DNA of 64,000 nt from Streptomyces sp. CC53. Its GTDB lineage: Bacteria > Actinomycetota > Actinomycetes > Streptomycetales > Streptomycetaceae. The notes beneath the pieces are model-generated. The model saw only the letters and a list, made by a program, of their open reading frames with translations, did not search any database and was not told where the DNA came from. Positions 1-64,000 of this stretch are shown one piece after another (position 1 is the stretch's first letter; each line of letters opens with the position of its first letter). Location of the stretch: NCBI RefSeq assembly GCF_001865245.1, contig NZ_MKXB01000151.1, forward strand, positions 108,809 through 172,808, written 5' to 3'. A program made the translations under genes and the position numbers.

Positions 1-80
1 CCTGTCCGCCCGTCCGCCCGTCCGCCTGTCCGCCCGTCCGCCCGTCCGCCCGTCCGCCGGTTCGCCGGTTCGCCGGTTCG
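1..80. repeat. 8-bp tandem repeat, ten units
   Basis: Ten consecutive 8-bp units fill the left edge: seven of the form CCYGTCCG followed by three CCGGTTCG. It may continue outside the window. It lies upstream of a small membrane-protein gene and has no coding signature of its own. This is read directly from the sequence. Confidence 0.85.
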
Positions 81-167
81 CCCGGACGGCCCCCACCGGT
101 CGCCGGGCGCATCCCGCCGCCGCAGGCTGGCTCGTACGCGTACGGCGAGAAGGGCGTGGAGCGGGCG

Positions 168-668
168 ATGAGTGAGCGCGGCGGACACGAGAGCGGTTCC
201 GGTCGGCAGGGGCCCGGCCCCGGAGGGGCGCATGACATGGCGCCCGGGCACGCCCACGCACACCACGAGGGCGGCCCGCCGGCCGCGTCGCCGCCCGCCG
301 GCACCGGATGGGCGTCCGCGGGCGTGCTGTTCGCCGGCGTGCTGCTGCTCGTGCAGGGCGTCCTCGGCATGCTCCAGGGCATCGTCGGCATCGCGGAGGA
401 CGACGTCTACGCCGTCATCGGCGACTACGTCTTCGAGTTCACCACCACCACGTGGGGCTGGACCCACCTGGTGCTGGGCGTGCTGCTGGCGGCCATCGGG
501 TGGGGGATCCTCGCCGGGGCGTCCTGGGCCCGGGTGGGCGGTGTGGCGGTCGCCGCCCTGGCCGTCGTGGCGAACTTCCTGTGGCTGCCGTACCAGCCCC
601 TGTGGGCCCTGGTGTCGATCGCGGTCGGGGTGCTCGTCATCTGGGCGCTGTGCGCCGCCGCCGACTGA
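168..668 (+). CDS. small four-helix membrane protein (DUF7144-like)
   Basis: A 166-residue protein. The first 45 residues are a hydrophilic His/Gly/Pro-rich stretch. About four hydrophobic segments follow, including the ones around GVLFAGVLLLVQGVLG and LVLGVLLAAIGWGILAG, and the protein ends shortly after the last. This architecture and the phrase TTTTWGWTHLVLG match a family of small Streptomyces membrane proteins annotated DUF7144. I chose ATG 168 over the upstream GTG 156 because GGAG lies 6 bases before it. Function is unknown. It points the same way as the flotillin operon, but a 250-bp gap with inverted repeats separates them, so it is probably a separate unit. Confidence 0.75.
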   Translation: MSERGGHESGSGRQGPGPGGAHDMAPGHAHAHHEGGPPAASPPAGTGWASAGVLFAGVLLLVQGVLGMLQGIVGIAEDDVYAVIGDYVFEFTTTTWGWTHLVLGVLLAAIGWGILAGASWARVGGVAVAALAVVANFLWLPYQPLWALVSIAVGVLVIWALCAAAD

Positions 669-716
669 TGACACATCAGTAGCGGGCGTCCGAGTCGGCA
701 TCAAGACGTCATAAAG

Positions 717-767
717 ATTGCCGGAATCCGGCAATGCGTGGGCCATGCATCCCTTGCCAAGATGCAT
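717..767. promoter_or_regulatory. two inverted repeats upstream of the flotillin operon
   Basis: The first is ATTGCCGG-AAT-CCGGCAAT at 717-735, a perfect 8-bp inverted repeat with a 3-base centre. The second is ATGCATC and GATGCAT (745-751 and 761-767), separated by 9 bases. An AT-richer stretch with ATAAAGAT sits just before the first repeat and could be a -10 region. Both lie about 150-200 bases before the start of the YqiJ-like gene. Regulator binding is inferred only from symmetry and position. Confidence 0.4.
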
Positions 768-920
768 CACAACGGAAACGGGGGTCACCGAGCCGGTGCC
801 GGGATGCGGCAGAACATGTCCGCTCCCGGCACCGGCGCGGTGTCCGGCTGCCCGCGTCCCCGGTTCATGGCGTCGCCCCGCCGTGTCCCGTACGTCGCCA
901 CGCTCGGAGGGAGCATCGGA

Positions 921-1520
921 ATGCGCGAGTTCACCACTGCCGCCACCGGGTTCCCGACGCTCCTCCTCACCGCCGCGCTCGTCGTCGTCGTGGCGTTCTG
1001 GCTGCTGGCGCTGGTCGGCGCCGCGGACCGCGACGCCTTCGACGGCGACCTGCCGCTCACCGCACTCGGCCTGGGCGGTGTGCCGGCCGCGGTGGCCGTG
1101 TCCGTGCTGGTCCTGACGAGCTGGCTGACGGGCGTCACCGGGACCCTGGCACTGCACCGGCTGACCGCCCCCGGGCTGTCCCGCACGCTGCTGTCCCTCG
1201 CGGTGCTCGCACTGGCGCTCCTGGCCGGCCACCAGTCGGCCCGGCTGCTCGTACGGCTGCGCAGACGGCTGCGCCCGCACCCCCAGGAGCCGGCCCGCCC
1301 CGACCTCGTGGGCCGGACCTGCACCATCCGCACCGGCCGGGTGGACGACGGGTTCGGCCGGGCCGAGGTCGCCGTGCGGGGCGCCGCCCCCGCCGTCGTC
1401 CGGGTACGGCAACTGGGCGGTGAGCCACCGCTCGGCCGCGGCAGCCGGGCCCTGCTCTACGCCTACGACGACAGCGGCGGGTTCTTCTGGGTCACCCCGC
1501 AGCCCCTCGCGGCCGCCTGA
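921..1520 (+). CDS. YqiJ/NfeD-like membrane protein with C-terminal OB-fold
   Basis: A 199-residue protein. The N-terminal half holds three hydrophobic segments (about residues 10-30, 45-70 and 82-105). A basic linker (RLRRRLRPHPQEPARP) follows, then a roughly 75-residue beta-rich domain beginning LVGRTCTIRTGRVDDGFGRAEV. That domain is typical of the OB-fold of NfeD/YqiJ proteins, which usually sit beside flotillins, as YqiJ-YqiK does in Escherichia coli. A flotillin gene begins 112 bases downstream here. ATG 921 was chosen over the longer reading from 738 because GGAGGGA precedes it by 8 bases and the upstream part is unlike a coding N-terminus. Its likely role is to partner or anchor the flotillin assembly in the membrane. 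The family call rests on fold-like pattern and context rather than a decisive motif. Confidence 0.75.
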   Translation: MREFTTAATGFPTLLLTAALVVVVAFWLLALVGAADRDAFDGDLPLTALGLGGVPAAVAVSVLVLTSWLTGVTGTLALHRLTAPGLSRTLLSLAVLALALLAGHQSARLLVRLRRRLRPHPQEPARPDLVGRTCTIRTGRVDDGFGRAEVAVRGAAPAVVRVRQLGGEPPLGRGSRALLYAYDDSGGFFWVTPQPLAAA

Positions 1521-1632
1521 ACCCGCAAACCTCCCGCACGACACCACCCACCGCGCCCCGGGCCCGCACGAGACGGTCCGCGGCCCAGCCCGCCGCGGAC
1601 GCGTGCCCGCGCCTCACCCGCAAGGAACTCCC

Positions 1633-3720
1633 ATGGACGCCTTCCCCTGGGGCATCGGCGTGCTCATCGCCGCTGTCCTGCTGATCACCGCCACGGTGCT
1701 CCTCGTCGTCACGAAGCTCTTCCGCAAGGTGGAGCAGGGCAAGGCGCTCATCGTGTCGAAGATGCGCAAGATCGACGTGACGTTCACCGGGCAGGTCGTC
1801 CTGCCGGTGCTGCACCGCGCCGAGGTCATGGACATCTCGGTGAAGACCATCGAGATAGCCCGCACCGGCCGCGACGGCCTGATCTGCCGGGACAACATCC
1901 GCGCCGACATCCGCATCTCGTTCTTCGTGCGGGTCAGCAAGACCGCCGAGGACGTCATCAGGGTCGCGCAGGCCATCGGCACGGCCCGGGCCAGCGACAA
2001 GGCCACGTTGCAGGAGCTGTTCAACGCCAAGTTCTCCGAGGCGCTGAAGACCGTCGGCAAGCAGATGGACTTCACCGACCTCTACACCAAGCGCGAGGAA
2101 CTGCGGTACCGGATCATCGAGGTCATCGGCGTCGACCTCAACGGCTACCACCTTGAGGACGCCGCGATCGACTACCTGGAGCAGACCCCGCTCAGCCAGC
2201 TCGACGCAAACAACATCCTGGACGCCCAGGGCATCCGCAAGATCACCGAGCTGACCGCCATCGAGCACATCCGCACCAACGAGACCCGCCAGCACGAGCA
2301 GAAGGAGATCACCCGCCAGAACGTCGACGCCCGCGAGGCCATCCTGGAGCTGGAGCGCCGCGAGGCGGACGCCGAGATCAAGCAGCGGCGGGAGATCGAG
2401 ACGGTGCGGGCCCGCGAGGAGGCGGAGACCGCGCGGGTCGTGGAGGAGGAGCGGCTGCGGGCGCAGAGCGCCTTCCTGCGCACCGAGGAGCAGCTCGGCG
2501 TCCAGCGGGAGAACCAGGCGCGCGAGGTGGCGGTCGCGGAGAAGAACCGCGAGCGGGTCATCGCGATCGAGGACGAGCGGATCGAGAAGGACCGCCAGCT
2601 GGAGGCCATCGCCCGGGAGCGGGAGACGATGCTGACCCGGATCGCCGCCGAGCGCGAGGTGGAGGCGGAGCGCCGCGACATCGCGGAGGTGATCCGCGAG
2701 CGGGTCGCCGTGGACCGCACGGTCGCCGAGCAGGAGGAGTCCATCAAGCGGCTGCGGGCCGTCGAGGAGGCCGAGCGGGAGCGCCAGGCCGTCGTCATCG
2801 CGGCCGAGGCGGAGGCACAGGAGCGGCTCGTCAAGGACATCAAGGCGGCGGAGGCCGCCGAGCAGGCGGCCGTGCACCGGGCCGCGGAGGAGCTGACCCT
2901 GGCGGAGGCCCGGCTGAAGGCCGCCGACCTGGACGCGCAGGCCAAGCTGCGGCTCGCCGAGGGCGTCAAGGCCGAGCAGGCCGCCGAGGGCCTGGCCGCC
3001 GTGCGGGTGCGGGACGCGGAGGCGGACGTCATCGGGAAGGCCGGCCGGGCGGAGGCCGAGGCCACCGAGGCCCGGCTCAAGGCGGAGGCCGAGGGCGCGC
3101 GGACCCTGGCCCTGGCGGAGGCGGAGGGCCGGCGGGCGCAGGCGCTCGCCGAGGCCGAGGCGGTCGCGGAGCGGCTGAAGGCGGAGGCCCGGGGCATCCA
3201 CGAGAAGGCCGCCGCGATGGCCGCCCTCGACGAGGCGTCGCGCGGGCACGAGGAGTACCGCCTGCGCCTGGAGGCGGAGAAGGACGTGCGGCTCGCGGGC
3301 CTCGACGCCCAGCGGCAGATCGCCGAGGCGCAGGCCACGGTGCTCGCGACCGGTCTGGAGAAGGCCGACATCAGCATCGTCGGCGGGGAGTCCGCGTTCT
3401 TCGACCGGATCGTCGGGGCGATGTCGCTCGGCAGGAGCGTGGACGGGTTCATGGACCAGTCGAAGACCGCGCAGGCACTGGCCGGGCCGTGGCTGGACGG
3501 GTCGGCGAGCTTCACCGAGGACCTGACGAAGGTGCTGGGCTCGCTGTCGACGGCCGACGTGCAGAACATGACCGTGTCGGCGCTGCTGATGAAGCTGATG
3601 GGACCTGCGGGCGGCGGGCAGGCCGGCCCCGAGCTGCGGAAGCTGCTCGACGCCGCCGAGCGGCTGGGGCTGTCCGAGACGCCGCTGACCGCACTGAACG
3701 GTACGCCCGCCGCCGCCTGA
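1633..3720 (+). CDS. flotillin family protein (YqiK-like, SPFH domain)
   Basis: A 695-residue flotillin. Residues 5-28 form one membrane anchor. An SPFH/band-7 domain covers about 30-200 (EQGKALIVSKMRKIDVTFTGQ, then the VKTIEIARTGRDGL region). A very long charged helical region rich in Glu, Ala and Arg spans about 215-590. A C-terminal domain of about 100 residues contains SIVGGESAFFDRIVGAMSLG. This is the canonical order for flotillins, which oligomerise at the membrane and organise lipid microdomains. The start ATG has AAGGA seven bases upstream. The gene follows a YqiJ/NfeD-like partner, and a giant ATPase follows after a hairpin. The coiled-coil part is longer than in many Gram-positive flotillins and resembles E. 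coli YqiK. Confidence 0.92.
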   Translation: MDAFPWGIGVLIAAVLLITATVLLVVTKLFRKVEQGKALIVSKMRKIDVTFTGQVVLPVLHRAEVMDISVKTIEIARTGRDGLICRDNIRADIRISFFVRVSKTAEDVIRVAQAIGTARASDKATLQELFNAKFSEALKTVGKQMDFTDLYTKREELRYRIIEVIGVDLNGYHLEDAAIDYLEQTPLSQLDANNILDAQGIRKITELTAIEHIRTNETRQHEQKEITRQNVDAREAILELERREADAEIKQRREIETVRAREEAETARVVEEERLRAQSAFLRTEEQLGVQRENQAREVAVAEKNRERVIAIEDERIEKDRQLEAIARERETMLTRIAAEREVEAERRDIAEVIRERVAVDRTVAEQEESIKRLRAVEEAERERQAVVIAAEAEAQERLVKDIKAAEAAEQAAVHRAAEELTLAEARLKAADLDAQAKLRLAEGVKAEQAAEGLAAVRVRDAEADVIGKAGRAEAEATEARLKAEAEGARTLALAEAEGRRAQALAEAEAVAERLKAEARGIHEKAAAMAALDEASRGHEEYRLRLEAEKDVRLAGLDAQRQIAEAQATVLATGLEKADISIVGGESAFFDRIVGAMSLGRSVDGFMDQSKTAQALAGPWLDGSASFTEDLTKVLGSLSTADVQNMTVSALLMKLMGPAGGGQAGPELRKLLDAAERLGLSETPLTALNGTPAAA

Positions 3721-3742
3721 CGGCGGATCACGCAGGCGTACG

Positions 3743-3782
3743 GGCCCGGAGCTGCCGTCACGGGGGGCAGCAGCTCCGGGCC
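3743..3782 (+). terminator. hairpin between flotillin and ATPase genes
   Basis: The arms GGCCCGGAGCTGC (3743-3755) and GCAGCTCCGGGCC (3770-3782) are perfectly complementary over 13 bp around a 14-base loop, and GTTT follows. It could terminate flotillin transcription or attenuate it so that less message reaches the ATPase gene at 3811. No separate promoter was evident, so partial read-through is my preferred reading. Confidence 0.6.
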
Positions 3783-3810
3783 GTTTCATCGATGAGGGGA
3801 ACCCGCGAGG

Positions 3811-6800
3811 ATGAGCACGCAGACCGGCACCGCCGCCCCGGGCGACGCACGCACCGCGCCCGGCACACGCACCGCAGCCGACGCACGTACCGCAGCCGCG
3901 GTGGGCGCCCCGGCCGGCACGCGTACCCCCTCCGACCCCGGCGACGGCCCCGGTGCCCCGGGCGGCCCGCGCGCCGGGATCGACGCCACCGCCTACGACG
4001 TGCTGCGCGGCCGCCTCGCCGCACAGGGGGCCGAGCTCGCGCGCCGGGCCGAGGAGCTCAACGCCCGGCGCGTGGCGGTCTTCGGGTCGGGTGAGCTGCG
4101 GCTCGCCGGGACGGAGCGGCTGCCCACCGCGGCCCCCGCGGTGGCACGGGACGTGGTCGCCGTCGGCGACGCCCTGCTGTTCGGCTACACCGGCCGCCCC
4201 GCCGCGCAGGAGGTCGAGGTCGGCGACGTCTTCTCGCTGCACGCCCGCGACGGACTGGCCGCTCTGCCGTACGACGCCCGGCCCGGACTGCTGGACGACC
4301 CCGCGTTCGTCCGGGAGTTCCAGGGGCTGCACCGCTACTACCGGGGCGCGCGGCTGCTGCGCCTGCGCGTCACGGACGGCAGGCTGCTCGCGGTCTTCCG
4401 GACCGGCGACACCGCCGCCGACATCCGCGTACTGCGCTGGCGGCTGCACGCCGACGGGGGCGTGGAGTTCCTCGACGCGCGGGGCGAACGCGACCACGTC
4501 CTGCCGGCCGCGCAGGACGTGGCGTGGACCGCGGCGACCCGCGAGGACCACAGGACCGTCGACGGCACGCCGTACGTACGGGTCCCCGGCGACGTGGAGC
4601 TGCTCGTCGGGACGACGGGCGGCACGCTCACGGTGCGGGCCGACGGCGCCGAGCCCTACACGGAGCCGGTCGCCGAGCCGCTCCAGTCGCTCGCGGACGC
4701 CGACATCGCCTACGCGCGCGTGGGCACCCTCGTCCTGCTCAAGGTGCGGCCGTACAAGGAGGACGCCGACCGGTACCTGGTGTGCCACGTCCCGAGCCGG
4801 GGGGTGGTCAGGCTCGACGGGATCGGCAGCGCCTGCCGCCGCCTGCCGGGCGACCAGGGCGTCGTCTTCCCCGGCGGCTACTGCCTGGCGACCGGCGCCC
4901 ACAAGGTCTTCGACCTCGACACGGACGGGCTGGAGTTCGAGCGGGCCGCCGCCTCCCCCAACGGCGAGGACGTGCTGTACGCCTTCCACGCGCGCGAAGG
5001 GGGCCGCACGCTGCTGCTGCCGTACAACCGGGTCCGCGCGTCCGTCGCCACACCGGTCACCGGGCGGGGGTACGCGCTGTTCGACGACGGCACCCTCCAC
5101 GTCCTGCGGTCCACGGCCGACGGCGACCACGCGCGCGTGCACCCGCTCCAGGTCTGGGACACCCCGTTCTTCTCCGACACCCACGCGGCCGCGCGGCCCG
5201 TCGGCGGCGGCCGGCTGGAGCAGATCGGCAACCCGGACCTTGTGCGGGGCGTGTCCGACTGCCTGAACCTCGCCACGACCGCCACCGCCGTGTCGTCGGG
5301 GCCCGCGACGGCCCAGGCGTACGAGGAGCTGCTCGCCGGCTGCGCGCGGGCCCTCGACGCCCACCACTGGCTGGACGACCCGGAGGTCGGCGGCGGCGTG
5401 CCGGAGCCGCTCGCGGGCGTGCGGGAGACCGCCGCGCAGGTGCTCGCGGAGCTCGCGACCGTACGGGACCTGAAGCGGCAGGCGGCGGAGGCACTGGAGG
5501 CCACCGCCGCCCGGGTCGCCACGCTGGTGCGGCGCACCCGCGGCGAGACCCCGCGCACGGCACCCGAGTGGGTGGAGCGGCTCACCGCACTGCGGCGCGC
5601 ACAGGGGAGGCTGACGACTCTGAAGGAGATGCGGTACGCCGACACGGACCGCATCGACTCCCTCGCCGCGGACGTGGAAGGCAACCTCGCGGCCTTCGGC
5701 GGGCGGGCGGTGGAGTTCCTGTCCCGGGACGACGCCTTCACGTCGTACGACGAGGAGGTGGAGCGGCTCACCGCCCAGGCGGAGGGCATCGCCACGGCAG
5801 CCGAGGCCGGGCCGCCGGCCGGGCGGATCGACGCGCAGGCCGACGGGCTGCGCGCGGTCACGGAGGTCGTGACCGGCCTCGACATCGGCGACGCGACGCT
5901 GCGGACCGCCATCCTGGAGCGGATCTCCGCCGTGCTGGGCGGGATCAACCGGGCCCGGGCGACCCTCGACGCGCGCCGCAGGGAGCTGGCGGCGGGTGAG
6001 TCGCGGGCCGAGTTCGCCGCGGAGACGGCACTGCTCGGACAGGCCGTCACGGGCGCGCTCGCGGCCGCGGACACCCCGGAGGCGTGCGACGAGCAGCTCG
6101 CCGCACTGCTGCTGCGGCTGGAGGGCCTTGAGGCCCGCTTCGGGGAGTCCGACGAGGCCCTCGCCTCGGTGGCCGCCAGACGCGACGAGGTGTACGAAGC
6201 GTTCGCGTCCCGGAAGCAGGCGCTCCAGGACGAGCGGGCGCGGCACGCGGAACGGCTCGCGTCGTCGGCGGGACGCGTCCTGGAGACGGTGGCGCGGCGC
6301 ATCACGTCGCTCGCCGACGCGGACGCGCTGCACACGTTCTTCGCGTCGGACCCGCTGGTGGCGAAGGTGCGCAGGTCCGCGCAGGAGCTGCGGGCGCTGG
6401 GCGAGACGGCGCGGGCGACGGAGCTGGAGGGCCGGATCACGGCCGCCCGGCAGGAGGCCGCGCGGGCGTTGCGGGACCGCGCGGACCTGTACGCGGACGG
6501 CGGGACGGCGATCCGGCTCGGCCGGCACCGGTTCCCGGTGAACACCCGGCCGCTGGACCTGACGCTGGTGCCGCACGGCGAGGACGCGCTGGCGTTCGCG
6601 GTGACCGGCACCGACTACCGGGCCCCGGTCGAGGACGAGGCGTTCGCCGCGACCCGCGCCTTCTGGGGGCAGAGCCTGCCGTCCGAGGACGCGGAGGTGT
6701 ACCGCGGCGAGTTCCTGGCGGTGCGGCTGCTCGCGGAGCACGGCCCGCAGGCCCTCGCGGACGCGGAGGACCTGCCCGCCCTCGTACGGGAGGCGGCCAG

Positions 6801-8784
6801 GGAGGCGTACGACGAGGGGTACGAACTCGGCGTGCACGACCGGGACGCGGCGCTCCTCCTGGCCGCGCTGCTGCCGCTGCACGCGGACGCGGGGCTGCTG
6901 CGGCACCCGGCACGCGCGCGTGCCGCGGCGCAGGAGTTCTGGGCGGGCGCGGACGAGGCGGCGCGCGCGGGGTGGGCGGTGCGGGCGCGATCGCTGGCAC
7001 GCGCGCGTGCCGCCTTCGGGGCGGCGCCGGGGCTGGACGCGCTGCGGGACGAGCTGGCCGCGGCGGCGGGGGACGAAGAGGTCGCCGCCTACCTGGTGGA
7101 GGAGCTGTCCACGGCGCCGGAGGGCTTCGTCACGGGCCGGGCGGCGCGCGCCCTGGTGGAGGGGTTCCGTGGCGCGGTGGACGCGGAGGCGTACGAGCGG
7201 GACCTCGCGGGGGTCGCGGACCCGGGGTCCAGGCGGCTGCTGGTCGAGTCGTGGCTGTCGGCGTACGCGGCGGCGACCGGCCGCCCGGCGGCCCCGGGGG
7301 ACCTCGCGGAGGCGGTCGCCCTGGAAACCTGCCGGGAGCTGCCGCGCTACGACCGCGACGCGGAGCTGACGGCGACCGTGCACGGCTTGCTGGGCTCACA
7401 TCCGCGGATCTCGGGGCGGTCCCTGACGGTGCGGCTGGACGAGCTGCTCGCGCGTGTGGGGCACTTCCGGCGGCACACCGCGCCCGCGTTCCGGGCGTAC
7501 CGCAGGCGGCGGTCGGCGCTGGTGGCGGCGGAGCGTGCACGGTTGGACCTGGACGCGTACCGGCCGCGCGCCCTGGCGTCGTTCGTGCGGGGCCGGCTGG
7601 TCGACGAGGTGTACCTGCCGCTGGTGGGTGACAGCCTCCACCAGCAGATGGGCCCGGGCAGCCACGGGCTGCTGCTGCTCCTGTCACCTCCGGGCTACGG
7701 CAAGACGACGCTGATGGAGTACGTCGCGGAGCGGCTCGGCATGCTGCTGGTGAAGGTGGACGGCCCGGCGCTGGGCCATGAGGTCACGTCGCTGGACCCG
7801 GCGGAGGCCCCGCACTCGGCGGCCCGCCGCGAGCTGGAGAAGATCCGCTTCGCGCTGGCCGCGGGCAGCAACGTGCTCCTGCACGTCGACGACGTGCAGC
7901 ACACCTCGCCGGAGCTGCTGCAGAAGTTCATCCCGCTGTGCGACGCGACCCGGACGCTGGAGGGGCACGACCTGCGCGGCAAGCGGTTCGCGGTGTGCAT
8001 GACCGCGAACCCGTACACGGAGTCGGGCAGCCGCTTCCGGATCCCGGACATGCTCGCCAACCGGGCGGACATGTGGAACCTGGGCGACGTCCTGACCGGC
8101 AAGGAGGACGCGTTCGCGCTGAGCTTCGTCGAGAACGCGCTCACCGCGAACCCGGTGCTGGCGCCGCTGGCCGGCCGCGACCCGGGCGACCTGGACGTGC
8201 TCGTGCGGCTGGCGGCCGATGATCCGGCGGCGCCGGGCCCGGACCGGCTGAGCCACCCCTACACGGCGTCCGAGCTGGCCGAGGTCCTCGCGGTCCTGCG
8301 GCACCTGCTGGCCGCACGGCGGACGGTGCTCGCGGTGAACGCCGCGTACATCGCGTCGGCGGCCCGGTCGGACGAGGCCCGTACCGAACCGCGGTTCCAG
8401 CTGCAGGGCTCGTACCGCGACATGAACAAGATCGCGGCGAGGATCTCACCGGTGATGAACGAGGCGGAGCTCGACGCCGTCGTCCACGACCACTACACGG
8501 CCGAGGCCCAGACGCTGACGTCCGGCGCCGAGGCGAACCTGCTGAAGCTGACGGAGCTGCGGGGCACGCTGACGCCGCAGCAGGCCGACCGCTGGGCGGC
8601 GCTGAAGGCCGCCCACACCCGGGCCCGGGCGTTGGGCGGCCCGGAGGAGGACCCGGTGGTGCGGGCGGTGGCGGCGCTCGGGCTGCTCGCCGACCGCGTC
8701 GCGGCGATCGAGGCGGCGATCACACGGGCGGCGGACCCGCGGGCGGCCCCGGCCGGCCCGCGCGGCCGGCACGCGTCCCGCTGA
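3811..8784 (+). CDS. giant AAA-type ATPase ('DNA repair ATPase' family)
   Basis: A 1657-residue protein. After a low-complexity Thr/Ala/Pro N-terminus (about 1-50), residues 55-500 are beta-rich and resemble a repeat or propeller region. Residues 520-880 are strongly helical and probably coiled coil. A large middle domain follows. The C-terminus carries an AAA-type NTPase core: a Walker A motif PPGYGKTT with Lys1298, a Walker B motif LLHVDD with Asp1360-Asp1361, and an Asn1400 sensor-like position in MTANPYTE. Streptomyces proteins of this layout are annotated 'DNA repair ATPase', a name I believe comes from similarity and not experiment. It sits directly after a flotillin, so a membrane-associated remodelling role is at least as plausible. 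The start is supported by GAGGGGA ten bases upstream. Confidence 0.85.
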   Translation: MSTQTGTAAPGDARTAPGTRTAADARTAAAVGAPAGTRTPSDPGDGPGAPGGPRAGIDATAYDVLRGRLAAQGAELARRAEELNARRVAVFGSGELRLAGTERLPTAAPAVARDVVAVGDALLFGYTGRPAAQEVEVGDVFSLHARDGLAALPYDARPGLLDDPAFVREFQGLHRYYRGARLLRLRVTDGRLLAVFRTGDTAADIRVLRWRLHADGGVEFLDARGERDHVLPAAQDVAWTAATREDHRTVDGTPYVRVPGDVELLVGTTGGTLTVRADGAEPYTEPVAEPLQSLADADIAYARVGTLVLLKVRPYKEDADRYLVCHVPSRGVVRLDGIGSACRRLPGDQGVVFPGGYCLATGAHKVFDLDTDGLEFERAAASPNGEDVLYAFHAREGGRTLLLPYNRVRASVATPVTGRGYALFDDGTLHVLRSTADGDHARVHPLQVWDTPFFSDTHAAARPVGGGRLEQIGNPDLVRGVSDCLNLATTATAVSSGPATAQAYEELLAGCARALDAHHWLDDPEVGGGVPEPLAGVRETAAQVLAELATVRDLKRQAAEALEATAARVATLVRRTRGETPRTAPEWVERLTALRRAQGRLTTLKEMRYADTDRIDSLAADVEGNLAAFGGRAVEFLSRDDAFTSYDEEVERLTAQAEGIATAAEAGPPAGRIDAQADGLRAVTEVVTGLDIGDATLRTAILERISAVLGGINRARATLDARRRELAAGESRAEFAAETALLGQAVTGALAAADTPEACDEQLAALLLRLEGLEARFGESDEALASVAARRDEVYEAFASRKQALQDERARHAERLASSAGRVLETVARRITSLADADALHTFFASDPLVAKVRRSAQELRALGETARATELEGRITAARQEAARALRDRADLYADGGTAIRLGRHRFPVNTRPLDLTLVPHGEDALAFAVTGTDYRAPVEDEAFAATRAFWGQSLPSEDAEVYRGEFLAVRLLAEHGPQALADAEDLPALVREAAREAYDEGYELGVHDRDAALLLAALLPLHADAGLLRHPARARAAAQEFWAGADEAARAGWAVRARSLARARAAFGAAPGLDALRDELAAAAGDEEVAAYLVEELSTAPEGFVTGRAARALVEGFRGAVDAEAYERDLAGVADPGSRRLLVESWLSAYAAATGRPAAPGDLAEAVALETCRELPRYDRDAELTATVHGLLGSHPRISGRSLTVRLDELLARVGHFRRHTAPAFRAYRRRRSALVAAERARLDLDAYRPRALASFVRGRLVDEVYLPLVGDSLHQQMGPGSHGLLLLLSPPGYGKTTLMEYVAERLGMLLVKVDGPALGHEVTSLDPAEAPHSAARRELEKIRFALAAGSNVLLHVDDVQHTSPELLQKFIPLCDATRTLEGHDLRGKRFAVCMTANPYTESGSRFRIPDMLANRADMWNLGDVLTGKEDAFALSFVENALTANPVLAPLAGRDPGDLDVLVRLAADDPAAPGPDRLSHPYTASELAEVLAVLRHLLAARRTVLAVNAAYIASAARSDEARTEPRFQLQGSYRDMNKIAARISPVMNEAELDAVVHDHYTAEAQTLTSGAEANLLKLTELRGTLTPQQADRWAALKAAHTRARALGGPEEDPVVRAVAALGLLADRVAAIEAAITRAADPRAAPAGPRGRHASR

Positions 8785-8824
8785 GCTGCCGGGCGGGAGC
8801 CGTCCGCCGAGCGGGGCCGAGCCC

Positions 8825-8887
8825 CGGGTCGGGGTCGGGGTCGGGGTCCAGGTCCGAGCCGCCGGGTCGGGGTCCGGGTCCGGGTCA
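8825..8887. repeat. GGGGTC-type hexamer tandem array
   Basis: This short array of GGGTCG/GGGTCC-like hexamers is partly interrupted in the middle. It lies between the ATPase stop and the S9 peptidase start. It is low-complexity and has no visible coding role. Confidence 0.7.
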
Positions 8888-8895
8888 GGCCGGAG

Positions 8896-8904
8896 TTATC
8901 CACA
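8896..8904 (+). other. isolated DnaA-box match (TTATCCACA)
   Basis: TTATCCACA is an exact match to the E. coli R1-type DnaA box. It stands alone, 42 bases before the S9 peptidase start, with no second box nearby, so it is not an origin. It could be a chance match or a DnaA-responsive promoter site. Confidence 0.3.
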
Positions 8905-8945
8905 GGCTCGGCGGGATGTCGGTCGCCCGGAGCATCATGGACGGC

Positions 8946-10808
8946 ATGACTGATCCGAAGGACGTACAGACGACGAACCCGGCCGCCGTCGGCACGGACT
9001 CCGCCGCCGACGGCCCGGCCGCGGTGCCGGACTGGGAGCTGCGGTTCCGGGCACCGCGGGTCTCCCTGCCCGACTGGGCGGAGGACGCCCCCGATCGCGC
9101 GCTGTTCGAGTCGAACGCGACCGGGACGTACGAGCTGTACGCCTGGGACCGGACGACCGGGGAGCAGCGGCAGGCCACCGACCGGCCGAACGGCACGACC
9201 GAGGGCACGCTGTCGCCGGACGGCGAGTGGATCTGGTGGTTCGCCGACACGGACGGCGACGAGTTCGGGGTGTGGATGCGCCAGCCGTTCCGCGGCGGGC
9301 CGGACGAGCCGGCGGCGCCCGGTCTCGCCCCGTCGTACCCGGCGGGGCTCGCGATCGGCCGGGACGGCACGGCGGTGGTGGGCAGGTCCACCGACGAGGA
9401 CGGCACCACGATCCACGTGGTGCGGCCCGGGCACACGCCCGTGGAGATCTACCGGCACCGCGAGTCCGCCGGGGTCGGGGACCTGTCGCGAGACGGGACG
9501 CTGCTGGCGGTCGAGCACACCGAGCACGGGGACGCCATGCACTCGGCGCTGCGGGTGGTGCGGCTCGACGGTTCGGCCGTGGCGGAGCTGGACGACACGA
9601 AGGGCGGCACGAAGGAGCTGGGCCTGGCGGTGCTCGGCTTCGCGCCGGTCGCCGGTGACACGCGGCTGCTGGTGGGGCACCAGCGGCGCGGCCGCTGGGA
9701 GCTGCTGCTGTGGGACGTGACGTCCGGCGAGGAGCGGGAGCTGCGGCTGGACCTGCCGGGCGACCTGAGCGCCGAATGGTTCCCCGACGGTTCCGCGCTG
9801 CTGATCGCCCACGACTTCGAGGCGCGCGGCGAGCTGTGGCGGTACGAGCTGGCCACGGGCGCGCTGGTGCGGCTGGACACCCCGCCCGGTTCCGTGTCGG
9901 GGGCGACGGCCCGCCCGGACGGAACCGTCGAGTACCTGTGGTCGTCGGCCGCGCTGCCGTCGTCGGTGCGGTCCACGGCGGGCGGGGTGGTGCTGGACCC
10001 GCCGGGGCACAAGGCGCCGGCGTCGGTGCCGGTCGAGGACGTGTGGGTGGAGGGACCCGGCGGCCGCATCCACGCGCTGGTGCAGCGCCCCGAGGGCGCG
10101 AGCGGGCCGCTGCCCACCGTGTTCGACATCCACGGCGGCCCCACCTGGCACGACAGCGACGCCTTCGCGGCCGGCCCGGCGGCCTGGGTCGACCACGGGT
10201 ACGCGGTGGTGCGGGTGAACTACCGGGGCTCGACCGGCTACGGCCGGGAGTGGACCGACGCCCTCAAGCACCGTGTCGGGCTGATCGAGCTGGAGGACAT
10301 CGCCGCGGTCCGGGAGTGGGCGGTGTCGTCGGGGCTCGCCGACCCGGAGCGGCTGGTCCTGACCGGCGGTTCCTGGGGCGGGTACCTCACCCTGCTGGGC
10401 CTGGGCACCCAGCCGGAGGCGTGGACGGTCGGCATCGCCGCCGTGCCGGTCGCGGACTACGTCACGGCGTACCACGACGAGATGGAGAGCCTGAAGGCCC
10501 TGGACCGCACCCTCCTGGGCGGTTCGCCCGAGGAGGTTCCCGAGCGGTACGCGGCGTCGTCGCCGCTCACGTACGTCGACGAGGTCCGCGCGCCGGTCTA
10601 CATCTCGGCGGGCGTCAACGACCCGCGCTGCCCCATCCGGCAGATCGACAACTACGTAGAGCGGCTCGCGGCGCGCGGCGCGGTCCACGAGGTGTACCGG
10701 TACGACGCGGGCCACGGCTCCCTGGTGGTGGGCGAGCGGATCAAGCAGGTCCGGCTGGAGCTGGACTTCGCGGCCCGGCACCTGGGGACCCGGGCGGAGA
10801 GGAGGTGA
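8946..10808 (+). CDS. S9 family prolyl oligopeptidase-type serine peptidase
   Basis: A 620-residue protein. Residues 30-350 form a beta-propeller-like region with repeated strands such as LSPDGEWIWWFAD and LSRDGTLLAVEH. Residues 370-620 form the alpha/beta-hydrolase catalytic domain. The triad is visible: Ser476 in GGSWGGYL, Asp559 in NDPRCP and His590 in DAGHGS. The oxyanion-region motif FDIHGGPTWH is also present. Enzymes of this family cleave short peptides or acylaminoacyl substrates, and no signal peptide is visible, so a cytoplasmic location is likely. I took ATG 8946 over GTG 8916 because the upstream residues are not family-like. The SURF1 gene begins 22 bases downstream of the stop, so the two may be cotranscribed, though no functional link is obvious. 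Confidence 0.9.
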   Translation: MTDPKDVQTTNPAAVGTDSAADGPAAVPDWELRFRAPRVSLPDWAEDAPDRALFESNATGTYELYAWDRTTGEQRQATDRPNGTTEGTLSPDGEWIWWFADTDGDEFGVWMRQPFRGGPDEPAAPGLAPSYPAGLAIGRDGTAVVGRSTDEDGTTIHVVRPGHTPVEIYRHRESAGVGDLSRDGTLLAVEHTEHGDAMHSALRVVRLDGSAVAELDDTKGGTKELGLAVLGFAPVAGDTRLLVGHQRRGRWELLLWDVTSGEERELRLDLPGDLSAEWFPDGSALLIAHDFEARGELWRYELATGALVRLDTPPGSVSGATARPDGTVEYLWSSAALPSSVRSTAGGVVLDPPGHKAPASVPVEDVWVEGPGGRIHALVQRPEGASGPLPTVFDIHGGPTWHDSDAFAAGPAAWVDHGYAVVRVNYRGSTGYGREWTDALKHRVGLIELEDIAAVREWAVSSGLADPERLVLTGGSWGGYLTLLGLGTQPEAWTVGIAAVPVADYVTAYHDEMESLKALDRTLLGGSPEEVPERYAASSPLTYVDEVRAPVYISAGVNDPRCPIRQIDNYVERLAARGAVHEVYRYDAGHGSLVVGERIKQVRLELDFAARHLGTRAERR

Positions 10809-10830
10809 GCGCGTTCCGTACCGTGGAGGG

Positions 10831-11637
10831 GTGTACCGGTTCCTGACGACACCCCGCTGGTGGGGGATCAACGTCTTCGTGCTGCTGGCGATCCCGTTCT
10901 GCCTGTACATGGGGACCTGGCAGCTCGGCAGGTTCGAGGACCGGGTCGACGCCCACCAGGCGGCCGCGGAGCGGCCCGCGAAGGCCGCGCAGGAGAAGGC
11001 GGTCCCGCTGGAGGAGCTGCTTCCGGTCGACAAGGAGACCTCCGGCCGCCAGGCGGAGGCCACCGGCCGCTACGGCAGCCAGTTCCTGGTCCCGGGCCGG
11101 GAGCTGGACGGGAAGACCGGTGCGTACGTGCTGACGCTCCTCGACACGCCCGCGGGCAAGGCCCTGCCGGTGGTCCGGGGCTGGCTGCCCGAAGGTGCCC
11201 GGCCCCCGGCCCCGCCGACCGGTGAGGTGACGGTCACCGGCGCCCTCCAGGCGTCGGAGCACGCCGGCTCCGGGGGCGTACGGGCGGGTGGCCTGCCGGA
11301 GGGCCAGGTCGGCATCATCAGCGCGGCCTCACTGGTGAACCTGGTGCCGGCGGACGTGGACGTGTACGACGCGTGGGTGACCCTCGCGGAGTCCCCCGCC
11401 GGGCTCACCCCGGTCCCGGCGACGGCGCCCGCGGGCACCGGCCTGGACCTGAAGGCGTTCCAGAACCTCGGCTACACGGGCGAGTGGTTCGCGTTCGCCG
11501 GCTTCGTCCTGTTCATGTGGTTCCGGCTGGCCCGCCGGGAGGCGGAGGCCGCCCGCGACCGCGCGCTGGGCCTCCCGGACCCCGACGAGACGCCGGCCTC
11601 CGCGGCCCCGTCTCCGGAGCCGGCAGCACGCGGCTGA
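10831..11637 (+). CDS. SURF1 family cytochrome c oxidase assembly protein
   Basis: A 268-residue protein with the SURF1 layout. An N-terminal membrane helix (WWGINVFVLLAIPFCLYMGTWQ, about residues 10-31) leads into the hallmark GTWQLGRFEDR. A periplasm-facing domain follows (residues 35-210, including VVRGWLPEGA), then a second helix near 218-236. SURF1 proteins help insert haem a and assemble aa3-type oxidase at the membrane. The GTG start keeps the family N-terminus, but GGAGGG lies immediately against it, which is unusually close spacing. The gene starts 22 bases after the S9 peptidase stop. A short hairpin follows its stop codon. Confidence 0.92.
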   Translation: MYRFLTTPRWWGINVFVLLAIPFCLYMGTWQLGRFEDRVDAHQAAAERPAKAAQEKAVPLEELLPVDKETSGRQAEATGRYGSQFLVPGRELDGKTGAYVLTLLDTPAGKALPVVRGWLPEGARPPAPPTGEVTVTGALQASEHAGSGGVRAGGLPEGQVGIISAASLVNLVPADVDVYDAWVTLAESPAGLTPVPATAPAGTGLDLKAFQNLGYTGEWFAFAGFVLFMWFRLARREAEAARDRALGLPDPDETPASAAPSPEPAARG

Positions 11638-11954
11638 CACGGTTCCGCGGGGTCGGGCCGCGGAAGCGGGCTGCCGCACACCTTCCGGCCGATGGTGCCG
11701 ACCCTGCCGACGACGCCCGCAGGTGGGCTCGCCACGGGCCCGGGCACGGCCCGGCACCGGGTGAGCCCCTCGCGGAGGCGGCACGCACCCGCGGGCGGGC
11801 AACGCGGTTCCAGTCCAGGGCGGGCAGCGCCGGGCCGCCGACCGTCCGCACACCGCCGCCGTGCCCGCTGCCGTCCGGCCGCAGCCGGCACCGGCCCGGC
11901 CCGCTGGAAGGTGCGGGGCGGGCGGTGCGTGCCTCGGGGAGGTGCGGGGGCGGG
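11638..11954. other. gene-free gap between convergent genes
   Basis: This gap separates SURF1 (plus) from the anti-sigma-like gene (minus). It contains the hairpin at 11643-11665. Beyond that it is GC-rich, and I see no gene or further recognisable site. Confidence 0.7.
11643..11665. terminator. hairpin after SURF1
   Basis: TTCCGCGG (11643-11650) and CCGCGGAA (11658-11665) form a perfect 8-bp stem with a 7-base loop, six bases after the SURF1 stop. It lacks a T tract, as many Streptomyces terminators do. Confidence 0.55.
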
Positions 11955-13247
11955 CTACTGGGTCGGGAGGAGACCGGTGTGGTAGATCGTTCCGGCGCAG
12001 GCCTGGGTGATGATGGCCTCAGCGGTCGGAGCGCCCGGCTGTGCCGTGTGGGTGACCGTCACGCTGCCCTCCGACCGGGTGGGCTCCTCCTCGGTGACCA
12101 GCTGGGCCTCCATGCCGGTCGCCGCCTCCGCCGTGCCGCCGTCGCCGCCCGTCTCGCCGGTGGCGCCCGTGCCGTCCTCGGGGGGCGTCTCCGGCTCCGA
12201 GGGCGTGGTGCTCGGTTCGCCGGTGGCTCCCCCCTCGACCGGGCAGCTGTCCGCCGGCACCCACGCGAAGCGGATCTCGTACGCTGCGGACGGCTTCAAC
12301 GCCACGCCGTCGGCGTACGCCGACGGTCCGGGCAGGTCGGCCGCCGGGCCTCCTCCGGCATGCCGGACGGCGGTGATCCGGTCCTGGTCGGCGGCGCCGC
12401 CCACGCGGAAACCGATGCTGCCGGGGCCCTTGACGGCGCAGTCGCTGCCGGAGACGTTGCCGACGCGGAACGTTCCGTACACCACGCCATTGCCACCCGG
12501 CTGCGTCGTGGCCGACACCACGCCGAGCTGGCCGGCCGTGCACGCCGGCAGTTCCTCGGGCTCGGCGGTCGACGGGTCGGACGTACCGTTGTCGGCCGTG
12601 CCCTCGGAGGCGCCGGCGGTCGCCTTCCGCGACTGCTCCGGCCGGGCGCTGCCGCCGGGGCCGCCACCGCCGGCAGGGCCGGAGCTGCCGCCGCCGAGCT
12701 CGCCCGAAGGGCTGCCGGCCGCCTGCTCCCCACCCGTCCCGCCGCCGTCGTCACCGTTGCCGCCCTGGGCGTGCTGGCCGTGGCCGACGTTCACCGCGTT
12801 GCCGTCGGTACCGGTGTCGCCGGCGACCAGGAACGCCGGGACGCCGGTGCCGAGCAGCACGACCGCGGCGGCCGCCCCCACGAGGGCCTGGCGCTTGCGG
12901 GCCCGCCGCCTCGGCACGGCCGTCCGCAGGTGGTCCAGCGCGCCGTCGGAGGGCTGGAGGTCGCGCACCGCGCCCTGCAGGATGCTGCGCAGCTGGAGTT
13001 CGTCGGCGTCGAAGTCGCCGCTCAGGTCGCCGCTCGGGGCGCCGCTCAGGACGTTGCCGAGGTCGCCGCTCACGTCGGCGGCGTCGTCTGCGGAGCCGCC
13101 CCCGAGACCGGGGAGGGGCCTCGTGCGGTCGTCTGCGCCTTCGCCGTCGCCGGAGGCGCCGTGTCCGTGGTTCGCCATGCCGTTGCCCGCCGTGTCGCCT
13201 TCCGCGCGCTCGCCGTGTCCGTCACGCGCGTCGTGTCCGCCGTTCAT
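11955..13247 (-). CDS. anti-sigma-like single-pass membrane protein
   Basis: A 430-residue protein whose start overlaps the stop of the upstream ECF sigma gene by four bases (ATGA), so the two are translationally coupled. Residues 1-65 are low complexity. Residues 70-115 (DADELQLRSILQGAVRDLQP and following) are helical and cytoplasmic, where a sigma-binding segment would be expected. One membrane helix lies near residues 118-140 (LVGAAAAVVLLGTGVPAFLV). The remainder is a Gly/Ser/Pro-rich linker and a beta-rich extracytoplasmic domain with paired Cys. This layout matches transmembrane anti-sigma factors. I see no zinc-binding HXXXCXXC motif. The signal sensed is unknown, and the C-terminal domain matched no family I recognise. 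Confidence 0.7.
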   Translation of the reverse strand: MNGGHDARDGHGERAEGDTAGNGMANHGHGASGDGEGADDRTRPLPGLGGGSADDAADVSGDLGNVLSGAPSGDLSGDFDADELQLRSILQGAVRDLQPSDGALDHLRTAVPRRRARKRQALVGAAAAVVLLGTGVPAFLVAGDTGTDGNAVNVGHGQHAQGGNGDDGGGTGGEQAAGSPSGELGGGSSGPAGGGGPGGSARPEQSRKATAGASEGTADNGTSDPSTAEPEELPACTAGQLGVVSATTQPGGNGVVYGTFRVGNVSGSDCAVKGPGSIGFRVGGAADQDRITAVRHAGGGPAADLPGPSAYADGVALKPSAAYEIRFAWVPADSCPVEGGATGEPSTTPSEPETPPEDGTGATGETGGDGGTAEAATGMEAQLVTEEEPTRSEGSVTVTHTAQPGAPTAEAIITQACAGTIYHTGLLPTQ

Positions 13248-13924
13248 GCCTTCGCCCCCATCGAGACGCGCAGGGCCGCGATGCCCCGGGAGCCGTACGC
13301 CTTCACCGAGCCGAGGGATATGCCCAGCGTCTCGGCGACCTGCGCCTCGGTCATGTCCGCGAAGTAGCGCAGCACCAGCACCTCCCGCTGGCGGCGCTGG
13401 AGCTTGCGCATGGCCTTGATCAGGTCGTCGCGTTCCAGCTGGACGTAGGCACCCTCCTCCGCGCTGGCCATGTCCGGCATCGGCTTGGAGAGCAGCTTCA
13501 GCCCGAGGATGCGGCGGCGCAGCGTGGACCGCGAGAGGTTGACGACGGTCTGCCGCAGGTAGGCGAGGGTCTTCTCGGGGTCGCGCACCCGCCTGCGGGC
13601 GGAGTGCACGCGGATGAACGCCTCCTGGACGACGTCCTCGCAGGACGCGGTGTCGTCGAGCAGCAGGGCGGCGAGACCGAGCAGCGACCGGTAGTGGGCG
13701 CGGTAGGTCTCGGTGAGGTGGTCGACGGTGGTTCCCGACGTCATCGTCTCGCCGGCGCCGTCACGTGCGGTCGGCACGCGGGAGCGTCCGCGCTTCGCGG
13801 CGGGCATGGGGGCGGTCACCGGCATGCCGCCGGCCCGCGGGCTCCGCTGGGGCCGCAGGAGCGGGAGTACGCCCGTGCCGCCGCGGAACGGGCCCGCTGT
13901 TCTGATGTCGAGTACCTCTGCCAC
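13244..13924 (-). CDS. ECF RNA polymerase sigma factor, SigE-like family
   Basis: A 226-residue sigma factor. Region 2 spans about 68-140 and includes LLDDTASCEDVVQEAFIRV and the arginine-rich STLRRR. Region 4 spans about 168-222 (LQRRQREVLVLRYFADMTEA, then VAETLGISLGSVKAYGSRG, the helix-turn-helix that reads the -35 element). No region 3 is present, as expected for the ECF group. The next gene overlaps it by four bases and encodes a probable membrane anti-sigma factor. GTG 13924 is the longest start. ATG 13744 (beginning MTSGTTVDHL) would still retain both sigma regions, so the first 60 residues are uncertain. Confidence 0.88.
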   Translation of the reverse strand: MAEVLDIRTAGPFRGGTGVLPLLRPQRSPRAGGMPVTAPMPAAKRGRSRVPTARDGAGETMTSGTTVDHLTETYRAHYRSLLGLAALLLDDTASCEDVVQEAFIRVHSARRRVRDPEKTLAYLRQTVVNLSRSTLRRRILGLKLLSKPMPDMASAEEGAYVQLERDDLIKAMRKLQRRQREVLVLRYFADMTEAQVAETLGISLGSVKAYGSRGIAALRVSMGAKA

Positions 13925-14180
13925 GCCTGTTGGACACGTCGCCCCCCGTCAGGGTTGTACGCGCACGTCGCTCTTTTTGACGGTGCGTCGTTCGCCCTCA
14001 TCGCGTATCCGTTCTCCCCCTGGCCCCAGTTGGCGTCCGGCACGTCGCCGGCGGCCTCTGGGGACGCTCGCCCCCGGCCCCTGTCCGCCAGGGGGCCAGC
14101 GCCCTCGAACATGCCATCGCCCCAGTTCAAGCGGCATCGGTCGAAGGCTTGCGCACAGGGCGTTCACTGATCCTACAAAG

Positions 14181-15374
14181 CTACGGCGACGGATCCAGTG
14201 GGTATCCGAGCGAGGGACCGTAACCGCCCGCGGTGGGCGATTCGTCGTCCTGTACGGGGTCCGCGGGAAGCCGCGCGGACGGTACGGAACGGCCCGGTGC
14301 GGGGCCGCGGGACGCGGCGGCGAGCTCCGCCGCCACGAGCTCGGCGATCTGCGCGGTGTTCAGCGCCGCGCCCTTGCGCAGGTTGTCGCCGCACACGAAG
14401 AACTCCAGGGCCCGGTCGTCGTCCAGGGAGCGCCGCACCCGCCCCACCCAGGTCGGGTCGGTGCCCACGACGTCGGACGGGGTCGGGAAGTCCCCGGCAG
14501 CGGGGTCGTCGTACAGCACGACGCCCGGAGCCGCCGCGAGGGCCTGGTGGGCCTTGGCGACGGTCACGGGGCGCTCGAAGCGGGCGTGCACGGCGACGGA
14601 GTGCGCGGTGACCACGGGGACCCGCACGCACGTGGCGGAGACCCGTAGCTCCGGCAGGTCGAGGACCCTGCGGGCCTCGGCGCGCACGCGCAGTTCCTCG
14701 GAGGACCAGCCGCCCTCCTGGGGGGTGCCGCACCACGGGACCACGTTGAGCGCGAGCGGCGCGGGGAAGGGCCCGTCGCGGTCGTCGCCGAGGGCCCTGC
14801 GCACGTCTCCGGGAGCAGCGCCGAGTTCCGTGCCGGCGACCGCCACGAGCTGGCCGCGCAGCGCGGTGACGCCGCCCTGCCCCGCGCCGCTCGCGGCCTG
14901 GTACGCGGAGACGACCAGCTCGGTCAGACCGAACTGGGCGTGCAGCGCGCCGACCGCGACGATCAGGGCGAGCGTGGTGCAGCCGGGGCTCGCGACGATG
15001 CCGCGGGGCCGCTCGCGGGCGGCTTCCGGGTTCAGCTCGGGGACGACGAGCGGGACGTCGGGGTCGGCGCGGAACGCCGGTGAGGCGTCCACGACGACCG
15101 CGCCCCGGGCGGCGGCGACCGGCGCCCAGCGGGCGGCGACCTCCTCCGGCACCAGGAACACGGCGACGTTGGTCCCGTCGAGGGAGTCCTCGCCCAGGGC
15201 GAGGACCTCGGTCTGCACCCCGCGCACGGCCAGCTTGCGGCCGGCCGAGCGCGGGGAGGCGAGCAGGCGGATGTCGCCCCAGACGTCGGCGTGCTGCGAC
15301 AGGATCTGGAGCAGCACCGCGCCGGCGGCTCCGGTCGCTCCGACGACCGCGAGCGCCGGCTTGCGGCGGCTCAT
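14181..15374 (-). CDS. asd: aspartate-semialdehyde dehydrogenase
   Basis: A 397-residue enzyme that reduces aspartyl phosphate to aspartate semialdehyde with NADPH, the second step towards lysine, threonine and methionine. It has an N-terminal nucleotide motif (VVGATGAAGAVLLQIL), the catalytic cysteine at residue 132 in SPGCTT, a YQAASGAGQ segment and the RVPVVTAHS segment with the conserved Arg and His. Two things are unusual. The residue before the catalytic Cys is Gly where the family normally has Asn, and the C-terminus carries about 45 extra residues rich in Pro and Ser. It starts 19 bases after the aspartokinase stop, giving an ask-asd operon. Confidence 0.9.
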   Translation of the reverse strand: MSRRKPALAVVGATGAAGAVLLQILSQHADVWGDIRLLASPRSAGRKLAVRGVQTEVLALGEDSLDGTNVAVFLVPEEVAARWAPVAAARGAVVVDASPAFRADPDVPLVVPELNPEAARERPRGIVASPGCTTLALIVAVGALHAQFGLTELVVSAYQAASGAGQGGVTALRGQLVAVAGTELGAAPGDVRRALGDDRDGPFPAPLALNVVPWCGTPQEGGWSSEELRVRAEARRVLDLPELRVSATCVRVPVVTAHSVAVHARFERPVTVAKAHQALAAAPGVVLYDDPAAGDFPTPSDVVGTDPTWVGRVRRSLDDDRALEFFVCGDNLRKGAALNTAQIAELVAAELAAASRGPAPGRSVPSARLPADPVQDDESPTAGGYGPSLGYPLDPSP

Positions 15375-15393
15375 CGAGGTGGCCCGGACCGGT

Positions 15394-15915
15394 TTACCGG
15401 CCGGTGCCGCCGTAGACGACGGCCTCGGCCGAGTCGCTGTCCAGACCGAAGGCGGTGTGGACGGCGCGGACGGCCTCGTTGACGTCGTCGGCGCGGGTCA
15501 CGACGGAGATGCGGATCTCGGAGGTCGAGATCAGCTCGATGTTCACGCCCGCGTTCGACAGCGCCTCGAAGAAGGAGGCGGTGACGCCCGGGTTGGTCTT
15601 CATGCCGGCGCCGACGAGGGAGATCTTGCCGATCTGGTCGTCGTACCGCAGGGACTCGAAGCCGATGGCGGCCTTCTGCTTCTCCAGGGCGTCGATGGCC
15701 TTGCGGCCCTCGGTCTTGGGCAGCGTGAAGGAGATGTCCGTGAGACCGGTCGAGGCGGCGGAGACGTTCTGCACCACCATGTCGATGTTGATCTCGGCGT
15801 CCGCGATGGCGCGGAAGATCGCGGCGGCCTCGCCCGGCTTGTCGGGCACGCCGACGACGGTGATCTTCGCCTCGGAGGTGTCGTGCGCGACACCGGAGAT
15901 GATGGCCTGCTCCAC
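15394..15915 (-). CDS. ask: aspartokinase beta subunit from in-frame internal start
   Basis: Inside ask, GTG at 15915 (codon 251) is in frame. GAGGGGA (complement of 15923-15929) precedes it by exactly 7 bases, which is a strong ribosome-binding site within coding sequence. The product would be 173 residues beginning [17 protein letters not shown] and comprising the two ACT regulatory domains. This is the arrangement known for Corynebacterium and Bacillus aspartokinases with overlapping alpha and beta subunits. The start is seen in the sequence. Its use is inferred from family behaviour. Confidence 0.7.
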
Positions 15916-16665
15916 CTTGCGGTCCCCTCGCGGTTCGTTGCTGACCCACGTGCCCTGGAGCCCGGAGAAGGACGACCGGACGTGGATCGGGATGTTGTAA
16001 CGGCGTGCGTACTCCACGCAGCGGTGCAGCAGCACCTTGGAGCCGGAGCTGGCGAGCTCCAGCATGTCCTCGAAGGAGATCCAGTCGATCTTCCGGGCCT
16101 TCTTCACGACCCGGGGGTCGGCGGTGAAGACGCCGTCGACGTCCGTGTAGATCTCGCACACCTCGGCGTCCAGCGCCGCGGCGAGGGCCACGGCGGTGGT
16201 GTCGGAACCGCCCCGGCCGAGGGTGGTGATGTCCTTCTTGTCCTGGGAGACGCCCTGGAAGCCGGCGACGATGGCGATGTTGCCCTCGTCCAGCGCCGTG
16301 CGGATCCGGCCCGGCGTGACATCGATGATGCGCGCCTTGTTGTGGACCGAGTCGGTGATGACGCCTGCCTGGCTCCCGGTGAAGGACTGGGCCTCGTGGC
16401 CCAGGTTTTTGATCGCCATCGCCAGCAGGGCCATGGAGATCCGCTCCCCGGCGGTCAGCAGCATGTCGAACTCACGTCCGGCAGGCATCGGGGATACCTG
16501 CTCGGCGAGTTCGATCAGCTCGTCCGTCGTGTCGCCCATCGCGGAAACCACGACGACCACCTGGTGGCCGTTCTGCTTGGCTTCGACGATTCGCTTGGCG
16601 ACGCGCTTGATGCCCTCGGCATCGGCAACGGAGGAGCCTCCGTACTTCTGCACGACAAGGCCCAC
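15394..16665 (-). CDS. ask: aspartokinase, alpha subunit/full-length
   Basis: A 423-residue aspartate kinase that phosphorylates aspartate at the entry of the aspartate-family pathway. The amino-acid kinase signature is at the N-terminus ([19 protein letters not shown]), with [11 protein letters not shown] and [16 protein letters not shown] further on. Two ACT domains occupy about residues 265-420 and would bind the lysine/threonine feedback effectors. GTG 16665 is preceded by GAGGAG at 5 bases. Actinobacterial aspartokinases are usually alpha2beta2, with beta produced from an internal start of the same frame. A matching internal start is visible at 15915. A plausible -10 (TAGACT on the minus strand) lies at 16701-16706. 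Confidence 0.95.
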
Positions 16666-17531
16666 GTGCGCTCCTCGCTCAGTCCGTTTGCGGTCGGCTC
16701 AGTCTAACGAGCGGCCGGGAAGAGACTCCGAAGTGTCACATCGTGAGATGTCCCGCTCAACCAGTGATCATCCGGTCGCACCCGGCCTCAGCCTGGGAAC
16801 TCGCGGAGTCTCCGGACCGGCCCTTCCTGGCCGCTCACGCCGCCCCTGCCCCGGCCGGGGCGACCTAAGCGGAACGTGTCCCGAGTCACACGCAGGCGCC
16901 GGGTGGCGGCGTCTCGCCACGGGGCGCCGGAGGGCCGCCTCGGGGCTCCGCTCCGGGTGCCCGCGACCGGCCGCGGAACCCGCCGGGTACGACGCACCGC
17001 GAAGGGCGGCGGGGTGGCCGGACCCCGGGCGCCAAGGCGACGCCACCCCGCTGCCCCGGCCACCACACGACCGCCTGCCGGTCCCGGCGGGTCCGGCGCA
17101 CCGCCGAGCGGCGGCTCCGGCCGTCGGGCACGGCGTGGCGCGGGCGGTGCCGCCGGGCGCTCCGCACCACGGAACGGCGAAGGCCCCGCACACAACGGGG
17201 GCGGCCAGAGACGCGGGGACGCCGGGCACGGGGGCTGACGGGATGGGTCGGATTTGCCGTAGGAGAAGCGCAGCGGGAGCCGTGGGCACCACAGGCACCA
17301 CAGGCACCACAGGCACCACAGGCACCACAGGCACCACAGGCACCACAGGCCCTACGCGCGATCCTCCTCCCCGGTCCGGGATGCTGCGGCTGCCTCCCGC
17401 GGGCAGGGGCTCGGCCTCCGGGTTCCGCGGCCGGTGGTGCGGTCACCCGGAGCGTCGCCCCGGGGCGCCGAGGCGCCTGCCCACCGCTTCCGTACGGGCC
17501 CGCTCCGGAGGGAAGGGCCGGGGCGCGCCTC
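16666..17531. other. 866-bp gene-free region with promoter for ask
   Basis: This region holds the probable ask promoter near its left end and the 9-bp array at 17285-17347. The remaining sequence is very GC-rich. Its open frames have Arg/Pro/Gly-rich translations typical of non-coding shadows, so I call no gene here. Confidence 0.6.
17285..17347. repeat. seven perfect copies of GGCACCACA
   Basis: Seven uninterrupted identical 9-bp units lie head to tail in the gene-free region downstream of the DUF5063 gene. A perfect array of this kind is prone to copy-number change. It is read directly from the sequence. Confidence 0.95.
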
Positions 17532-18197
17532 TCAGGAGGGGCGGCGGGAGCGCAGGCCCAGGGGGGCGGCGATCTCCCGCACCATGACGCGGCCCGCCTC
17601 CTCGGCGAGGTCCTCGTCCTCGCCGGCCTCGTCGGTGTCGAGCCCGTCCAGCGCTTCGAGCGGCTGGTCCAGGCGCACATGTGCGACGAGCGACTGCAGG
17701 GCGCGGAGGGTGGCGGAGGCGGTCGGGCCCCAGTTGGAGAAGTACGAGAACTGCCACCACCACAGGGCCTCGGTGGTGCGGCCCGCGCGGTAGTGGGCGA
17801 GGCCGTGCCGCAGGTCCATGACGATGTCGGCGAGGCTGTCGGAGATCCGCGACGGCACGGGCGCCCTGCGCGGCTCGTAGGGGTCGAAGACCTCGGAGAA
17901 GACATCGACCGGGTCGAGCATCACGGCGAACCGCTCCCGCAGGTCGTCGACGTCCACGTCGGGTCCCGTGTCGGGTTCGTAACGCTCGTCCGGGACGATG
18001 TCCTCGTGCGCGCCGAGCCTGCCACCGGCCAGCAGGAGCTGCGAGACCTCCAGCAGCAGGAACGGTACGGCACTGTCGGGTTCGTCCCCCTTGGCCACTT
18101 CCGTGACGGCCACGATGAAGGACTCGATGGAGTCGGCGACCTGGACCGCGAAGCTGTCCGGGTCGAGGGAGTGGGCATGGAGTGTGGCGTCAGACAT
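17532..18197 (-). CDS. DUF5063 domain-containing protein
   Basis: A 221-residue acidic protein with long helical stretches ([20 protein letters not shown]) and an aromatic segment [14 protein letters not shown] near residue 148. That segment and the position immediately after recR are typical of the DUF5063 family in actinobacteria. The function is unknown. ATG 18197 overlaps the last 8 bases of recR, with AGGGAG a further 11 bases upstream, so it is translated from the recR message. The longer frame to 18266 would lie deep inside recR and was not used. Confidence 0.85.
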
Positions 18198-18789
18198 CGA
18201 GGAGTCGTCTCCCTTCGAACGCCCGTCCGAGCGTGACCTCGTCGGCGTATTCCAGGTCGCCGCCAACGGGGAGCCCGCTGGCGAGACGCGTGACCTTCAG
18301 GCCCATGGGCTTGACCATCCGCGCCAGGTAGGTCGCGGTGGCCTCCCCCTCCAGGTTGGGGTCGGTCGCCAGGATCAGCTCGGTGACCGTGCCGTCCGCG
18401 AGCCGGGCCAGCAGCTCCCGGATCCGCAGGTCGTCGGGGCCGACACCCTCGATGGGGCTGATCGCGCCGCCGAGCACGTGGTAGCGCCCGCGGAACTCGC
18501 GGGTCCGCTCGATGGCGACGACGTCCTTCGGCTCCTCGACGACGCAGATGACGGCGTCGTCGCGGCGAGCGTCCCGGCAGATGCCGCAGCGCTCCTCCTG
18601 GGCGACGTTGCCGCACACCACGCAGAACCGGACCTTCTCCTTGACCTCCAGCAGGGCGTGGGCGAGCCGCCGTACGTCGGTGGGCTCCGCCTGCAGGATA
18701 TGGAAGGCGATCCGCTGCGCGCTCTTGGGACCGACGCCCGGCAGCCTGCCGAGCTCGTCGATGAGGTCCTGGACCACGCCTTCGTACAA
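18190..18789 (-). CDS. recR: recombination mediator protein RecR
   Basis: A 199-residue protein of the usual RecR length. It has a helix-hairpin-helix region ([20 protein letters not shown]), a four-cysteine zinc finger ([17 protein letters not shown], about 55-71) and a Toprim domain ([17 protein letters not shown], about 79-170). RecR works with RecF/RecO to load RecA at gaps and breaks. The start is TTG with GGAGAGG seven bases upstream. It follows ybaB in the common ybaB-recR arrangement and overlaps the DUF5063 gene downstream. Confidence 0.97.
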
Positions 18790-19005
18790 CGGAACGCCTC
18801 TCCGGGAGTGCAGTCTTGGTGCTTACGGTAGTTGGTGGGGGACCGGCGGCAGAAGACCGGACGGCGCGGTCACCGCCCGCGCGCGCCCCCGGGCCGGTGC
18901 GGAGCGGCCGCCGCCCGCACCCCGGCCGGGCCGCTCCCCGCGGGCGGGTAGGAGCCGGGGGGCGCCGCACCACGGGGGCCTGACGGGTCCTGGTGCACGT
19001 GCGGG

Positions 19006-19344
19006 TCAGAAGGGCAGACCGGGCATCCCGCCGCCGAGGCCCTGCGCGAGCGGGCCGAGCTTCTGCTGCTGGAGCGCCTGCGCGTTCTCGTTGGCCGCCT
19101 GCACGGCGGCCACGACGAGGTCGGCCAGCGTCTCGGTGTCCTCCGGGTCCACCGCCTTCGGGTCGATGACGAGGGAGCGCAGTTCGCCCGCGCCGGTGAC
19201 CGTGGCCTTCACGAGGCCGCCGCCCGCCTGGCCGTCCACCTCGGTGCGGGCCAGTTCCTCCTGCGCCCGCGCGAGGTCCTGCTGCATCTTCTGGGCCTGC
19301 TGGAGGATCTGCTGCATGTTGGCCTGGCCACCACCGGGGATCAC
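19006..19344 (-). CDS. ybaB: YbaB/EbfC family nucleoid-associated protein
   Basis: A 112-residue protein. The characteristic helix [20 protein letters not shown] is near the N-terminus, followed by a DNA-binding/dimer core ([25 protein letters not shown]) and a Gly-rich tail. These proteins bind DNA as dimers and usually precede recR, as here. GTG 19344 was chosen over the longer frame because AGGAG lies five bases before it and the product then begins [10 protein letters not shown], as in homologues. Confidence 0.93.
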
Positions 19345-19779
19345 GGTCACTCCTGTCGGTATCGACGACACGTCTTCATCACTCACCGCCGAGCCTACGT
19401 GGTCCGCGGGCGGCCCGCCCGACGCACACCGATGCACTCTTTGGGGTGAAGCCCGGGCGCGTCCTCTACCTGATCACGCCCCTCTTGCGGGCGGAAATCC
19501 CGTGATTTCGCTCCCGCGACCCACCATTCGGAGGTAGGAAGGGCCCTGCGTGTCGCGCAGCAGCCGCACCACCGCCCGCGGCGGCACCGCGCCCGCACCG
19601 CACCCGTCCGACCCCGCAGCCCGCCCGACACCGCACCGCAGCCCGACGCCACAAGCCCGTCACCGCAGCGGACCCGGGACCACGGCACGCCACCGCGCGC
19701 CGCGGCCGGGCCCGACCGTCCGTGACCGTACATCGCCGCACGTCACGCAGTGTGACGCTGAGCGCAGAGGAGTGCCCCG
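19345..19779. other. 435-bp divergent intergenic region
   Basis: This region lies between ybaB (minus) and the SLATT-like gene (plus), so both promoters are expected here. I see an inverted repeat GAAATC-CCGT-GATTTC at 19494-19509 inside a larger imperfect hairpin. I looked for SRP RNA and tRNA signatures, which can occur near recR, and found none. Confidence 0.55.
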
Positions 19780-20502
19780 GTGAGCCAGCCGGAGATGCAG
19801 CCCGGGGGCCCCGCCCGGGGGGAGGACCTGACCGGGCGACCGTTCCCGCTGGGCGACTGGGGCGAGCCGGCCGAGCGGCTGCACGAGCTCTACCGCTGGG
19901 TGGAGGAGACCGCCCTGCGCACCGCGGACTGGTACCTCGCCGACCGGGTGTGGAAGCGCCGGGGCGCCCGCGCGCTGCGCGGCGGTACGGCGCTGTGCGC
20001 GGTGCTCGGCGCGGCGCTGCCGCTGCTCGACCTGACCGGCGCCGTCGCGGGCGCAGCGGGCTGGGGCTACCTGTCGCTGCTGCTCGCGGCGGCGTGCATC
20101 GCGGGCGACCGGTACTTCGGGCTGACGTCCGGTTGGATGCGGGACGTGGCCACCGCTCAGGCCGTGCACCGGCGGCTCCAGGCCCTCCAGTTCGACTGGG
20201 CGTCGGAGAGCGTGCGGGAGGTGCTGGGCCCGGCCGAGGGCACGGCGGGTGAGGCGGCAGAGCGGTGCCTGACCATCCTGCGGCGGTTCACGGAGGACGT
20301 GACGGAACTGGTGCGGTCGGAGACGGCCGACTGGATGGTCGAGTTCCGCTCCGGCCCGGCGCCCCTCATGACGCAGTTCTTCAACGGGCCCGGGGCGCGC
20401 CCCGAGACGCCCGCCGACCGGAGCCACCTGAACGGCCGCTTCCCGCTGCCGCCCCCCACCCGTCCCAACATGCCGCGCCAGCGGCCTCCGGAGCCCCGCT
20501 GA
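19780..20502 (+). CDS. SLATT-domain-like membrane protein
   Basis: A 240-residue protein. An amphipathic N-terminal helix (LHELYRWVEETALRTADWYLADRVWK, about 33-58) is followed by two adjacent membrane helices (about 68-90 and 95-112). A long cytoplasmic helical part (WMRDVATAQAVHRRLQALQFD) and a Pro-rich tail complete it. This order is the SLATT layout. SLATT proteins are predicted pore-forming effectors in several nucleotide-signal conflict systems, but no nucleotide cyclase or sensor is next to this gene. The GTG start has AGAGGAG seven bases upstream. The function is inferred only from architecture. Confidence 0.7.
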   Translation: MSQPEMQPGGPARGEDLTGRPFPLGDWGEPAERLHELYRWVEETALRTADWYLADRVWKRRGARALRGGTALCAVLGAALPLLDLTGAVAGAAGWGYLSLLLAAACIAGDRYFGLTSGWMRDVATAQAVHRRLQALQFDWASESVREVLGPAEGTAGEAAERCLTILRRFTEDVTELVRSETADWMVEFRSGPAPLMTQFFNGPGARPETPADRSHLNGRFPLPPPTRPNMPRQRPPEPR

Positions 20503-20547
20503 CGGCGCCGGAAGCACCCGCGGGCCCTCCGGCCCCCGGCGGCCGCC

Positions 20548-21198
20548 TCAACTGAAGATGATCATGGAGCCCTGGCCGAGGCTCCGGGTGGCCGCGGCGT
20601 GCAGCCCCAGCCAGACGTGCCGCTCCCGCGCGAACGGGCTGTCGTCGTGCGGCACCGGGGCGGCGGGCTCCTCCAGGGCCGTCGGGCGCTGGGGCGGCTC
20701 CGGTGCGGCGGGCGGGTTCGCGGGGTCGATGCCGATGGCCGGTGCGACGTACTCCAGTTCGCGCAGCAGGCCCTGGGCGGAGCCCAGCGGGCCGCCCCCC
20801 GAGAGCAGTTCCTCGGTGGACAGCGGAGCGGCGAAGTCGACGGGGACGTACGCCCCCGCGTGGTCGTAGTGCCAGACCAGGTGGGACTGCTGTGCGGTGG
20901 ACTCGAACATCTCCAGCAACTGCTCGTAGTCGCCGCCCAGTTCGTCCACGGGTGTGACGGCGAGCCCGCACAGCTGGAGGAGGTAGGCCCGGCGCAGGAA
21001 GTGCAGCGCGTCGTAGTCGAAGCCGGCCACGGGCGCCACGTCCCCGGACAGTCCCGGCATGTAGGCGAAGACCGGCACGGCCGGAAGCCCCGCTTCCGTC
21101 AACGCCCGGTCGTAGGCGGCGATCTCCTCGGCGAAGGGGTTGTCGGGGCTGTGGCACAGCACATCGACCAGGGGGACCAGCCACAGATCACAGGCCAA
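20548..21198 (-). CDS. conserved hypothetical protein (LACDLWLVPLVDVLCHS family)
   Basis: A 216-residue soluble protein beginning (M)ACDLWLVPLVDVLCHSPDNP when TTG 21198 is used as start. That N-terminus is well conserved in Streptomyces as I recall it, and GAGCGAG lies upstream. The body is mixed helix and strand with aromatic-rich segments (SHLVWHYDHAGAYVPVDF), and the tail is Pro/Ala-rich. No catalytic motif is recognisable, and I assign no function. It converges on the SLATT-like gene with only 45 bases between their stops. Confidence 0.7.
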   Translation of the reverse strand: MACDLWLVPLVDVLCHSPDNPFAEEIAAYDRALTEAGLPAVPVFAYMPGLSGDVAPVAGFDYDALHFLRRAYLLQLCGLAVTPVDELGGDYEQLLEMFESTAQQSHLVWHYDHAGAYVPVDFAAPLSTEELLSGGGPLGSAQGLLRELEYVAPAIGIDPANPPAAPEPPQRPTALEEPAAPVPHDDSPFARERHVWLGLHAAATRSLGQGSMIIFS

Positions 21199-21456
21199 CG
21201 GTTGACTCGCTCTCGCATCGGGGTGGTGGCGGCACCGGCACAGGTTAGCCGGGCCGTACCGCCCCCGGCCCCGCTCCGGCACACGTGCTACCCGAATACC
21301 CAGCCCACTCCCGCCCCAAGCCGTCCTTCCCCCCCTCCCCGCACGCCGCACCCGCACGCCGTGACGGCCCGTGCCGTCCGCCCCGCCCCGCCCGAGTTCC
21401 GCGACCGCCCCCACGCGACGGGAACGCCGGGGCGGGGCACGGGTGTTGTCCCGGGT

Positions 21457-22029
21457 ATGGCGATCATCCACAAGACCACACTGACCCCCACGAAGCTGGA
21501 ACTCGTCCAGGCGTGGCTGCCGCAGCAGCCGTGGTACGCCGGGGCGGGCGCCCCCGCACTGGAGAAGGCCGGAGGCTTCCGGCTCGACGACCCGGAGGGC
21601 GAGGTGGGCATCGAGTTCATGGTCGTCGCCGACACGTCCGGTGACGCCCCCGTGGCCTACCACGTGCCGCTCACGTACCGCGGGGCTCCGCTCCACGGGG
21701 CCGGCGGTGAGGCGCTCGTCGGGACGGCCGAGCACGGGGTGCTCGGCAAGCGCTGGGTCTACGACGGGGTCCGGGACCCGCTGCTCGTCGACCAGGTGCG
21801 GGAGCTGCTGCGCGGGCGGGCCGTCCCGCAGGCGCAGAGCCTGACGGACACGCCCGACCCGACCGTCGAGCCGTGGCTCGACGAGACCCTCGCCCGGGAC
21901 GGAGGCGACCTGGACCTCGACTTCGTACGGGTCCTCCGGGAAGGCCCGGCCGAGGGCCGCGGCGGTGTCGTGGCCGGTTGGGGCGAGGCGTCGCGGGGCG
22001 TCTTCGTCCGGCTGCGCGACGCCCGGTAG
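21457..22029 (+). CDS. maltokinase N-terminal cap-like domain protein
   Basis: A 190-residue protein that starts MAIIHKTTLTPTKLELVQAW and contains GGFRLDDPEGEVGIEFMVV, VAYHVPLTYRGAPL and LVGTAEHGVLGKRWVYDG. This pattern resembles the stand-alone cap domain of mycobacterial/Streptomyces maltokinase, which pairs with a kinase domain in glycogen/trehalose metabolism. Here the kinase domain is missing and no maltokinase gene is adjacent. The Shine-Dalgarno sequence is weak. The biochemical role of stand-alone copies is not known to me. Confidence 0.75.
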   Translation: MAIIHKTTLTPTKLELVQAWLPQQPWYAGAGAPALEKAGGFRLDDPEGEVGIEFMVVADTSGDAPVAYHVPLTYRGAPLHGAGGEALVGTAEHGVLGKRWVYDGVRDPLLVDQVRELLRGRAVPQAQSLTDTPDPTVEPWLDETLARDGGDLDLDFVRVLREGPAEGRGGVVAGWGEASRGVFVRLRDAR

Positions 22030-22402
22030 CCGTTCGGCACCGACCGCTGCGCCCGACCGTCCCGCCGGGGCGCCGCGCCCGGCGGAAGGGGTGCGCCGGT
22101 CGGCCCCCGCCGGTCCTCGACGCCACCGGCCCGCCGTCGGGGGCCGTGGACCCGGGCTGCGCCGGGTCGGCTCCCGGGCGGGGGTGCCGCGCCCGGGCCG
22201 GGCCCGCAGGTACGGAGGGCGTGCCCCGGCGGCAGCGCGTACCGGGGGCTCCCTCAGCAGTCGCCTTCGTGCGGCTGCCGTCCTCTCCGGTGCCGGCCCG
22301 GTCGCCCGCGCGGCGGGGCCGGCGGGCCGCGGGCGACCGTGCGTGCCCCGCCCGGTCGCTCAGGGGCGAGGCGCGCACGTGAGCTGCCGGAAGCGCCCGC
22401 CC
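22030..22402. other. gene-free gap between convergent genes
   Basis: This 373-bp GC-rich stretch lies between the cap-domain gene (plus) and the GT87-like gene (minus). I see no convincing gene or clear terminator hairpin. Confidence 0.55.
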
Positions 22403-23836
22403 TCAGCCCGTGGTGACCCGGTCCGGGGCGGAGACGGGTCGGGGGGCGGCCGGGGCGGCGGCTCGGGCGGGCCGGTGGCGGTGGCGGAGGGCCCAGCCGG
22501 CGAGGACCGCGAGGAGGGCCGCCGCGTACACCGTCGTACCGACCACGTCCCGTTCCTCGAAGCCCTGCGCCGTGACGTAGCGCGCCGCCCCCGCCACCGC
22601 CACGCCCAGCCACTCCCACCGGCCGTCGAGGGCGACCAGCGCCACCAGCAGCAGCGCGTACCAGGAGTACCCGGGCGTAAGCAGCAGGAAGGCGGTGCCC
22701 GTCACGAGGAGCGCGCCGGACCAGGGGCGCTCCGGGTCGCCGCGCCACAGCACGTACCCGCACACCGCGGCGGCCCCCGCGACCAGGCCGAACACCGCCC
22801 AGTCGTCGGGCAGCACCAGCCGCAGCAGGGCGTACCGGTCGCGGGCGGCGGCGTCGCCGTACCCCTCCTCCTCCACGTAGCCGCCGAGATAGCCGAAGAC
22901 GGAGTCCCGCGCCAGCAAGGCGTACGGCACGTAGCTGAGCACCGTGACGGCGGCGGCCGGGACGAGCACCGCCGCCGCGTCACGCCATCGCCGCACCCCC
23001 GCGAGGGCGCCCGGCAGCACCACCGCGGGCATCAGCTTCGCGGCGACGGCCGCACCGAGCACGGCGCCGCCCGACAGCCGCCGCCGCGCCGCCACCAGGC
23101 CGAGGCCCGCCACGGCCAGCAGCACGCCCACCACGTCGACGTGGGCGTTGTTCACCGCCTCGACCGGCACGGCCGGGCACCACCCCCACAGCGCGGCCCG
23201 GGCGGGCGGGGCGCCCCGGCGGCGCAGGATGAGCAGCACCGCCCCCGTCACGCCGACCGCCGCCACGGCGCCCCCCACCTGGAACGGCTTCAGCCGCGCC
23301 CCTTCCGGGGACAGCACGTGCACACCCAGGAAGTACGCCTCCGCGACGGGCGGGTAGATGGTGTGCACGGACGGCCGGTTGATGCGGGTGCACCGCACCG
23401 TGCCGTCCTCCGCGGGCGCGATCCGGGCCCGGCCCGGCCCCGCACAGCCCTCCTCGCCCTCGGGGAACAGCCACGGGTCACGCAGCGGGACGAGGGCCGC
23501 GTCGGCGGGGGCGTGGTCGTACGGCGACGCGGTCCCCGACGCCTGCACACGGCCGTCCCAGGCGTACCGGAAGGCATCGGTGCTGGTGCGCGGCGGCGCC
23601 ACCAGGCCGGTCGAGGCGACCGCTGCCGACCCGGCGAGCACCAGGGCCGCGACGTGCCGCGCGGGCACTGCCCGCAGCGCCCACACGGCCGCGCCGAACA
23701 GCGCCCACGCCGCGCCGTACCACCACGACAGGCCCAGGGGGTCGGTGTAGTAGCCGTCGTAGCGGACCGTCAGGACCAGGACGGCGACGAGCGCGGCGAG
23801 CAGGACGGCGGCGAGCGCGGTGCGGAGCTTGGTCAC
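22403..23836 (-). CDS. GT87/DUF2029-type polytopic mannosyltransferase
   Basis: A 477-residue integral membrane protein with about ten hydrophobic segments. An extracytoplasmic loop between the second and third groups carries DAFRYAWDGRVQASGTASPY and INRPSVHTIYPPVAEAYF. The acidic residues in the first of these and the TIYPP motif are typical of GT-C glycosyltransferases that use polyprenyl-phosphate-mannose. Such enzymes glycosylate lipids or cell-wall polymers on the outer face of the membrane. GTG 23836 is the chosen start. It has no strong ribosome-binding site, and the 41 residues upstream in the longer frame would overlap the promoter of the divergent oxidoreductase gene. Confidence 0.82.
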   Translation of the reverse strand: MTKLRTALAAVLLAALVAVLVLTVRYDGYYTDPLGLSWWYGAAWALFGAAVWALRAVPARHVAALVLAGSAAVASTGLVAPPRTSTDAFRYAWDGRVQASGTASPYDHAPADAALVPLRDPWLFPEGEEGCAGPGRARIAPAEDGTVRCTRINRPSVHTIYPPVAEAYFLGVHVLSPEGARLKPFQVGGAVAAVGVTGAVLLILRRRGAPPARAALWGWCPAVPVEAVNNAHVDVVGVLLAVAGLGLVAARRRLSGGAVLGAAVAAKLMPAVVLPGALAGVRRWRDAAAVLVPAAAVTVLSYVPYALLARDSVFGYLGGYVEEEGYGDAAARDRYALLRLVLPDDWAVFGLVAGAAAVCGYVLWRGDPERPWSGALLVTGTAFLLLTPGYSWYALLLVALVALDGRWEWLGVAVAGAARYVTAQGFEERDVVGTTVYAAALLAVLAGWALRHRHRPARAAAPAAPRPVSAPDRVTTG

Positions 23837-23949
23837 CGCGCCAGACTGCCAGCCACGACCGGCCCGGACGCGTCCATCAGCGGGGATGTCCGCGTTTCGT
23901 AAGGGGCGGTTGCGGCCCGTGGGGCCGGTCGCGGCGGTCTGATGGAGGC

Positions 23950-25149
23950 ATGAGGCCACCCCATCCCGAGCCCGAGCCCCCGACCCCGCCCCGTGCGGGC
24001 CTGCTGTCCCGGCTGCCGCGCGTCGCCGTCCCCTGGCCGCGCTTCACCGGCCGGCTCCACGACCCCCGCACCGCGACCGCCATCGGACGGTGGCTGGGGC
24101 TGGCGGTGCTGGTGTGTTTCCTGACCGGTGTGCTCAGCCATTACGTGCAGCGGCCGCCCGACTGGCTCGCGGACCGGCTGCCGAGCCGCCCCGTGTGGGG
24201 CTACCGCGTCACCCAGGGCCTGCACGTGGCCAGCGGCATCGCCGCGATCCCGCTGCTGTTCGCGAAGCTGTGGACGGTCTACCCGCGGCTCTTCGTGCGG
24301 CCCGCGCTGCGCGGGGTGCGGCACGCGCTGGAGCGGCTGTCGGTGGCGGTGCTCGTCGCGGCCTCGCTGTTCCAGCTCTTCACCGGGCTGATGAACACGG
24401 CCCAGTGGTACCCGTGGCCGTTCTCGTTCGTGCCGGTGCACTTCGCGGTGGCCTGGCTGCTGGCGGGCGCGCTGCTGCTGCACGTGGCCGTCAAGTGGCC
24501 GGAGATCCGCGACCACTGGCGCGCCCGCTCCCCCGGCACGCTGGCGCTGCCGCCCGAGGAGGGCCCGGACCGGCGGTCGCTGCTGGCCGGGGCGGCGGTG
24601 GCCGTCGGCGCGGTCACGGTGACGACGATCGGCCAGTCCTTCACGCCGCTGAAGAACCTGAACCTGCTGGCCCCCCGCCACCCGGACCACGGCCCCCAGG
24701 GGCTGCCCGTCAACCGGACGGCCGCCGCCGCCCGCACCGGGTCGGTGTCCGGGGCGGCGTGGCGGCTGTCGGTGACGGGCCCCCGCCCGTACGCGCTGAC
24801 GCTCGCGGAGCTGCGGGCCCTGCCTCAGGCGGAGGCGGAGCTGCCGATCGCCTGCGTGGAGGGCTGGAGCGTCAGCGCGCACTGGGGCGGCGTGCGGATC
24901 AGGGACCTGATGGAGCGGGCCGGTGCGCCGCCCGGCTCCCGGGTGCGGGTGGTGTCGCTGGAACGGAGCGGCGCGTACCGGGTGATGGAGATGGGCGCCG
25001 AGTACGCCGAGGACCCGCTGACGCTGCTGGCGCTGCGGCTGAACGGGCAGGTGCTGTCCCCCGACCACGGCTTCCCGGCGCGGATCATCGCCCCCAACCG
25101 GCCGGGCGTGTGGCAGACGAAGTGGGTCGGCAGCCTGGAGGCGCTGTGA
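23950..25149 (+). CDS. membrane-anchored molybdopterin-dependent oxidoreductase
   Basis: A 399-residue protein. The N-terminal half has four or more membrane helices (about 42-60, 88-104, 118-140 and 158-178) in a cytochrome b561-like arrangement with His residues in or near them. A further hydrophobic segment comes after RRSLLAGAAVAVGAV. Residues 260-399 form a sulfite-oxidase/YedY-like molybdopterin domain, with the cofactor-ligating cysteine in IACVEGWSVSAHWGG and the terminal PNRPGVWQTKWVG. It probably moves electrons between the membrane and an outside substrate. GGAGG precedes ATG 23950. The next gene overlaps its stop by four bases. Confidence 0.88.
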   Translation: MRPPHPEPEPPTPPRAGLLSRLPRVAVPWPRFTGRLHDPRTATAIGRWLGLAVLVCFLTGVLSHYVQRPPDWLADRLPSRPVWGYRVTQGLHVASGIAAIPLLFAKLWTVYPRLFVRPALRGVRHALERLSVAVLVAASLFQLFTGLMNTAQWYPWPFSFVPVHFAVAWLLAGALLLHVAVKWPEIRDHWRARSPGTLALPPEEGPDRRSLLAGAAVAVGAVTVTTIGQSFTPLKNLNLLAPRHPDHGPQGLPVNRTAAAARTGSVSGAAWRLSVTGPRPYALTLAELRALPQAEAELPIACVEGWSVSAHWGGVRIRDLMERAGAPPGSRVRVVSLERSGAYRVMEMGAEYAEDPLTLLALRLNGQVLSPDHGFPARIIAPNRPGVWQTKWVGSLEAL

Positions 25150-25628
25150 GCGCGGGCCGTTGGGTGCTGGGCGCGGCGGGCGTGACCCTGATGGGCGTGG
25201 GCGCCTGGCTGCTGGCGGACACGCGCACCCCGTGGGACGTGGTGGTGTGGCTGGCGGGCGCGGTCGTGCTGCACGACGCGGTGGTGGCGCCCCTGGTGCT
25301 GGGCCTGGGCCTGCTGGTGGCGCGCACCGGCACGGCGCGCGGGGTGGTGCGGGGGGCGCTGGTCGTGGCGGGCGGTCTGACCCTGGTCGCCCTGCCTGTC
25401 CTGCTGGCCCCGCGGCGCCCGTCGAACCCGTCGGTGCTGCCGCTGGACTACACCCGGAACTGGGCGCTGCTCATGGCGGCGGTGGCGGTGGGCGCACTGC
25501 TGGTCGCCGGGGCACCGGCGGTGGGCAGGCGGCTGCGGGGGTGGCGGCCGGGCGGGCGGATGCGGGTGTGGATGCGCCGGTGGCGATCGGGAAGGCGGCT
25601 GCGCGGGGGAAGGCGCCGCGTGCCGTGA
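25146..25628 (+). CDS. four-helix membrane protein coupled to the oxidoreductase
   Basis: A 160-residue protein beginning at GTG 25146, which overlaps the oxidoreductase stop (GTGA). It has four hydrophobic segments, around GVTLMGVGAWLLA, VVWLAGAVVLHDAVVAPLVL, VVAGGLTLVALPVLLA and LLMAAVAVGALLVAG, and a very basic C-terminal tail. I recognise no domain. Translational coupling suggests it works with the molybdopterin enzyme, perhaps as a membrane partner, but that is inference. Confidence 0.7.
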   Translation: MSAGRWVLGAAGVTLMGVGAWLLADTRTPWDVVVWLAGAVVLHDAVVAPLVLGLGLLVARTGTARGVVRGALVVAGGLTLVALPVLLAPRRPSNPSVLPLDYTRNWALLMAAVAVGALLVAGAPAVGRRLRGWRPGGRMRVWMRRWRSGRRLRGGRRRVP

Positions 25629-25934
25629 AGCCGGGGACGGTGGCCGCGGCAGACAGCAGACGGCCATCGAAGCGGACCGCAGATCGCCGTGAACCGGCGC
25701 AAAGTCCTTCCCCCGGACGGTTCACGGGCCCTGACGGCCGGCCGGCGCCCGACCGGCAGCGCCAAACGGCTTGATCGATCGGATTTTCGACCGGATAGGA
25801 TCTGCCGACTCGCACGGGGAGGGGGGAGCGGCGACACGCCCGGGCCCGGGCGCGCCGCACGCTCAGCGCAGCCGGCCTCACGCATCCAGCTCCCGCCCTT
25901 GTGCCGCAGGCACGTACACGGGGAGGGACCCGAT
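25629..25934. other. leader region of the secreted FG-GAP gene
   Basis: This 306-bp stretch without a gene holds a probable promoter (25771-25801) about 130 bases before the TTG start of the secreted protein. The longer frame upstream of 25935 is not family-like. Confidence 0.6.
25771..25801 (+). promoter_or_regulatory. putative promoter, TTGATC / TAGGAT
   Basis: TTGATC at 25771-25776 and TAGGAT at 25796-25801 are separated by 19 bases. They stand in a locally AT-richer stretch upstream of the secreted FG-GAP gene. The -10 fits the Streptomyces housekeeping pattern. The spacer is one base long. Confidence 0.4.
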
Positions 25935-28900
25935 TTGACGCACTATGTCCGCGCCCGCAAGAGACCCTCGCTCGACGGGGAGAGGCGCCGGGAAGGGCGT
26001 CGTCTCGGCCGTTCGGCGGCGGTCTTCGGGCTCAGCGCCCTGATGGCCCTCTCGGGCCTGGCCCTGGGCACGGCCACCCCCGCCGCGGCGGCTCCCGCCT
26101 CCGCCGGGGAGGTCACCATCCCGGCGCCGCCCCACGCGACACCCGCCACGGAGTACCTGTACGCGGCCGGCACGGGCGTGCAGACCTACGACTTCCGAGA
26201 GAAAGGGAGGCTCTGGCAGAGCCTCGCGGACGGCCGGGTGGCCCACGACACCGACTGCAGGTACGACAACGGCATCTTCAGCGGCGACACCGTCGCCTGC
26301 GCCGGCTTCTCCACCCCGTCCACCTACACGCTGCACGACTTCGCGGCGGGCACCACGGCGCAGCGGACCACGCCCGAGGGCCACCAGTGGGCCAAGGCCC
26401 ACTCCTCCACGCAGGTCCTCAGCTACGTCCCCGGCGCGGCCGGCGCCGACACGGCCCTGCACCTGCTGGGCATCGGCGACGGCGCGCCCGCGGACGTGCG
26501 GGTCACGGTGCCGGGCTCGGTGGTCGGCGCGCCCACGGTCGTCACGTTCGACCACAAGGGCGCCGTCGTCACGTACTACGACGGTGAGGCGAAGCGCACG
26601 GGCCTGGTGGACTTCGCCACGGCCAAGCTGATCCCGCTGCCGCAGCACCCCGACGACCCGTCCTACCTGGACGCGACGCTGAGCGCCGACCGGGTCGTCC
26701 TCTACGACGACCTCATCCCGCAGAAGGTCCTCCTCGTCTCCCGCGCGGACGGGTCCACCATCCGCACCGCGACGATCACCAAGCCGGGCGGCTGGACCGT
26801 GGGCGGCGAGGTGCGCGTGCTCGGCGACTGGCTGGTGGTCGCCCACAAGCCGAGCGGTGACACGGCGCCACTGTGGGGCACCTCCCTCAGCACGGGCACG
26901 CAGCGGACCATCCTCCCCGCCGCGACGGAGCAGCTGGTGGCCGCTCCCGACGGCAGCGTCTACGCGGTGGGTGGCGCGGACTCGACCGCCTGGGGTGTCC
27001 AGCGCATCACCCTCGACGCCACCGGGCTTCCCACTACCGAGCGTGTCATCGAGACGCCTCCGGACCCGGCCGAGCGGTCGACGCCGAGCCTGGCCCAGGG
27101 GCAGTTGTCCTTCCAGCAGGACAACGGCCGGTCCAAGGTGCTCCAGGGCTACGACCTGCCCGTCACGCCACCGCTGACGGTGCCGCAGGAGCTCAGCTGG
27201 TCCCGCACGGACTTCACGGCCGGGTCATACCTCACCGGTGACGGGCGGATGGTCGGCCTCACCTTCGGTGACGACGGGACGAACTGCTACAGCTGCGTGG
27301 TCCTCATCAACATCACCGACGCGTCCCCGGACGGCGTCACCCGCACCGTGCGGCTCCAGAGCACCGCGAAGCTGAAGCCGACCGGAATCCTGGGTGCTTC
27401 AGGCCGCTACCTCCACTTCCTGGCGACCGAGAACTCCGCCACCCGCTCGGTCGTCGCCGACATCGAGACAGGCAAGGTCCTGCGGGTCTCCGGCTCGGCG
27501 TTGGAGGCGCTGTGGGGCGGCAAGCTGTGGACCGCGGGCAGCGGCATGGCGTCGGTCTCGGCGCTGGACCTGGCCACGGGCAGGACGGCGGACCCGGTCC
27601 CCCTCGAAGGCGAGTGCACCGCTCCGTACAACAACTTCCAGGTGGTCGGCGAGTGGCTGCACCGCAGCTGCGGCTACGCACTGCCCGGCCAGGTGTTCAA
27701 CCTGCGCACCGGTGAGCGGATCGACGTCCCGGCGAACGGCTCCCGCCACGTCCGCCTGGGCGACGGCTTCCTCGCGTACGCCGGATACGGCATGGGTTCC
27801 AGCCTGAAGCTGGTCGACTTCCGCTCCGGCGCGGCCGTCACCGAGGAGCTGACCACCGAGCTGGCCTCCACGAACGCGGGCCAGGGCTGGACCGTGGACC
27901 GCTTCGGCAGCACCGTCGCCTTCGTCGACCAGGCCCAGACCGTGCACCTGGTCACCGTCGGCGGCGACATGAGCCCCCTCACGACGACGGACGTGCGGGC
28001 CGGCGCGACGCTGGACCTCCGTACCAGCGCGCCCTGGCAGGGCACGTGGTGGCTGTCCAAGCCGGCCGCGTCCTGGCAGGTCACCGTCACCGACAAGGCC
28101 ACGGGACGCGAGGTGCACCGCGCGAGCGGCGGCGAGGCCCGCGGCGTGGTCGCGACGCAGTGGACCGGCAAGGACGCCCAGGGCGGGCAGGTGCCCGGCG
28201 GTACGTACACCTGGACGCTCACCGCGACGGCGGCGGACGGCGCGGGCTCCCCGCTCACCCGGAACGGCGACCTGACGGTCATCGGCACGTCGAAGGCGTG
28301 GCACGACTTCTCCGGTGCCGACGGCATCGGTGACCTCCTCGCGGTGGACTCCACCGAGGGCGCGGCGTACGTCTACCCCGGTGCGGGCGACGGGACCCTC
28401 GCCGCGCCGCGCCTCGCCGGGATGTCCTGGCCGCGGTCGTCGACCTTCGTCCCGTTCGGGGACATGACGGGTGACGGCTGCAACGACGTGCTGGTCCGCA
28501 ACCCCGACGGCACGCTGTGGCTCTACGAGCCGAAGTGCGGCGGCGACGCCTCCATCGACCACGGGCTGACCAAGCAGGTCGGCTCGGGCTGGACCGGCTA
28601 CACCCTCATCAGCAGCGGTGACATGGACAGCGACGGCATCGCCGACCTGCTCGCCCGCAAGGACGCGACCGGGGAGCTGTTCCGCTACTCCGGCACCGCC
28701 TCCGGCGGGCTGGCCAAGCCCGCGAAGATCGGATGGGGCTGGTCCGGCTACACCCTGATCGGGTCCGGCGACCTGAACGGCGACGGCCACAACGACGTGC
28801 TGGGCCGTGACTCCCAGGGCCGCCTGAACCGCTACGACGGCAAGGGCGACGGCACGTTCGGCACCCGCACCCAGATCGGCTGGGGCTGGTCCGGGTACAC

Positions 28901-29057
28901 GATGGTCGGTGTCGGCGACCTGAACGGTGACGGCACCAACGATGTCGTCGGCAGCGACCCCGAGGGCCGTCTGCTCCGCTACGACGGCACCGGCGAGGGA
29001 ACGCTCACCGGCCGCACCCTGATCGGCGAGGGCTGGAGCAACCGCACGGTGTCCTGA
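25935..29057 (+). CDS. large secreted protein with FlgD-like and FG-GAP/VCBS repeats
   Basis: A 1040-residue exported protein. The start is TTG 25935 with GGGAGGGA six bases upstream. The N-terminus is a signal sequence: a long basic region with RRLGRS, a hydrophobic core (AAVFGLSALMALSGLALG) and an Ala-rich cleavage region (PAAAAPASA). Residues 60-690 are beta-rich. A FlgD-type Ig-like domain sits near 700-785 (WTGKDAQGGQVPGGTYTWTL). About five FG-GAP/VCBS repeats follow to the end, with calcium-loop motifs such as GDMTGDGCNDVL, GDMDSDGIADLL, GDLNGDGHNDVL and GDLNGDGTNDVV. Such proteins act outside the cell in adhesion or polymer binding. A strong terminator follows the stop codon. Confidence 0.9.
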   Translation: MTHYVRARKRPSLDGERRREGRRLGRSAAVFGLSALMALSGLALGTATPAAAAPASAGEVTIPAPPHATPATEYLYAAGTGVQTYDFREKGRLWQSLADGRVAHDTDCRYDNGIFSGDTVACAGFSTPSTYTLHDFAAGTTAQRTTPEGHQWAKAHSSTQVLSYVPGAAGADTALHLLGIGDGAPADVRVTVPGSVVGAPTVVTFDHKGAVVTYYDGEAKRTGLVDFATAKLIPLPQHPDDPSYLDATLSADRVVLYDDLIPQKVLLVSRADGSTIRTATITKPGGWTVGGEVRVLGDWLVVAHKPSGDTAPLWGTSLSTGTQRTILPAATEQLVAAPDGSVYAVGGADSTAWGVQRITLDATGLPTTERVIETPPDPAERSTPSLAQGQLSFQQDNGRSKVLQGYDLPVTPPLTVPQELSWSRTDFTAGSYLTGDGRMVGLTFGDDGTNCYSCVVLINITDASPDGVTRTVRLQSTAKLKPTGILGASGRYLHFLATENSATRSVVADIETGKVLRVSGSALEALWGGKLWTAGSGMASVSALDLATGRTADPVPLEGECTAPYNNFQVVGEWLHRSCGYALPGQVFNLRTGERIDVPANGSRHVRLGDGFLAYAGYGMGSSLKLVDFRSGAAVTEELTTELASTNAGQGWTVDRFGSTVAFVDQAQTVHLVTVGGDMSPLTTTDVRAGATLDLRTSAPWQGTWWLSKPAASWQVTVTDKATGREVHRASGGEARGVVATQWTGKDAQGGQVPGGTYTWTLTATAADGAGSPLTRNGDLTVIGTSKAWHDFSGADGIGDLLAVDSTEGAAYVYPGAGDGTLAAPRLAGMSWPRSSTFVPFGDMTGDGCNDVLVRNPDGTLWLYEPKCGGDASIDHGLTKQVGSGWTGYTLISSGDMDSDGIADLLARKDATGELFRYSGTASGGLAKPAKIGWGWSGYTLIGSGDLNGDGHNDVLGRDSQGRLNRYDGKGDGTFGTRTQIGWGWSGYTMVGVGDLNGDGTNDVVGSDPEGRLLRYDGTGEGTLTGRTLIGEGWSNRTVS

Positions 29058-29082
29058 CGCCCCGGCACCCCGGCCCACACGG

Positions 29083-29117
29083 CGGGCCCGTACCGCAGCC
29101 TGTGCGGTACGGGCCCG
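29083..29117 (+). terminator. 15-bp perfect hairpin after the FG-GAP gene
   Basis: CGGGCCCGTACCGCA (29083-29097) pairs perfectly with TGCGGTACGGGCCCG (29103-29117) around a 5-base loop, 25 bases after the stop. It may also serve the convergent methyltransferase gene. Confidence 0.85.
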
Positions 29118-29185
29118 TCGCCGTATCCCCGCCCGGGCGCGGTCGCCGGTCGGCCGGCCCCGCCCAGAAAGGCCCCCCGAGGCCG

Positions 29186-29863
29186 TCAGAGCCGGTGCAG
29201 CGCGGCGAAGGTGCGGCCGGAGGCGTGCCACTGCGAGAGGGCCGTCCAGCCCGTCGCCTCGGCGTGCCGCAGCAGCGCGCGCGGCCCGACGCGGGCCCAG
29301 GGGAAGGCCGCGCCCCGGCCCCCGCGGCCGTCGTCGACGCGGACCTCCACCCGCTCGTCCACCTCGTACGCCGCCGATTCGACGATCAGGAGGCCGCCGG
29401 GCCCGGCCAGTTCGGCGGTGCGGCGCAGCAGCGCCGCCGGGTCGCCGCCGATGCCGATGTTGCCGTCCATGAGCAGCACCGTGCCCCACTCGCCCTCCTT
29501 GGGCAGCGGGTCGAACACCGACCGGCACAGCGCCGCGCCCCCGGCCCGTATGGTCCGGTCCACCGCCTCCGGGCTCACGTCCACGCCCAGCGCGGGGCGC
29601 CCCAGCGCGGCGAGCGCGACGACCAGCCTGCCGGGGCCGCAGCCCACGTCCAGCACGGGGCCGCGGCAGCGTTCGAGGACCGTGGCGTCGGCCCGGTCGG
29701 GCGCGGCGCACCAGCGTTCCACGTCGAGTGGCAGCAGCCAGCCGTCGCCGCGCCGCAGGAAGAGCGGGCCCCGCCCGGCGCGGAGGGCCGCCGCGTACGG
29801 GTCGGCGTCCCGCCAGGCCCGTACGGCGCCGACCGCGTCGCCCGCGGTGCCGACCGCGGTCAC
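29186..29863 (-). CDS. class I SAM-dependent methyltransferase
   Basis: A 225-residue protein with the SAM-binding motif VLDVGCGPGRLVVALAALG near residue 72, the acidic strand LGVDVSPEAVD after it, and a later strand VLLMDGNIGIGGDP. The N-terminal segment DPYAAALRAGRGPLFLRR is typical of small methyltransferases in the Streptomyces cluster that also carries DUF2064 and GT2 proteins. GTG 29863 overlaps the stop of the upstream gene (GTGA), so it is the third gene of a coupled operon. The acceptor is unknown. Confidence 0.85.
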   Translation of the reverse strand: MTAVGTAGDAVGAVRAWRDADPYAAALRAGRGPLFLRRGDGWLLPLDVERWCAAPDRADATVLERCRGPVLDVGCGPGRLVVALAALGRPALGVDVSPEAVDRTIRAGGAALCRSVFDPLPKEGEWGTVLLMDGNIGIGGDPAALLRRTAELAGPGGLLIVESAAYEVDERVEVRVDDGRGGRGAAFPWARVGPRALLRHAEATGWTALSQWHASGRTFAALHRL

Positions 29864-30528
29864 CGGGCCGCCCCCTCCACGGCCGCGCCGAGCAGTGCGG
29901 CGTGCAGCGCGGCGAAGCGCCCGCCCGGTGCGAGCGCGGCGACCGCCCGGGCGTCGTCCGCGCGGTCCACGTCCCGCAGGACCGGCAGGTCCCGGACCGT
30001 CAGGCCGGCGTCCGTGAGGCGCCGCCGCTGCTCGCGTCCGGTCTCGGGCACGGACATCGGCACGCCCCGCAGGAGTTCCGGATCGGGGGCGGCCAGGCCG
30101 AGCGCCCAGAAGCCGCCGTCCTCGGCGGGGCCGAACCACGCGTCGGCCGACGTGAAGTCCAGCCCTTGGAGCAGCAGTCCGGGGGTGACCTGCGGGGTGT
30201 CCATGCCGATGACCAGCGCCGGGCCGTCCGCTCCGGCGAACGCCGCCGCGAGCCGCTCGTCGAGGCCGCCCGCGGCCTGCGGGACCACCTCGAAGCCGGG
30301 CGGCACCCACGGGCCCGGCCTGCCGTCGAGCACCAGCACCCGGCGCGCGACCGGGGCGGCGGCCGCGGCGGCCAGGGTGTCCGCCAGGGCCGCCTCGGCC
30401 AGCCGGGCGGCCTCCTGCGGGGTGAACGGCGGGGTCAGCCTGGTCTTCACCCGCCCCGGTACGGGCTCCTTGGCGATCACCAGCAGCGTTCCCTGCGGCG
30501 TCTCCCGCCGCGTGTCCGGCACGGTCAC
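29860..30528 (-). CDS. TIGR04282/DUF2064 family glycosyltransferase
   Basis: A 222-residue protein beginning with GTG 30528, which overlaps the GT2 stop by four bases. The motif LLVIAKEPVPGRVKTRLTPP at the N-terminus is the nucleotide-binding signature of this nucleotidyl/glycosyltransferase-like family. GMDTPQVTP and AWFGPAEDGGFWALGLA give the metal-binding aspartates and the C-terminal core. Homologues are annotated as arsenosugar-biosynthesis glycosyltransferases. Nothing else here points to arsenic, so I would treat that name as a family label. Confidence 0.85.
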   Translation of the reverse strand: MTVPDTRRETPQGTLLVIAKEPVPGRVKTRLTPPFTPQEAARLAEAALADTLAAAAAAPVARRVLVLDGRPGPWVPPGFEVVPQAAGGLDERLAAAFAGADGPALVIGMDTPQVTPGLLLQGLDFTSADAWFGPAEDGGFWALGLAAPDPELLRGVPMSVPETGREQRRRLTDAGLTVRDLPVLRDVDRADDARAVAALAPGGRFAALHAALLGAAVEGAAR

Positions 30529-31256
30529 TGCGCCATCCCCTTCGCCTCGGCCTTCGCCTTCGCCTTCGTCGGGCGGGGCGGCTCCGCCAGCACCGCCCGC
30601 ATGTCCCGCACCGCGTGCCAGGTGCCCCGCCAGGTGCCGGTCACCTTCGACCTGCCCGCGCGCGGCAGGTAGGGCACGTCCCGCTCCCGGACCCGCCATC
30701 CGGCGTCGGCCGCGCGGACCACCATCTGCAGCGGGTAGCCGCTGCGGCGGTCCGTCAGGTCCAGGTCCAGCAGGGCCGTGCGGCGCGCGGCCCGCATCGG
30801 CCCCAGGTCGTGCAGGCGCAGTCCGGTGCGGCGGCGCAGCATCCGGGACAGTGCGAGGTTCCCGGCCCGGGCGTGCGGCGGCCACGCGCCCCGGGCGGTG
30901 GGGCGGCGGCGGCCCAGCACCAGGTCGGCGCGGCCCGCGGCCACCTCGGCCGCGAACGGCACGAGCAGGCCCGGGTCGAGCGACGCGTCGCAGTCGCAGA
31001 AGCAGACGATGTCGGCGTCGGACGCGGTGAGGCCCGCGTGGCAGGCGGCGCCGAAGCCGCGCCGGGGCTCGGCGACGACGGTGGCGCCGAGGGCGCGGGC
31101 GAGGTCGGGGGAGCCGTCGCGCGAGCCGTTGTCGACGACGACGGCCCGCCAGCCGGGCGGGATCCGCTCCAGTACCCAGGGCAGCGCCTCCGCCTCGTCC
31201 AGGCACGGCAGGACGACGTCCACGGTGAGGTCCGCGGTCGGGTTGTGTTCGGTCAC
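30525..31256 (-). CDS. GT2 family glycosyltransferase
   Basis: A 243-residue GT-A enzyme. The N-terminus VDVVLPCLDEAEALPWVLER, the central VVVDNGSRDGS and the metal-binding CDCDASLDPG (DXD-type) are all present. RRSGYPLQMVVRAADAGWRVRE is the usual acceptor-side segment. It ends with a Lys/Ala/Glu tail (TKAKAKAEAKG) and has no membrane helices, unlike dolichyl-phosphate-mannose synthases with C-terminal helices. It probably transfers sugar to a lipid carrier, or supplies the GT87-like enzyme nearby. The start is GTG 31256. The epimerase gene lies just upstream on the same strand. Confidence 0.9.
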   Translation of the reverse strand: MTEHNPTADLTVDVVLPCLDEAEALPWVLERIPPGWRAVVVDNGSRDGSPDLARALGATVVAEPRRGFGAACHAGLTASDADIVCFCDCDASLDPGLLVPFAAEVAAGRADLVLGRRRPTARGAWPPHARAGNLALSRMLRRRTGLRLHDLGPMRAARRTALLDLDLTDRRSGYPLQMVVRAADAGWRVRERDVPYLPRAGRSKVTGTWRGTWHAVRDMRAVLAEPPRPTKAKAKAEAKGMAQ

Positions 31257-31302
31257 CCGCCCACCGTATGGACCAACGGACCGTCAGGGGCCGCCTTGGG
31301 GC

Positions 31303-32366
31303 TTACGAAACGCGGACATCCGCCATCCCGCGCAGCCCGCTCGCCGCGAACTCGGCCATTCCCTCCGCGAAGCCGACGGCCGGCCGCCACCCGAGGTCGG
31401 CCCGCAGCCGGGAGGAGTCGGCGGTGATGTGCCGGACGTCGCCGAGCCGGTACTCGCCCGTGACCCGGGGCGCGGGTCCGCCGGAGGCCGCCGCGAGGGC
31501 CGCCGCCATCTGGCCGACGGTGCGGGGGTCGCCGCTGCCGGTGTTGTACGGGGTGAGGGTTCCGCCGGGGCGCTCGCCGAGCGCCTCCAGCGCGGCGACG
31601 TTGGCGGCGGCGACGTCCCGTACGTGCACGAAGTCGCGGAGCTGGCCGCCGTCCTCGAAGACGCGGGGCGCCTCGCCGCGGGCGAGAGCGGAGCGGAAGA
31701 GGGAGGCGACCCCGGCGTACGGGGTGTCGCGCGGCATCCGCGGCCCGTACACGTTGTGGTAGCGCAGGGACACGGCCCGCCCGCCGGTGGTGCGCGCCCA
31801 GGACGCGGCCAGGTGCTCCTGGGTCAGTTTGGTGGCGGCGTACACGTTGCGCGGGTCGGCGGGCGCGTCCTCGCCGACGAGCCCGGGCAGCAGTGCGGTG
31901 CCGCAGCGGGGGCACGGCGGTTCGAAGCGGCCTTCCCGCAGGTCCCGCTCGGTGCGCGGGCCGGGCCGGACGGGGCCGTCCTCGGGGCAGTCGTAGCGCC
32001 CCCGCCGTACACGACCATCGACCCGGCGAGCACCAGCGCCGCCGTCCCGGCCTCCGCCATCGCGGCGAGCAGCACGGCCGTGCCGAGGTCGTTGCAGCCG
32101 ACGTAGTCGGGGGCGTCCGCGAAGTCCTTGCCGAGGCCGACCAGGGCGGCCTGGTGGCACACCGCGTCCACCCCGCGCAGCAGGGCCCGCACGGCGTCGG
32201 CGTCCCGCACGTCGGCTCTCACGACGCCCGGCGGCGCCCCGGCGCCCTCGCCGTGGGCGCGCGCGAGGAGGGCGTCCAGGACGACGGGCTCGTGCCCCCG
32301 CTCCGCGAGGGCGTCCACGATGTGCGATCCGATGAATCCGGCTCCGCCGGTGACCAGTACACGCAT
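31303..32366 (-). pseudogene. NAD-dependent sugar epimerase with a one-base frameshift
   Basis: The N-terminal part reads from ATG 32366 (MRVLVTGGAGFIGSHIVDAL, the NAD-binding motif) to SMVVYGGG. At a run of five C (31999-32003; G on the coding strand) the frame breaks. The rest continues in another frame (RYDCPEDGPVRPGP ... KLTQEHLAASW ... YHNVYGPRMP ... down to 31303). One more G in the run would give YGGGRYDCPE and restore a protein of about 354 residues with the catalytic-region motifs. It is either a sequencing or assembly error at a homopolymer, or a genuine recent mutation or phase-variable site. The intact family interconverts nucleotide sugars and would feed the neighbouring glycosyltransferases. 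Confidence 0.88.
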
Positions 32367-32683
32367 GCGCCCGACGCTAGGCCCGCCGCCGCCGCGTCGG
32401 CGCCCGCCGCGCCCGCACGTCACGCATCCGTAAGACCTGCGGGCGGCGGCGGCCGCACCCGACCGCGCCCGGGTGCCGCGGACCGCGGGACCGGCGCATC
32501 GGCGGCCCGGTGGGACCGGTAGGACCCGTGGGACCCGTGGGACCCATGCGACCCGCGCGGGACCCGTGCGACCCGCGGGACCCGCGGGACCCATGCGACC
32601 CATACGACCCATACGACCCGCGGGACCCGTGCGACCCATGCGACCCATGCGATCCGTGCGACCCGTGCGACCCGTGTGACCGG
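32367..32683. other. intergenic region dominated by a 9-bp repeat
   Basis: This region lies between the epimerase start and the GntR stop, both on the minus strand. About half is the array at 32522-32676. The rest is GC-rich with no recognised gene. It must also contain the epimerase promoter if that gene is transcribed separately. Confidence 0.6.
32522..32676. repeat. degenerate 9-bp tandem array, about 17 units
   Basis: About seventeen units of the type SGACCCRYR run head to tail. One unit has two extra bases and one reads GATCC instead of GACCC. The main variants are GGACCCGTG, CGACCCATG, CGACCCGCG and CGACCCATA. The divergence between units suggests an older array than the perfect one at 17285. 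Confidence 0.9.
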
Positions 32684-33388
32684 CTACCGGTGGCCCAGGA
32701 CCTCCAGGTGGTCCGCCCAGGTCAACGCGTGCGCGTTGTACGCGTCCATGACCGCGATGACCTGCTCCGGCATGCCCTCCGTCACCGCGTCGACCAGCTC
32801 CACGTGGCCGTCCCACAGCCAGTCGTGCAGCCGCTGGTCGCCCCGCAGGTACGGCACGGCGAAGACCCACGCCTGGACGCGCAGCCGGTGCAGGAAGTCC
32901 GCGACGTAGCGGTTGGCGGCGAGCCCGCTGAGCTCCCGCCAGAACCGCAGGTCGTACGTGATGAGGATGTCCAGGTCGCCGGCGCGGGCCGCGCGCGCGG
33001 CGGCGTCCGCCCGGCGCCGCACGGAGACCAGGGTGGCGTCCCGCAGGCAGGAGCGGCGCCCGCCGGGCGCGGCCCCGTACCGCTCGGTGAGCCGCCGGTA
33101 GAGGCCGTCCACGACCAGCGACCGGGCCTCCACCATGCCCCGGTAGTCGGCCACGGTGAACTGGTGGACGCGGAACCCCTTGTGCTGGTCGGAGTCGAGC
33201 AGGCCCTGCGCGGACAGGTCGACCAGTGCCTCCCGCACGGGCGTGGCGGACACGCCGTACTGGTCGGCTATCTGCTTGACGGTGAACTCCTGCCCCGGCT
33301 GGAGACGCCCCGCAAGCACTTCGTCACGCAGCGCATCCGCGATCTGCTGCCGCAGAGTGCTGCGCGTCACAGATCCGCTCGCGACCAT
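32684..33388 (-). CDS. GntR family transcriptional regulator, FCD type
   Basis: A 234-residue regulator. The N-terminal winged helix-turn-helix (ALRDEVLAGRLQPGQEFTVKQ, then IADQYGVSATPVREALVDL) is the GntR signature. The C-terminal helical FCD-type ligand domain runs from about residue 85 to the end, with Asp/His positions typical of metal/carboxylate-binding FCD domains (HDWLWDGHVELVDAV). GGAGGGG precedes the ATG. It lies directly downstream of the class III aminotransferase gene on the same strand, with 70 bases between them, so it may control that gene. Confidence 0.92.
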   Translation of the reverse strand: MVASGSVTRSTLRQQIADALRDEVLAGRLQPGQEFTVKQIADQYGVSATPVREALVDLSAQGLLDSDQHKGFRVHQFTVADYRGMVEARSLVVDGLYRRLTERYGAAPGGRRSCLRDATLVSVRRRADAAARAARAGDLDILITYDLRFWRELSGLAANRYVADFLHRLRVQAWVFAVPYLRGDQRLHDWLWDGHVELVDAVTEGMPEQVIAVMDAYNAHALTWADHLEVLGHR

Positions 33389-33458
33389 CGGCAGGTCCCC
33401 TCCGTCCGGTTTCGGACACCTTAAGCCAGTCGGAGGGGGTCACTAGAAGGGGTCTGCG

Positions 33459-34826
33459 TCACACTGTGTGCCCGTCCGCCACGGCGAGCGCCGCGTCGAG
33501 CGCCGCCAGGCCCTCCTTCGCCTCTGCCTCGGTGAGCGTGCACGGCGGAGCGACGTGGACCCGGTTCATCGCGAGGAACGGCCACAGGCCGGCCCGCTTG
33601 CAGGCCGCGCCGACCGCCGCCATCGGCGCGTTCGCCTCCCCGCTCGCGTTGTACGGCACGAGGGGTTCGCGGGTGGCCCGGTCCCGGACCAGCTCCAGCG
33701 CCCAGAACGCGCCGAGGCCGCGCACCTCGCCCACCGACGGGTGCCGCTCGGCGAGCGCCCGCAGGCCGGGGCCGAGGACCTTCTCGCCCAGGTCGCGGGC
33801 GCGCTCGACGACCCGCTCCTCCTCCATCACGCGCAGCGTCGCCACGGCGGCGGCGCAGGCCAGCGGGTGCCCGGAGTAGGTGAGCCCGCCGGGGTACGGC
33901 CGGTTCTCGAAGGTGGCGGCGACCGCGCCGGAGATCGCCACCCCGCCGAGCGGCACGTACCCGGACGTCACGCCCTTGGCGAAGGTCAGCAGGTCGGGCA
34001 CCACGCCGTAGTGGTCGGCGGCGAACCACGCGCCGGTCCGCCCGAAGCCCGCCATCACCTCGTCCAGCACCAGCAGGACGCCGTGCCGGTCGCACAGCTC
34101 CCGCACCCCCGCCAGGTAGCCGGGCGGCGGCGGCACGACCCCGGCCGTGCCGGGCACGGTCTCCAGCACGACCGCGGCGATCGTCTGCGGCCCCTCGAAG
34201 GCGATCACGTCCTCCAGGTGCGCCAGCGCCCGCGCGCACTCCTGCGCCTCGTCCTGCGCGTAGAACGCCGACCGGTACGGGAAGGGGCCCCAGAAGCGGA
34301 CCACGCCCGCCGACGCGGTGTCGGACGCCCAGCGCCGCGGGTCGCCGGTCAGGTTGATCGCCGTCGACGTGGCCCCGTGGTACGACCGGTACGCGCTGAG
34401 CACCTTGGGGCGCCCGGTGTGCAGCCGGGCCATCCGCACCGCGTTCTCGACGGCCTCGGCGCCGCCGTTGGTGAAGAAGATCCGGTCCAGGTCCCCGGGC
34501 GTCCGCTCCGCGATCAGCCGGGCCGCCTCGGACCGCACGTCCACGGCGAAGGCGGGCGCGAAGGTGGCCAGCTTCGCGGCCTGCTCCTGGATCGCGGCGA
34601 CCACCTTCGGGTGCTGGTAGCCGATGTTCGTGAAGACGAGCCCGCTGGCGAAGTCGAGGTAGCGGCGGCCTTCATAGTCCCAGAAGTACGCCCCGTCGGC
34701 CCCGGCCACGGCCAGCGGGTCGATCAGCCCCTGGGCGGACCAGGAGTGGAAGACGTGCGCGCGGTCGGCGGCCTTGACGGCGGCGCCCTCGCGCGGGTCG
34801 GGCTGCGGGTGAGGATGAGGAGTCAT
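33459..34826 (-). CDS. class III pyridoxal-phosphate aminotransferase
   Basis: A 455-residue omega-aminotransferase. Visible signatures are YLDFASGLVFTNIGYQHPKV, the PLP-phosphate region TNGGAEAVENAVRMAR, the SYRSYHGAT segment, LVLDEVMAGFGRTG with the ring-nitrogen aspartate, and the Schiff-base lysine in LTFAKGVTSGYVPLGG. Substrates of this subgroup vary (beta-alanine, taurine, putrescine and others), and I cannot choose between them. ATG 34826 is preferred over the longer frame. It is divergent from the DJ-1/PfpI gene, and a GntR regulator follows. Confidence 0.9.
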   Translation of the reverse strand: MTPHPHPQPDPREGAAVKAADRAHVFHSWSAQGLIDPLAVAGADGAYFWDYEGRRYLDFASGLVFTNIGYQHPKVVAAIQEQAAKLATFAPAFAVDVRSEAARLIAERTPGDLDRIFFTNGGAEAVENAVRMARLHTGRPKVLSAYRSYHGATSTAINLTGDPRRWASDTASAGVVRFWGPFPYRSAFYAQDEAQECARALAHLEDVIAFEGPQTIAAVVLETVPGTAGVVPPPPGYLAGVRELCDRHGVLLVLDEVMAGFGRTGAWFAADHYGVVPDLLTFAKGVTSGYVPLGGVAISGAVAATFENRPYPGGLTYSGHPLACAAAVATLRVMEEERVVERARDLGEKVLGPGLRALAERHPSVGEVRGLGAFWALELVRDRATREPLVPYNASGEANAPMAAVGAACKRAGLWPFLAMNRVHVAPPCTLTEAEAKEGLAALDAALAVADGHTV

Positions 34827-34936
34827 ACGCGCCAAGCTAAAAGCGTTGGCGCCCCGGTGACATGTCCAACTTGTATGGCGGAGGCCGTACGGGTCGGCAC
34901 AGTGTCGCCCCCAGCCACCGACAGCAGGAGGTCGCG

Positions 34937-35554
34937 ATGCCCGCCACCGCACCCGGCACCACCGGCCGCAACCCGGTCCATCTGGCCGTCTACGACACCT
35001 TCGCCGACTGGGAACCCGGCCACGCCACCGCCTGGCTGGCCCGCACCGGCCACGAGATCCGCACGGTCGGTCCCTCGACGGCCCCCGTCACCAGCATCGG
35101 CGGTCTGCGCGTCACCCCCGACCTGGCCCTCGCGGACCTGCGCCCCGAGGACAGCTCCCTGCTCATCCTGACGGGCGCCGACCTGTGGGACGCGGGCGAC
35201 GACCTGGCGCCCTTCGCCGCGACGGCCCGCGCGTTCCTGGAGGCGGGCGTGCCGGTCGCCGCGATCTGCGGCGCGACGGCGGGCCTGGCCCGCGAGGGCC
35301 TGCTCGACGACCGCCCCCACACCAGCTCCTTCGGGCCGTACCTCGCCGCGACCGGCTACCGGGGCGGGCAGCACTACGTGGAGGCCGACGCGGTCGCGGA
35401 CGGCGACCTGATCACGGCGGGCGCGACCGAGCCCGTCGCGTTCGCCCGCGAGGTCCTCGGCCGGCTGGGGGCCTTCGAGGGCGGCAGGCTGGACGCGTGG
35501 TTCCGCCTCTTCCACGACTCGGACCCCACGGCGTACGAGGAGCTCACCGCTTGA
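34937..35554 (+). CDS. DJ-1/PfpI family protein
   Basis: A 205-residue protein with the DJ-1/PfpI fold pattern: VHLAVYDTFADWEPGHATAWLA at the start, and the nucleophile elbow VAAICGATAGLAREGLL with the reactive cysteine. The family includes glyoxalase/deglycase-like enzymes, peptidases and amidase-type regulators. No helix-turn-helix extension is present here. ATG 34937 has GCAGGAGG six bases upstream. It overlaps the methyltransferase gene that follows (TTGA) and is divergent from the aminotransferase gene. Confidence 0.88.
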   Translation: MPATAPGTTGRNPVHLAVYDTFADWEPGHATAWLARTGHEIRTVGPSTAPVTSIGGLRVTPDLALADLRPEDSSLLILTGADLWDAGDDLAPFAATARAFLEAGVPVAAICGATAGLAREGLLDDRPHTSSFGPYLAATGYRGGQHYVEADAVADGDLITAGATEPVAFAREVLGRLGAFEGGRLDAWFRLFHDSDPTAYEELTA

Positions 35555-36357
35555 TCCCGGCCGAGACCGCCGACGCCGTCGCGGCCCGCCTCCGCAGGGC
35601 GGGCTGCGTGTTCGCGGAGGAGGAGGCCGAGCTGCTCCTCGCCGCCGCCCGCACACCCGCCGACCTGGACGCCCTGGTGGCGCGCCGGGCCGACGGCCAC
35701 CCGCTGGAGCACGTCGTCGGCTGGGCCGCGTTCGGCGGTCTGCGGGTGGCCGTCGACGAGGGCGTGTTCGTGCCGCGCCGCCGCACCGAGTTCCTCGTCG
35801 AGCGGGCGGCCGGACTGGCCCCGCCCGCCCCCCTGGTGGTGGACCTGTGCTGCGGTACGGGCGCCCTGGGCGCCGCGCTGGCCGCCGCGCTCGGCGGGCG
35901 GGCCGCCGTGCACGCGGCGGACATCGACCCGGCCGCGGTGCGCTGCGCCCGCCGCAACCTGGCGCCGCTGGGCGGGACGGCGTACGAGGGCGACCTGTTC
36001 GCGGCGCTGCCCCCGGCCCTGCGGGGCCGCGTGGACGTCCTGCTGGCGAACGTCCCGTACGTGCCGACCGCCGAGCTTCCCCTGCTGCCGCCGGAGGCCC
36101 GGCTGCACGAGTCCGCGGTGGCCCTCGACGGCGGCCCGGACGGCCTGGACGTGGCCCGCCGCGTGGCGGCCGAAGCCCCGGCCTGGCTGGCGCCCGGGGG
36201 CGCGCTGCTCTTCGAGACGAGCGATCGCCAGGTGGCCGCCGCGGTGCGCGCGGTCCGGGACGCCTCCGCCGGGGCCCTGGAGGCGCGCGTCCTGACCTGC
36301 GACGAGCGCGACGCGACGGTGGTCGTGGCGAAGGGCCACGCAGGCCCCGGGGCTTGA
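35551..36357 (+). CDS. putative protein N5-glutamine methyltransferase (HemK/PrmC-like)
   Basis: A 268-residue protein. The N-terminal helical part contains LEHVVGWAAFGGLRVAVDEG and VFVPRRRTEFLVE, the usual PrmC substrate-side pattern. The SAM motif VVDLCCGTGALGAALAAAL is near residue 92. The signature NPPY is replaced by NVPY in LLANVPYVPT, a variant seen in the actinobacterial 'putative N5-glutamine methyltransferase' paralogs. This is probably a second copy and not the main release-factor methylase. TTG 35551 overlaps the previous stop, indicating coupled translation. Confidence 0.85.
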   Translation: MIPAETADAVAARLRRAGCVFAEEEAELLLAAARTPADLDALVARRADGHPLEHVVGWAAFGGLRVAVDEGVFVPRRRTEFLVERAAGLAPPAPLVVDLCCGTGALGAALAAALGGRAAVHAADIDPAAVRCARRNLAPLGGTAYEGDLFAALPPALRGRVDVLLANVPYVPTAELPLLPPEARLHESAVALDGGPDGLDVARRVAAEAPAWLAPGGALLFETSDRQVAAAVRAVRDASAGALEARVLTCDERDATVVVAKGHAGPGA

Positions 36358-36432
36358 CGGGGACGGGTGCGGCAGGGCCTGCGGGGCCGGAGTGGGCCGC
36401 CGACGCTCTCCCCTCAGCGGCGGGCCGGTCCC

Positions 36433-36888
36433 TCACCCTGCCCCGGCCGCCCGCCGCACGTACTCCTCCGCCGCCGGGGCCACCACGAGCACGGCCACGA
36501 TCGCGTTGCACAGCAGCAGCGGGTGCACGAACCGCCCCGGTTCGGTGGGCGGACACAGCCACGACAGCGGCCACGTGTCACCGGCCAGGGCGGGCACCGG
36601 CACGTAACTCCGCTCCGGCCCGGCCCCGTTGAACCGCACGGCCGCGGCCGGCCAGCGGTTGCGCACCGTGCTGCCGGGCGGCAGCAGGAAGTACGTACCG
36701 CGCCGCCCGTTCCCCTCGGCCACGATCGGCCCCGGGTCGCCGTTCGTCATCCGCTCCAGGCACCCGGCCACCCGGCGCCCGTCGTCCCCGTCCACACGCA
36801 CGGCGTCGAATTGCACGCCTGCCTTCCGCAATTGGATACCGGAGGCGGGGACCCAGCCGAGTTCTCCCCGGCGAATCGAAGCATTCAC
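36433..36888 (-). CDS. conserved hypothetical protein next to an XRE regulator
   Basis: A 151-residue soluble protein with GELGWVPASGIQLRKAGVQFDAVRVDG, ATYFLLPPGS-like TYFLLPPGSTVRNRWP and SYVPVPALAGDTWPLSWLCPP. This pattern recurs in Streptomyces genomes beside XRE-DUF5753/DUF397 pairs, as I recall it. It faintly resembles the N-terminal part of primase-polymerase-like proteins, but I see no catalytic residues and do not assign that. GTG 36888 has no strong ribosome-binding site. It is divergent from the XRE gene, sharing a promoter region of about 120 bases. Confidence 0.65.
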   Translation of the reverse strand: MNASIRRGELGWVPASGIQLRKAGVQFDAVRVDGDDGRRVAGCLERMTNGDPGPIVAEGNGRRGTYFLLPPGSTVRNRWPAAAVRFNGAGPERSYVPVPALAGDTWPLSWLCPPTEPGRFVHPLLLCNAIVAVLVVAPAAEEYVRRAAGAG

Positions 36889-37011
36889 GGGACCATTGTG
36901 GACCCTTGTCGCTACCGTCTCCCTTACCTGCCGGACAGTCGTCATTGCCCGCTTGACCTGCGGCGACGCCCTGTCAGGCAGTCGAAATCGACGGCGATCG
37001 GTTGAGTCCGG

Positions 37012-37881
37012 TTGAGACCGGTAGAGTCCGAGTGGGGAGCGGAAATTGCGGGTCGCGAGAACAAGGAAAATGCCACCCCGACAGCCAGGCTCGTCGCGCA
37101 CATGACGCGCGAATTGCGCAAGCGGAAGGGCCTCACGCAGGAAGAGCTGGGCGAGCTGATCGGCTACTCCGGCGCGGCCGTCAGCGGCGTGGAGACCTGC
37201 GCCCAGCCCGCGAGCGACCAGATGCTCGTCAAGCTGGAGCAGTCCATCGGCGGCGGCATGGGCTTCTTCGAGGAGGCGCGGGTGCCGATGCGGGTGGAGA
37301 AGTACCCGCAGCAGTTCAAGAAGTACGCCCTGCTGGAGCGCGAGGCGGTGAGCCTGCACCTCTTCGCGACGCCGGTGATCCACGGGCTGTTCCAGACGGA
37401 GGAGTACGCGCGGGCGCTGATCCGGGGCAGCTTCCCCATCGTCTCCGAGGAGCGCGTGGAAGAGCTGGTGGATGCCAGGATGGCCCGGAAGGAGATCTTC
37501 GACCGCGATCCGGTCGCCCACATCGAGCTGGTGCTGGATGAGGCGGCCCTCCACCGCTCCATCGGCAGCCAGGAGTCCATGCGGGGGCAGTTGCAGCACC
37601 TCGCGGCGTATGCCCGGAAGCGAAACGTAACGATCCAAGTACTGCCCCTGGACTGCGGGCTGCACGGCGAGTACGCAGGAGACCGAGGCCAGCTCAACGT
37701 CCTGGAGACCCCGGAGCACCAGCACGTGGTGTACCTGGAGCCCCAGGACGAGAGCCTCCTGATCAGCGACCCGGCGAAGGTGAGCACGTACATGCAGCGG
37801 TATGCGAGGATCCGGTCACAGGCCCTGGATCCGAGGGAATCGCTGGGTCTCATCGAGCGGTTGGCAGGAGATCAGCCATGA
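37012..37881 (+). CDS. XRE family regulator with DUF5753 domain
   Basis: A 289-residue protein. Residues 26-80 form a helix-turn-helix (ELRKRKGLTQEELGELIGYS, then GAAVSGVETCAQPASDQMLV). Residues 95-285 form the DUF5753 domain (PQQFKKYALLEREAVSLHLF and PVIHGLFQTEEYARALI). This is the WhiJ/Scr1 type of Streptomyces regulator, which normally pairs with a small DUF397 protein, present here with a four-base overlap. Pairs of this kind are reported to influence development and antibiotic production and to behave somewhat like toxin-antitoxin modules. TTG 37012 is the only workable upstream start and has a weak Shine-Dalgarno sequence. Confidence 0.9.
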   Translation: MRPVESEWGAEIAGRENKENATPTARLVAHMTRELRKRKGLTQEELGELIGYSGAAVSGVETCAQPASDQMLVKLEQSIGGGMGFFEEARVPMRVEKYPQQFKKYALLEREAVSLHLFATPVIHGLFQTEEYARALIRGSFPIVSEERVEELVDARMARKEIFDRDPVAHIELVLDEAALHRSIGSQESMRGQLQHLAAYARKRNVTIQVLPLDCGLHGEYAGDRGQLNVLETPEHQHVVYLEPQDESLLISDPAKVSTYMQRYARIRSQALDPRESLGLIERLAGDQP

Positions 37882-38180
37882 GCAGCACCCTCCAGTGGTT
37901 CAAGTCGAGCTACAGCAGCGGCAGCGGCGGCGACTGCGTCGAAGTGGCCTTCGACTGGCGCACGTCGTCGTACAGCAGTGGCAGCGGCGGCAACTGCGTG
38001 GAAGTCGCCGCCCCCTGGCGCACGTCGACCCGCAGCAGTGACAGCGGCGGCGAGTGCGTCGAGGTCGCTGCCTGCGCGGATGCCGTGCACGTGCGGGACT
38101 CCAAGAACCCTGACGGCGGGACGTTCGCCGTCGCCCCGTCGGCCTGGGTGGCGTTCCTCGCGGGCGCCACGGGTTCTTGA
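37878..38180 (+). CDS. DUF397 protein with triplicated N-terminal motif
   Basis: A 100-residue protein. The normal DUF397 unit, W-x-K-S-S-Y-S-S-x-x-G-G-x-C-V-E-V-A, occurs three times with a strict period of 20 residues: 7-24, 27-44 and 47-64. It is followed by the usual single C-terminal part (VHVRDSKNPDGGTFAV and SAWVAFLAGA). Ordinary family members are about 60-70 residues with one unit. ATG 37878 overlaps the XRE stop, and GGCAGGAG precedes it. It is the presumed partner of the XRE-DUF5753 regulator. Confidence 0.92.
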   Translation: MSSTLQWFKSSYSSGSGGDCVEVAFDWRTSSYSSGSGGNCVEVAAPWRTSTRSSDSGGECVEVAACADAVHVRDSKNPDGGTFAVAPSAWVAFLAGATGS

Positions 38181-38407
38181 GAACCGTCATCGCCGGGCAG
38201 CTCGTGGAGCTGCCCGGCACCATCGCCGCCATCCGCGCCGCGCTGGACGAGGACCGGGCGAAGGCGTTCGACGCGGAGATCCCCCATGTCCCGGTCGCCG
38301 AGCTGCCGTTGACGCTGGCCCGGTGGGCGCTGTCGACGACGGACGCGGACGCGGAGGACGCGGAGCTGTTCGCGCGCCTGGCGCGCGGCGAGGACGTCGG
38401 CGCGTGA
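38177..38407 (+). CDS. small acidic protein, possible antitoxin
   Basis: A 76-residue protein starting at TTG 38177, which overlaps the DUF397 stop. It is acidic and helical (TIAAIRAALDEDRAKAFDAE, then LPLTLARWALSTTDADAEDA). Its size, charge and the four-base overlap with the next gene fit an antitoxin preceding a toxin. No DNA-binding motif is visible, and I recognise no named family. The antitoxin role is inference from context. Confidence 0.65.
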   Translation: MRTVIAGQLVELPGTIAAIRAALDEDRAKAFDAEIPHVPVAELPLTLARWALSTTDADAEDAELFARLARGEDVGA

Positions 38408-38652
38408 CCGGGTACCGCCTCCAGTACGCACCTCCCGCGGACCTGGCCCTGGACTCGATGGAGGCGCAGCTGCGCGCCCGCTTCGACGCGGGGATGCTCG
38501 CGTGGCTGGCGCCCGACCCGTACGGGCACGGCTCCGCGCCGATAGACCGCGACGAGGACCGCCGCGAGGCCACCGTGTCGGGCGTGGTGATCCGCTACTA
38601 CGTCAGCCGCAGCGTCTCGACCGTCACCGTCGTGCGCCTGGTCTTCGTCTGA
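38404..38652 (+). CDS. small protein resembling RelE/ParE-type toxins
   Basis: An 82-residue protein from GTG 38404 (GTGA overlap). The order of elements resembles RelE/ParE toxins: an N-terminal strand YRLQYAPPADLAL followed by helices, a DPYGHGS loop in the middle, and C-terminal strands REATVSGVVIRYYV and STVTVVRLVFV. Typical members end with a basic catalytic or gyrase-binding residue, and this one ends with hydrophobic residues. The similarity is judged by eye only. Confidence 0.6.
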   Translation: MTGYRLQYAPPADLALDSMEAQLRARFDAGMLAWLAPDPYGHGSAPIDRDEDRREATVSGVVIRYYVSRSVSTVTVVRLVFV

Positions 38653-38981
38653 ACGGTCACCGCGGGCGTTCCGCACGGGCGGACTGTTCCCGGCCACGTC
38701 TGGTCCGAGTGGGTGAGAGGCGATCCGCCAGGCCGGGGCGGCACGGATGGTGCGGCGGAGGCAGGAGGCAACCGGTGCGGTGAGGCGGGGCGTTGATCGC
38801 GGACCGGCCGCACCCGGGCACCGGCGGCCGAATGTGGCGGGTCCGCCGGGGGTGTTCCCGCCACCCTGCGGCAGCCCAGAGCGGAGGGGTCCGCGACAGG
38901 ACAGGCTGTTCCCCGAGCGCCGCACCGCGGGGTCCGCGGCGGCGCCGTCCCGTTCCGCACAGGCAGTAGGGAGACAGCTCC
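38653..38981. other. gene-free gap before the lectin gene
   Basis: This 329-bp GC-rich stretch lies between the four-gene cassette and the H-type lectin gene. It presumably holds the lectin promoter. I could not identify a clear -35/-10 pair or a terminator. Confidence 0.5.
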
Positions 38982-39284
38982 ATGAGCATGATCCAGTCCG
39001 GCAAGGTGACCCTGCGCTCCGACCACGCCACCGAGACGACGGGCGGCCGCACCAGCACGTTCACCCGGATCGACTTCCCGACGCCCTTCCCGCAGGGCGC
39101 GGACGTCGTCGTGCAGACCACCGTGCAGACGTTCAACGGGCCGGAGACGCCGGGCGTGCGACTGCACCACGTGGACAGGACCGGGTTCCTCATCCGCATG
39201 AACGAGCTGTACAGCGCCCGCACCGGCGCGAGCGACGGCAAGCACGTGGACGAGGTCATCGGCTGGACCGCCTACACCGTCTGA
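38982..39284 (+). CDS. H-type lectin domain protein
   Basis: A 100-residue protein made almost entirely of one H-type lectin domain: FTRIDFPTPFPQGADVVVQT, then TPGVRLHHVDRTGFLIRMNEL, and the terminal DEVIGWTAYTV. These are the strands of the discoidin/Helix pomatia agglutinin six-strand fold, which normally binds GalNAc-type sugars as a trimer. There is no signal peptide, so export, if any, is by another route. The upstream AGTAGGGAGACAG provides a Shine-Dalgarno sequence. It stands alone between intergenic gaps. Confidence 0.8.
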   Translation: MSMIQSGKVTLRSDHATETTGGRTSTFTRIDFPTPFPQGADVVVQTTVQTFNGPETPGVRLHHVDRTGFLIRMNELYSARTGASDGKHVDEVIGWTAYTV

Positions 39285-39582
39285 CGAACCGCACACGACC
39301 ATCCGACGGGATCTCCTCCACCGCCCTCCCCGGCCCGCGGGCCCGCCGCACGCCGCTCCCCCGGCCGCGGCGGGCCCGCGCAGCTTCTGCGGGCGCCCGG
39401 CGGCTCCCCCGCTTCGAGGCGCGCCGGTGCCGAGCCCGACACCGCGGGCCGGCGCCGTCCGTCCGGCCCGCCGCCCCTGCGGCTCTCCGGCCGTCCGGGC
39501 CCGCCGCTCGGGCCGCCAACACCCGCCGGGCGCTGTTACGTTGGGGAGGGCAAACGATCACCGCACGTCAGGGGGACACGGC

Positions 39583-40488
39583 ATGAGGCGGGAGCACGTC
39601 GTCGAGGTGGCGGCAGGTGTCAGCCTGTGGGTGGAGGAGACCGGTGACGCCCAGGCGCCCCCGCTGCTGCTCGTCATGGGTGCGGCCGCGTCGGGGCTGG
39701 CCTGGCCCGACGCCCTCGTGGACGCCCTCGCGGTACGGCACCGGGTGATCCGCTACGACCACCGGGACACGGGTAGGTCCACGTGGTCTTTCGAGGAGGA
39801 GCCGTACGCCGTCGCCGACCTGGCGGGGGACGCCCTCGCCGTGCTGGACGCGCTCGGCGTCGAGCGGGCGCACCTCGTGGGCATGTCGATGGGCGGGCTG
39901 CTGGTGCAGCTGCTGATGGCCGACCACCCGGAGCGCGTGGCGACGGCCGTGCTGCTGGGGACGGGCGCCCTGAGCAGCACGCCGTACGTACGGCCGGACG
40001 GCACGCGGACCCCGCCCGGGGAACTGCCCCACATGGACGCGCGGGTCATGGAGATGTGGGCGCAGCGCGGTTCCGAACAGCTCGACCTGGAGGCGGAGCT
40101 GGCCTGGCGGGTCGCGCACTGGCAGCTCATCGGCGGCGACGAGATCCCCTTCGGGGAGGCCGAGGCGCGCGCCCTGGAGCTGCGGATCATCGAGCACACC
40201 GGGCACCACCGGGCGGGCACCGCGCACGCGCAGGCCGACCCGTCGGGCCTGGACCGCACGGAGGCCTTGGCCCGCAACGAGGTGCCGACGCTGGTCCTGG
40301 AGGCGCCCGCCGACATCGTCTGGCCGCCGGTGCACGCACACCACATGGCGCAGGTGATCGGGGCGGCCCGCCTGGTGCGGATCCCCGGCATGGGCCACGC
40401 CCTGCCCGCCCCGGTCGTCGCCCCGCTGGCCGCTGCGGTCCTGGAGCACACGGCCGCCCACGACGGGCCCGCCGGGACCGGGGACTGA
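39583..40488 (+). CDS. alpha/beta hydrolase
   Basis: A 301-residue hydrolase. LLLVMGAAASGLAWPDALVDAL gives the oxyanion region. RYDHRDTGRSTW and the nucleophile elbow GMSMGGLLVQLL supply the catalytic serine. A late acid falls in the LEAPADIVWPP region, with the histidine in PGMGHALPAP. This layout is common among actinobacterial esterase/aclacinomycin-methylesterase-like hydrolases. The substrate is unknown. ATG 39583 has AGGGGGA six bases upstream. A strong hairpin separates it from the convergent chitinase gene. Confidence 0.88.
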   Translation: MRREHVVEVAAGVSLWVEETGDAQAPPLLLVMGAAASGLAWPDALVDALAVRHRVIRYDHRDTGRSTWSFEEEPYAVADLAGDALAVLDALGVERAHLVGMSMGGLLVQLLMADHPERVATAVLLGTGALSSTPYVRPDGTRTPPGELPHMDARVMEMWAQRGSEQLDLEAELAWRVAHWQLIGGDEIPFGEAEARALELRIIEHTGHHRAGTAHAQADPSGLDRTEALARNEVPTLVLEAPADIVWPPVHAHHMAQVIGAARLVRIPGMGHALPAPVVAPLAAAVLEHTAAHDGPAGTGD

Positions 40489-40553
40489 CGCCCCGGCGGC
40501 GCCGCCGGGAGGATCCGGCGGCCTGGCCCGTACGCCACCTGCGGCCCGCAGCG

Positions 40554-40591
40554 CACCGCGGCGGCCGCGTCGTTCCGCGGCCGCCGCGGTG
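40554..40591. terminator. 16-bp perfect bidirectional hairpin
   Basis: CACCGCGGCGGCCGCG (40554-40569) pairs perfectly with the mirror arm at 40576-40591 around TCGTTC. It lies between the convergent hydrolase and chitinase genes and can end both transcripts. Confidence 0.85.
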
Positions 40592-40650
40592 TCCCGGGCG
40601 GGGAGGCGCCCCGGTGCGCCCGGCAGGCCCGGGAGCGGGCCCGGGACGGG

Positions 40651-41550
40651 TCAGCAGTACAGGTTCGCGCCCGTCGGGACGCCGAGGACCTGCGTGAACT
40701 GCTGGTACTTCGTGACGCGGCTCTGCACCTGGGCCGGGTTGCGGCCGTCGCATTCGAGGGCGCCGTTGATGGAGCGGATCGTCTGGCCGAAGCCCGCGCC
40801 GGTGACCATCGCGTGGTGCCCGGTCATCGTGCCGGGGCCGGACTGCGTGTTCCAGTACCAGAGCGCCGTCATCCAGGCGACGGCCGCGTCCCGCTCCACG
40901 CGGTACGGGTCGCGGAGCAGGTCGATGCCGAGGGCGTCGCCCGCCGCCTTGTAGTTGAAGTTCCAGCTGAGCTGGATCGGGCCCCGGCCGTAGTACGCGG
41001 CCTGCCCGGCCGGGCAGCCGTAGGGCCGGCCGCTGTCACAGTAGTGCGGGTAGTTGGCGGTGTTCTGCTCCACGATGTGGACCAGGCCGCCCGTCTCGTG
41101 GCTGACGTTCGCCAGGAACGCCGCCGCCTCCTGCCTGCTCACCGTGGCGCCGCCGGTGTTCGCGAACGCCGGGTACGCCGCCAGGGCCGCCTTGAGGCCG
41201 TTGTACGTGTAGAACGGGTTCCGGTTCGGGAACATCTGCTGGAACTGCGCCTCGGAGACGACGAAGCCCGACGGGTCCGGGTCGCCCGGGTCACCGGGGT
41301 CGGGGGTGCCGGAGCCGCAGGCCCCCTGGTCCGCCCACACGTCGGCGGAGCCGGGACGCTCGTTCTGGGTCCACCACTTGGCCTGCCAGTTGCGGCCGCC
41401 GTACGAGGCGTTGTTGCCGCCCCAGTAGACGGACGAGGAGTTCCAGGGGGCGGCGCACTCGGCGGCTTGCGCGGGGGCGGCGGGGAGGAGGGCGGCGAAG
41501 CCGAGCGCCAGCGCGAAGGCGGCCAGCACCGCTCCGAAGCGTCGTGACAT
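40651..41550 (-). CDS. secreted family 19 chitinase with a CBM5/12-type domain
   Basis: A 299-residue exported enzyme. Residues 1-29 are a signal peptide (MSRRFGAVLAAFALALGFAA, then a cleavage region PAQAA). Residues 30-75 form a small aromatic chitin-binding domain (WNSSSVYWGGNNASYGGRNW, then AKWWTQNERPG). A DPGDPGDPDP linker follows. The GH19 catalytic domain occupies about 95-299, with the catalytic glutamate in FLANVSHETGG, then VEQNTANYPHYC and YYGRGPIQLSWNFNY. Homologues cut chitin endolytically. ATG 41550 is preceded by GAAGGAG. The promoter carries the direct repeats typical of chitin-induced Streptomyces genes. Confidence 0.95.
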   Translation of the reverse strand: MSRRFGAVLAAFALALGFAALLPAAPAQAAECAAPWNSSSVYWGGNNASYGGRNWQAKWWTQNERPGSADVWADQGACGSGTPDPGDPGDPDPSGFVVSEAQFQQMFPNRNPFYTYNGLKAALAAYPAFANTGGATVSRQEAAAFLANVSHETGGLVHIVEQNTANYPHYCDSGRPYGCPAGQAAYYGRGPIQLSWNFNYKAAGDALGIDLLRDPYRVERDAAVAWMTALWYWNTQSGPGTMTGHHAMVTGAGFGQTIRSINGALECDGRNPAQVQSRVTKYQQFTQVLGVPTGANLYC

Positions 41551-41581
41551 GACATCACTCCTTCGTGTGGGGGTGCCGCAC

Positions 41582-41622
41582 ACCCTCCCGGGATTGGTCT
41601 GGACCTGTCAAGGTCTGGACCA
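41582..41622 (-). promoter_or_regulatory. chitinase promoter with chitin-response direct repeats
   Basis: On the minus strand TGGTCCAGACCT (41622-41611) is followed by a near copy, AGGTCCAGACCA (41606-41595). TTGACA (41612-41607) overlaps and joins the two copies and is a consensus -35. A GAGGGT (41587-41582) sits 19 bases downstream as a likely -10. The same arrangement, with 12-bp direct repeats overlapping the -35, is known from S. plicatus chi63 and related chitinase promoters, where it mediates chitin induction and glucose repression. The repeats also resemble DasR-type elements. Confidence 0.8.
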
Positions 41623-41888
41623 GGATTCGCCCTTCGTCGGACGAACCCCGGCCGCCGGCCGCCCCCGGCTCGCCCGTACGGCCACCTCGCGGCACCCGCC
41701 CGCACACCCCCGACGTCCCGGCGCACCCACCGCCCGCCGCACGCCACCCCACTGGTACGACCACGCAGCGGCACCCGGCCGCACGCCCCGGCGGCCCCCG
41801 GCGCTCCGGCCCCCGCCGCACCCGGCCCCGCACCCCCTCACCCGGCTCCGGCCGTTTCGCCGCGCGCCCGCTGTGCGAGGATCCGGAC

Positions 41889-43817
41889 GTGGAAGCCCTG
41901 ACGACCGAAGACCCCGCCACGATCGGCCCCTTCCGCCTCCTCGGCAGGCTCGGCACCGGCGGCATGGGCCGCGTCTACCTGGCCCGCTCGGCGGGCGGCC
42001 GCACCGTCGCCGTCAAGGTGGTCCACCCCGAGCTGGCGGCGCAGGACGAGTTCCGGCGCCGGTTCGCCCGCGAGGTGGCCGCGCTGGAGAAGGTCGGCGG
42101 CACCGGCACCACACCCGTGCTGGGCGCCGACACGGAGGCGGAAGCCCCCTGGGTGGCGATCGGGTACGTGGCGGGCCCCTCCCTGAAGTCCGTGGTCGGC
42201 GCCGAGTACGGCCCGCTGCCGCCCGCCACCGTCCGCGCCCTCACCGCCGGAGTCGCCCGCGCCCTGGAGCGCGTCCACGCCGCCGGGCTGATCCACCGGG
42301 ACCTGAAGCCCGCGAACGTCCTCCTCGCCGTCGACGGGCCCCGCATCATCGACTTCGGCATCGCCCGCGCCGTCGACACCGTCACGGACGGCGGCCTGAC
42401 CAGCACCGGGGCCGTCGTCGGCTCGCCCGGGTTCATGTCGCCCGAGCAGGTGCGCGGCGAGCGGCTGACCCCGGCGTCGGACGTCTTCTGCCTCGGCTCC
42501 GTCCTGGCGTACGCGGCGACCGGCCGCGCCCCGTTCGGCACCGCCGACAGCGGGGTCCACGCCATGATGTTCCGCATCGCGCACGACGAGCCCGACCTGG
42601 CGGGGCTGCCGCCCGAACTGGACGGGCTCGTACGGCCCTGCCTCGCCAAGGACCCCGCCGACCGGCCGACCGCCGGCGAGCTGGCCGCCGCGGCCGACGA
42701 GGCCGCCGACGCCCCCACCACCCACGACGGCGCGCCGCACGGCACGTGGCTGCCCGCCGAGGTGCTCGCCGGGCTCGGCCGGCACGCCGCCCGACTGCTC
42801 GACGCGGACGGCGACCCGACGCCCACCGACCACCCGGCCGCACTCGACCCGCGCGCGGACACCCCGGCCGACCCGGGCCCGGCCCGAAGGCCCCGCAGGC
42901 CACGGCGCCGGACCCTGCTCGCCGGGGCCTGCGCGGCCCTCGCGCTCGCCCTCGGCGGCACGGCCCTCGCCGTCGCCTACTGGCCGGAGGGGGACGCCCC
43001 GGGCGGCAACGGCGAGGGGACGGACAGCACGGGCGGCATCGGCACGGGCGGCGGGAAGGAGGTGCCCGCAGCGTTCGCCGGGGCGTGGGAGGGCGCCGTC
43101 CGCGGCGCAGCCGACCACCCGCAGGAGACCCTGCGCATCGAGATCGGCCCCGGTGACACCACCGCCTCCTACAGCAACCTCACCGCCGACCGGCTGTGCC
43201 TGGGCCGCTCCGCCCTCACGGACAGCGGCAGCGACGGCCGGAGCATCACCCTGACCGGGAGCGACGTGACCCTCAGCCTGCCCGCCGAGCGCTGCACGCC
43301 CGCCCCGCGCCACACCCTGACCCTGCGCTCCGCACAGGTCCTCGAATGGCGGTCCGGCACGGCGAGCGCGACCCTCCGGAAGGTGGAGTCCGGCCCGGAG
43401 GTCGTACCGGACCGGTTCGTCGGCACCTGGGAGCGCAAAGCGGAGGAGGAGGTGCCGGACACCCCGCCGGACCTCTACGACGAGCGGCTCGTCATCACGC
43501 AGGGCCCGATCGGCGCCCCCGTGCTGCGACTGGTGCAGAGCAACCCCGAGCTGGACGAGGAGACCGGCGAGCGGACCGGCCGCACCCTCACCTGCGCGAG
43601 CACCGGCGTCCTCGCGGGCAGCGGGGACCTGGTGCTCGTCGGGCCGCTGCAACTGGACGCGGACGCGTCGGACAGGGAATGCCGGCCGAACTCCCTCAAC
43701 GCCGCGCCGAGCAGTCCCGGAGTGCTGAGGGTCGAGCGCGTCGACGGCGAGGAGCGGCTGCTGTCCGCCCCGTTCGGGGAGGACACGTCGTACGCCGTGT
43801 TCGCCCGCAAGTACTGA
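41889..43817 (+). CDS. membrane Ser/Thr protein kinase (Hanks type)
   Basis: A 642-residue kinase. Residues 14-270 form the catalytic domain: LGRLGTGGMGRVYLA (P-loop), VAVKVV (ATP lysine), HRDLKPANVLL, IIDFGIA and the activation-segment GSPGFMSPEQ. A linker rich in Asp, Pro and Arg follows. One membrane helix (TLLAGACAALALALGGTALAV) lies near residue 345. The extracytoplasmic part after a Gly-rich stretch has two similar beta-rich segments beginning AFAGAWEGAV and RFVGTWERKA, a probable duplicated sensor domain. There are no PASTA repeats. GTG 41889 has GAGG seven bases upstream. Confidence 0.9.
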   Translation: MEALTTEDPATIGPFRLLGRLGTGGMGRVYLARSAGGRTVAVKVVHPELAAQDEFRRRFAREVAALEKVGGTGTTPVLGADTEAEAPWVAIGYVAGPSLKSVVGAEYGPLPPATVRALTAGVARALERVHAAGLIHRDLKPANVLLAVDGPRIIDFGIARAVDTVTDGGLTSTGAVVGSPGFMSPEQVRGERLTPASDVFCLGSVLAYAATGRAPFGTADSGVHAMMFRIAHDEPDLAGLPPELDGLVRPCLAKDPADRPTAGELAAAADEAADAPTTHDGAPHGTWLPAEVLAGLGRHAARLLDADGDPTPTDHPAALDPRADTPADPGPARRPRRPRRRTLLAGACAALALALGGTALAVAYWPEGDAPGGNGEGTDSTGGIGTGGGKEVPAAFAGAWEGAVRGAADHPQETLRIEIGPGDTTASYSNLTADRLCLGRSALTDSGSDGRSITLTGSDVTLSLPAERCTPAPRHTLTLRSAQVLEWRSGTASATLRKVESGPEVVPDRFVGTWERKAEEEVPDTPPDLYDERLVITQGPIGAPVLRLVQSNPELDEETGERTGRTLTCASTGVLAGSGDLVLVGPLQLDADASDRECRPNSLNAAPSSPGVLRVERVDGEERLLSAPFGEDTSYAVFARKY

Positions 43818-43838
43818 GGAGCCGACGCACGCGACGAC

Positions 43839-43881
43839 GTGAGCGGAGGCCCGGGGGCAGTGCCCCCGGGCCTCCGCTCAC
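43839..43881 (+). terminator. 21-bp perfect palindrome after the kinase gene
   Basis: Positions 43839-43859 are exactly complementary to 43861-43881 with only one base (43860) between the arms. It lies 21 bases after the kinase stop. In RNA the central bases would open to form a small loop, still leaving a very strong stem. Confidence 0.88.
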
Positions 43882-43972
43882 GGCCTATCGGTCAGCCGGC
43901 CGGCCGGCTCACCGGCCGGCGGGCCGCACGGACCGTGCCCGCACGACCGCCACCACTGGCGCCACCAGCACC

Positions 43973-44028
43973 ACCGGCTACCGGCTACCGGCTACCGGCT
44001 ACCGGCTACCGGCTACCGGCTACCGGCT
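43973..44028. repeat. eight perfect copies of ACCGGCT, touching the purA stop codon
   Basis: Eight identical 7-bp units run head to tail. The last base of the array (44028) is also the last base of the purA stop codon on the minus strand, so the array forms the immediate 3' flank of purA. Confidence 0.95.
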
Positions 44029-45311
44029 CACAGGAACGAGTTGATCTCGATCGTCTCGTCGCGGCCCGGGCCGACGCCGATCGCGGAGATCGGCGCACCG
44101 GACATCTCCTCCAGCGCCTTGACGTACGCCTGGGCGTTCTTCGGCAGCTCGCCGAAGGTCTTGGCCTTCGAGATGTCCTCGGACCAACCGGGCAGGTACT
44201 CGTAGACGGGCTTCGCGTGGTGGAAGTCCGTCTGCGAGTACGGCAGCTCCTCCACACGCCGGCCGTCGATCTCGTACGCGACGCACACCGGGATCTGCTC
44301 CCAGCCGGTCAGCACGTCCAGCTTCGTGAGGAAGAAGTCGGTCAGGCCGTTCACGCGGGTCGCGTAGCGGGCGATGACCGCGTCGAACCAGCCGCAGCGG
44401 CGGTCACGGCCGGTGGTGACACCGCGCTCGCCGCCGATGCGCCGCAGCGCCTCGCCGTCCTCGTCGAAGAGCTCCGTCGGGAACGGGCCGGCGCCGACGC
44501 GGGTCGTGTACGCCTTCAGGATGCCGATGACGCGGCTGATCTTCGTCGGGCCGACGCCGGCACCGGTGCAGGCACCGCCGGAGGTCGGGTTCGACGAGGT
44601 CACGAAGGGGTACGTGCCGTGGTCGACGTCGAGGAGGGTGCCCTGACCGCCCTCGAAGAGGACGACCTTGCCCTCGTCGATGGCGTTGTTCAGGATCAGC
44701 GTGGTGTCCGCGACGTACGGCTTGATCTGCTCCGCGTACTGGAGCATCTCCTCCACGATCTTGGAGGACTCGATCGCCCGCCGGTTGTAGAGCTTGGCGA
44801 GGAGCTGGTTCTTGACCTCCAGGGCCGCCTCGACCTTCTGGTGGAGGATCGACTCGTCGTAGAGGTCCTGGACGCGGATGCCCACACGGTTGATCTTGTC
44901 GGCGTACGTCGGGCCGATGCCGCGACCGGTCGTGCCGATCTTGCGCTTGCCGAGGAACCGTTCCGTCACCTTGTCGAGGGTGACGTTGTACGGCGTGATC
45001 AGGTGCGCGTTGCCGCTGATCAGCAGCTTGCTGGTGTCCACGCCGCGATCGTTCAGCCCGCTCAGCTCGGAGAGCAGGACCGCCGGGTCGACGACGACAC
45101 CGTTTCCGATCACCGGGGTGCATCCCGGGGAGAGGATCCCGGAGGGAAGGAGGTGGAGCGCGTACTTCTGGTCGCCTACGACGACCGTGTGACCGGCGTT
45201 GTTACCGCCCTGGTAACGCACCACGTAGTCGACGGATCCACCGAGGAGGTCGGTGGCCTTTCCCTTGCCCTCGTCACCCCACTGAGCACCGAGCAGCACA
45301 AGTGCGGGCAC
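44028..45311 (-). CDS. purA: adenylosuccinate synthetase
   Basis: A 427-residue enzyme that joins IMP and aspartate with GTP to form adenylosuccinate, the first committed step to AMP. The GTP-binding N-terminus ([20 protein letters not shown]), the [13 protein letters not shown] substrate loop, [14 protein letters not shown] and the late [14 protein letters not shown] signature are intact. The length matches the family. GTG 45311 was chosen so that the conserved N-terminus is complete. It is divergent from the lipid-kinase-like gene, with 174 bases between them. The 3' end is unusual in abutting a perfect 7-bp tandem array. Confidence 0.97.
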
Positions 45312-45485
45312 AGGCGTACACCCCTTCCGGGCGGGGCATGTCCAAGGCCAGGGGCGCAAAACGTCGTACGGCGGTGTACGACAGCAGCCTGGAACCGCTG
45401 AACCGGTGCCCCGGAATAGACGAAGCCCCTGGCTCGACGGCGCAAGGGGCTCTTGCACAAAGATGCTACCCGAGGAAGGACCGAG

Positions 45486-46343
45486 GTGTCGGCTCCCGAC
45501 CAGCTCCTGGTGGTCATCGACCCGGTCGCCCGCCGCTGTGACGGCGAGTCCGTGCGGATCGCGAAGGACGTGTTGTGCGGCGGCGCCGCCGCGAAGGTGT
45601 GCCTGCCGGCGACCCCGCAGGAGTTCGCGCGGGCACTGGCCCGGCGCGGTGGCCGGCGGCCCGTGGTCGTCGGCGACGACCGGGCACTGGTGCACGCCGT
45701 GCGGCTGCTGCACCGGGACGGCGAGCTGGACGGGGAGCCCCTGGCGCTGGTGCCGGTCGGGCCGGACGACACGGTGCGGCTCGCGGCGGCGCTGGGTGCG
45801 CCGCTGGGCGCGGTGACGGCGGCGCGGGCGGTGCTGGACGGGGTGGAGCGGCGGCTGGACCTGCTGGTGGACGAGCACGGCGGGGTCGTGGTGGGCGGGC
45901 TGCGCATCCCCGACGGGACGGCCGCGGCGGTGCCGGACGCACCGGAGGACCCTACGCACACGGTGTGGGGTACGGCGAGGACCCTGGTCCGCACCCTGGT
46001 GGGCCCGCAGCCGGCCGCGGCACCCCGGGTGCCGCAGATGCGGGGGCACCGGCTGCGCGTGGAGGCGGACGGGCGGGTGGTCTGCGACGTGGAGGATCCG
46101 GTGGAGGGCGTGGCGGTGACGGCGGAGGACGGCGTCGCGGTGGTGGAGGTGCACCCGCGCGCCGGGGCACCGGTCCGGCACACCGCGCGGGCGGTCCGCG
46201 TCTCGGCCGCGCCCGGCGCGGACTTCCGCTACCACGCGGACGGGCAGGTCAGGGGCCCGCTGGAGACCCGCACATGGACGCTGCACGCCGCGTCCTGGTC
46301 CCTGCTGGTCCCGTCCCCGGCGCTCGCCCCGGAAGCCCCCTGA
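45486..46343 (+). CDS. diacylglycerol kinase catalytic-domain-like protein
   Basis: A 285-residue protein. The first half is similar to the diacylglycerol/sphingosine kinase catalytic domain ([40 protein letters not shown], then [20 protein letters not shown]). The usual GGDGT is replaced by GDDRA and PxGTxND by PVGPDDT, so catalytic competence is uncertain. The second half is beta-rich ([20 protein letters not shown]). GTG 45486 has GAGGAAGG upstream. A position next to purA is common in Streptomyces, as I recall it. Confidence 0.78.
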
Positions 46344-46943
46344 CCCACGGCCTCGCCCCGGAAGCCCGCCGACTGACCGCGTCGGCGCTGCTGCCGCTCT
46401 GACCCGCCGGGTCGGCGCTGCCACTGCCCCAGCCTGCACGTCGAAACCCCCACCAGCCCGGCCGGCCCCACCGAGACGGCCACGGCCGCCGCTCCGGCCC
46501 ACCGCCGCTGCTCCAGCTTGCGGCTCAGCGCCGTCGTTCCGCTCTCCCGGGGGCAGGGCCATCAGGGCCGCCGCGGGGCCCCGGGCCCGCCGGTCTTGTG
46601 GACCGCCCCGGTCGCCGCGGGCCGGTGGTCTTCGACCGTGTCCCGCCGCCGCGCGCCCCTCGGCGTGCCGGCCCGCCCCGCTGCCCGGTCGCCCTGCCGG
46701 CCCGCACCCGTCGCCAGGCGAACCGGACCCGCGGGGCCCGCCGGGCTCACCAAGGGCCGGCCGGCCTACGCCCCACCCCAGGTCACCACGAGCACACCGG
46801 CCCTCCGGCCCCGCCCCGGTCACCGACGGGTACACCGACCCCGCGGCCACACCCCGGCCACGGCGGGGGCATCGCCCCTCCGGCCCCGCCCGGTCGCCGA
46901 CGGGGACCGCCGTCCTGGCCGGCCCGGTCGCCCTCGGCGGGCG
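46344..46943. other. 600-bp gene-free region between convergent genes
   Basis: It holds a 16-bp direct repeat (CTCGCCCCGGAAGCCC at 46323-46338, which begins inside the previous gene, and at 46352-46367). The rest is very GC-rich sequence. Frames here translate to Arg/Pro/Ala-rich strings with no domain pattern, and I call no gene. Confidence 0.6.
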
Positions 46944-47450
46944 TCAGCCCGCCTTGCGGGCCCGCCAGCGGGCCATGATCTGGGTCATCTCCTGGTGCAG
47001 GAACGCGAAGAACTCGGCCGTCTCGGCGATCCGGTCGCCCGCGGGCGTGCCCCGCCCCAGGGTGTCGGCGCCTTCGCGCAGGGTGTTCTCCCAGCGGGTC
47101 AGCACCTGGTCCCGCCGGGTGAAGACCTCGTACCACATCTCCTCGTGCAGGACGTACCGCTCGCGGCGCGAGCCGGGGTCCCGCTCGCGGCCGATCATGC
47201 TGACCTGCGTCAGGTACCGGACCGCTCCCGACACGGCGGCCGGGCTGATCCGGAGCCGCTCCGCCAGCTCGGCGGAGGTGAGGGCTCCGGTCTCGGAGAC
47301 CAGCAGCGCCGCGAAGACACGGGACGCCATGCGCGGCATGCCGGCCTGCGCGAGTTCGCCGGCGAAGCGTTCGAGGAAGCGGCCGACCGCCCCCTCGCCC
47401 CGCCCGCCGTCCGCCGCGGTGTCGTACGCCGTCTCGCCCGTGCTCCCCAT
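46944..47450 (-). CDS. GbsR/MarR family transcriptional regulator
   Basis: A 168-residue regulator with a winged helix-turn-helix (GALTSAELAERLRISPAAVS, then GAVRYLTQVSMIGRERDPGS) and a C-terminal dimerisation helix (FFAFLHQEMTQIMARWRARK). This is the pattern of GbsR-like MarR proteins that sit divergently next to ABC exporters. The ABC transporter genes begin 100 bases away on the other strand. A perfect palindrome in the shared promoter region is the probable operator, so the protein likely represses the exporter and itself until a ligand binds. Confidence 0.9.
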   Translation of the reverse strand: MGSTGETAYDTAADGGRGEGAVGRFLERFAGELAQAGMPRMASRVFAALLVSETGALTSAELAERLRISPAAVSGAVRYLTQVSMIGRERDPGSRRERYVLHEEMWYEVFTRRDQVLTRWENTLREGADTLGRGTPAGDRIAETAEFFAFLHQEMTQIMARWRARKAG

Positions 47451-47516
47451 GCGCCCATCGTCTCCCGTCGTCCGGAGCGTCCCGCCACGACCCCCGATTT
47501 TATACAGTTCCTTAAC

Positions 47517-47545
47517 TTCACAAGTTTGTGAACGTCGCTTAGCGT
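47517..47545 (+). promoter_or_regulatory. operator/promoter of the ABC exporter, probably leaderless
   Basis: TTCACAA-GT-TTGTGAA (47517-47532) is a perfect palindrome. Its left part TTCACA can act as a -35, and TAGCGT (47540-47545) is 17 bases further on. Only six bases separate that -10 from ATG 47552, so transcription would begin at or next to the start codon, giving a leaderless message. This agrees with the lack of a Shine-Dalgarno sequence. The region is AT-rich compared with its surroundings. Confidence 0.7.
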
Positions 47546-47551
47546 CGAAGC

Positions 47552-48448
47552 ATGACGAACGCCATCACCGTCGCCGGACTGCACAAGTCCTTCGGGCGCA
47601 CGCACGCGCTGGCCGGTCTCGACCTGACCGTCTCGACCGGCGAGGTCCACGGCTTCCTCGGCCCCAACGGCTCCGGCAAGTCCACCGCCATCCGCGTCCT
47701 CCTCGGCCTCCTGCGGGCCGACTCCGGCGAGACGCGGCTGCTCGGCCGCGACCCCTGGCGGGACGCCGTCGAGCTGCACCGGCGGGTGGCGTACGTCCCC
47801 GGGGACGTGACCCTGTGGCGCAACCTGTCCGGCGGGGAGGTCATCGACCTGTACGGCAGACTGCGCGGCGGCCTCGACCCGGCGCGGCGCGCCGACCTGA
47901 TCGAGCGCTTCGAGCTGGACCCGACGAAGAAGGGCCGCACGTACTCCAAGGGCAACCGCCAGAAGGTGGCCCTGGTCGCGGCCCTTGCGTCCGACGTGGA
48001 CCTGCTGATCCTGGACGAGCCGACGAGCGGCCTCGACCCGCTCATGGAGGGCGTCTTCCAGGACTGCGTCCGCGAGGAGCAGGCCCGGGGCCGCACGGTC
48101 CTGCTCTCCTCGCACATCCTCAGCGAGGTGGAGAGCCTCTGCGACCGGGTCAGCATCATCCGCAAGGGCGTCACCGTGGAGTCGGGCTCCCTGGCCGAGC
48201 TGCGCCACCTGACCCGCACCAGCGTCGAAGCCGAGCTGGCCGCGCCGCCCGACGGCCTCACCCACCTGCCCGGCGTCCACGACCTGGCGGTCGACGGCCA
48301 CCGGGTCCGGCTCCAGGTCGACTCCGACAAACTGGACGCGGTGCTGCGCTCGCTCACCGCGTCGGGCGTGCGGTCGCTGGTCAGCTCGCCGCCCACGCTG
48401 GAGGAGCTGTTCCTGCGCCACTACGAGGACGGGGAGGCCACCCGATGA
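47552..48448 (+). CDS. ABC transporter ATP-binding protein
   Basis: A 298-residue ATPase. It has Walker [17 protein letters not shown] (about residues 38-53), a signature region [16 protein letters not shown], Walker [15 protein letters not shown] and the switch histidine in [11 protein letters not shown]. The signature is SKGNRQK in place of the common LSGGQ-type motif, as is usual in the drug/polyketide-exporter subgroup. A C-terminal extension (about 215-298) may contact the permease. The permease gene overlaps by four bases. No ribosome-binding site is visible, fitting leaderless translation. Confidence 0.95.
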
Positions 48449-50046
48449 CCGCCGTGGCCCTGGCCCCGGGGCGGCCCCGGCACCTGGCGGGCACGGGCGC
48501 GCTGCTGCGGCTCGCACTGCGCCGCGACCGGGTGATGCTGCCGCTGTGGGTGCTGGTGCTCGGCACGATGGTGGTGAGCGGCGGCGGCTCCATCGAGGCG
48601 CTGTACGACACCCCGGAGTCCCGCGCCCGGCTCGCGCAGTCCATGTCGGCGAACACCTCGCTGCGCTCCCTCTACGGCCCGGTCTTCGGGGACTCCGTCG
48701 GCGCGCTGGTCGCGTGGCGGTTCGGCGTCTTCGCGGCGACGCTCGCCGCCGTGATGAGCCTGGTCGTCGTCGTGCGGCACACCCGCGAGGAGGAGGAGAC
48801 GGGCCGGCAGGAGCTGCTGTCGTCGGCGATGGTGGGCCGCCGGGCCCCGCTGACGGCGGCCCTCCTGGCGGCGCTCGTCGCGAACACGGCGCTCACGCTG
48901 ATCATCACCGTGGGCCTGGCCGGCAGGGGCGCCGCCGGCGCCCTGGCGCTCGGGCTGGCCGTGGGCCTGACCGGCATGGTCTTCGCGACGATGGCGGCGA
49001 TCGTCGCACAGGCGACGGAGAGCGCGCGGCTCGCCAAGGGCGCGACGTCGGCGGTGCTCGGCCTCGCGTTCCTGCTGCGAGCCGCCGGCGACGCGGGGGA
49101 GGACGCGGGCGGCTCGCCGCTGACCTGGCTGTCCCCCGTCGGCTGGGCCGAGAACGTGCGGGCCTTCGCCGGGGACCGCTGGTGGGTGCTGCTGCTGTCC
49201 GCCGCCGCGGTCGTGGCGCAGGGCGTCGCCGCGTACGTGCTGACGGGCCGCCGCGACATCGGCATGAGCTTCGTCCCGGCCCGTCCCGGCCCCGCCGAGG
49301 GGCGGCTCGCGACCGCGGGCGGCCTCGCCTGGCGGCTCCAGCGCGGCAGCCTGATCGGCTGGACGCTGGGCTTCCTCGTGGCGGGGCTGGTGTTCGGCGG
49401 CATGGTCGAGGGCGCCGCCGACCTCGTCGGTGACAACCCGCAGGCCCGCGAGATCTTCGAGCGGGTGGGCGGGGCACAGGCCCTGACGGACGCCTTCCTG
49501 GGGGCGCTGCTGGGCATGTTCGGCATGGTCGCGTCGCTGTACGCGGTCGCCGCGGTGCTGCGGCTGCACGGCGAGGAGACCTCGCAGCGGGCCGAGCCGG
49601 TGCTCGGATGCGCCGTGGGACGGTTGCAATGGGCGGCCGGTCACCTGCTGATCGCGTTCGCGGGACCGGTGCTGATCATGGCCGTGGCCGGGGTCGGCAT
49701 GTACCTCACGTACGGCAGGGACCTCGGCCCGGTCCTGGGCACGGCGGCGGTGCAGCTCCCCGCCGTGTGGCTGCTGGGCTCCCTCGCCGTCCTGCTGCAC
49801 GGCGCGTTCCCGAAGGCCGCGGTGGGCGCGTGGGGGGTGGCGGGCCTGTCGCTGGCGATCGGCTGGATCGGTCCGGCGCTGAACCTGCCGCAGGCCGTGC
49901 TGAACCTGTCCCCGTTCGGCCACCTGCCGAAGCTGCCGGGCGCGGACATGGCGTGGCCGCCGGTGGTGGTCCTGCTGGTCCTGGCGGCGGCGCTGACGGC
50001 CGCGGGCCTGGTGGGGCTGCGCCGCCGCGACCTCGTCACGTCGTGA
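48445..50046 (+). CDS. ABC-2 type exporter permease (polyketide-exporter family)
   Basis: A 533-residue integral membrane protein with about twelve hydrophobic segments in two similar halves, which begin [20 protein letters not shown] and [20 protein letters not shown]. This double-length form is typical of the COG3559-type 'exporter of polyketide antibiotics' permeases. It is translationally coupled (ATGA) to the ATPase gene. The substrate is unknown. Regulation by the divergent GbsR/MarR gene suggests a toxic or drug-like ligand. Confidence 0.9.
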
Positions 50047-50295
50047 CGGCCCGGGCGGGGCGGTAGGCGTGCGGGGGCGCGGCTCACGGGGCGGCGCGCG
50101 GCGCGGCTGCTCACGGCGTGCCTCGTGTTGCGGCAGCGCACACGGAGGCGGTGCACGGCGTGGCGGCCCGGGCGGATACGGCTCGCGTGCGGCGCACGTG
50201 GGGGCGGCTCACGGGGCGTTGCGCGGCGCGGCGGCTCGCGCGGGCACGGCTCGCGCGGGGGCGGACCCTGCCGTGCCGCCCCCGCTCTCGGCGGC

Positions 50296-51501
50296 TCACG
50301 GGGTGACGAGCAGTTCCTTCAGCCCGCGGATCACGTAGCCGCCCTGCCACTGCGGCTCCCGCACGAGCCGCAGCGCGGGAGCCCGCCGCAGGAGCTCGCC
50401 GAAGGACGCGGTGAGCTCCAGACGGGCGAGCGGCGCGCCGAGGCAGTAGTGGATGCCCGCCCCGAAGGCGAGGTGGGGGTTGTCGGCCCGCCCGAGGTCC
50501 AGGCGGTCGGGGTCGGAGAACCGGGCGGGGTCGCGGTGGGCGGACCCGAAGAGCAGGGCGACCTCGGAGCCGCGCGGCACCGTCACGTCCCCGATCTCGA
50601 TGTCGTCCAGGACCCAGCGCTCGAACATCTGCAAGGGCGTGTCGTAGCGCAGCAGTTCCTCCACGGCCGTGGACAACGCCACCTCGCCGGAGCGCAGCGC
50701 GGCGAGCTGCTCGGGGTGGCGCAGCAGCGTCCACCAGCCGTTGGCCGTGGTGTTGACGGTGGCCTCGTGCCCGGCGTTCAGCAGCAGCACGCAGGTGGAC
50801 ACCATCTCCTGCTCGCTGAGCCGGTCACCGCCGTCGTGGGCGGCGACCAGCGCGGAGACCAGGTCGTCCCCCGGGTCCTTCCGGCGGGCGGCGATCAGCT
50901 CCCGCAGGTACGCGGAGAACTCGACGGACGCGGTGACGGCCCGCCGCGCCGTCTCCTCGTCCGGGCGCAGCTCGAACATCCCGCAGATGTCCGCCGACCA
51001 GGGCCGCAGCAGATGCCGGTCGCCCGCCGGAATGCCGAGCATCTCCGCGATGACCGCCACGGGCAGCGGCTCCGCGACCCGCGCGAGCAGGTCGCCTCCC
51101 CCGTCCGCCACGAACGCCTCGACGAGTTCGGCGGCCAGCCGCTCCACGGTCGGCTTCAGCCGCTCCACGGTCCGGGGCGTGAACGCCTTGGACACGAGCC
51201 GCCGGATCCTCGTGTGGTCGGGGCCCTCCAGGTCCAGCAGCCCGTGGCCGTTCAGCACGTGGAACGGCTCGTGCTCGGGTGGCGGCGGGGTGCGCCCGAA
51301 CTCCTCGTGGCCGAAGCGGTGCAGGTACGTCCGCCCCAGCCGCCGGTCCCGCAGCAGCGCGGACACGTCCGCGTGGTGGGGGACGAGGTACTGGCCGCTC
51401 GCCGGGAACCAGTGCACGCGCCCCGCGGCGCGGAGCTCCTCGTACGCGGGGTACGGGTCCGCGACGAAGGCGGGCGACCAGGGGTCGAATGCGGTGTCCA
51501 T
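50296..51501 (-). CDS. cytochrome P450
   Basis: A 401-residue class I bacterial P450. The I-helix reads LLNAGHEATVN, the ExxR motif is in EELLRY, and the haem-ligand loop is FGAGIHYCLGAPLARLE. The I-helix alcohol that normally follows the acidic residue is Ala here (AGHEAT), as in EryF-type hydroxylases where the substrate helps proton delivery. No ferredoxin or reductase gene is adjacent. ATG 51501 fits the family length. The gene follows the ABC exporter but on the opposite strand. Confidence 0.95.
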   Translation of the reverse strand: MDTAFDPWSPAFVADPYPAYEELRAAGRVHWFPASGQYLVPHHADVSALLRDRRLGRTYLHRFGHEEFGRTPPPPEHEPFHVLNGHGLLDLEGPDHTRIRRLVSKAFTPRTVERLKPTVERLAAELVEAFVADGGGDLLARVAEPLPVAVIAEMLGIPAGDRHLLRPWSADICGMFELRPDEETARRAVTASVEFSAYLRELIAARRKDPGDDLVSALVAAHDGGDRLSEQEMVSTCVLLLNAGHEATVNTTANGWWTLLRHPEQLAALRSGEVALSTAVEELLRYDTPLQMFERWVLDDIEIGDVTVPRGSEVALLFGSAHRDPARFSDPDRLDLGRADNPHLAFGAGIHYCLGAPLARLELTASFGELLRRAPALRLVREPQWQGGYVIRGLKELLVTP

Positions 51502-51863
51502 GCCGGGACGGTACTCCCCCGCCCCGCCGCACGGACCGGGCCTGCACCACATCCCGCACAGCACACCCGGGCGCCGCGTCCGCCCGGCTCCCGCTACGAG
51601 ACGCGCCCGCGCGACTCCCACACGCCACGGAACCGCGCCACTCCCGCACGAGACGCGCCCGCGGCGCCCGCCGGGACCCGTCCGCGCGGCTCCGGCCCTC
51701 GGCGGACCCACACGACCCCCACACGCCACGGACCCGCGCCGCCCCCGCACGCCACGGACCCACGCCGTCCCCGCACGAGACGGGCCCGTGCGACTCCCGC
51801 ACGCCCCAGAGCTGTCCGCCGGCGCCAGGGACCCGCGCCGCTCCCGCACGGGGCGGGCCCGCG
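51502..51863. other. gene-free region with degenerate repeats
   Basis: This 362-bp stretch between the P450 start and the response-regulator stop contains irregular repeated phrases such as CGCACGAGACG, ACGCCACGGACCC and ACTCCCGCACG. No gene is visible. The P450 promoter should be at its left end. Confidence 0.6.
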
Positions 51864-52526
51864 CTACCCGCCCGGGTGGACCAGCCTCGCCTCGTACGCG
51901 AAGACCGCCGCCTGGGTGCGGTCGCGCAGGCCCAGCTTCACGAGGATGCGGCTCACATGGGTCTTGATCGTGGACTCGGCCACCACCAGGTGGGAGGCGA
52001 TCTCGGCGTTGGACAGGCCCTGGGCGATCAGCACCAGCACCTCCGTCTCGCGTTCCGTCAGGTCCCCCACCTGGTGGAGCGCCGAGGCCCGCGGCGCCTC
52101 CGCGCGCTGCGCGAACTCGGTGATGAGCCGCTTGGTGACCGTCGGCGCCAGCAGCGCCTCGCCCGCCGCGACCACCCGCACCCCGTCGGCGAGCTGCCGC
52201 GCGGAGGCGTCCTTCAGCAGGAAGCCGGACGCGCCGGCGCGCAGCGCCTCGTACACGTACTCGTCCAGGTCGAAGGTCGTCAGCACCAGCACCTTCGCGT
52301 GCGTCTGCGACGCCGTGATGCGGCGGGTCGCCTCGATGCCGTTCATCTCCGGCATGCGGATGTCCATCAGGACGACGTCCGGGGCGAGCTCCTCGACCCG
52401 CGTGATCGCCTCCCGGCCGTTCACGGCCTCACCGACCACCTCGATGCCCGGCATCGCGTTGAGGAGCACCGAGAACCCCTCCCGCACCATCATCTGGTCG
52501 TCCACGACCAGGACGCGGATCGTCAC
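51864..52526 (-). CDS. NarL/LuxR family response regulator
   Basis: A 220-residue regulator. The receiver domain (about 1-120) carries VVDDQMMVREGF, the phosphoacceptor aspartate in VVLMDIRMPEMNG, and LKDASA with the conserved Lys. The C-terminal LuxR-type helix-turn-helix (LTERETEVLVLIAQGLSNAE, then IASHLVVAESTIKTHVSRIL) binds DNA. GTG 52526 overlaps the sensor kinase stop (GTGA), with GGAGGAGG upstream, so the pair is translated together. Confidence 0.95.
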   Translation of the reverse strand: MTIRVLVVDDQMMVREGFSVLLNAMPGIEVVGEAVNGREAITRVEELAPDVVLMDIRMPEMNGIEATRRITASQTHAKVLVLTTFDLDEYVYEALRAGASGFLLKDASARQLADGVRVVAAGEALLAPTVTKRLITEFAQRAEAPRASALHQVGDLTERETEVLVLIAQGLSNAEIASHLVVAESTIKTHVSRILVKLGLRDRTQAAVFAYEARLVHPGG

Positions 52527-53824
52527 GGCGCCTCCTCCTTCGCCACCGGGAGGAACGCCGCCACCTCGTAGCCCCCGTCCTCCGTCGGTTCCGCGGTCAG
52601 CTCGCCGTTCAGCATCGCCACCCGCTCCCGCATGCCGGTGATGCCGTGGCCGGCGCCCGGGGACGGCTTCACCAGGCCCCTCGGCGGGCCGTTCAGCACC
52701 CGCAGGCCCAGGCCGCCCAGGACGTAGCCCAGTTCGACGCGGGCCGAGGCGCCCGGCGCGTGCCGCAGCACGTTGGACAGCGCCTCCTGCACGATGCGGT
52801 ACGCCGACAGCTCCACGCCCGGCGGCAGCTCCCGCACGGCACCGGTCACCGTCTTGTCGACCACGAGACCGGCGTCCCGCACGTTCGCCAGCAGCGCGTC
52901 CAGGTCGGCCAGCGTCGGCTGCGGCGCCTCCGGGGCCTGGTAGTCCTCGGCCCGTACGACCCCGAGGACGCGGCGCAGCTCGGTCAGCGCCGCCACCGCG
53001 TTCTCGCGGATCGTCGCGAACGCCTGCTCCAGCTCCGGCGGCGGGTTCTCCACCCGGTACGGCGCGGCCTCCGCCTGGATGGCGACCACCGACATGTGGT
53101 GGGCCACCACGTCGTGCAGCTCCCGGGCGATCGTCGTCCGCTCCTCCAGCAGGGTCCGCATCGACCGCTCCTGCGCCGTCACCGTGCGCTCCGCCGTCAC
53201 CTCGCGCTGCGCCTCGCGCCGCACGTGCAGCAGCGTCACCGTCAGCAGGGCCAGGGCGGACGTGAAGAGCAGGGCGGCGGTGTTGCTGTCGTACCCGTAG
53301 CCCAGCACGGTCCCGGTGACCGCACTGAACAGCGCGGTCACCAGCCACATCCACGCCGCCGTGCGCGGCCGGGTCCGCGCCGCGACCACGGTCGTCACCA
53401 CCAGGTGCGCGAAGAACACGACGGGCGGCCAGGGCCAGCCGTCCCCGCTCGACCCGAAGAAGGCGTACGGCAGGGGGCTCGCCAGCGACACCCAGAACGC
53501 GGCCACGGGCCGCACCAGGGTGAGCAGCACCGCGGCCGCCGGGACGAGGCCCGCTCCGATGAACAGGCCCATGTCCTGCACACCGGCGAGGATCAGCAGC
53601 GCGGCGGACGCCACCGCCGCGTGCCGCAGCCACACCGCGTACCCGCGGACCCGGTGCGGCAGCCGCCGCACCAGGCGGCCGTCCTCCGGCAGCGGCGGCA
53701 GCGGCCGGTACGCGAGCGCGTCGTCCAGCAGGTCGGCGCGCAGGCTCTGGAGTACTCCCCTGGCGTGGTCCAACTCGGGGCTGCGGCCCCCGGCGGGTAT
53801 GCGCCGCGTCGTCGTCTCGTTCAC
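52523..53824 (-). CDS. sensor histidine kinase, HisKA_3 type
   Basis: A 433-residue membrane kinase. After a soluble N-terminus of about 60 residues there are four to six hydrophobic segments (about 68-190). The dimerisation/phosphoacceptor motif TIARELHDVVAHHMSVVAIQ is near residue 232. The ATP-binding part has a YRIVQEALSNVLRHA N box and GAGHGITGMRERV as the G box. No extracytoplasmic sensor domain of note is present, so it may sense the membrane itself. It is paired with the response regulator downstream. Confidence 0.93.
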   Translation of the reverse strand: MNETTTRRIPAGGRSPELDHARGVLQSLRADLLDDALAYRPLPPLPEDGRLVRRLPHRVRGYAVWLRHAAVASAALLILAGVQDMGLFIGAGLVPAAAVLLTLVRPVAAFWVSLASPLPYAFFGSSGDGWPWPPVVFFAHLVVTTVVAARTRPRTAAWMWLVTALFSAVTGTVLGYGYDSNTAALLFTSALALLTVTLLHVRREAQREVTAERTVTAQERSMRTLLEERTTIARELHDVVAHHMSVVAIQAEAAPYRVENPPPELEQAFATIRENAVAALTELRRVLGVVRAEDYQAPEAPQPTLADLDALLANVRDAGLVVDKTVTGAVRELPPGVELSAYRIVQEALSNVLRHAPGASARVELGYVLGGLGLRVLNGPPRGLVKPSPGAGHGITGMRERVAMLNGELTAEPTEDGGYEVAAFLPVAKEEAP

Positions 53825-54018
53825 GTCGGAAACGGTACGGGGGCGGGCGCGGGGCCCGCGTCGGCTTGCAGACGGGTCCTGACACGTCCGTCCTGAGTAC
53901 TACACGGGCCGCGACGAGTCGTACACGCAGGGCCGCGGAGGCCGGGCGCGGTGGCACGGCACGCTCCCGCGCGCCGCGGGCCCGCCGGGCCCGCGCGGTG
54001 GCGGCCGCGGCCCGGCGG

Positions 54019-54906
54019 CTACCACGCGAGCTGGGCGATCTCCTCCGCGACCACCGCGCACGCGTCGGCCGCCGGGTCGATCAGCGGGAAGTGACCGACG
54101 CCGTCCAGCACCGTCAGCCCCACCATCTCGCCGGCCTGCGCCGCCGCGTCCGCGTACGCCTCGGCGACGTCGAGCGGTACGACGGAGTCGGCCCGGCCCT
54201 GGACGACGGCCGTCGCGATGCCCGTGGGCAGCAGGACCGCCGGGTCCACCACCGCCGAACGCTCCGCGAACCCTCCTTCCCCGCCCAGGAGTTGCTGCAC
54301 GGCGCCGCCGCACACCCCGAGCTCCGCGGCCCGCCCGAAGTGGGCGATCGGGGCGAGGGGCACCACCCCGCGCAGCTCCGGCGGCTCGGACAGCCGCCAC
54401 GGCGACCCGGCGGGCAGCACATGCCGGGCCGCGGCCCACAGCGCCAGGTGCCCGCCCGCGGAGTGCCCCGTCAGGACCGTGCGCCGCAGGTCGCCCTGCG
54501 GCAGGTGCTCGGCCGCCAGGGCGGGCAGCGCGTCCATCGCCGCCGCCACGTCGTCGAACGTGTCGGGCCAGCGCCCGGCGAGCGGACCGTCGCCCGACCC
54601 GCCGCCGGCGGCCCGCGGCGCCGGGATCTCCGCGCCCCGCCGGTACTCGACGCTGGCCACGGCGAAGCCGCGGCGCGCGAGGAAGTCCGCCAGCGGGGAG
54701 ACGTGCCGCCGGTCGTACGGCGCCCGCCACGCGCCGCCGTGGAACAGCACCACCACGGGGACGCGGTCCGCACGGTCCCGGGGGGCGTAGAAGTCGACGA
54801 TCTGGTCGGGGTGGTCGCCGTACGGGGCGGTGGAGTCGGGGTCGACGGCCGGATGCGACAGCGCCGATGCTTCCTCGGCGGCGTCGCGCGCGGCGGGGTC
54901 GGGCAT
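54019..54906 (-). CDS. alpha/beta hydrolase, probable kynurenine formamidase
   Basis: A 295-residue hydrolase. It has the HGGxW motif of arylformamidases (VVVLFHGGAWRAPYDRRHVS), the nucleophile elbow GHSAGGHLALWAA and a C-terminal DGVGHFPLIDP with the catalytic histidine. N-formylkynurenine hydrolases of this type remove formate to give kynurenine. The gene lies downstream of tryptophan 2,3-dioxygenase and kynureninase genes on the same strand, so the pathway assignment rests on both motif and context. ATG 54906 is preferred over TTG 54915, which lies immediately after the AAAGG. Confidence 0.8.
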   Translation of the reverse strand: MPDPAARDAAEEASALSHPAVDPDSTAPYGDHPDQIVDFYAPRDRADRVPVVVLFHGGAWRAPYDRRHVSPLADFLARRGFAVASVEYRRGAEIPAPRAAGGGSGDGPLAGRWPDTFDDVAAAMDALPALAAEHLPQGDLRRTVLTGHSAGGHLALWAAARHVLPAGSPWRLSEPPELRGVVPLAPIAHFGRAAELGVCGGAVQQLLGGEGGFAERSAVVDPAVLLPTGIATAVVQGRADSVVPLDVAEAYADAAAQAGEMVGLTVLDGVGHFPLIDPAADACAVVAEEIAQLAW

Positions 54907-55014
54907 GCTGCTCAACCTTTCGGTGACGGGGCCGAATTGGCCTGACCTGCGGGGACGGTATCAGGACCGGAGTCCCGACGGCCGCCCCCGCCGGATCAGG
55001 GCCGAACACGGGCG

Positions 55015-56334
55015 CTACGCCCCCGAACACACCTCCGCGCACACCTCGGCCAGCACGCGTGCCGCCCGCTCGGTGTCCGCGAACCCGACGTACAGCGGGG
55101 TGAACCCGAAGCGCAGCACGTCAGGGCGGCGGAGGTCGCCGACGACGCCCCGCGCCACGAGCTCCCGCATCACCGCGGGCGCCTCGGCGCAGGCCAGCGC
55201 GACCTGGCTGCCGCGCTCCGCGTGGGCCGTCGGCGTCAGGGACCTGACCGTGCCCTCCGGGACGTACGCGGCGACGCACTCCAGGAAGAAGTCCGTCAGC
55301 GCCAGGCTCTTGGCCCGCACCTCCGCGAGGTCCACCCCGTCCCACACGTCCAGCGCCGACTCCAGCGCCAGCATGGACAGGATGTCGGGCGTCCCGACCC
55401 GGCCCCGCAGCGCGCCGTCCGCCGCCGCGTACCCGGGGGTCATCGCGAACGGGTCGGCGTGCGAGTTCCAGCCGGGCAGCGGCGAGTCGAAGTCCTGCTG
55501 GTGCCGCTCGGCGACGTACAGGTAGGCCGGCGCGCCGGGCCCGCCGTTCAGGTACTTGTACGTGCAGCCGACCGCCAGGTCCACGCCGTGCTCGTCCAGG
55601 CCGACCGGCAGGGCGCCCGCGCTGTGGCACAGGTCCCACACCGCGAGGGCGCCCGCCTCCCGGACGGCCGCGGTGATGCCGGGCAGGTCGTGGAGGCGGC
55701 CGGTGCGGTAGTCGACGTGGTTGACCAGCACGGCGGAGGTGCGCGGCCCCACGGCGGACGGCACGTCGGCGGGCTCGACGGGCACGAGACGGCAGCCCGT
55801 CATGCGGGCGGCGGACTCGGCGATGTACCCGTCGGTCGGGAAGGTGGTCGCGTCGACGAGGATCTCGTCGCGCGACGCGCCGCCGCCCGCGAAGTCCCTC
55901 AGCCGTACGGCTCCGACCAGCGCCTTGAAGACGTTCACGCTGGTCGAGTCGCCGACGACGACCTGCCCGGGCGCGGCCCCGACGAGCGGCGCGATCCGCT
56001 CGCCGATCCGCTCGGGCGCGGTCCACCAGCCGCTCTCGTCCCAGGAGCGGATGCGCAGCTCGCCCCACTCGTGGCTGAGGACGTGCGCCATCCGCGCGGG
56101 CACGTGCCGGGGCAGCGCGCCGAGCGAATTGCCGTCCAGGTACACCACCCCGTCCTCCAGGGCGAACAGGTCCCGCCGCTTCGCGAGGGGGTCGGCGGCG
56201 TCCAGCGCGGCGGCCTTCGCCCGCAGGTCGGCGGCGTGCGGGGGCGCGGCAGCGGTCCCCGGCGGCGGGACGGCGGCCCGGGGGCGCGGTGCGTCGGGCA
56301 TGGCGGCGGTCTCCGTGCGGGGGGCGTCAGACAT
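55015..56334 (-). CDS. kynU: kynureninase
   Basis: A PLP enzyme of 439 residues from ATG 56334, or 428 from ATG 56301. The second start has the better Shine-Dalgarno sequence (GGAG nine bases upstream), while the first overlaps the dioxygenase gene by 8 bases. Visible signatures are VYLDGNSLGALPRHVPARM, VGDSTSVNVFKALVG, VLVNHVDYRTGRLHDL, WDLCHSAGALPVGLDE with the PLP-ring aspartate, and the Schiff-base lysine in GCTYKYLNGGPG. It cleaves kynurenine to anthranilate and alanine. It is the middle gene of the tryptophan-to-anthranilate operon. Confidence 0.95.
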   Translation of the reverse strand: MSDAPRTETAAMPDAPRPRAAVPPPGTAAAPPHAADLRAKAAALDAADPLAKRRDLFALEDGVVYLDGNSLGALPRHVPARMAHVLSHEWGELRIRSWDESGWWTAPERIGERIAPLVGAAPGQVVVGDSTSVNVFKALVGAVRLRDFAGGGASRDEILVDATTFPTDGYIAESAARMTGCRLVPVEPADVPSAVGPRTSAVLVNHVDYRTGRLHDLPGITAAVREAGALAVWDLCHSAGALPVGLDEHGVDLAVGCTYKYLNGGPGAPAYLYVAERHQQDFDSPLPGWNSHADPFAMTPGYAAADGALRGRVGTPDILSMLALESALDVWDGVDLAEVRAKSLALTDFFLECVAAYVPEGTVRSLTPTAHAERGSQVALACAEAPAVMRELVARGVVGDLRRPDVLRFGFTPLYVGFADTERAARVLAEVCAEVCSGA

Positions 56335-57154
56335 GGCTGCGGGCCGTCCAGAGCTCGGGGAACACGTTCTTGCGGGCGCGCTTCTCCAGCCAGGCCACCC
56401 CGGCGGAGCCGCCCGTGCCGGTCTTGGCGCCCATCGCGCGGCGGGTGGCCACGAGGTGGTCGTTGCGCCAGCGCCACACCAGCTCGGCCACGTCGGTGAG
56501 CAGCTCGCCGAGCCGGACGAGCTCACTGTGCTGGTCCCGGTCGGCGTAGACCCCGGCCCACACGGCTTCCACCTCGGGCGACGGCTCGTAGCGCTGCGAC
56601 AGGTCCCGTTCCACGGCCTCCGCCGGCACGGGCAGCCCGCGCCGGGCCAGCAGCCGCAGCACCTCGTCGTAGAGGCTCGGCTCGTGCAGGGCCTTCTCCA
56701 GCTCGGCGTGCACGCGGGGCGCGCCCCGGTGCGGGACGAGCATGGACGCGGACTTCTCGCCGAGCAGGAACTCCATGCGGCGGTACATCGCGGACTGGAA
56801 GCCGGAGCCCTCACCGAGGGCGGAGCGGTACGCGTTGAACTGGGCGGGGGTGAGCCGCGCCAGGGGCTTCCACGAGGCGTTCAGCGACTCCAGCTCGTAC
56901 ACCGAGCGCTGGAGCGCGTCCATCGCGACGGGCAGGTCGTCCTCGCGCAGGGCGCGGGACGCGGTCTCCCACTCGTGGACGATGACGGTGAACCACAGCT
57001 CCATGACCTGGGTCGTGACCAGGAAGACCATCTCTCCCGGGTCGTCCGAGAGAGGGTGCTGGAGGTGGGTGAGGACGTCCGCCTGGACGTAGTCCTCGTA
57101 GGGTGTGGTGCCCCCGAAGTCAAGGTTCGGTGCGGGGGTCGACGAAGCAGACAT
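56327..57154 (-). CDS. tryptophan 2,3-dioxygenase
   Basis: A 275-residue haem dioxygenase that opens the indole ring of tryptophan to give N-formylkynurenine. The family pattern is clear: FGGTTPYEDYVQADVLTHLQ, FLVTTQVMELWFTVIVHEWE, YRSALGEGSGFQSAMYR and the C-terminal WRWRNDHLVATRRAMGAKTG, which contains the proximal haem histidine and the GTGGS active-site loop. ATG 57154 has GGAG six bases upstream. It is the first gene of the kynurenine operon. Confidence 0.96.
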   Translation of the reverse strand: MSASSTPAPNLDFGGTTPYEDYVQADVLTHLQHPLSDDPGEMVFLVTTQVMELWFTVIVHEWETASRALREDDLPVAMDALQRSVYELESLNASWKPLARLTPAQFNAYRSALGEGSGFQSAMYRRMEFLLGEKSASMLVPHRGAPRVHAELEKALHEPSLYDEVLRLLARRGLPVPAEAVERDLSQRYEPSPEVEAVWAGVYADRDQHSELVRLGELLTDVAELVWRWRNDHLVATRRAMGAKTGTGGSAGVAWLEKRARKNVFPELWTARSHV

Positions 57155-57280
57155 CGCTGTCTCCAACAGTGTGTGCTACCGGGTAGCGGTCCGCTCCTTC
57201 CGTGACGGTGGTGGAGCCCCGGTCCCCTCGGAACCCGGCGTGCGCGCTCCTTGTGCGCCGTGCACGCGGTCCCGGTCGCA

Positions 57281-58168
57281 TCATGGCACGATCGGACCGG
57301 TGATGTAACGGCCGTCCTCGTCATACGGCCACGCGTTGGAGACGCACCCCTTCAGCCCCTTGATCTGCTGCATCATCACCGGTGCGGGCTTGCCTGGCCC
57401 GGGGCAGCCCATGTGCGAGCGGATGCCGATCTCGTGGCCCACCTCGTGGTTGATGATCAGGTGCCGGTACTCGGCGGGGGTGCCGGAGAAGGTCGGGGAG
57501 CCGAGCATCCACCGCTTGAGGTTCACGACGACGCCCTGCCGGGTCTCGCAGTTCAGCTCGCCGCGGGTGTTGAGGCCCTCGGCCAGGCACAGCCGGTCCG
57601 CGGTGGCGGGCGTGGCGATGAAGACGACGAAGTCGGCCCCTTCGTCGACGAGCTGGAACGATCCCCTGCCGTGGGCGGCCCAGCCCCGCGGGTGGGCGAG
57701 GATCTCCTCGATCTCGTGGGCCGCCTGGGTGGCGGACAGGTCGATGCCGTCCTCCACCTTGACGGTGTAGCGGCGCAGCGGCCCGGTGCCGACCTTGTCG
57801 CCCGCGGCCCGAGCGGCGGTGAAGGTGCCCTTGCCGGAGTGCGGCACGGTGCTCTTCGACGGGCCGGGGGACGTGCTGGGCCGGGTGCTGCCGCTGGTGC
57901 CGGGGCTCGGCCGCGCACTGTGGCCGGCACTGGCGGAGGGGGCGGCCGGGACCTTCGGGGAGGCCGGGGCGGAGGACCGCGCGTCCGGCTGCGGCGAGGC
58001 GGCGGGGGCGGCGCTCCCGGCCTCCAGATGGGCGAGGGCCGCGCCGCCGCCCAGCGACAGCACGCCGAGGGCGACACCGCCCAGCACCATGCGGGTCCGC
58101 AGCCGGTTCCGGCCGCGGACCCGCCTGCGATCTCGACGCCCCTGCGCCCTGGCACCACGCTGGCCCAC
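57281..58168 (-). CDS. DUF3152 protein, metzincin-like metallopeptidase
   Basis: A 295-residue protein. A basic N-terminus and one hydrophobic helix (MVLGGVALGVLSLGGGAALA, about 27-46) act as a membrane anchor or signal. A Ser/Pro/Ala-rich linker runs to about 110. The DUF3152 domain follows and contains IINHEVGHEIGIRSHMGC, which fits the zinc motif HExxHxxGxxH, and the later CVSNAWPYDEDG. It is therefore probably an extracytoplasmic zinc peptidase. GTG 58168 has GGAGGGGGA upstream. The substrate is unknown. Confidence 0.85.
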   Translation of the reverse strand: MGQRGARAQGRRDRRRVRGRNRLRTRMVLGGVALGVLSLGGGAALAHLEAGSAAPAASPQPDARSSAPASPKVPAAPSASAGHSARPSPGTSGSTRPSTSPGPSKSTVPHSGKGTFTAARAAGDKVGTGPLRRYTVKVEDGIDLSATQAAHEIEEILAHPRGWAAHGRGSFQLVDEGADFVVFIATPATADRLCLAEGLNTRGELNCETRQGVVVNLKRWMLGSPTFSGTPAEYRHLIINHEVGHEIGIRSHMGCPGPGKPAPVMMQQIKGLKGCVSNAWPYDEDGRYITGPIVP

Positions 58169-58423
58169 GTGTCCCCCTCCCCCGTGCGCACGCCGGCGGG
58201 GTAGGTGGGTCGGCCCGGCGCACACTATTCGCTGATACGTGCGATCGTACCGGTCGGTCACTCCCCACCACCGAACGCCGCGCCGCCCCGCCACGGACGC
58301 ACCCGCAGCAGCATTCCCTCCTCGAACCGAAGGCGCCAGGAGCACTAGGGTGACGAACGCAAGATCGAAAAGGCGGGTTCCCCACGGGATCCCTGTCAGC
58401 GTGATGCTCTCGGGGGAGGCGTG

Positions 58424-58597
58424 TTGCTGACGTACCACGACGTCATGACCACGGACTTCGGCGTCCTCGACACCGCCGCGACGGCGTGGGACGAGGTCGC
58501 CGACGCCCTCCCCCGAGTGCACCAGGACACCGACGCCGCCGCACGGGAGGCGTCCACCGCCCGCGTGGAGGTCACGTCGACCGGGAGCACCCCTTGA
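58424..58597 (+). CDS. short ESX/WXG-like protein, probably a truncated remnant
   Basis: A small frame of 57 residues from TTG 58424 with GGGGGAGG upstream (GTG 58421 is also possible). It begins LTYHDVMTTDFGVLDTAATA, the N-terminal pattern of Streptomyces WXG/LXG-type secreted proteins that are normally some 200 residues long. The helical body is missing: after about 30 residues it changes to an Ala/Thr-rich tail. The stop overlaps the next start (TTGA). Confidence 0.6.
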   Translation: MLTYHDVMTTDFGVLDTAATAWDEVADALPRVHQDTDAAAREASTARVEVTSTGSTP

Positions 58598-59157
58598 CCA
58601 CCTCGTTCGCGCTGAAGAGGACACACGTCAGGCGCACGCTCGACTGGTCGGGTACGTCGGAGGAGTTCGGCGAGATCACCGTGTGTACGGCAACGGGCCT
58701 CGCTCCCAGGGACGGGGCGGGCGTAAGGGTCCAGGGCAGCGCCATCCCGACAGCCCTTCTGACGGGTTTCTCCCTCTTCGAAGCCGCTCCACGGCTGACA
58801 GCCGCTGAACTGTGGCTTGCCGGCGCAGAGGTGCCACTGCGGAGGAACCGCTGGGCTGTGAGCCGGAGGCAGCGCGCTCTGCGCCTGACGTACGGGGAGA
58901 TCTCATACCGGTGTACCGCAGCCAGTCGGAAGGAATACACCGTCACCCGCCCGGGTCTGTCCGTCACCGTCACCGAGTCGGGTTTCAGGAGGAGACGGCG
59001 CCGTCTCCTGGTACTGATCGACGGACCTGCCGAACCGGCCGACATCTCTCTGGCAGTGCTCTTCTCCCGCGTCAACCGCTCACAGCTGACGTGGGGCGGC
59101 GCCCTTCGGGCCGAACTTTCCACGGCCTTCTTCTTCTGGGCCGAATCCCCGGCATAG
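58594..59157 (+). CDS. unknown beta-rich protein, paralog A
   Basis: A 187-residue protein starting at TTG 58594, coupled to the small ESX-like frame. It is mostly beta-strand with many basic residues (RRNRWAVSRRQRALRLTYGE, then SYRCTAASRKEYTVTRPG) and a C-terminal hydrophobic stretch (LSTAFFFWAE). No family is recognised. A second gene 100 bases downstream encodes a clear paralog, with blocks such as TSEEFG, GSAIPT, RRNRWAV, YRCTA, TRPGL and VNRS in the same order. The even spacing of strands could suit a LURP/tubby-like fold, but that is speculation. Confidence 0.75.
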   Translation: MTTSFALKRTHVRRTLDWSGTSEEFGEITVCTATGLAPRDGAGVRVQGSAIPTALLTGFSLFEAAPRLTAAELWLAGAEVPLRRNRWAVSRRQRALRLTYGEISYRCTAASRKEYTVTRPGLSVTVTESGFRRRRRRLLVLIDGPAEPADISLAVLFSRVNRSQLTWGGALRAELSTAFFFWAESPA

Positions 59158-59256
59158 GGCTGGCCCACGCCTTCCACGCCAGTGCCCCTTCGTAACTTCA
59201 CGTCCGAGGCAAGCGCAGTCGGCACGTTCCTCGACGCCTTCGACCAGGAGTACGCG

Positions 59257-59829
59257 GTGACCACCTCATTCGAGATGCGGGAAGTACGGGACGAGCGGCG
59301 GGCGCTCCACTGGTCGACCACCTCCGAGGAGTTCGGGGACATCAGGGTGCGCTACCCGGCGGACATCCGCCCCTCGACGGGAACAGGCGCCAGAGCGGAA
59401 GGCAGCGCGATCCCGACCACACTCATGATCAGTTGGTCCGTTTTCGAGGACAAGCCGCGGCTGACGGGTGCCCGCCTTTGGATCGACGGACAGGAAGTGC
59501 AGACAAGGCGAAACCGATGGGCAGTCAGGAAGACGCGGCGTGCCCTGCGCATCACCTACGAGGGCACGGAGTACCGGTGCACCGCGATCAGCCGGAAACG
59601 GTACGTCCTCACACGGCCCGGACTGGCCATCACCGCCACCGACTCCGGAATCGGGCCGAAGCGGCGCCGGCTGCGGGTGCAGATCGACGGCTCCGCCCAA
59701 CCGGTCGACGTCTCCCTCGCGGTGCTCTTCTCCGGTGTCAACCGCTCTCACCTGACCCTCTGCGGTGCCTTCCGTGCGGCATGCGCGACGGTCTTCAACC
59801 TGTTAGCCGACAATGCCGCCCGAAGCTGA
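59257..59829 (+). CDS. unknown beta-rich protein, paralog B, with a TTA codon
   Basis: A 190-residue paralog of the preceding gene. GTG 59257 gives the same N-terminus (VTTSFEMREVRDE) as the paralog's, and CAGGAG lies six bases before it, so the longer reading from 59182 was not used. Codon 183 is TTA (59803-59805), the rare leucine codon read by the bldA tRNA in Streptomyces, which would tie full-length synthesis to development. The gene also has lower GC than its neighbours. No function is assigned. Confidence 0.78.
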   Translation: MTTSFEMREVRDERRALHWSTTSEEFGDIRVRYPADIRPSTGTGARAEGSAIPTTLMISWSVFEDKPRLTGARLWIDGQEVQTRRNRWAVRKTRRALRITYEGTEYRCTAISRKRYVLTRPGLAITATDSGIGPKRRRLRVQIDGSAQPVDVSLAVLFSGVNRSHLTLCGAFRAACATVFNLLADNAARS

Positions 59830-60035
59830 CCTCCTCCCCTCCGGCGGCGCGCCCGGTCCGCTCCCGGCCGGCGCAGGAACTCCCGTCGTCCTCGGGCCGC
59901 GTGCTCTGCGTTGTGCCGCCGCCTGCCGGCTTCAGCGGCATCGTCCACCGTCCCTGGAGGCACGGGGCACCCACCCGCCGACGATCTTCCCCGTGCGCAG
60001 CCCGGACGCCCGCCCCCGAGTGGCAGACTGCTGGC

Positions 60036-60455
60036 ATGACGACGCACAAGAACCTGCTCGGCGGCCCGGACCCGACGTACCTGCCGGAGAACGAAGAGGC
60101 GTACCGCATGCTCGGCGAGGAGTCCGTGCCGCCGGCCGAGGTGGTGGCGAAGGACCCGACGTTCTCGCTGGCCTGGGCGATGCTCGCCGACGACGCCTTC
60201 GCGGCGGGGCGGGTGGTCGAGTCGTACGCGTACGCGCGCACCGGTTACCACCGCGGCCTGGACGCGCTGCGCCGGGCCGGGTGGAAGGGGCACGGCCCCA
60301 TCCCGTGGGAGCACCGCGCCAACCGCGGGTTCCTGCGCTGCCTCGCCGCCCTCGCCCGGGCCGCCGGCGCGATCGACGAGAAGGACGAGGCGGAGCGGTG
60401 CCGGCAGTTCCTGAAGGACAGCAGCGAGGAGGCGTACGCGGAGCTCAAGCAGTAG
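60036..60455 (+). CDS. DUF3151 domain-containing protein
   Basis: A 139-residue protein. It starts MTTHKNLLGGPDPTYLPENE, followed by DPTFSLAWAMLADDAFAAGR and AYARTGYHRGLDALRRAGWK, a tetratricopeptide-like helical pattern that defines DUF3151 in actinobacteria. The family is broadly conserved and usually located near fructose-bisphosphate aldolase and pyrE, as here. The biochemical role is unknown. I see only a weak Shine-Dalgarno sequence before ATG 60036. Confidence 0.9.
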   Translation: MTTHKNLLGGPDPTYLPENEEAYRMLGEESVPPAEVVAKDPTFSLAWAMLADDAFAAGRVVESYAYARTGYHRGLDALRRAGWKGHGPIPWEHRANRGFLRCLAALARAAGAIDEKDEAERCRQFLKDSSEEAYAELKQ

Positions 60456-60784
60456 CGGTCACCGCGGCCGGGAGGTCCGTGCCGCCGTCCTGCGCACGGT
60501 GACGCGGCACGGACCGCACGACACACCGCACGACACACCGGGCTGTACACCCCTCGGACCGCACGACACGTCGGACGGCACGCGCCCTCGGAGCACTGCA
60601 CACCCCTCCGCCTACAAGGGCCCGACGCGCACACCCCTCGGACTGCGCATCCTCCGACGGCACACCTGTCGGACTGCACGCCCCGAGGCGCACGCCCCTT
60701 CGGGCCGCACGAGTGCACGCCCTCTCGGAGGGGCCGTCCCGCACACGGTGTTCCCCGCCGCGGACGGCCCGTCCGGGGTCCCGC
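60456..60784. other. gene-free region with degenerate repeats
   Basis: This 329-bp stretch between convergent genes contains irregular repeats of CGCACGACACACC and CACCCCTCGGA-like phrases. No gene or clear hairpin was identified. Confidence 0.55.
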
Positions 60785-61945
60785 CTACCCCGCCAGCCTC
60801 CGCAGCGTCCTGACGAGCGCGTCGGCGCCCCGCTCCGCCTTGGAGCGGGGGCAGCCGAGGTTGACCCGTACGAACCCCGGTGTGCCGTACTCCGCGCCCG
60901 GTTTGACGGCTATGTGCTCGCGTGCGATCAGCTCGTCGTTCAGCACGGCGTCGTCCACTCCCAGCGGCCGCAGGTCCAGCCACGCCAGGTAGCCGGCCTG
61001 CGGCACGGTGAAGAGGCCGCGGCCGGGGAAGGCGTCATCGAGGCGCTCGGCGAGCATCCGCAGGTTCCCGGCCACGTACGTCCGCAGGGCGTCCAGCCAG
61101 GGCGCCCCGTGCCGGTAGGCGGCGACGTGCGCGGTGAGGGACAGCGTCGACGCCGACGGCAGGCCCTCCCCGTGCTCCATCCGCCACAGGAACGCGGCCC
61201 GCTGCTCCGGGTCGCCGATCATGCCGTAGGCGCCGCCGAGCCCCGGCAGGTTGAACGCCTTCCCGGCCGAGGTGATCAGCGCCCAGCGGCCGCCGGGCGG
61301 CGCGATCGCGGCCCAGGGCGTGTGGCGCTGCCCGTGGTGGGTGAGGTCGCCGAACATCTCGTCGCTGATGACGGCCACCCCGTGGGCCTCGGCCAGGCGG
61401 AGGAAGCCCTTCAGCTCGTCCTCCGTCCACACCCGGCCGGTCGGGTTGTGCGGGGAGCACAGCAGCAGCACCCGCGCGTCGGGGCGGGCGAGTTCCCGTT
61501 CCAGGGCCGCGTCGTCGCCGATGGGGACGCCGCGCAGGGACCGCCCCAGTCCGGCCAGGGCGTTGATGAACCCGACGTAGGTCGGCGTGTGCACGACCAC
61601 GCCGTCCCCGGGCTCGGTCCACATCCGCAGCAGCTGCGCCAGCTCGTTGACGACGGAGGGCCCGAAGACCAGCGTCTCCGGTGCGACCGCCACCCCGTGC
61701 CGCTCGCCGTACCAGTCCCGTACGGCCTCCGGGAAGCCGGAGCGCTCCCAGTCCGTGTAGCCGAAGACACCGTGGCCGACCCGCCGGCGCAGGGCCTCCA
61801 GTACTTCGGGCGGCGACCGGAAGTCCATGTCGGCGATGGTGAAGGGCAGCAGGTCGGGCAGCCCGTACCGGGCCGGCAGCACGTCCCACTGGATGGAGCC
61901 GTGGCCCCGTGTCTCCACCGGCGTGTCGAAGTCGTACGTCGTCAC
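60785..61945 (-). CDS. MalY/PatB family aminotransferase (cystathionine beta-lyase-like)
   Basis: A 386-residue PLP enzyme of the aminotransferase class I/II fold. It shows LPFTIADMDFRSPPEVLEAL, YTDWERSGFPEAVRDWYGER, LLLCSPHNPTGRVWTEDEL, VISDEMFGDL and the Schiff-base lysine in ALITSAGKAFNLPGL. MalY/PatB enzymes cleave C-S bonds of cystathionine or cysteine conjugates. The GTG start at 61945 has GGAGGGG upstream. It lies downstream of fbaA on the same strand but is separated by a strong terminator. Confidence 0.92.
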   Translation of the reverse strand: MTTYDFDTPVETRGHGSIQWDVLPARYGLPDLLPFTIADMDFRSPPEVLEALRRRVGHGVFGYTDWERSGFPEAVRDWYGERHGVAVAPETLVFGPSVVNELAQLLRMWTEPGDGVVVHTPTYVGFINALAGLGRSLRGVPIGDDAALERELARPDARVLLLCSPHNPTGRVWTEDELKGFLRLAEAHGVAVISDEMFGDLTHHGQRHTPWAAIAPPGGRWALITSAGKAFNLPGLGGAYGMIGDPEQRAAFLWRMEHGEGLPSASTLSLTAHVAAYRHGAPWLDALRTYVAGNLRMLAERLDDAFPGRGLFTVPQAGYLAWLDLRPLGVDDAVLNDELIAREHIAVKPGAEYGTPGFVRVNLGCPRSKAERGADALVRTLRRLAG

Positions 61946-61964
61946 CGAGAACCCCTCCGCAAAG

Positions 61965-62005
61965 GGGCGGGCCCGGCACCGCTCCACGCGATGCCGGGCC
62001 CGCCC
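61965..62005 (-). terminator. terminator of fbaA
   Basis: GGGCGGGCCCGGCA (61965-61978) and TGCCGGGCCCGCCC (61992-62005) form a perfect 14-bp stem with a 13-base loop, 17 bases after the fbaA stop. On the minus strand it is followed by CCTTT, a short T-rich tail. Confidence 0.85.
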
Positions 62006-62021
62006 TGACCGATCGGTTGCT

Positions 62022-63044
62022 CTACTTGAGCTTCGTACCGGCCGAACGCAGCGCCTGGCAGGCTTCGACGACGCGCTTGGCCATGCTCGCCTCAGCCAGC
62101 TTGCCCCACGTGCGCGGGTCGTACGTCTTCTTCGAGCCGACCTCGCCGTCGACCTTGAGGACGCCGTCGTAGTTCTTGAACATGTGGTCCGCGATCGGGC
62201 GGGTGAAGGCGTACTGGGTGTCGGTGTCGAGGTTCATCTTCACGACGCCGTTCTCCAGGGCGGTGGCGATCTCCTCGGCCGTGGAGCCGGAACCGCCGTG
62301 GAAGACGAAGTCGAACGGGCTGGTCTTGCCGTACTTCGAGCCGACGCCCTCCTGGAGGTCCTTCAGCAGCTCGGGGCGGAGCACGACGTTGCCCGGCTTG
62401 TACACGCCGTGGACGTTGCCGAAGGAGGCCGCCAGCAGGTACCGGCCCTGCTCGCCCAGGCCGAGGGCCTCGGCGGTGCGCAGCGCGTCCTCGACGGTGG
62501 TGTACAGCTCGTCGTTGATCTCGTGGGTGACGCCGTCCTCCTCGCCGCCGGTCGGCGTGATCTCGACCTCAAGGATGATCTTCGCGGCGGCGGCGCGGGG
62601 CAGCAGCTCCTGCGCGATGGCGAGGTTGTCGGCCAGGGTCTCCGCGGAGCCGTCCCACATGTGCGACTGGAAGAGCGGGTTCCCGCCCCGGGCCACGCGC
62701 TCCTCGGACACCGCGAGCAGCGGGCGGACGTAGCCGTCCAGCTTGTCCTTGGGGCAGTGGTCGGTGTGGAGCGCGATGTTGACGTCGTACTTCTCGGCGA
62801 CGATGTGCGCGAACTCGGCGAGGGCGACGGCGCCGGTCACCATGTCCTTGCTGTGCTGGCCGCCCAGGAACTCAGCGCCACCGGTCGAGATCTGCACGAT
62901 GCCGTCGCTCTCGGCCTCGGCGAAGCCGCGCAGGGCGGCGTGCAGGGTCTGCGTCGACGTCACGTTGATGGCCGGGTAGGCGAACTTGCCTGCCTTCGCC
63001 CGGTCGAGCATCTCGTTGTAGACCTCGGGGGTTGCGATGGGCAT
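62022..63044 (-). CDS. fbaA: class II fructose-bisphosphate aldolase
   Basis: A 340-residue zinc-dependent aldolase that interconverts fructose 1,6-bisphosphate and two triose phosphates in glycolysis and gluconeogenesis. NVTSTQTLHAALRGFAEAES, the zinc/catalytic region IALHTDHCPKDKLDGY, then EVEITPTGGEEDGV, and the phosphate-binding FVFHGGSGSTAEEI are intact. ATG 63044 has AAGGAG seven bases upstream. A strong terminator follows. The upstream intergenic region contains the parS palindrome. Confidence 0.97.
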   Translation of the reverse strand: MPIATPEVYNEMLDRAKAGKFAYPAINVTSTQTLHAALRGFAEAESDGIVQISTGGAEFLGGQHSKDMVTGAVALAEFAHIVAEKYDVNIALHTDHCPKDKLDGYVRPLLAVSEERVARGGNPLFQSHMWDGSAETLADNLAIAQELLPRAAAAKIILEVEITPTGGEEDGVTHEINDELYTTVEDALRTAEALGLGEQGRYLLAASFGNVHGVYKPGNVVLRPELLKDLQEGVGSKYGKTSPFDFVFHGGSGSTAEEIATALENGVVKMNLDTDTQYAFTRPIADHMFKNYDGVLKVDGEVGSKKTYDPRTWGKLAEASMAKRVVEACQALRSAGTKLK

Positions 63045-63172
63045 GGTCCGCTCCTTGTGATCTGCGGTTGCGTTGCGTCTCTGATCCCTGACCTGGGGGG
63101 CGACGTCATCGTCGCCCCCATCTTTCCAGACGGTCCCGCAAGCACCACCCCCGGACGGCCCCGGCATGCGGC

Positions 63173-63210
63173 GCGGGCGGGTCGGTTTCACGTGAAACGG
63201 ACCCGCCCGC
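63173..63210. other. parS: parS site inside a 38-bp palindrome
   Basis: GTTTCACGTGAAAC (63185-63198) is a perfect match to the Streptomyces ParB-binding site parS, clusters of which flank oriC. It is flanked by exact complementary arms GCGGGCGGGTC (63173-63183) and GACCCGCCCGC (63200-63210). Only the G/G pair 63184/63199 breaks a 38-bp palindrome. ParB binding here would help organise origin-proximal DNA. The outer arms could also act as a terminator of pyrE. The motif is seen, and the function follows from published Streptomyces work. Confidence 0.85.
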
Positions 63211-63327
63211 CCATCCCTGCCGAAAGCCGCAGGTGCGGAGGATGCCCCCGCCGCGAGACGCGGCGGTCGCCTTGCCGTGCGCCACGCGGAGGTCGCGCCC
63301 CCGCACGAGGCGCGGAGCGCGCCCGTC

Positions 63328-63876
63328 CTACCCGAGGTCGAGCTCGTCCAGCGCGAAGGCGTAGCGGTACGGCACGCCGGCCGTGCCGCTGATCTTCTCG
63401 GCCGCGCCGGTCGCCCGGTCCACGATGGTGGCGACCGCCACGACCTCGGCACCCGCCTCGCGGACCGCCTCCACGGCGGTGAGCGGGGAACCGCCGGTGG
63501 TGGAGGTGTCCTCCACCACGAGCACGCGGCGGCCCTTGATGTCCGGGCCCTCGACGCGCCGCTGCATGCCGTGGGCCTTGGCCGCCTTGCGGACGACGAA
63601 GGCGTCCAGGGTGCGGCCGCGCGCGGCGGCGGCGTGCAGCATCGACGTGGCGACCGGGTCGGCGCCCAGCGTCAGCCCGCCCACCGCGTCGAAGTCGAGG
63701 TCGGCGGTCAGATCGAGCATGACCTGACCGACGAGCGGCGCGGCGGCGCCGTCCAGCGTGATCCGGCGCAGGTCGACGTAGTAGTCGGCCTCCAGACCCG
63801 AGGAGAGGGTCACCTTGCCGTGCACCACGGCCTTGTCCTTGATCTGCTGGAGCAGATCGGCACGTACGTCAGTCAT
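63328..63876 (-). CDS. pyrE: orotate phosphoribosyltransferase
   Basis: A 182-residue enzyme that joins orotate to PRPP, giving orotidine 5'-phosphate in pyrimidine synthesis. The PRPP-binding signature VLVVEDTSTTGGSPLTAVEA is near residue 117. The N-terminus ADLLQQIKDKAVVHGKVTLS and SSGLEADYYVDLRRITLDG are family-typical. The start ATG is 10 bases after the stop of the upstream partial gene, so they are likely cotranscribed. Confidence 0.95.
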   Translation of the reverse strand: MTDVRADLLQQIKDKAVVHGKVTLSSGLEADYYVDLRRITLDGAAAPLVGQVMLDLTADLDFDAVGGLTLGADPVATSMLHAAAARGRTLDAFVVRKAAKAHGMQRRVEGPDIKGRRVLVVEDTSTTGGSPLTAVEAVREAGAEVVAVATIVDRATGAAEKISGTAGVPYRYAFALDELDLG

Positions 63877-63886
63877 GCGTACGAGC

Positions 63887-64000
63887 TTAGAGGCGGCGCC
63901 AGGTCCAGGTCGTCGCGGTCTCCAGCGGCTCGATCGGGGTGACCAGGCGCGGAGCGGTGTTGAGGCCGTTCGGCGGCCCGGACTGGGGCTCGACGCAGAC
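63887..64000 (-). CDS. C-terminal end of an aldose-1-epimerase-like protein (partial)
   Basis: Only the last 37 codons lie in the window and they are read on the minus strand up to the edge. The peptide VCVEPQSGPPNGLNTAPRLV, followed by TPIEPLETATTWTWRRL, matches the C-terminus of the galactose mutarotase/aldose epimerase family (xVEPQSGPPNG is conserved there). The rest is beyond position 64000. Confidence 0.75.
   Translation of the reverse strand, partial: VCVEPQSGPPNGLNTAPRLVTPIEPLETATTWTWRRL

Follow-up and report, generated by a model that had tools for sequence, protein, structure and literature searches.

An XRE/DUF397 regulator pair joined by four-base overlaps to a putative DUF6247-like antitoxin and RelE/ParE-fold toxin in one Streptomyces clade

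The window, a stretch of 64,000 nucleotides from Streptomyces sp. CC53, contains four genes on the forward strand, each overlapping the next. The first two encode an XRE-DUF5753 regulator and a DUF397 protein, and the last two encode a putative antitoxin and a putative toxin. The features of the locus were as follows:

37034..37039, + strand: GGGGAG ribosome-binding site of the XRE gene, a few bases 5' of the conserved start codon in the alignment with relatives
37045..37881, + strand: XRE-DUF5753 regulator gene (gene 1); Pfam HTH_31 and DUF5753 (E 1e-48); start codon from the alignment
37878..38180, + strand: DUF397 gene (gene 2), with the first half of the domain three times in tandem; Pfam DUF397 in three stretches (E 9e-36)
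38177..38180, + strand: TTGA junction of the DUF397 stop and the antitoxin start, without a ribosome-binding site ahead; identical in five genomes
38177..38407, + strand: putative antitoxin gene (gene 3), DUF6247-like, 76 aa, pI 4.4; upstream partner in 79 of 80 loci
38404..38652, + strand: putative toxin gene (gene 4), predicted RelE/ParE fold, 82 aa; AlphaFold2 (pLDDT 91), Foldseek, and VIA

The three four-base overlaps that had been read from the sequence alone were borne out at exact positions, namely ATGA (37878-37881), TTGA (38177-38180), and GTGA (38404-38407). They are not due to chance: of 79 related pairs (from the best 80 of 125 gene-4 relatives), 78 have the antitoxin/toxin overlap as well, and all four other genomes with the cassette share an identical TTGA junction. 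The overlapping four-gene chain is real; its component modules belong to known types, and what is unusual is the junction alone.

The XRE protein exceeded the Pfam cut-offs for HTH_31 (32.4 bits) and DUF5753 (165.9 bits), and the DUF397 protein (122.4 bits) is encoded directly downstream with a four-base overlap. The domains named for these genes in the sequence-only reading were confirmed (HTH_31/HTH_3 and DUF5753, E 1e-48; DUF397, E 9e-36), and genes 1 and 2 are, judged by both their domains and their arrangement, an ordinary XRE-DUF5753/DUF397 pair. The XRE start codon proposed in the same reading, TTG at 37012, is doubtful, as relatives start at the equivalent of 37045 behind the GGGGAG ribosome-binding site, with ATG in Streptomyces sp. 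CC228A and TRM64462 and GTG in TRM49041. At this conserved position 3' of GGGGAG, the window has ATT (37045-37047), which may be a rare start, reflect a shift to TTG 37012, mark a weakened gene, or represent a sequencing error. The first half of the DUF397 domain (37878-38120) is present in three tandem copies in the window and CC228A and in two copies in the other relatives, among them orthologues that lack the toxin-antitoxin pair. The window genome has 32 DUF397 matches, and partial extra copies also occur in its other DUF397 genes.

Single-sequence searches of both small proteins against Pfam, NCBIfam, PADLOC, and the PDB gave nothing useful above cut-off, and the window gene-4 protein did not match Pfam ParE_toxin above the curated cut-off. 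ParE_toxin was matched by 10 of 47 gene-4 relatives (best E 0.011). Profile searches, proposed with the sequence-only reading, yielded one weak PDB match for the small proteins, to Thermus RelE (E 0.5). A structure model of gene 4 was built with AlphaFold2 on the 47 aligned relatives; its pLDDT was 91, and it showed the beta-alpha-alpha-beta-beta-beta pattern of RelE/ParE. The top Foldseek matches of the model were Thermus RelE (E 3.8e-4) and E. coli ParE2. VIA-align placed it close to M. tuberculosis RelE2 (Z 13.1, 2.0 A over 81 residues) and RelE1 (Z 12.5), and its further matches were almost all RelE/ParE/YoeB/HigB toxins. The PDB matches were headed by RelE, ParE, YoeB, HigB, and YafQ toxins. 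The RelE/ParE-like strand pattern suspected for gene 4 thus reappears in the model, and the RelE/ParE toxin fold is assigned to gene 4 as a prediction of good confidence. In a profile comparison with E. coli RelE, only the N-terminal residues 4-36 could be aligned; by strand register, the strand-3 arginine and the C-terminal tail seem to be absent. In RelE, this tail bears catalytic residues.

Gene 3 had been described as having an acidic antitoxin look, and this description fits its pI of 4.4 (family median 4.6) and its position as the conserved partner 5' of the toxin gene. No match to RelB, ParD, or Phd was obtained for it. It scored 13.4 bits against DUF6247 (PF19760), under the 26.9-bit cut-off, and DUF6247 was matched by 33 of 46 gene-3 relatives (E up to 0.1, best E 1e-5). 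Behind genuine DUF6247 genes, an overlapping gene of approximately 86 codons came next in 21 of 30 loci, and the gene-4 profile weakly recognized 16 of these. The window antitoxin and its relatives form a diverged branch. A literature search found no paper naming DUF6247 or describing Streptomyces DUF6247 gene pairs. The gene-3 model, predicted singly as was that of gene 4, had a pLDDT of 83 with a beta hairpin and four helices; Foldseek recognized no fold for it in the PDB (best E 3.4), and such an absent match does not imply a new fold. Gene 3 is most likely the antitoxin of the gene-4 pair and is termed putative.

Gene-4 relatives were found in 108 of 296 genomes of the same genus, and a scan of the genomes of 84,980 species with two peptide patterns retrieved 125, the best 80 of which were nearly all from Streptomyces. 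No toxin relative was found in phage records. A gene-3 homologue lay directly 5' of gene 4 in 29 of 29 loci of the same-genus set and in 79 of the best 80 of 125 relatives. A conserved two-gene operon with the antitoxin first and tight coupling, as in type II toxin-antitoxin systems, is apparent from these comparisons. In four loci (L136, L153, L158, and L177), two successive antitoxin-like genes precede one toxin gene, and the window genome also carries a lone distant toxin paralogue (L107, C20:38999-39229, 28% identity) with no recognizable antitoxin 5' of it. For the antitoxin, dN/dS was 0.09-0.34, and for the toxin 0.12-0.25 (one near-identical pair set aside); these ratios indicate that purifying selection acts on both small genes, which are therefore maintained.

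The pair seldom occurs beside the regulators. Besides the window, an XRE/DUF397 pair adjoining and co-directional with the antitoxin-toxin genes was present in only 4 of the best 80 of 125 loci, the other 76 being without one. XRE orthologues were found in 63 of 292 genomes of the genus. Comparison of the gene-4 match list with the XRE match list showed that 18 genomes carry both a close XRE orthologue and a clear gene-4 relative; within each of these genomes, the two were separated by at least 0.56 Mb or lay on separate contigs. A general four-gene system was rejected on both counts. The link between regulator and toxin drawn in the sequence-only reading therefore stands for the window genome, where the overlaps tie the genes together, but not in general; likewise, the small genes are conserved with the XRE/DUF397 pair within the five-genome clade and not across the genus. 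Another 11 of the best 80 of 125 loci had an XRE/DUF397 pair or an XRE gene within 5 kb in some other arrangement. These were not counted as evidence for a general association with the toxin family, because nine were upstream and divergent, mostly at what seems to be one common place, and XRE/DUF397 pairs are common, as the window genome illustrates. In eight loci (L127, L131, L147, L156, L159, L160, L166, and L190), XRE/DUF397 diverges from the antitoxin-toxin genes, at a distance of approximately 0.7 kb where read (L127 and L159); an apparent ATP-binding regulator gene lies between them, and its partial translation had no Pfam match.

The cassette also occurs in Streptomyces sp. CC228A, MUM 203J, TRM64462, and TRM49041, in each case in the neighborhood seen in the window. 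A scan of 393 genomes for the junction pattern found the window genome and only one other, whose antitoxin-toxin DNA equals that of TRM64462. Five syntenic regions that lack the small genes retain XRE/DUF397 together with several of its window neighbors, and other genes lie 3' of DUF397 there. By this synteny, XRE/DUF397 sits at its ancestral chromosomal site, and the simplest history is a single joining of the toxin-antitoxin pair to the 3' side of DUF397, which took place in the ancestor of the five Streptomyces genomes. Stand-alone antitoxin genes mostly have an ATG or GTG start codon and, 5' of it, a ribosome-binding site of the GAGGAG type. Where the pair is joined to DUF397, the start lies a few codons later in all five genomes, at a TTG within the conserved start region, without a GAGGAG-type site. 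Read against these stand-alone genes, the antitoxin lost both its original start codon and its ribosome-binding site in the join. The junction DNA, TTGAGAACCGTCATCGCCGGGCAG, was kept in all five joined genomes, and the toxin differs among them by up to 18%.

At positions 3400-4540 of its locus (L116), MUM 203J has lost its XRE gene at a second junction except for the last 49 codons or so, and other genes replace it; DUF397, antitoxin, and toxin are still open behind the breakpoint. XRE is therefore not needed for keeping the toxin-antitoxin pair. The stretch behind the toxin is variable, because the small gene at 38982-39284 is present in MUM 203J and not in the CC228A locus; this gene has a weak match, below cut-off, to Gp53-like_C, a phage tail-fibre C-terminal domain. 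In four relatives, a methyltransferase gene of PrmC type lies close to the pair; it was set aside, as it is also present without the pair.

We consider it probable that two independent modules, the XRE/DUF397 regulators and a type II toxin-antitoxin pair, were joined such that the latter is expressed in a coupled manner from upstream. This explanation builds on the gene order, the overlaps, the predicted fold, the conserved pairing, the synteny, the lost start region, and the purifying selection. The acidic DUF6247-like antitoxin would bind and silence the small RelE/ParE-fold protein, whose toxicity and target are presumed. A single join in the five-genome ancestor would have placed the pair directly behind DUF397, removing the antitoxin's start and ribosome-binding site. 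As the TTG overlaps the DUF397 stop and lacks a ribosome-binding site, antitoxin translation very probably depends on ribosomes finishing DUF397; the antitoxin would be made solely when these restart at the TTG, and the toxin when ribosomes ending the antitoxin restart at the GTG, presumably on a shared transcript. With such restart coupling, the XRE/DUF397 promoter, together with upstream translation, would determine how much of the pair is made and when.

Alternatively, all four genes might work as one system, with XRE acting as a transcription regulator dedicated to the toxin-antitoxin pair in the way that PaaR serves PaaA-ParE; the need for it would arise because the antitoxin lacks a DNA-binding domain of its own. 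The antitoxin model matched no DNA-binding antitoxin fold in the PDB, the order of regulator, antitoxin, and toxin resembles paaR2-paaA2-parE2 (PMC8630535), whose ParE2 is among the fold matches of gene 4, and the cassette is kept in five genomes with identical junctions. Such a system is nevertheless quite unlikely given the 76 of the best 80 of 125 pair loci that lack adjoining co-directional XRE/DUF397, the intact DUF397-antitoxin-toxin genes of MUM 203J without most of XRE, and the XRE/DUF397 orthologues that occur without the pair. We give equally little credence to a capture of the toxin-antitoxin pair by an XRE-DUF397 operon of the developmental or antibiotic type, with DUF397 translation gating the antitoxin and XRE serving as its missing regulator. 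If it were true, the toxin would be released once DUF397 is no longer translated, and the cassette would be a regulator-gated toxin module selectively kept in one Streptomyces clade.

The gene-4 product might also have kept the RelE/ParE fold and lost its toxicity, the pair being a harmless passenger or having become a regulator. The pI of the window toxin (5.65 versus a family median of 9.3) fits this idea, as does the apparent lack of the C-terminal tail that bears catalytic residues in RelE, taking the length from the model and the residues as general background. It is unlikely in view of the purifying selection on both genes, the nine invariant columns across the 47 toxin-family sequences, and the nearly constant retention of the partner gene. 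An accidental junction without effect, with a promoter inside DUF397 driving antitoxin and toxin, would agree with joining as a single event and with stand-alone relatives equipped with an upstream region and a ribosome-binding site of their own; Streptomyces promoters are largely outside the coverage of the promoter/terminator scan. The join, however, cost the antitoxin its ribosome-binding site and start codon, and the exact overlap was retained across genomes despite the divergence of the toxin, which makes this reading rather improbable. The joining of two independent modules with coupled expression is preferred to these alternatives.

The cassette is a local new arrangement of known modules, confined to one clade. 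The DUF6247-like proteins of Streptomyces can be assigned a likely function, as antitoxins to a family of RelE/ParE-fold toxins that approximately one-third of the sampled Streptomyces genomes contain. The joined genomes offer a natural case of a pair that lost its own translation start and appears to have come to depend on an unrelated regulator operon, which makes the cassette a clean test case for toxin-antitoxin pairs passing under host control.

XRE/DUF397 pairs were formerly suggested to be toxin-antitoxin systems (PMC2701414). DUF397 proteins of S. coelicolor were non-toxic when over-expressed, and the S. coelicolor pairs did not behave as toxin-antitoxin systems but regulate differentiation and the production of antibiotics (PMC6262351, PMC10364602). 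Scr1/Scr2 (SCO4441/4442) of S. coelicolor share domains and order with genes 1 and 2, whereas the window adds an unrelated second pair without a gap and tandem copies of the DUF397 half-domain. The small genes resemble type II RelBE/ParDE systems in toxin fold, small size, acidic 5' antitoxin, and four-base overlap, as well as in irregular distribution and plasmid occurrence; they differ in the DUF6247-like antitoxin and in a toxin too distant for the Pfam ParE_toxin cut-off. In Streptomyces DUF6247 gene pairs, a small RelE/ParE-like gene likewise comes after the DUF6247 gene and overlaps it, whereas the window antitoxin has diverged below the Pfam cut-off. The nearest described arrangement of regulator, antitoxin, and ParE-fold toxin is paaR2-paaA2-parE2, and paaR-paaA-parE of E. 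coli O157:H7 places all three in one operon (PMC8630535). Antitoxin homology is no part of this likeness, and a DUF397 gene intervenes in the window. The paaR2-paaA2-parE2 regulator belongs to its system, whereas the window XRE does not travel with the pair.
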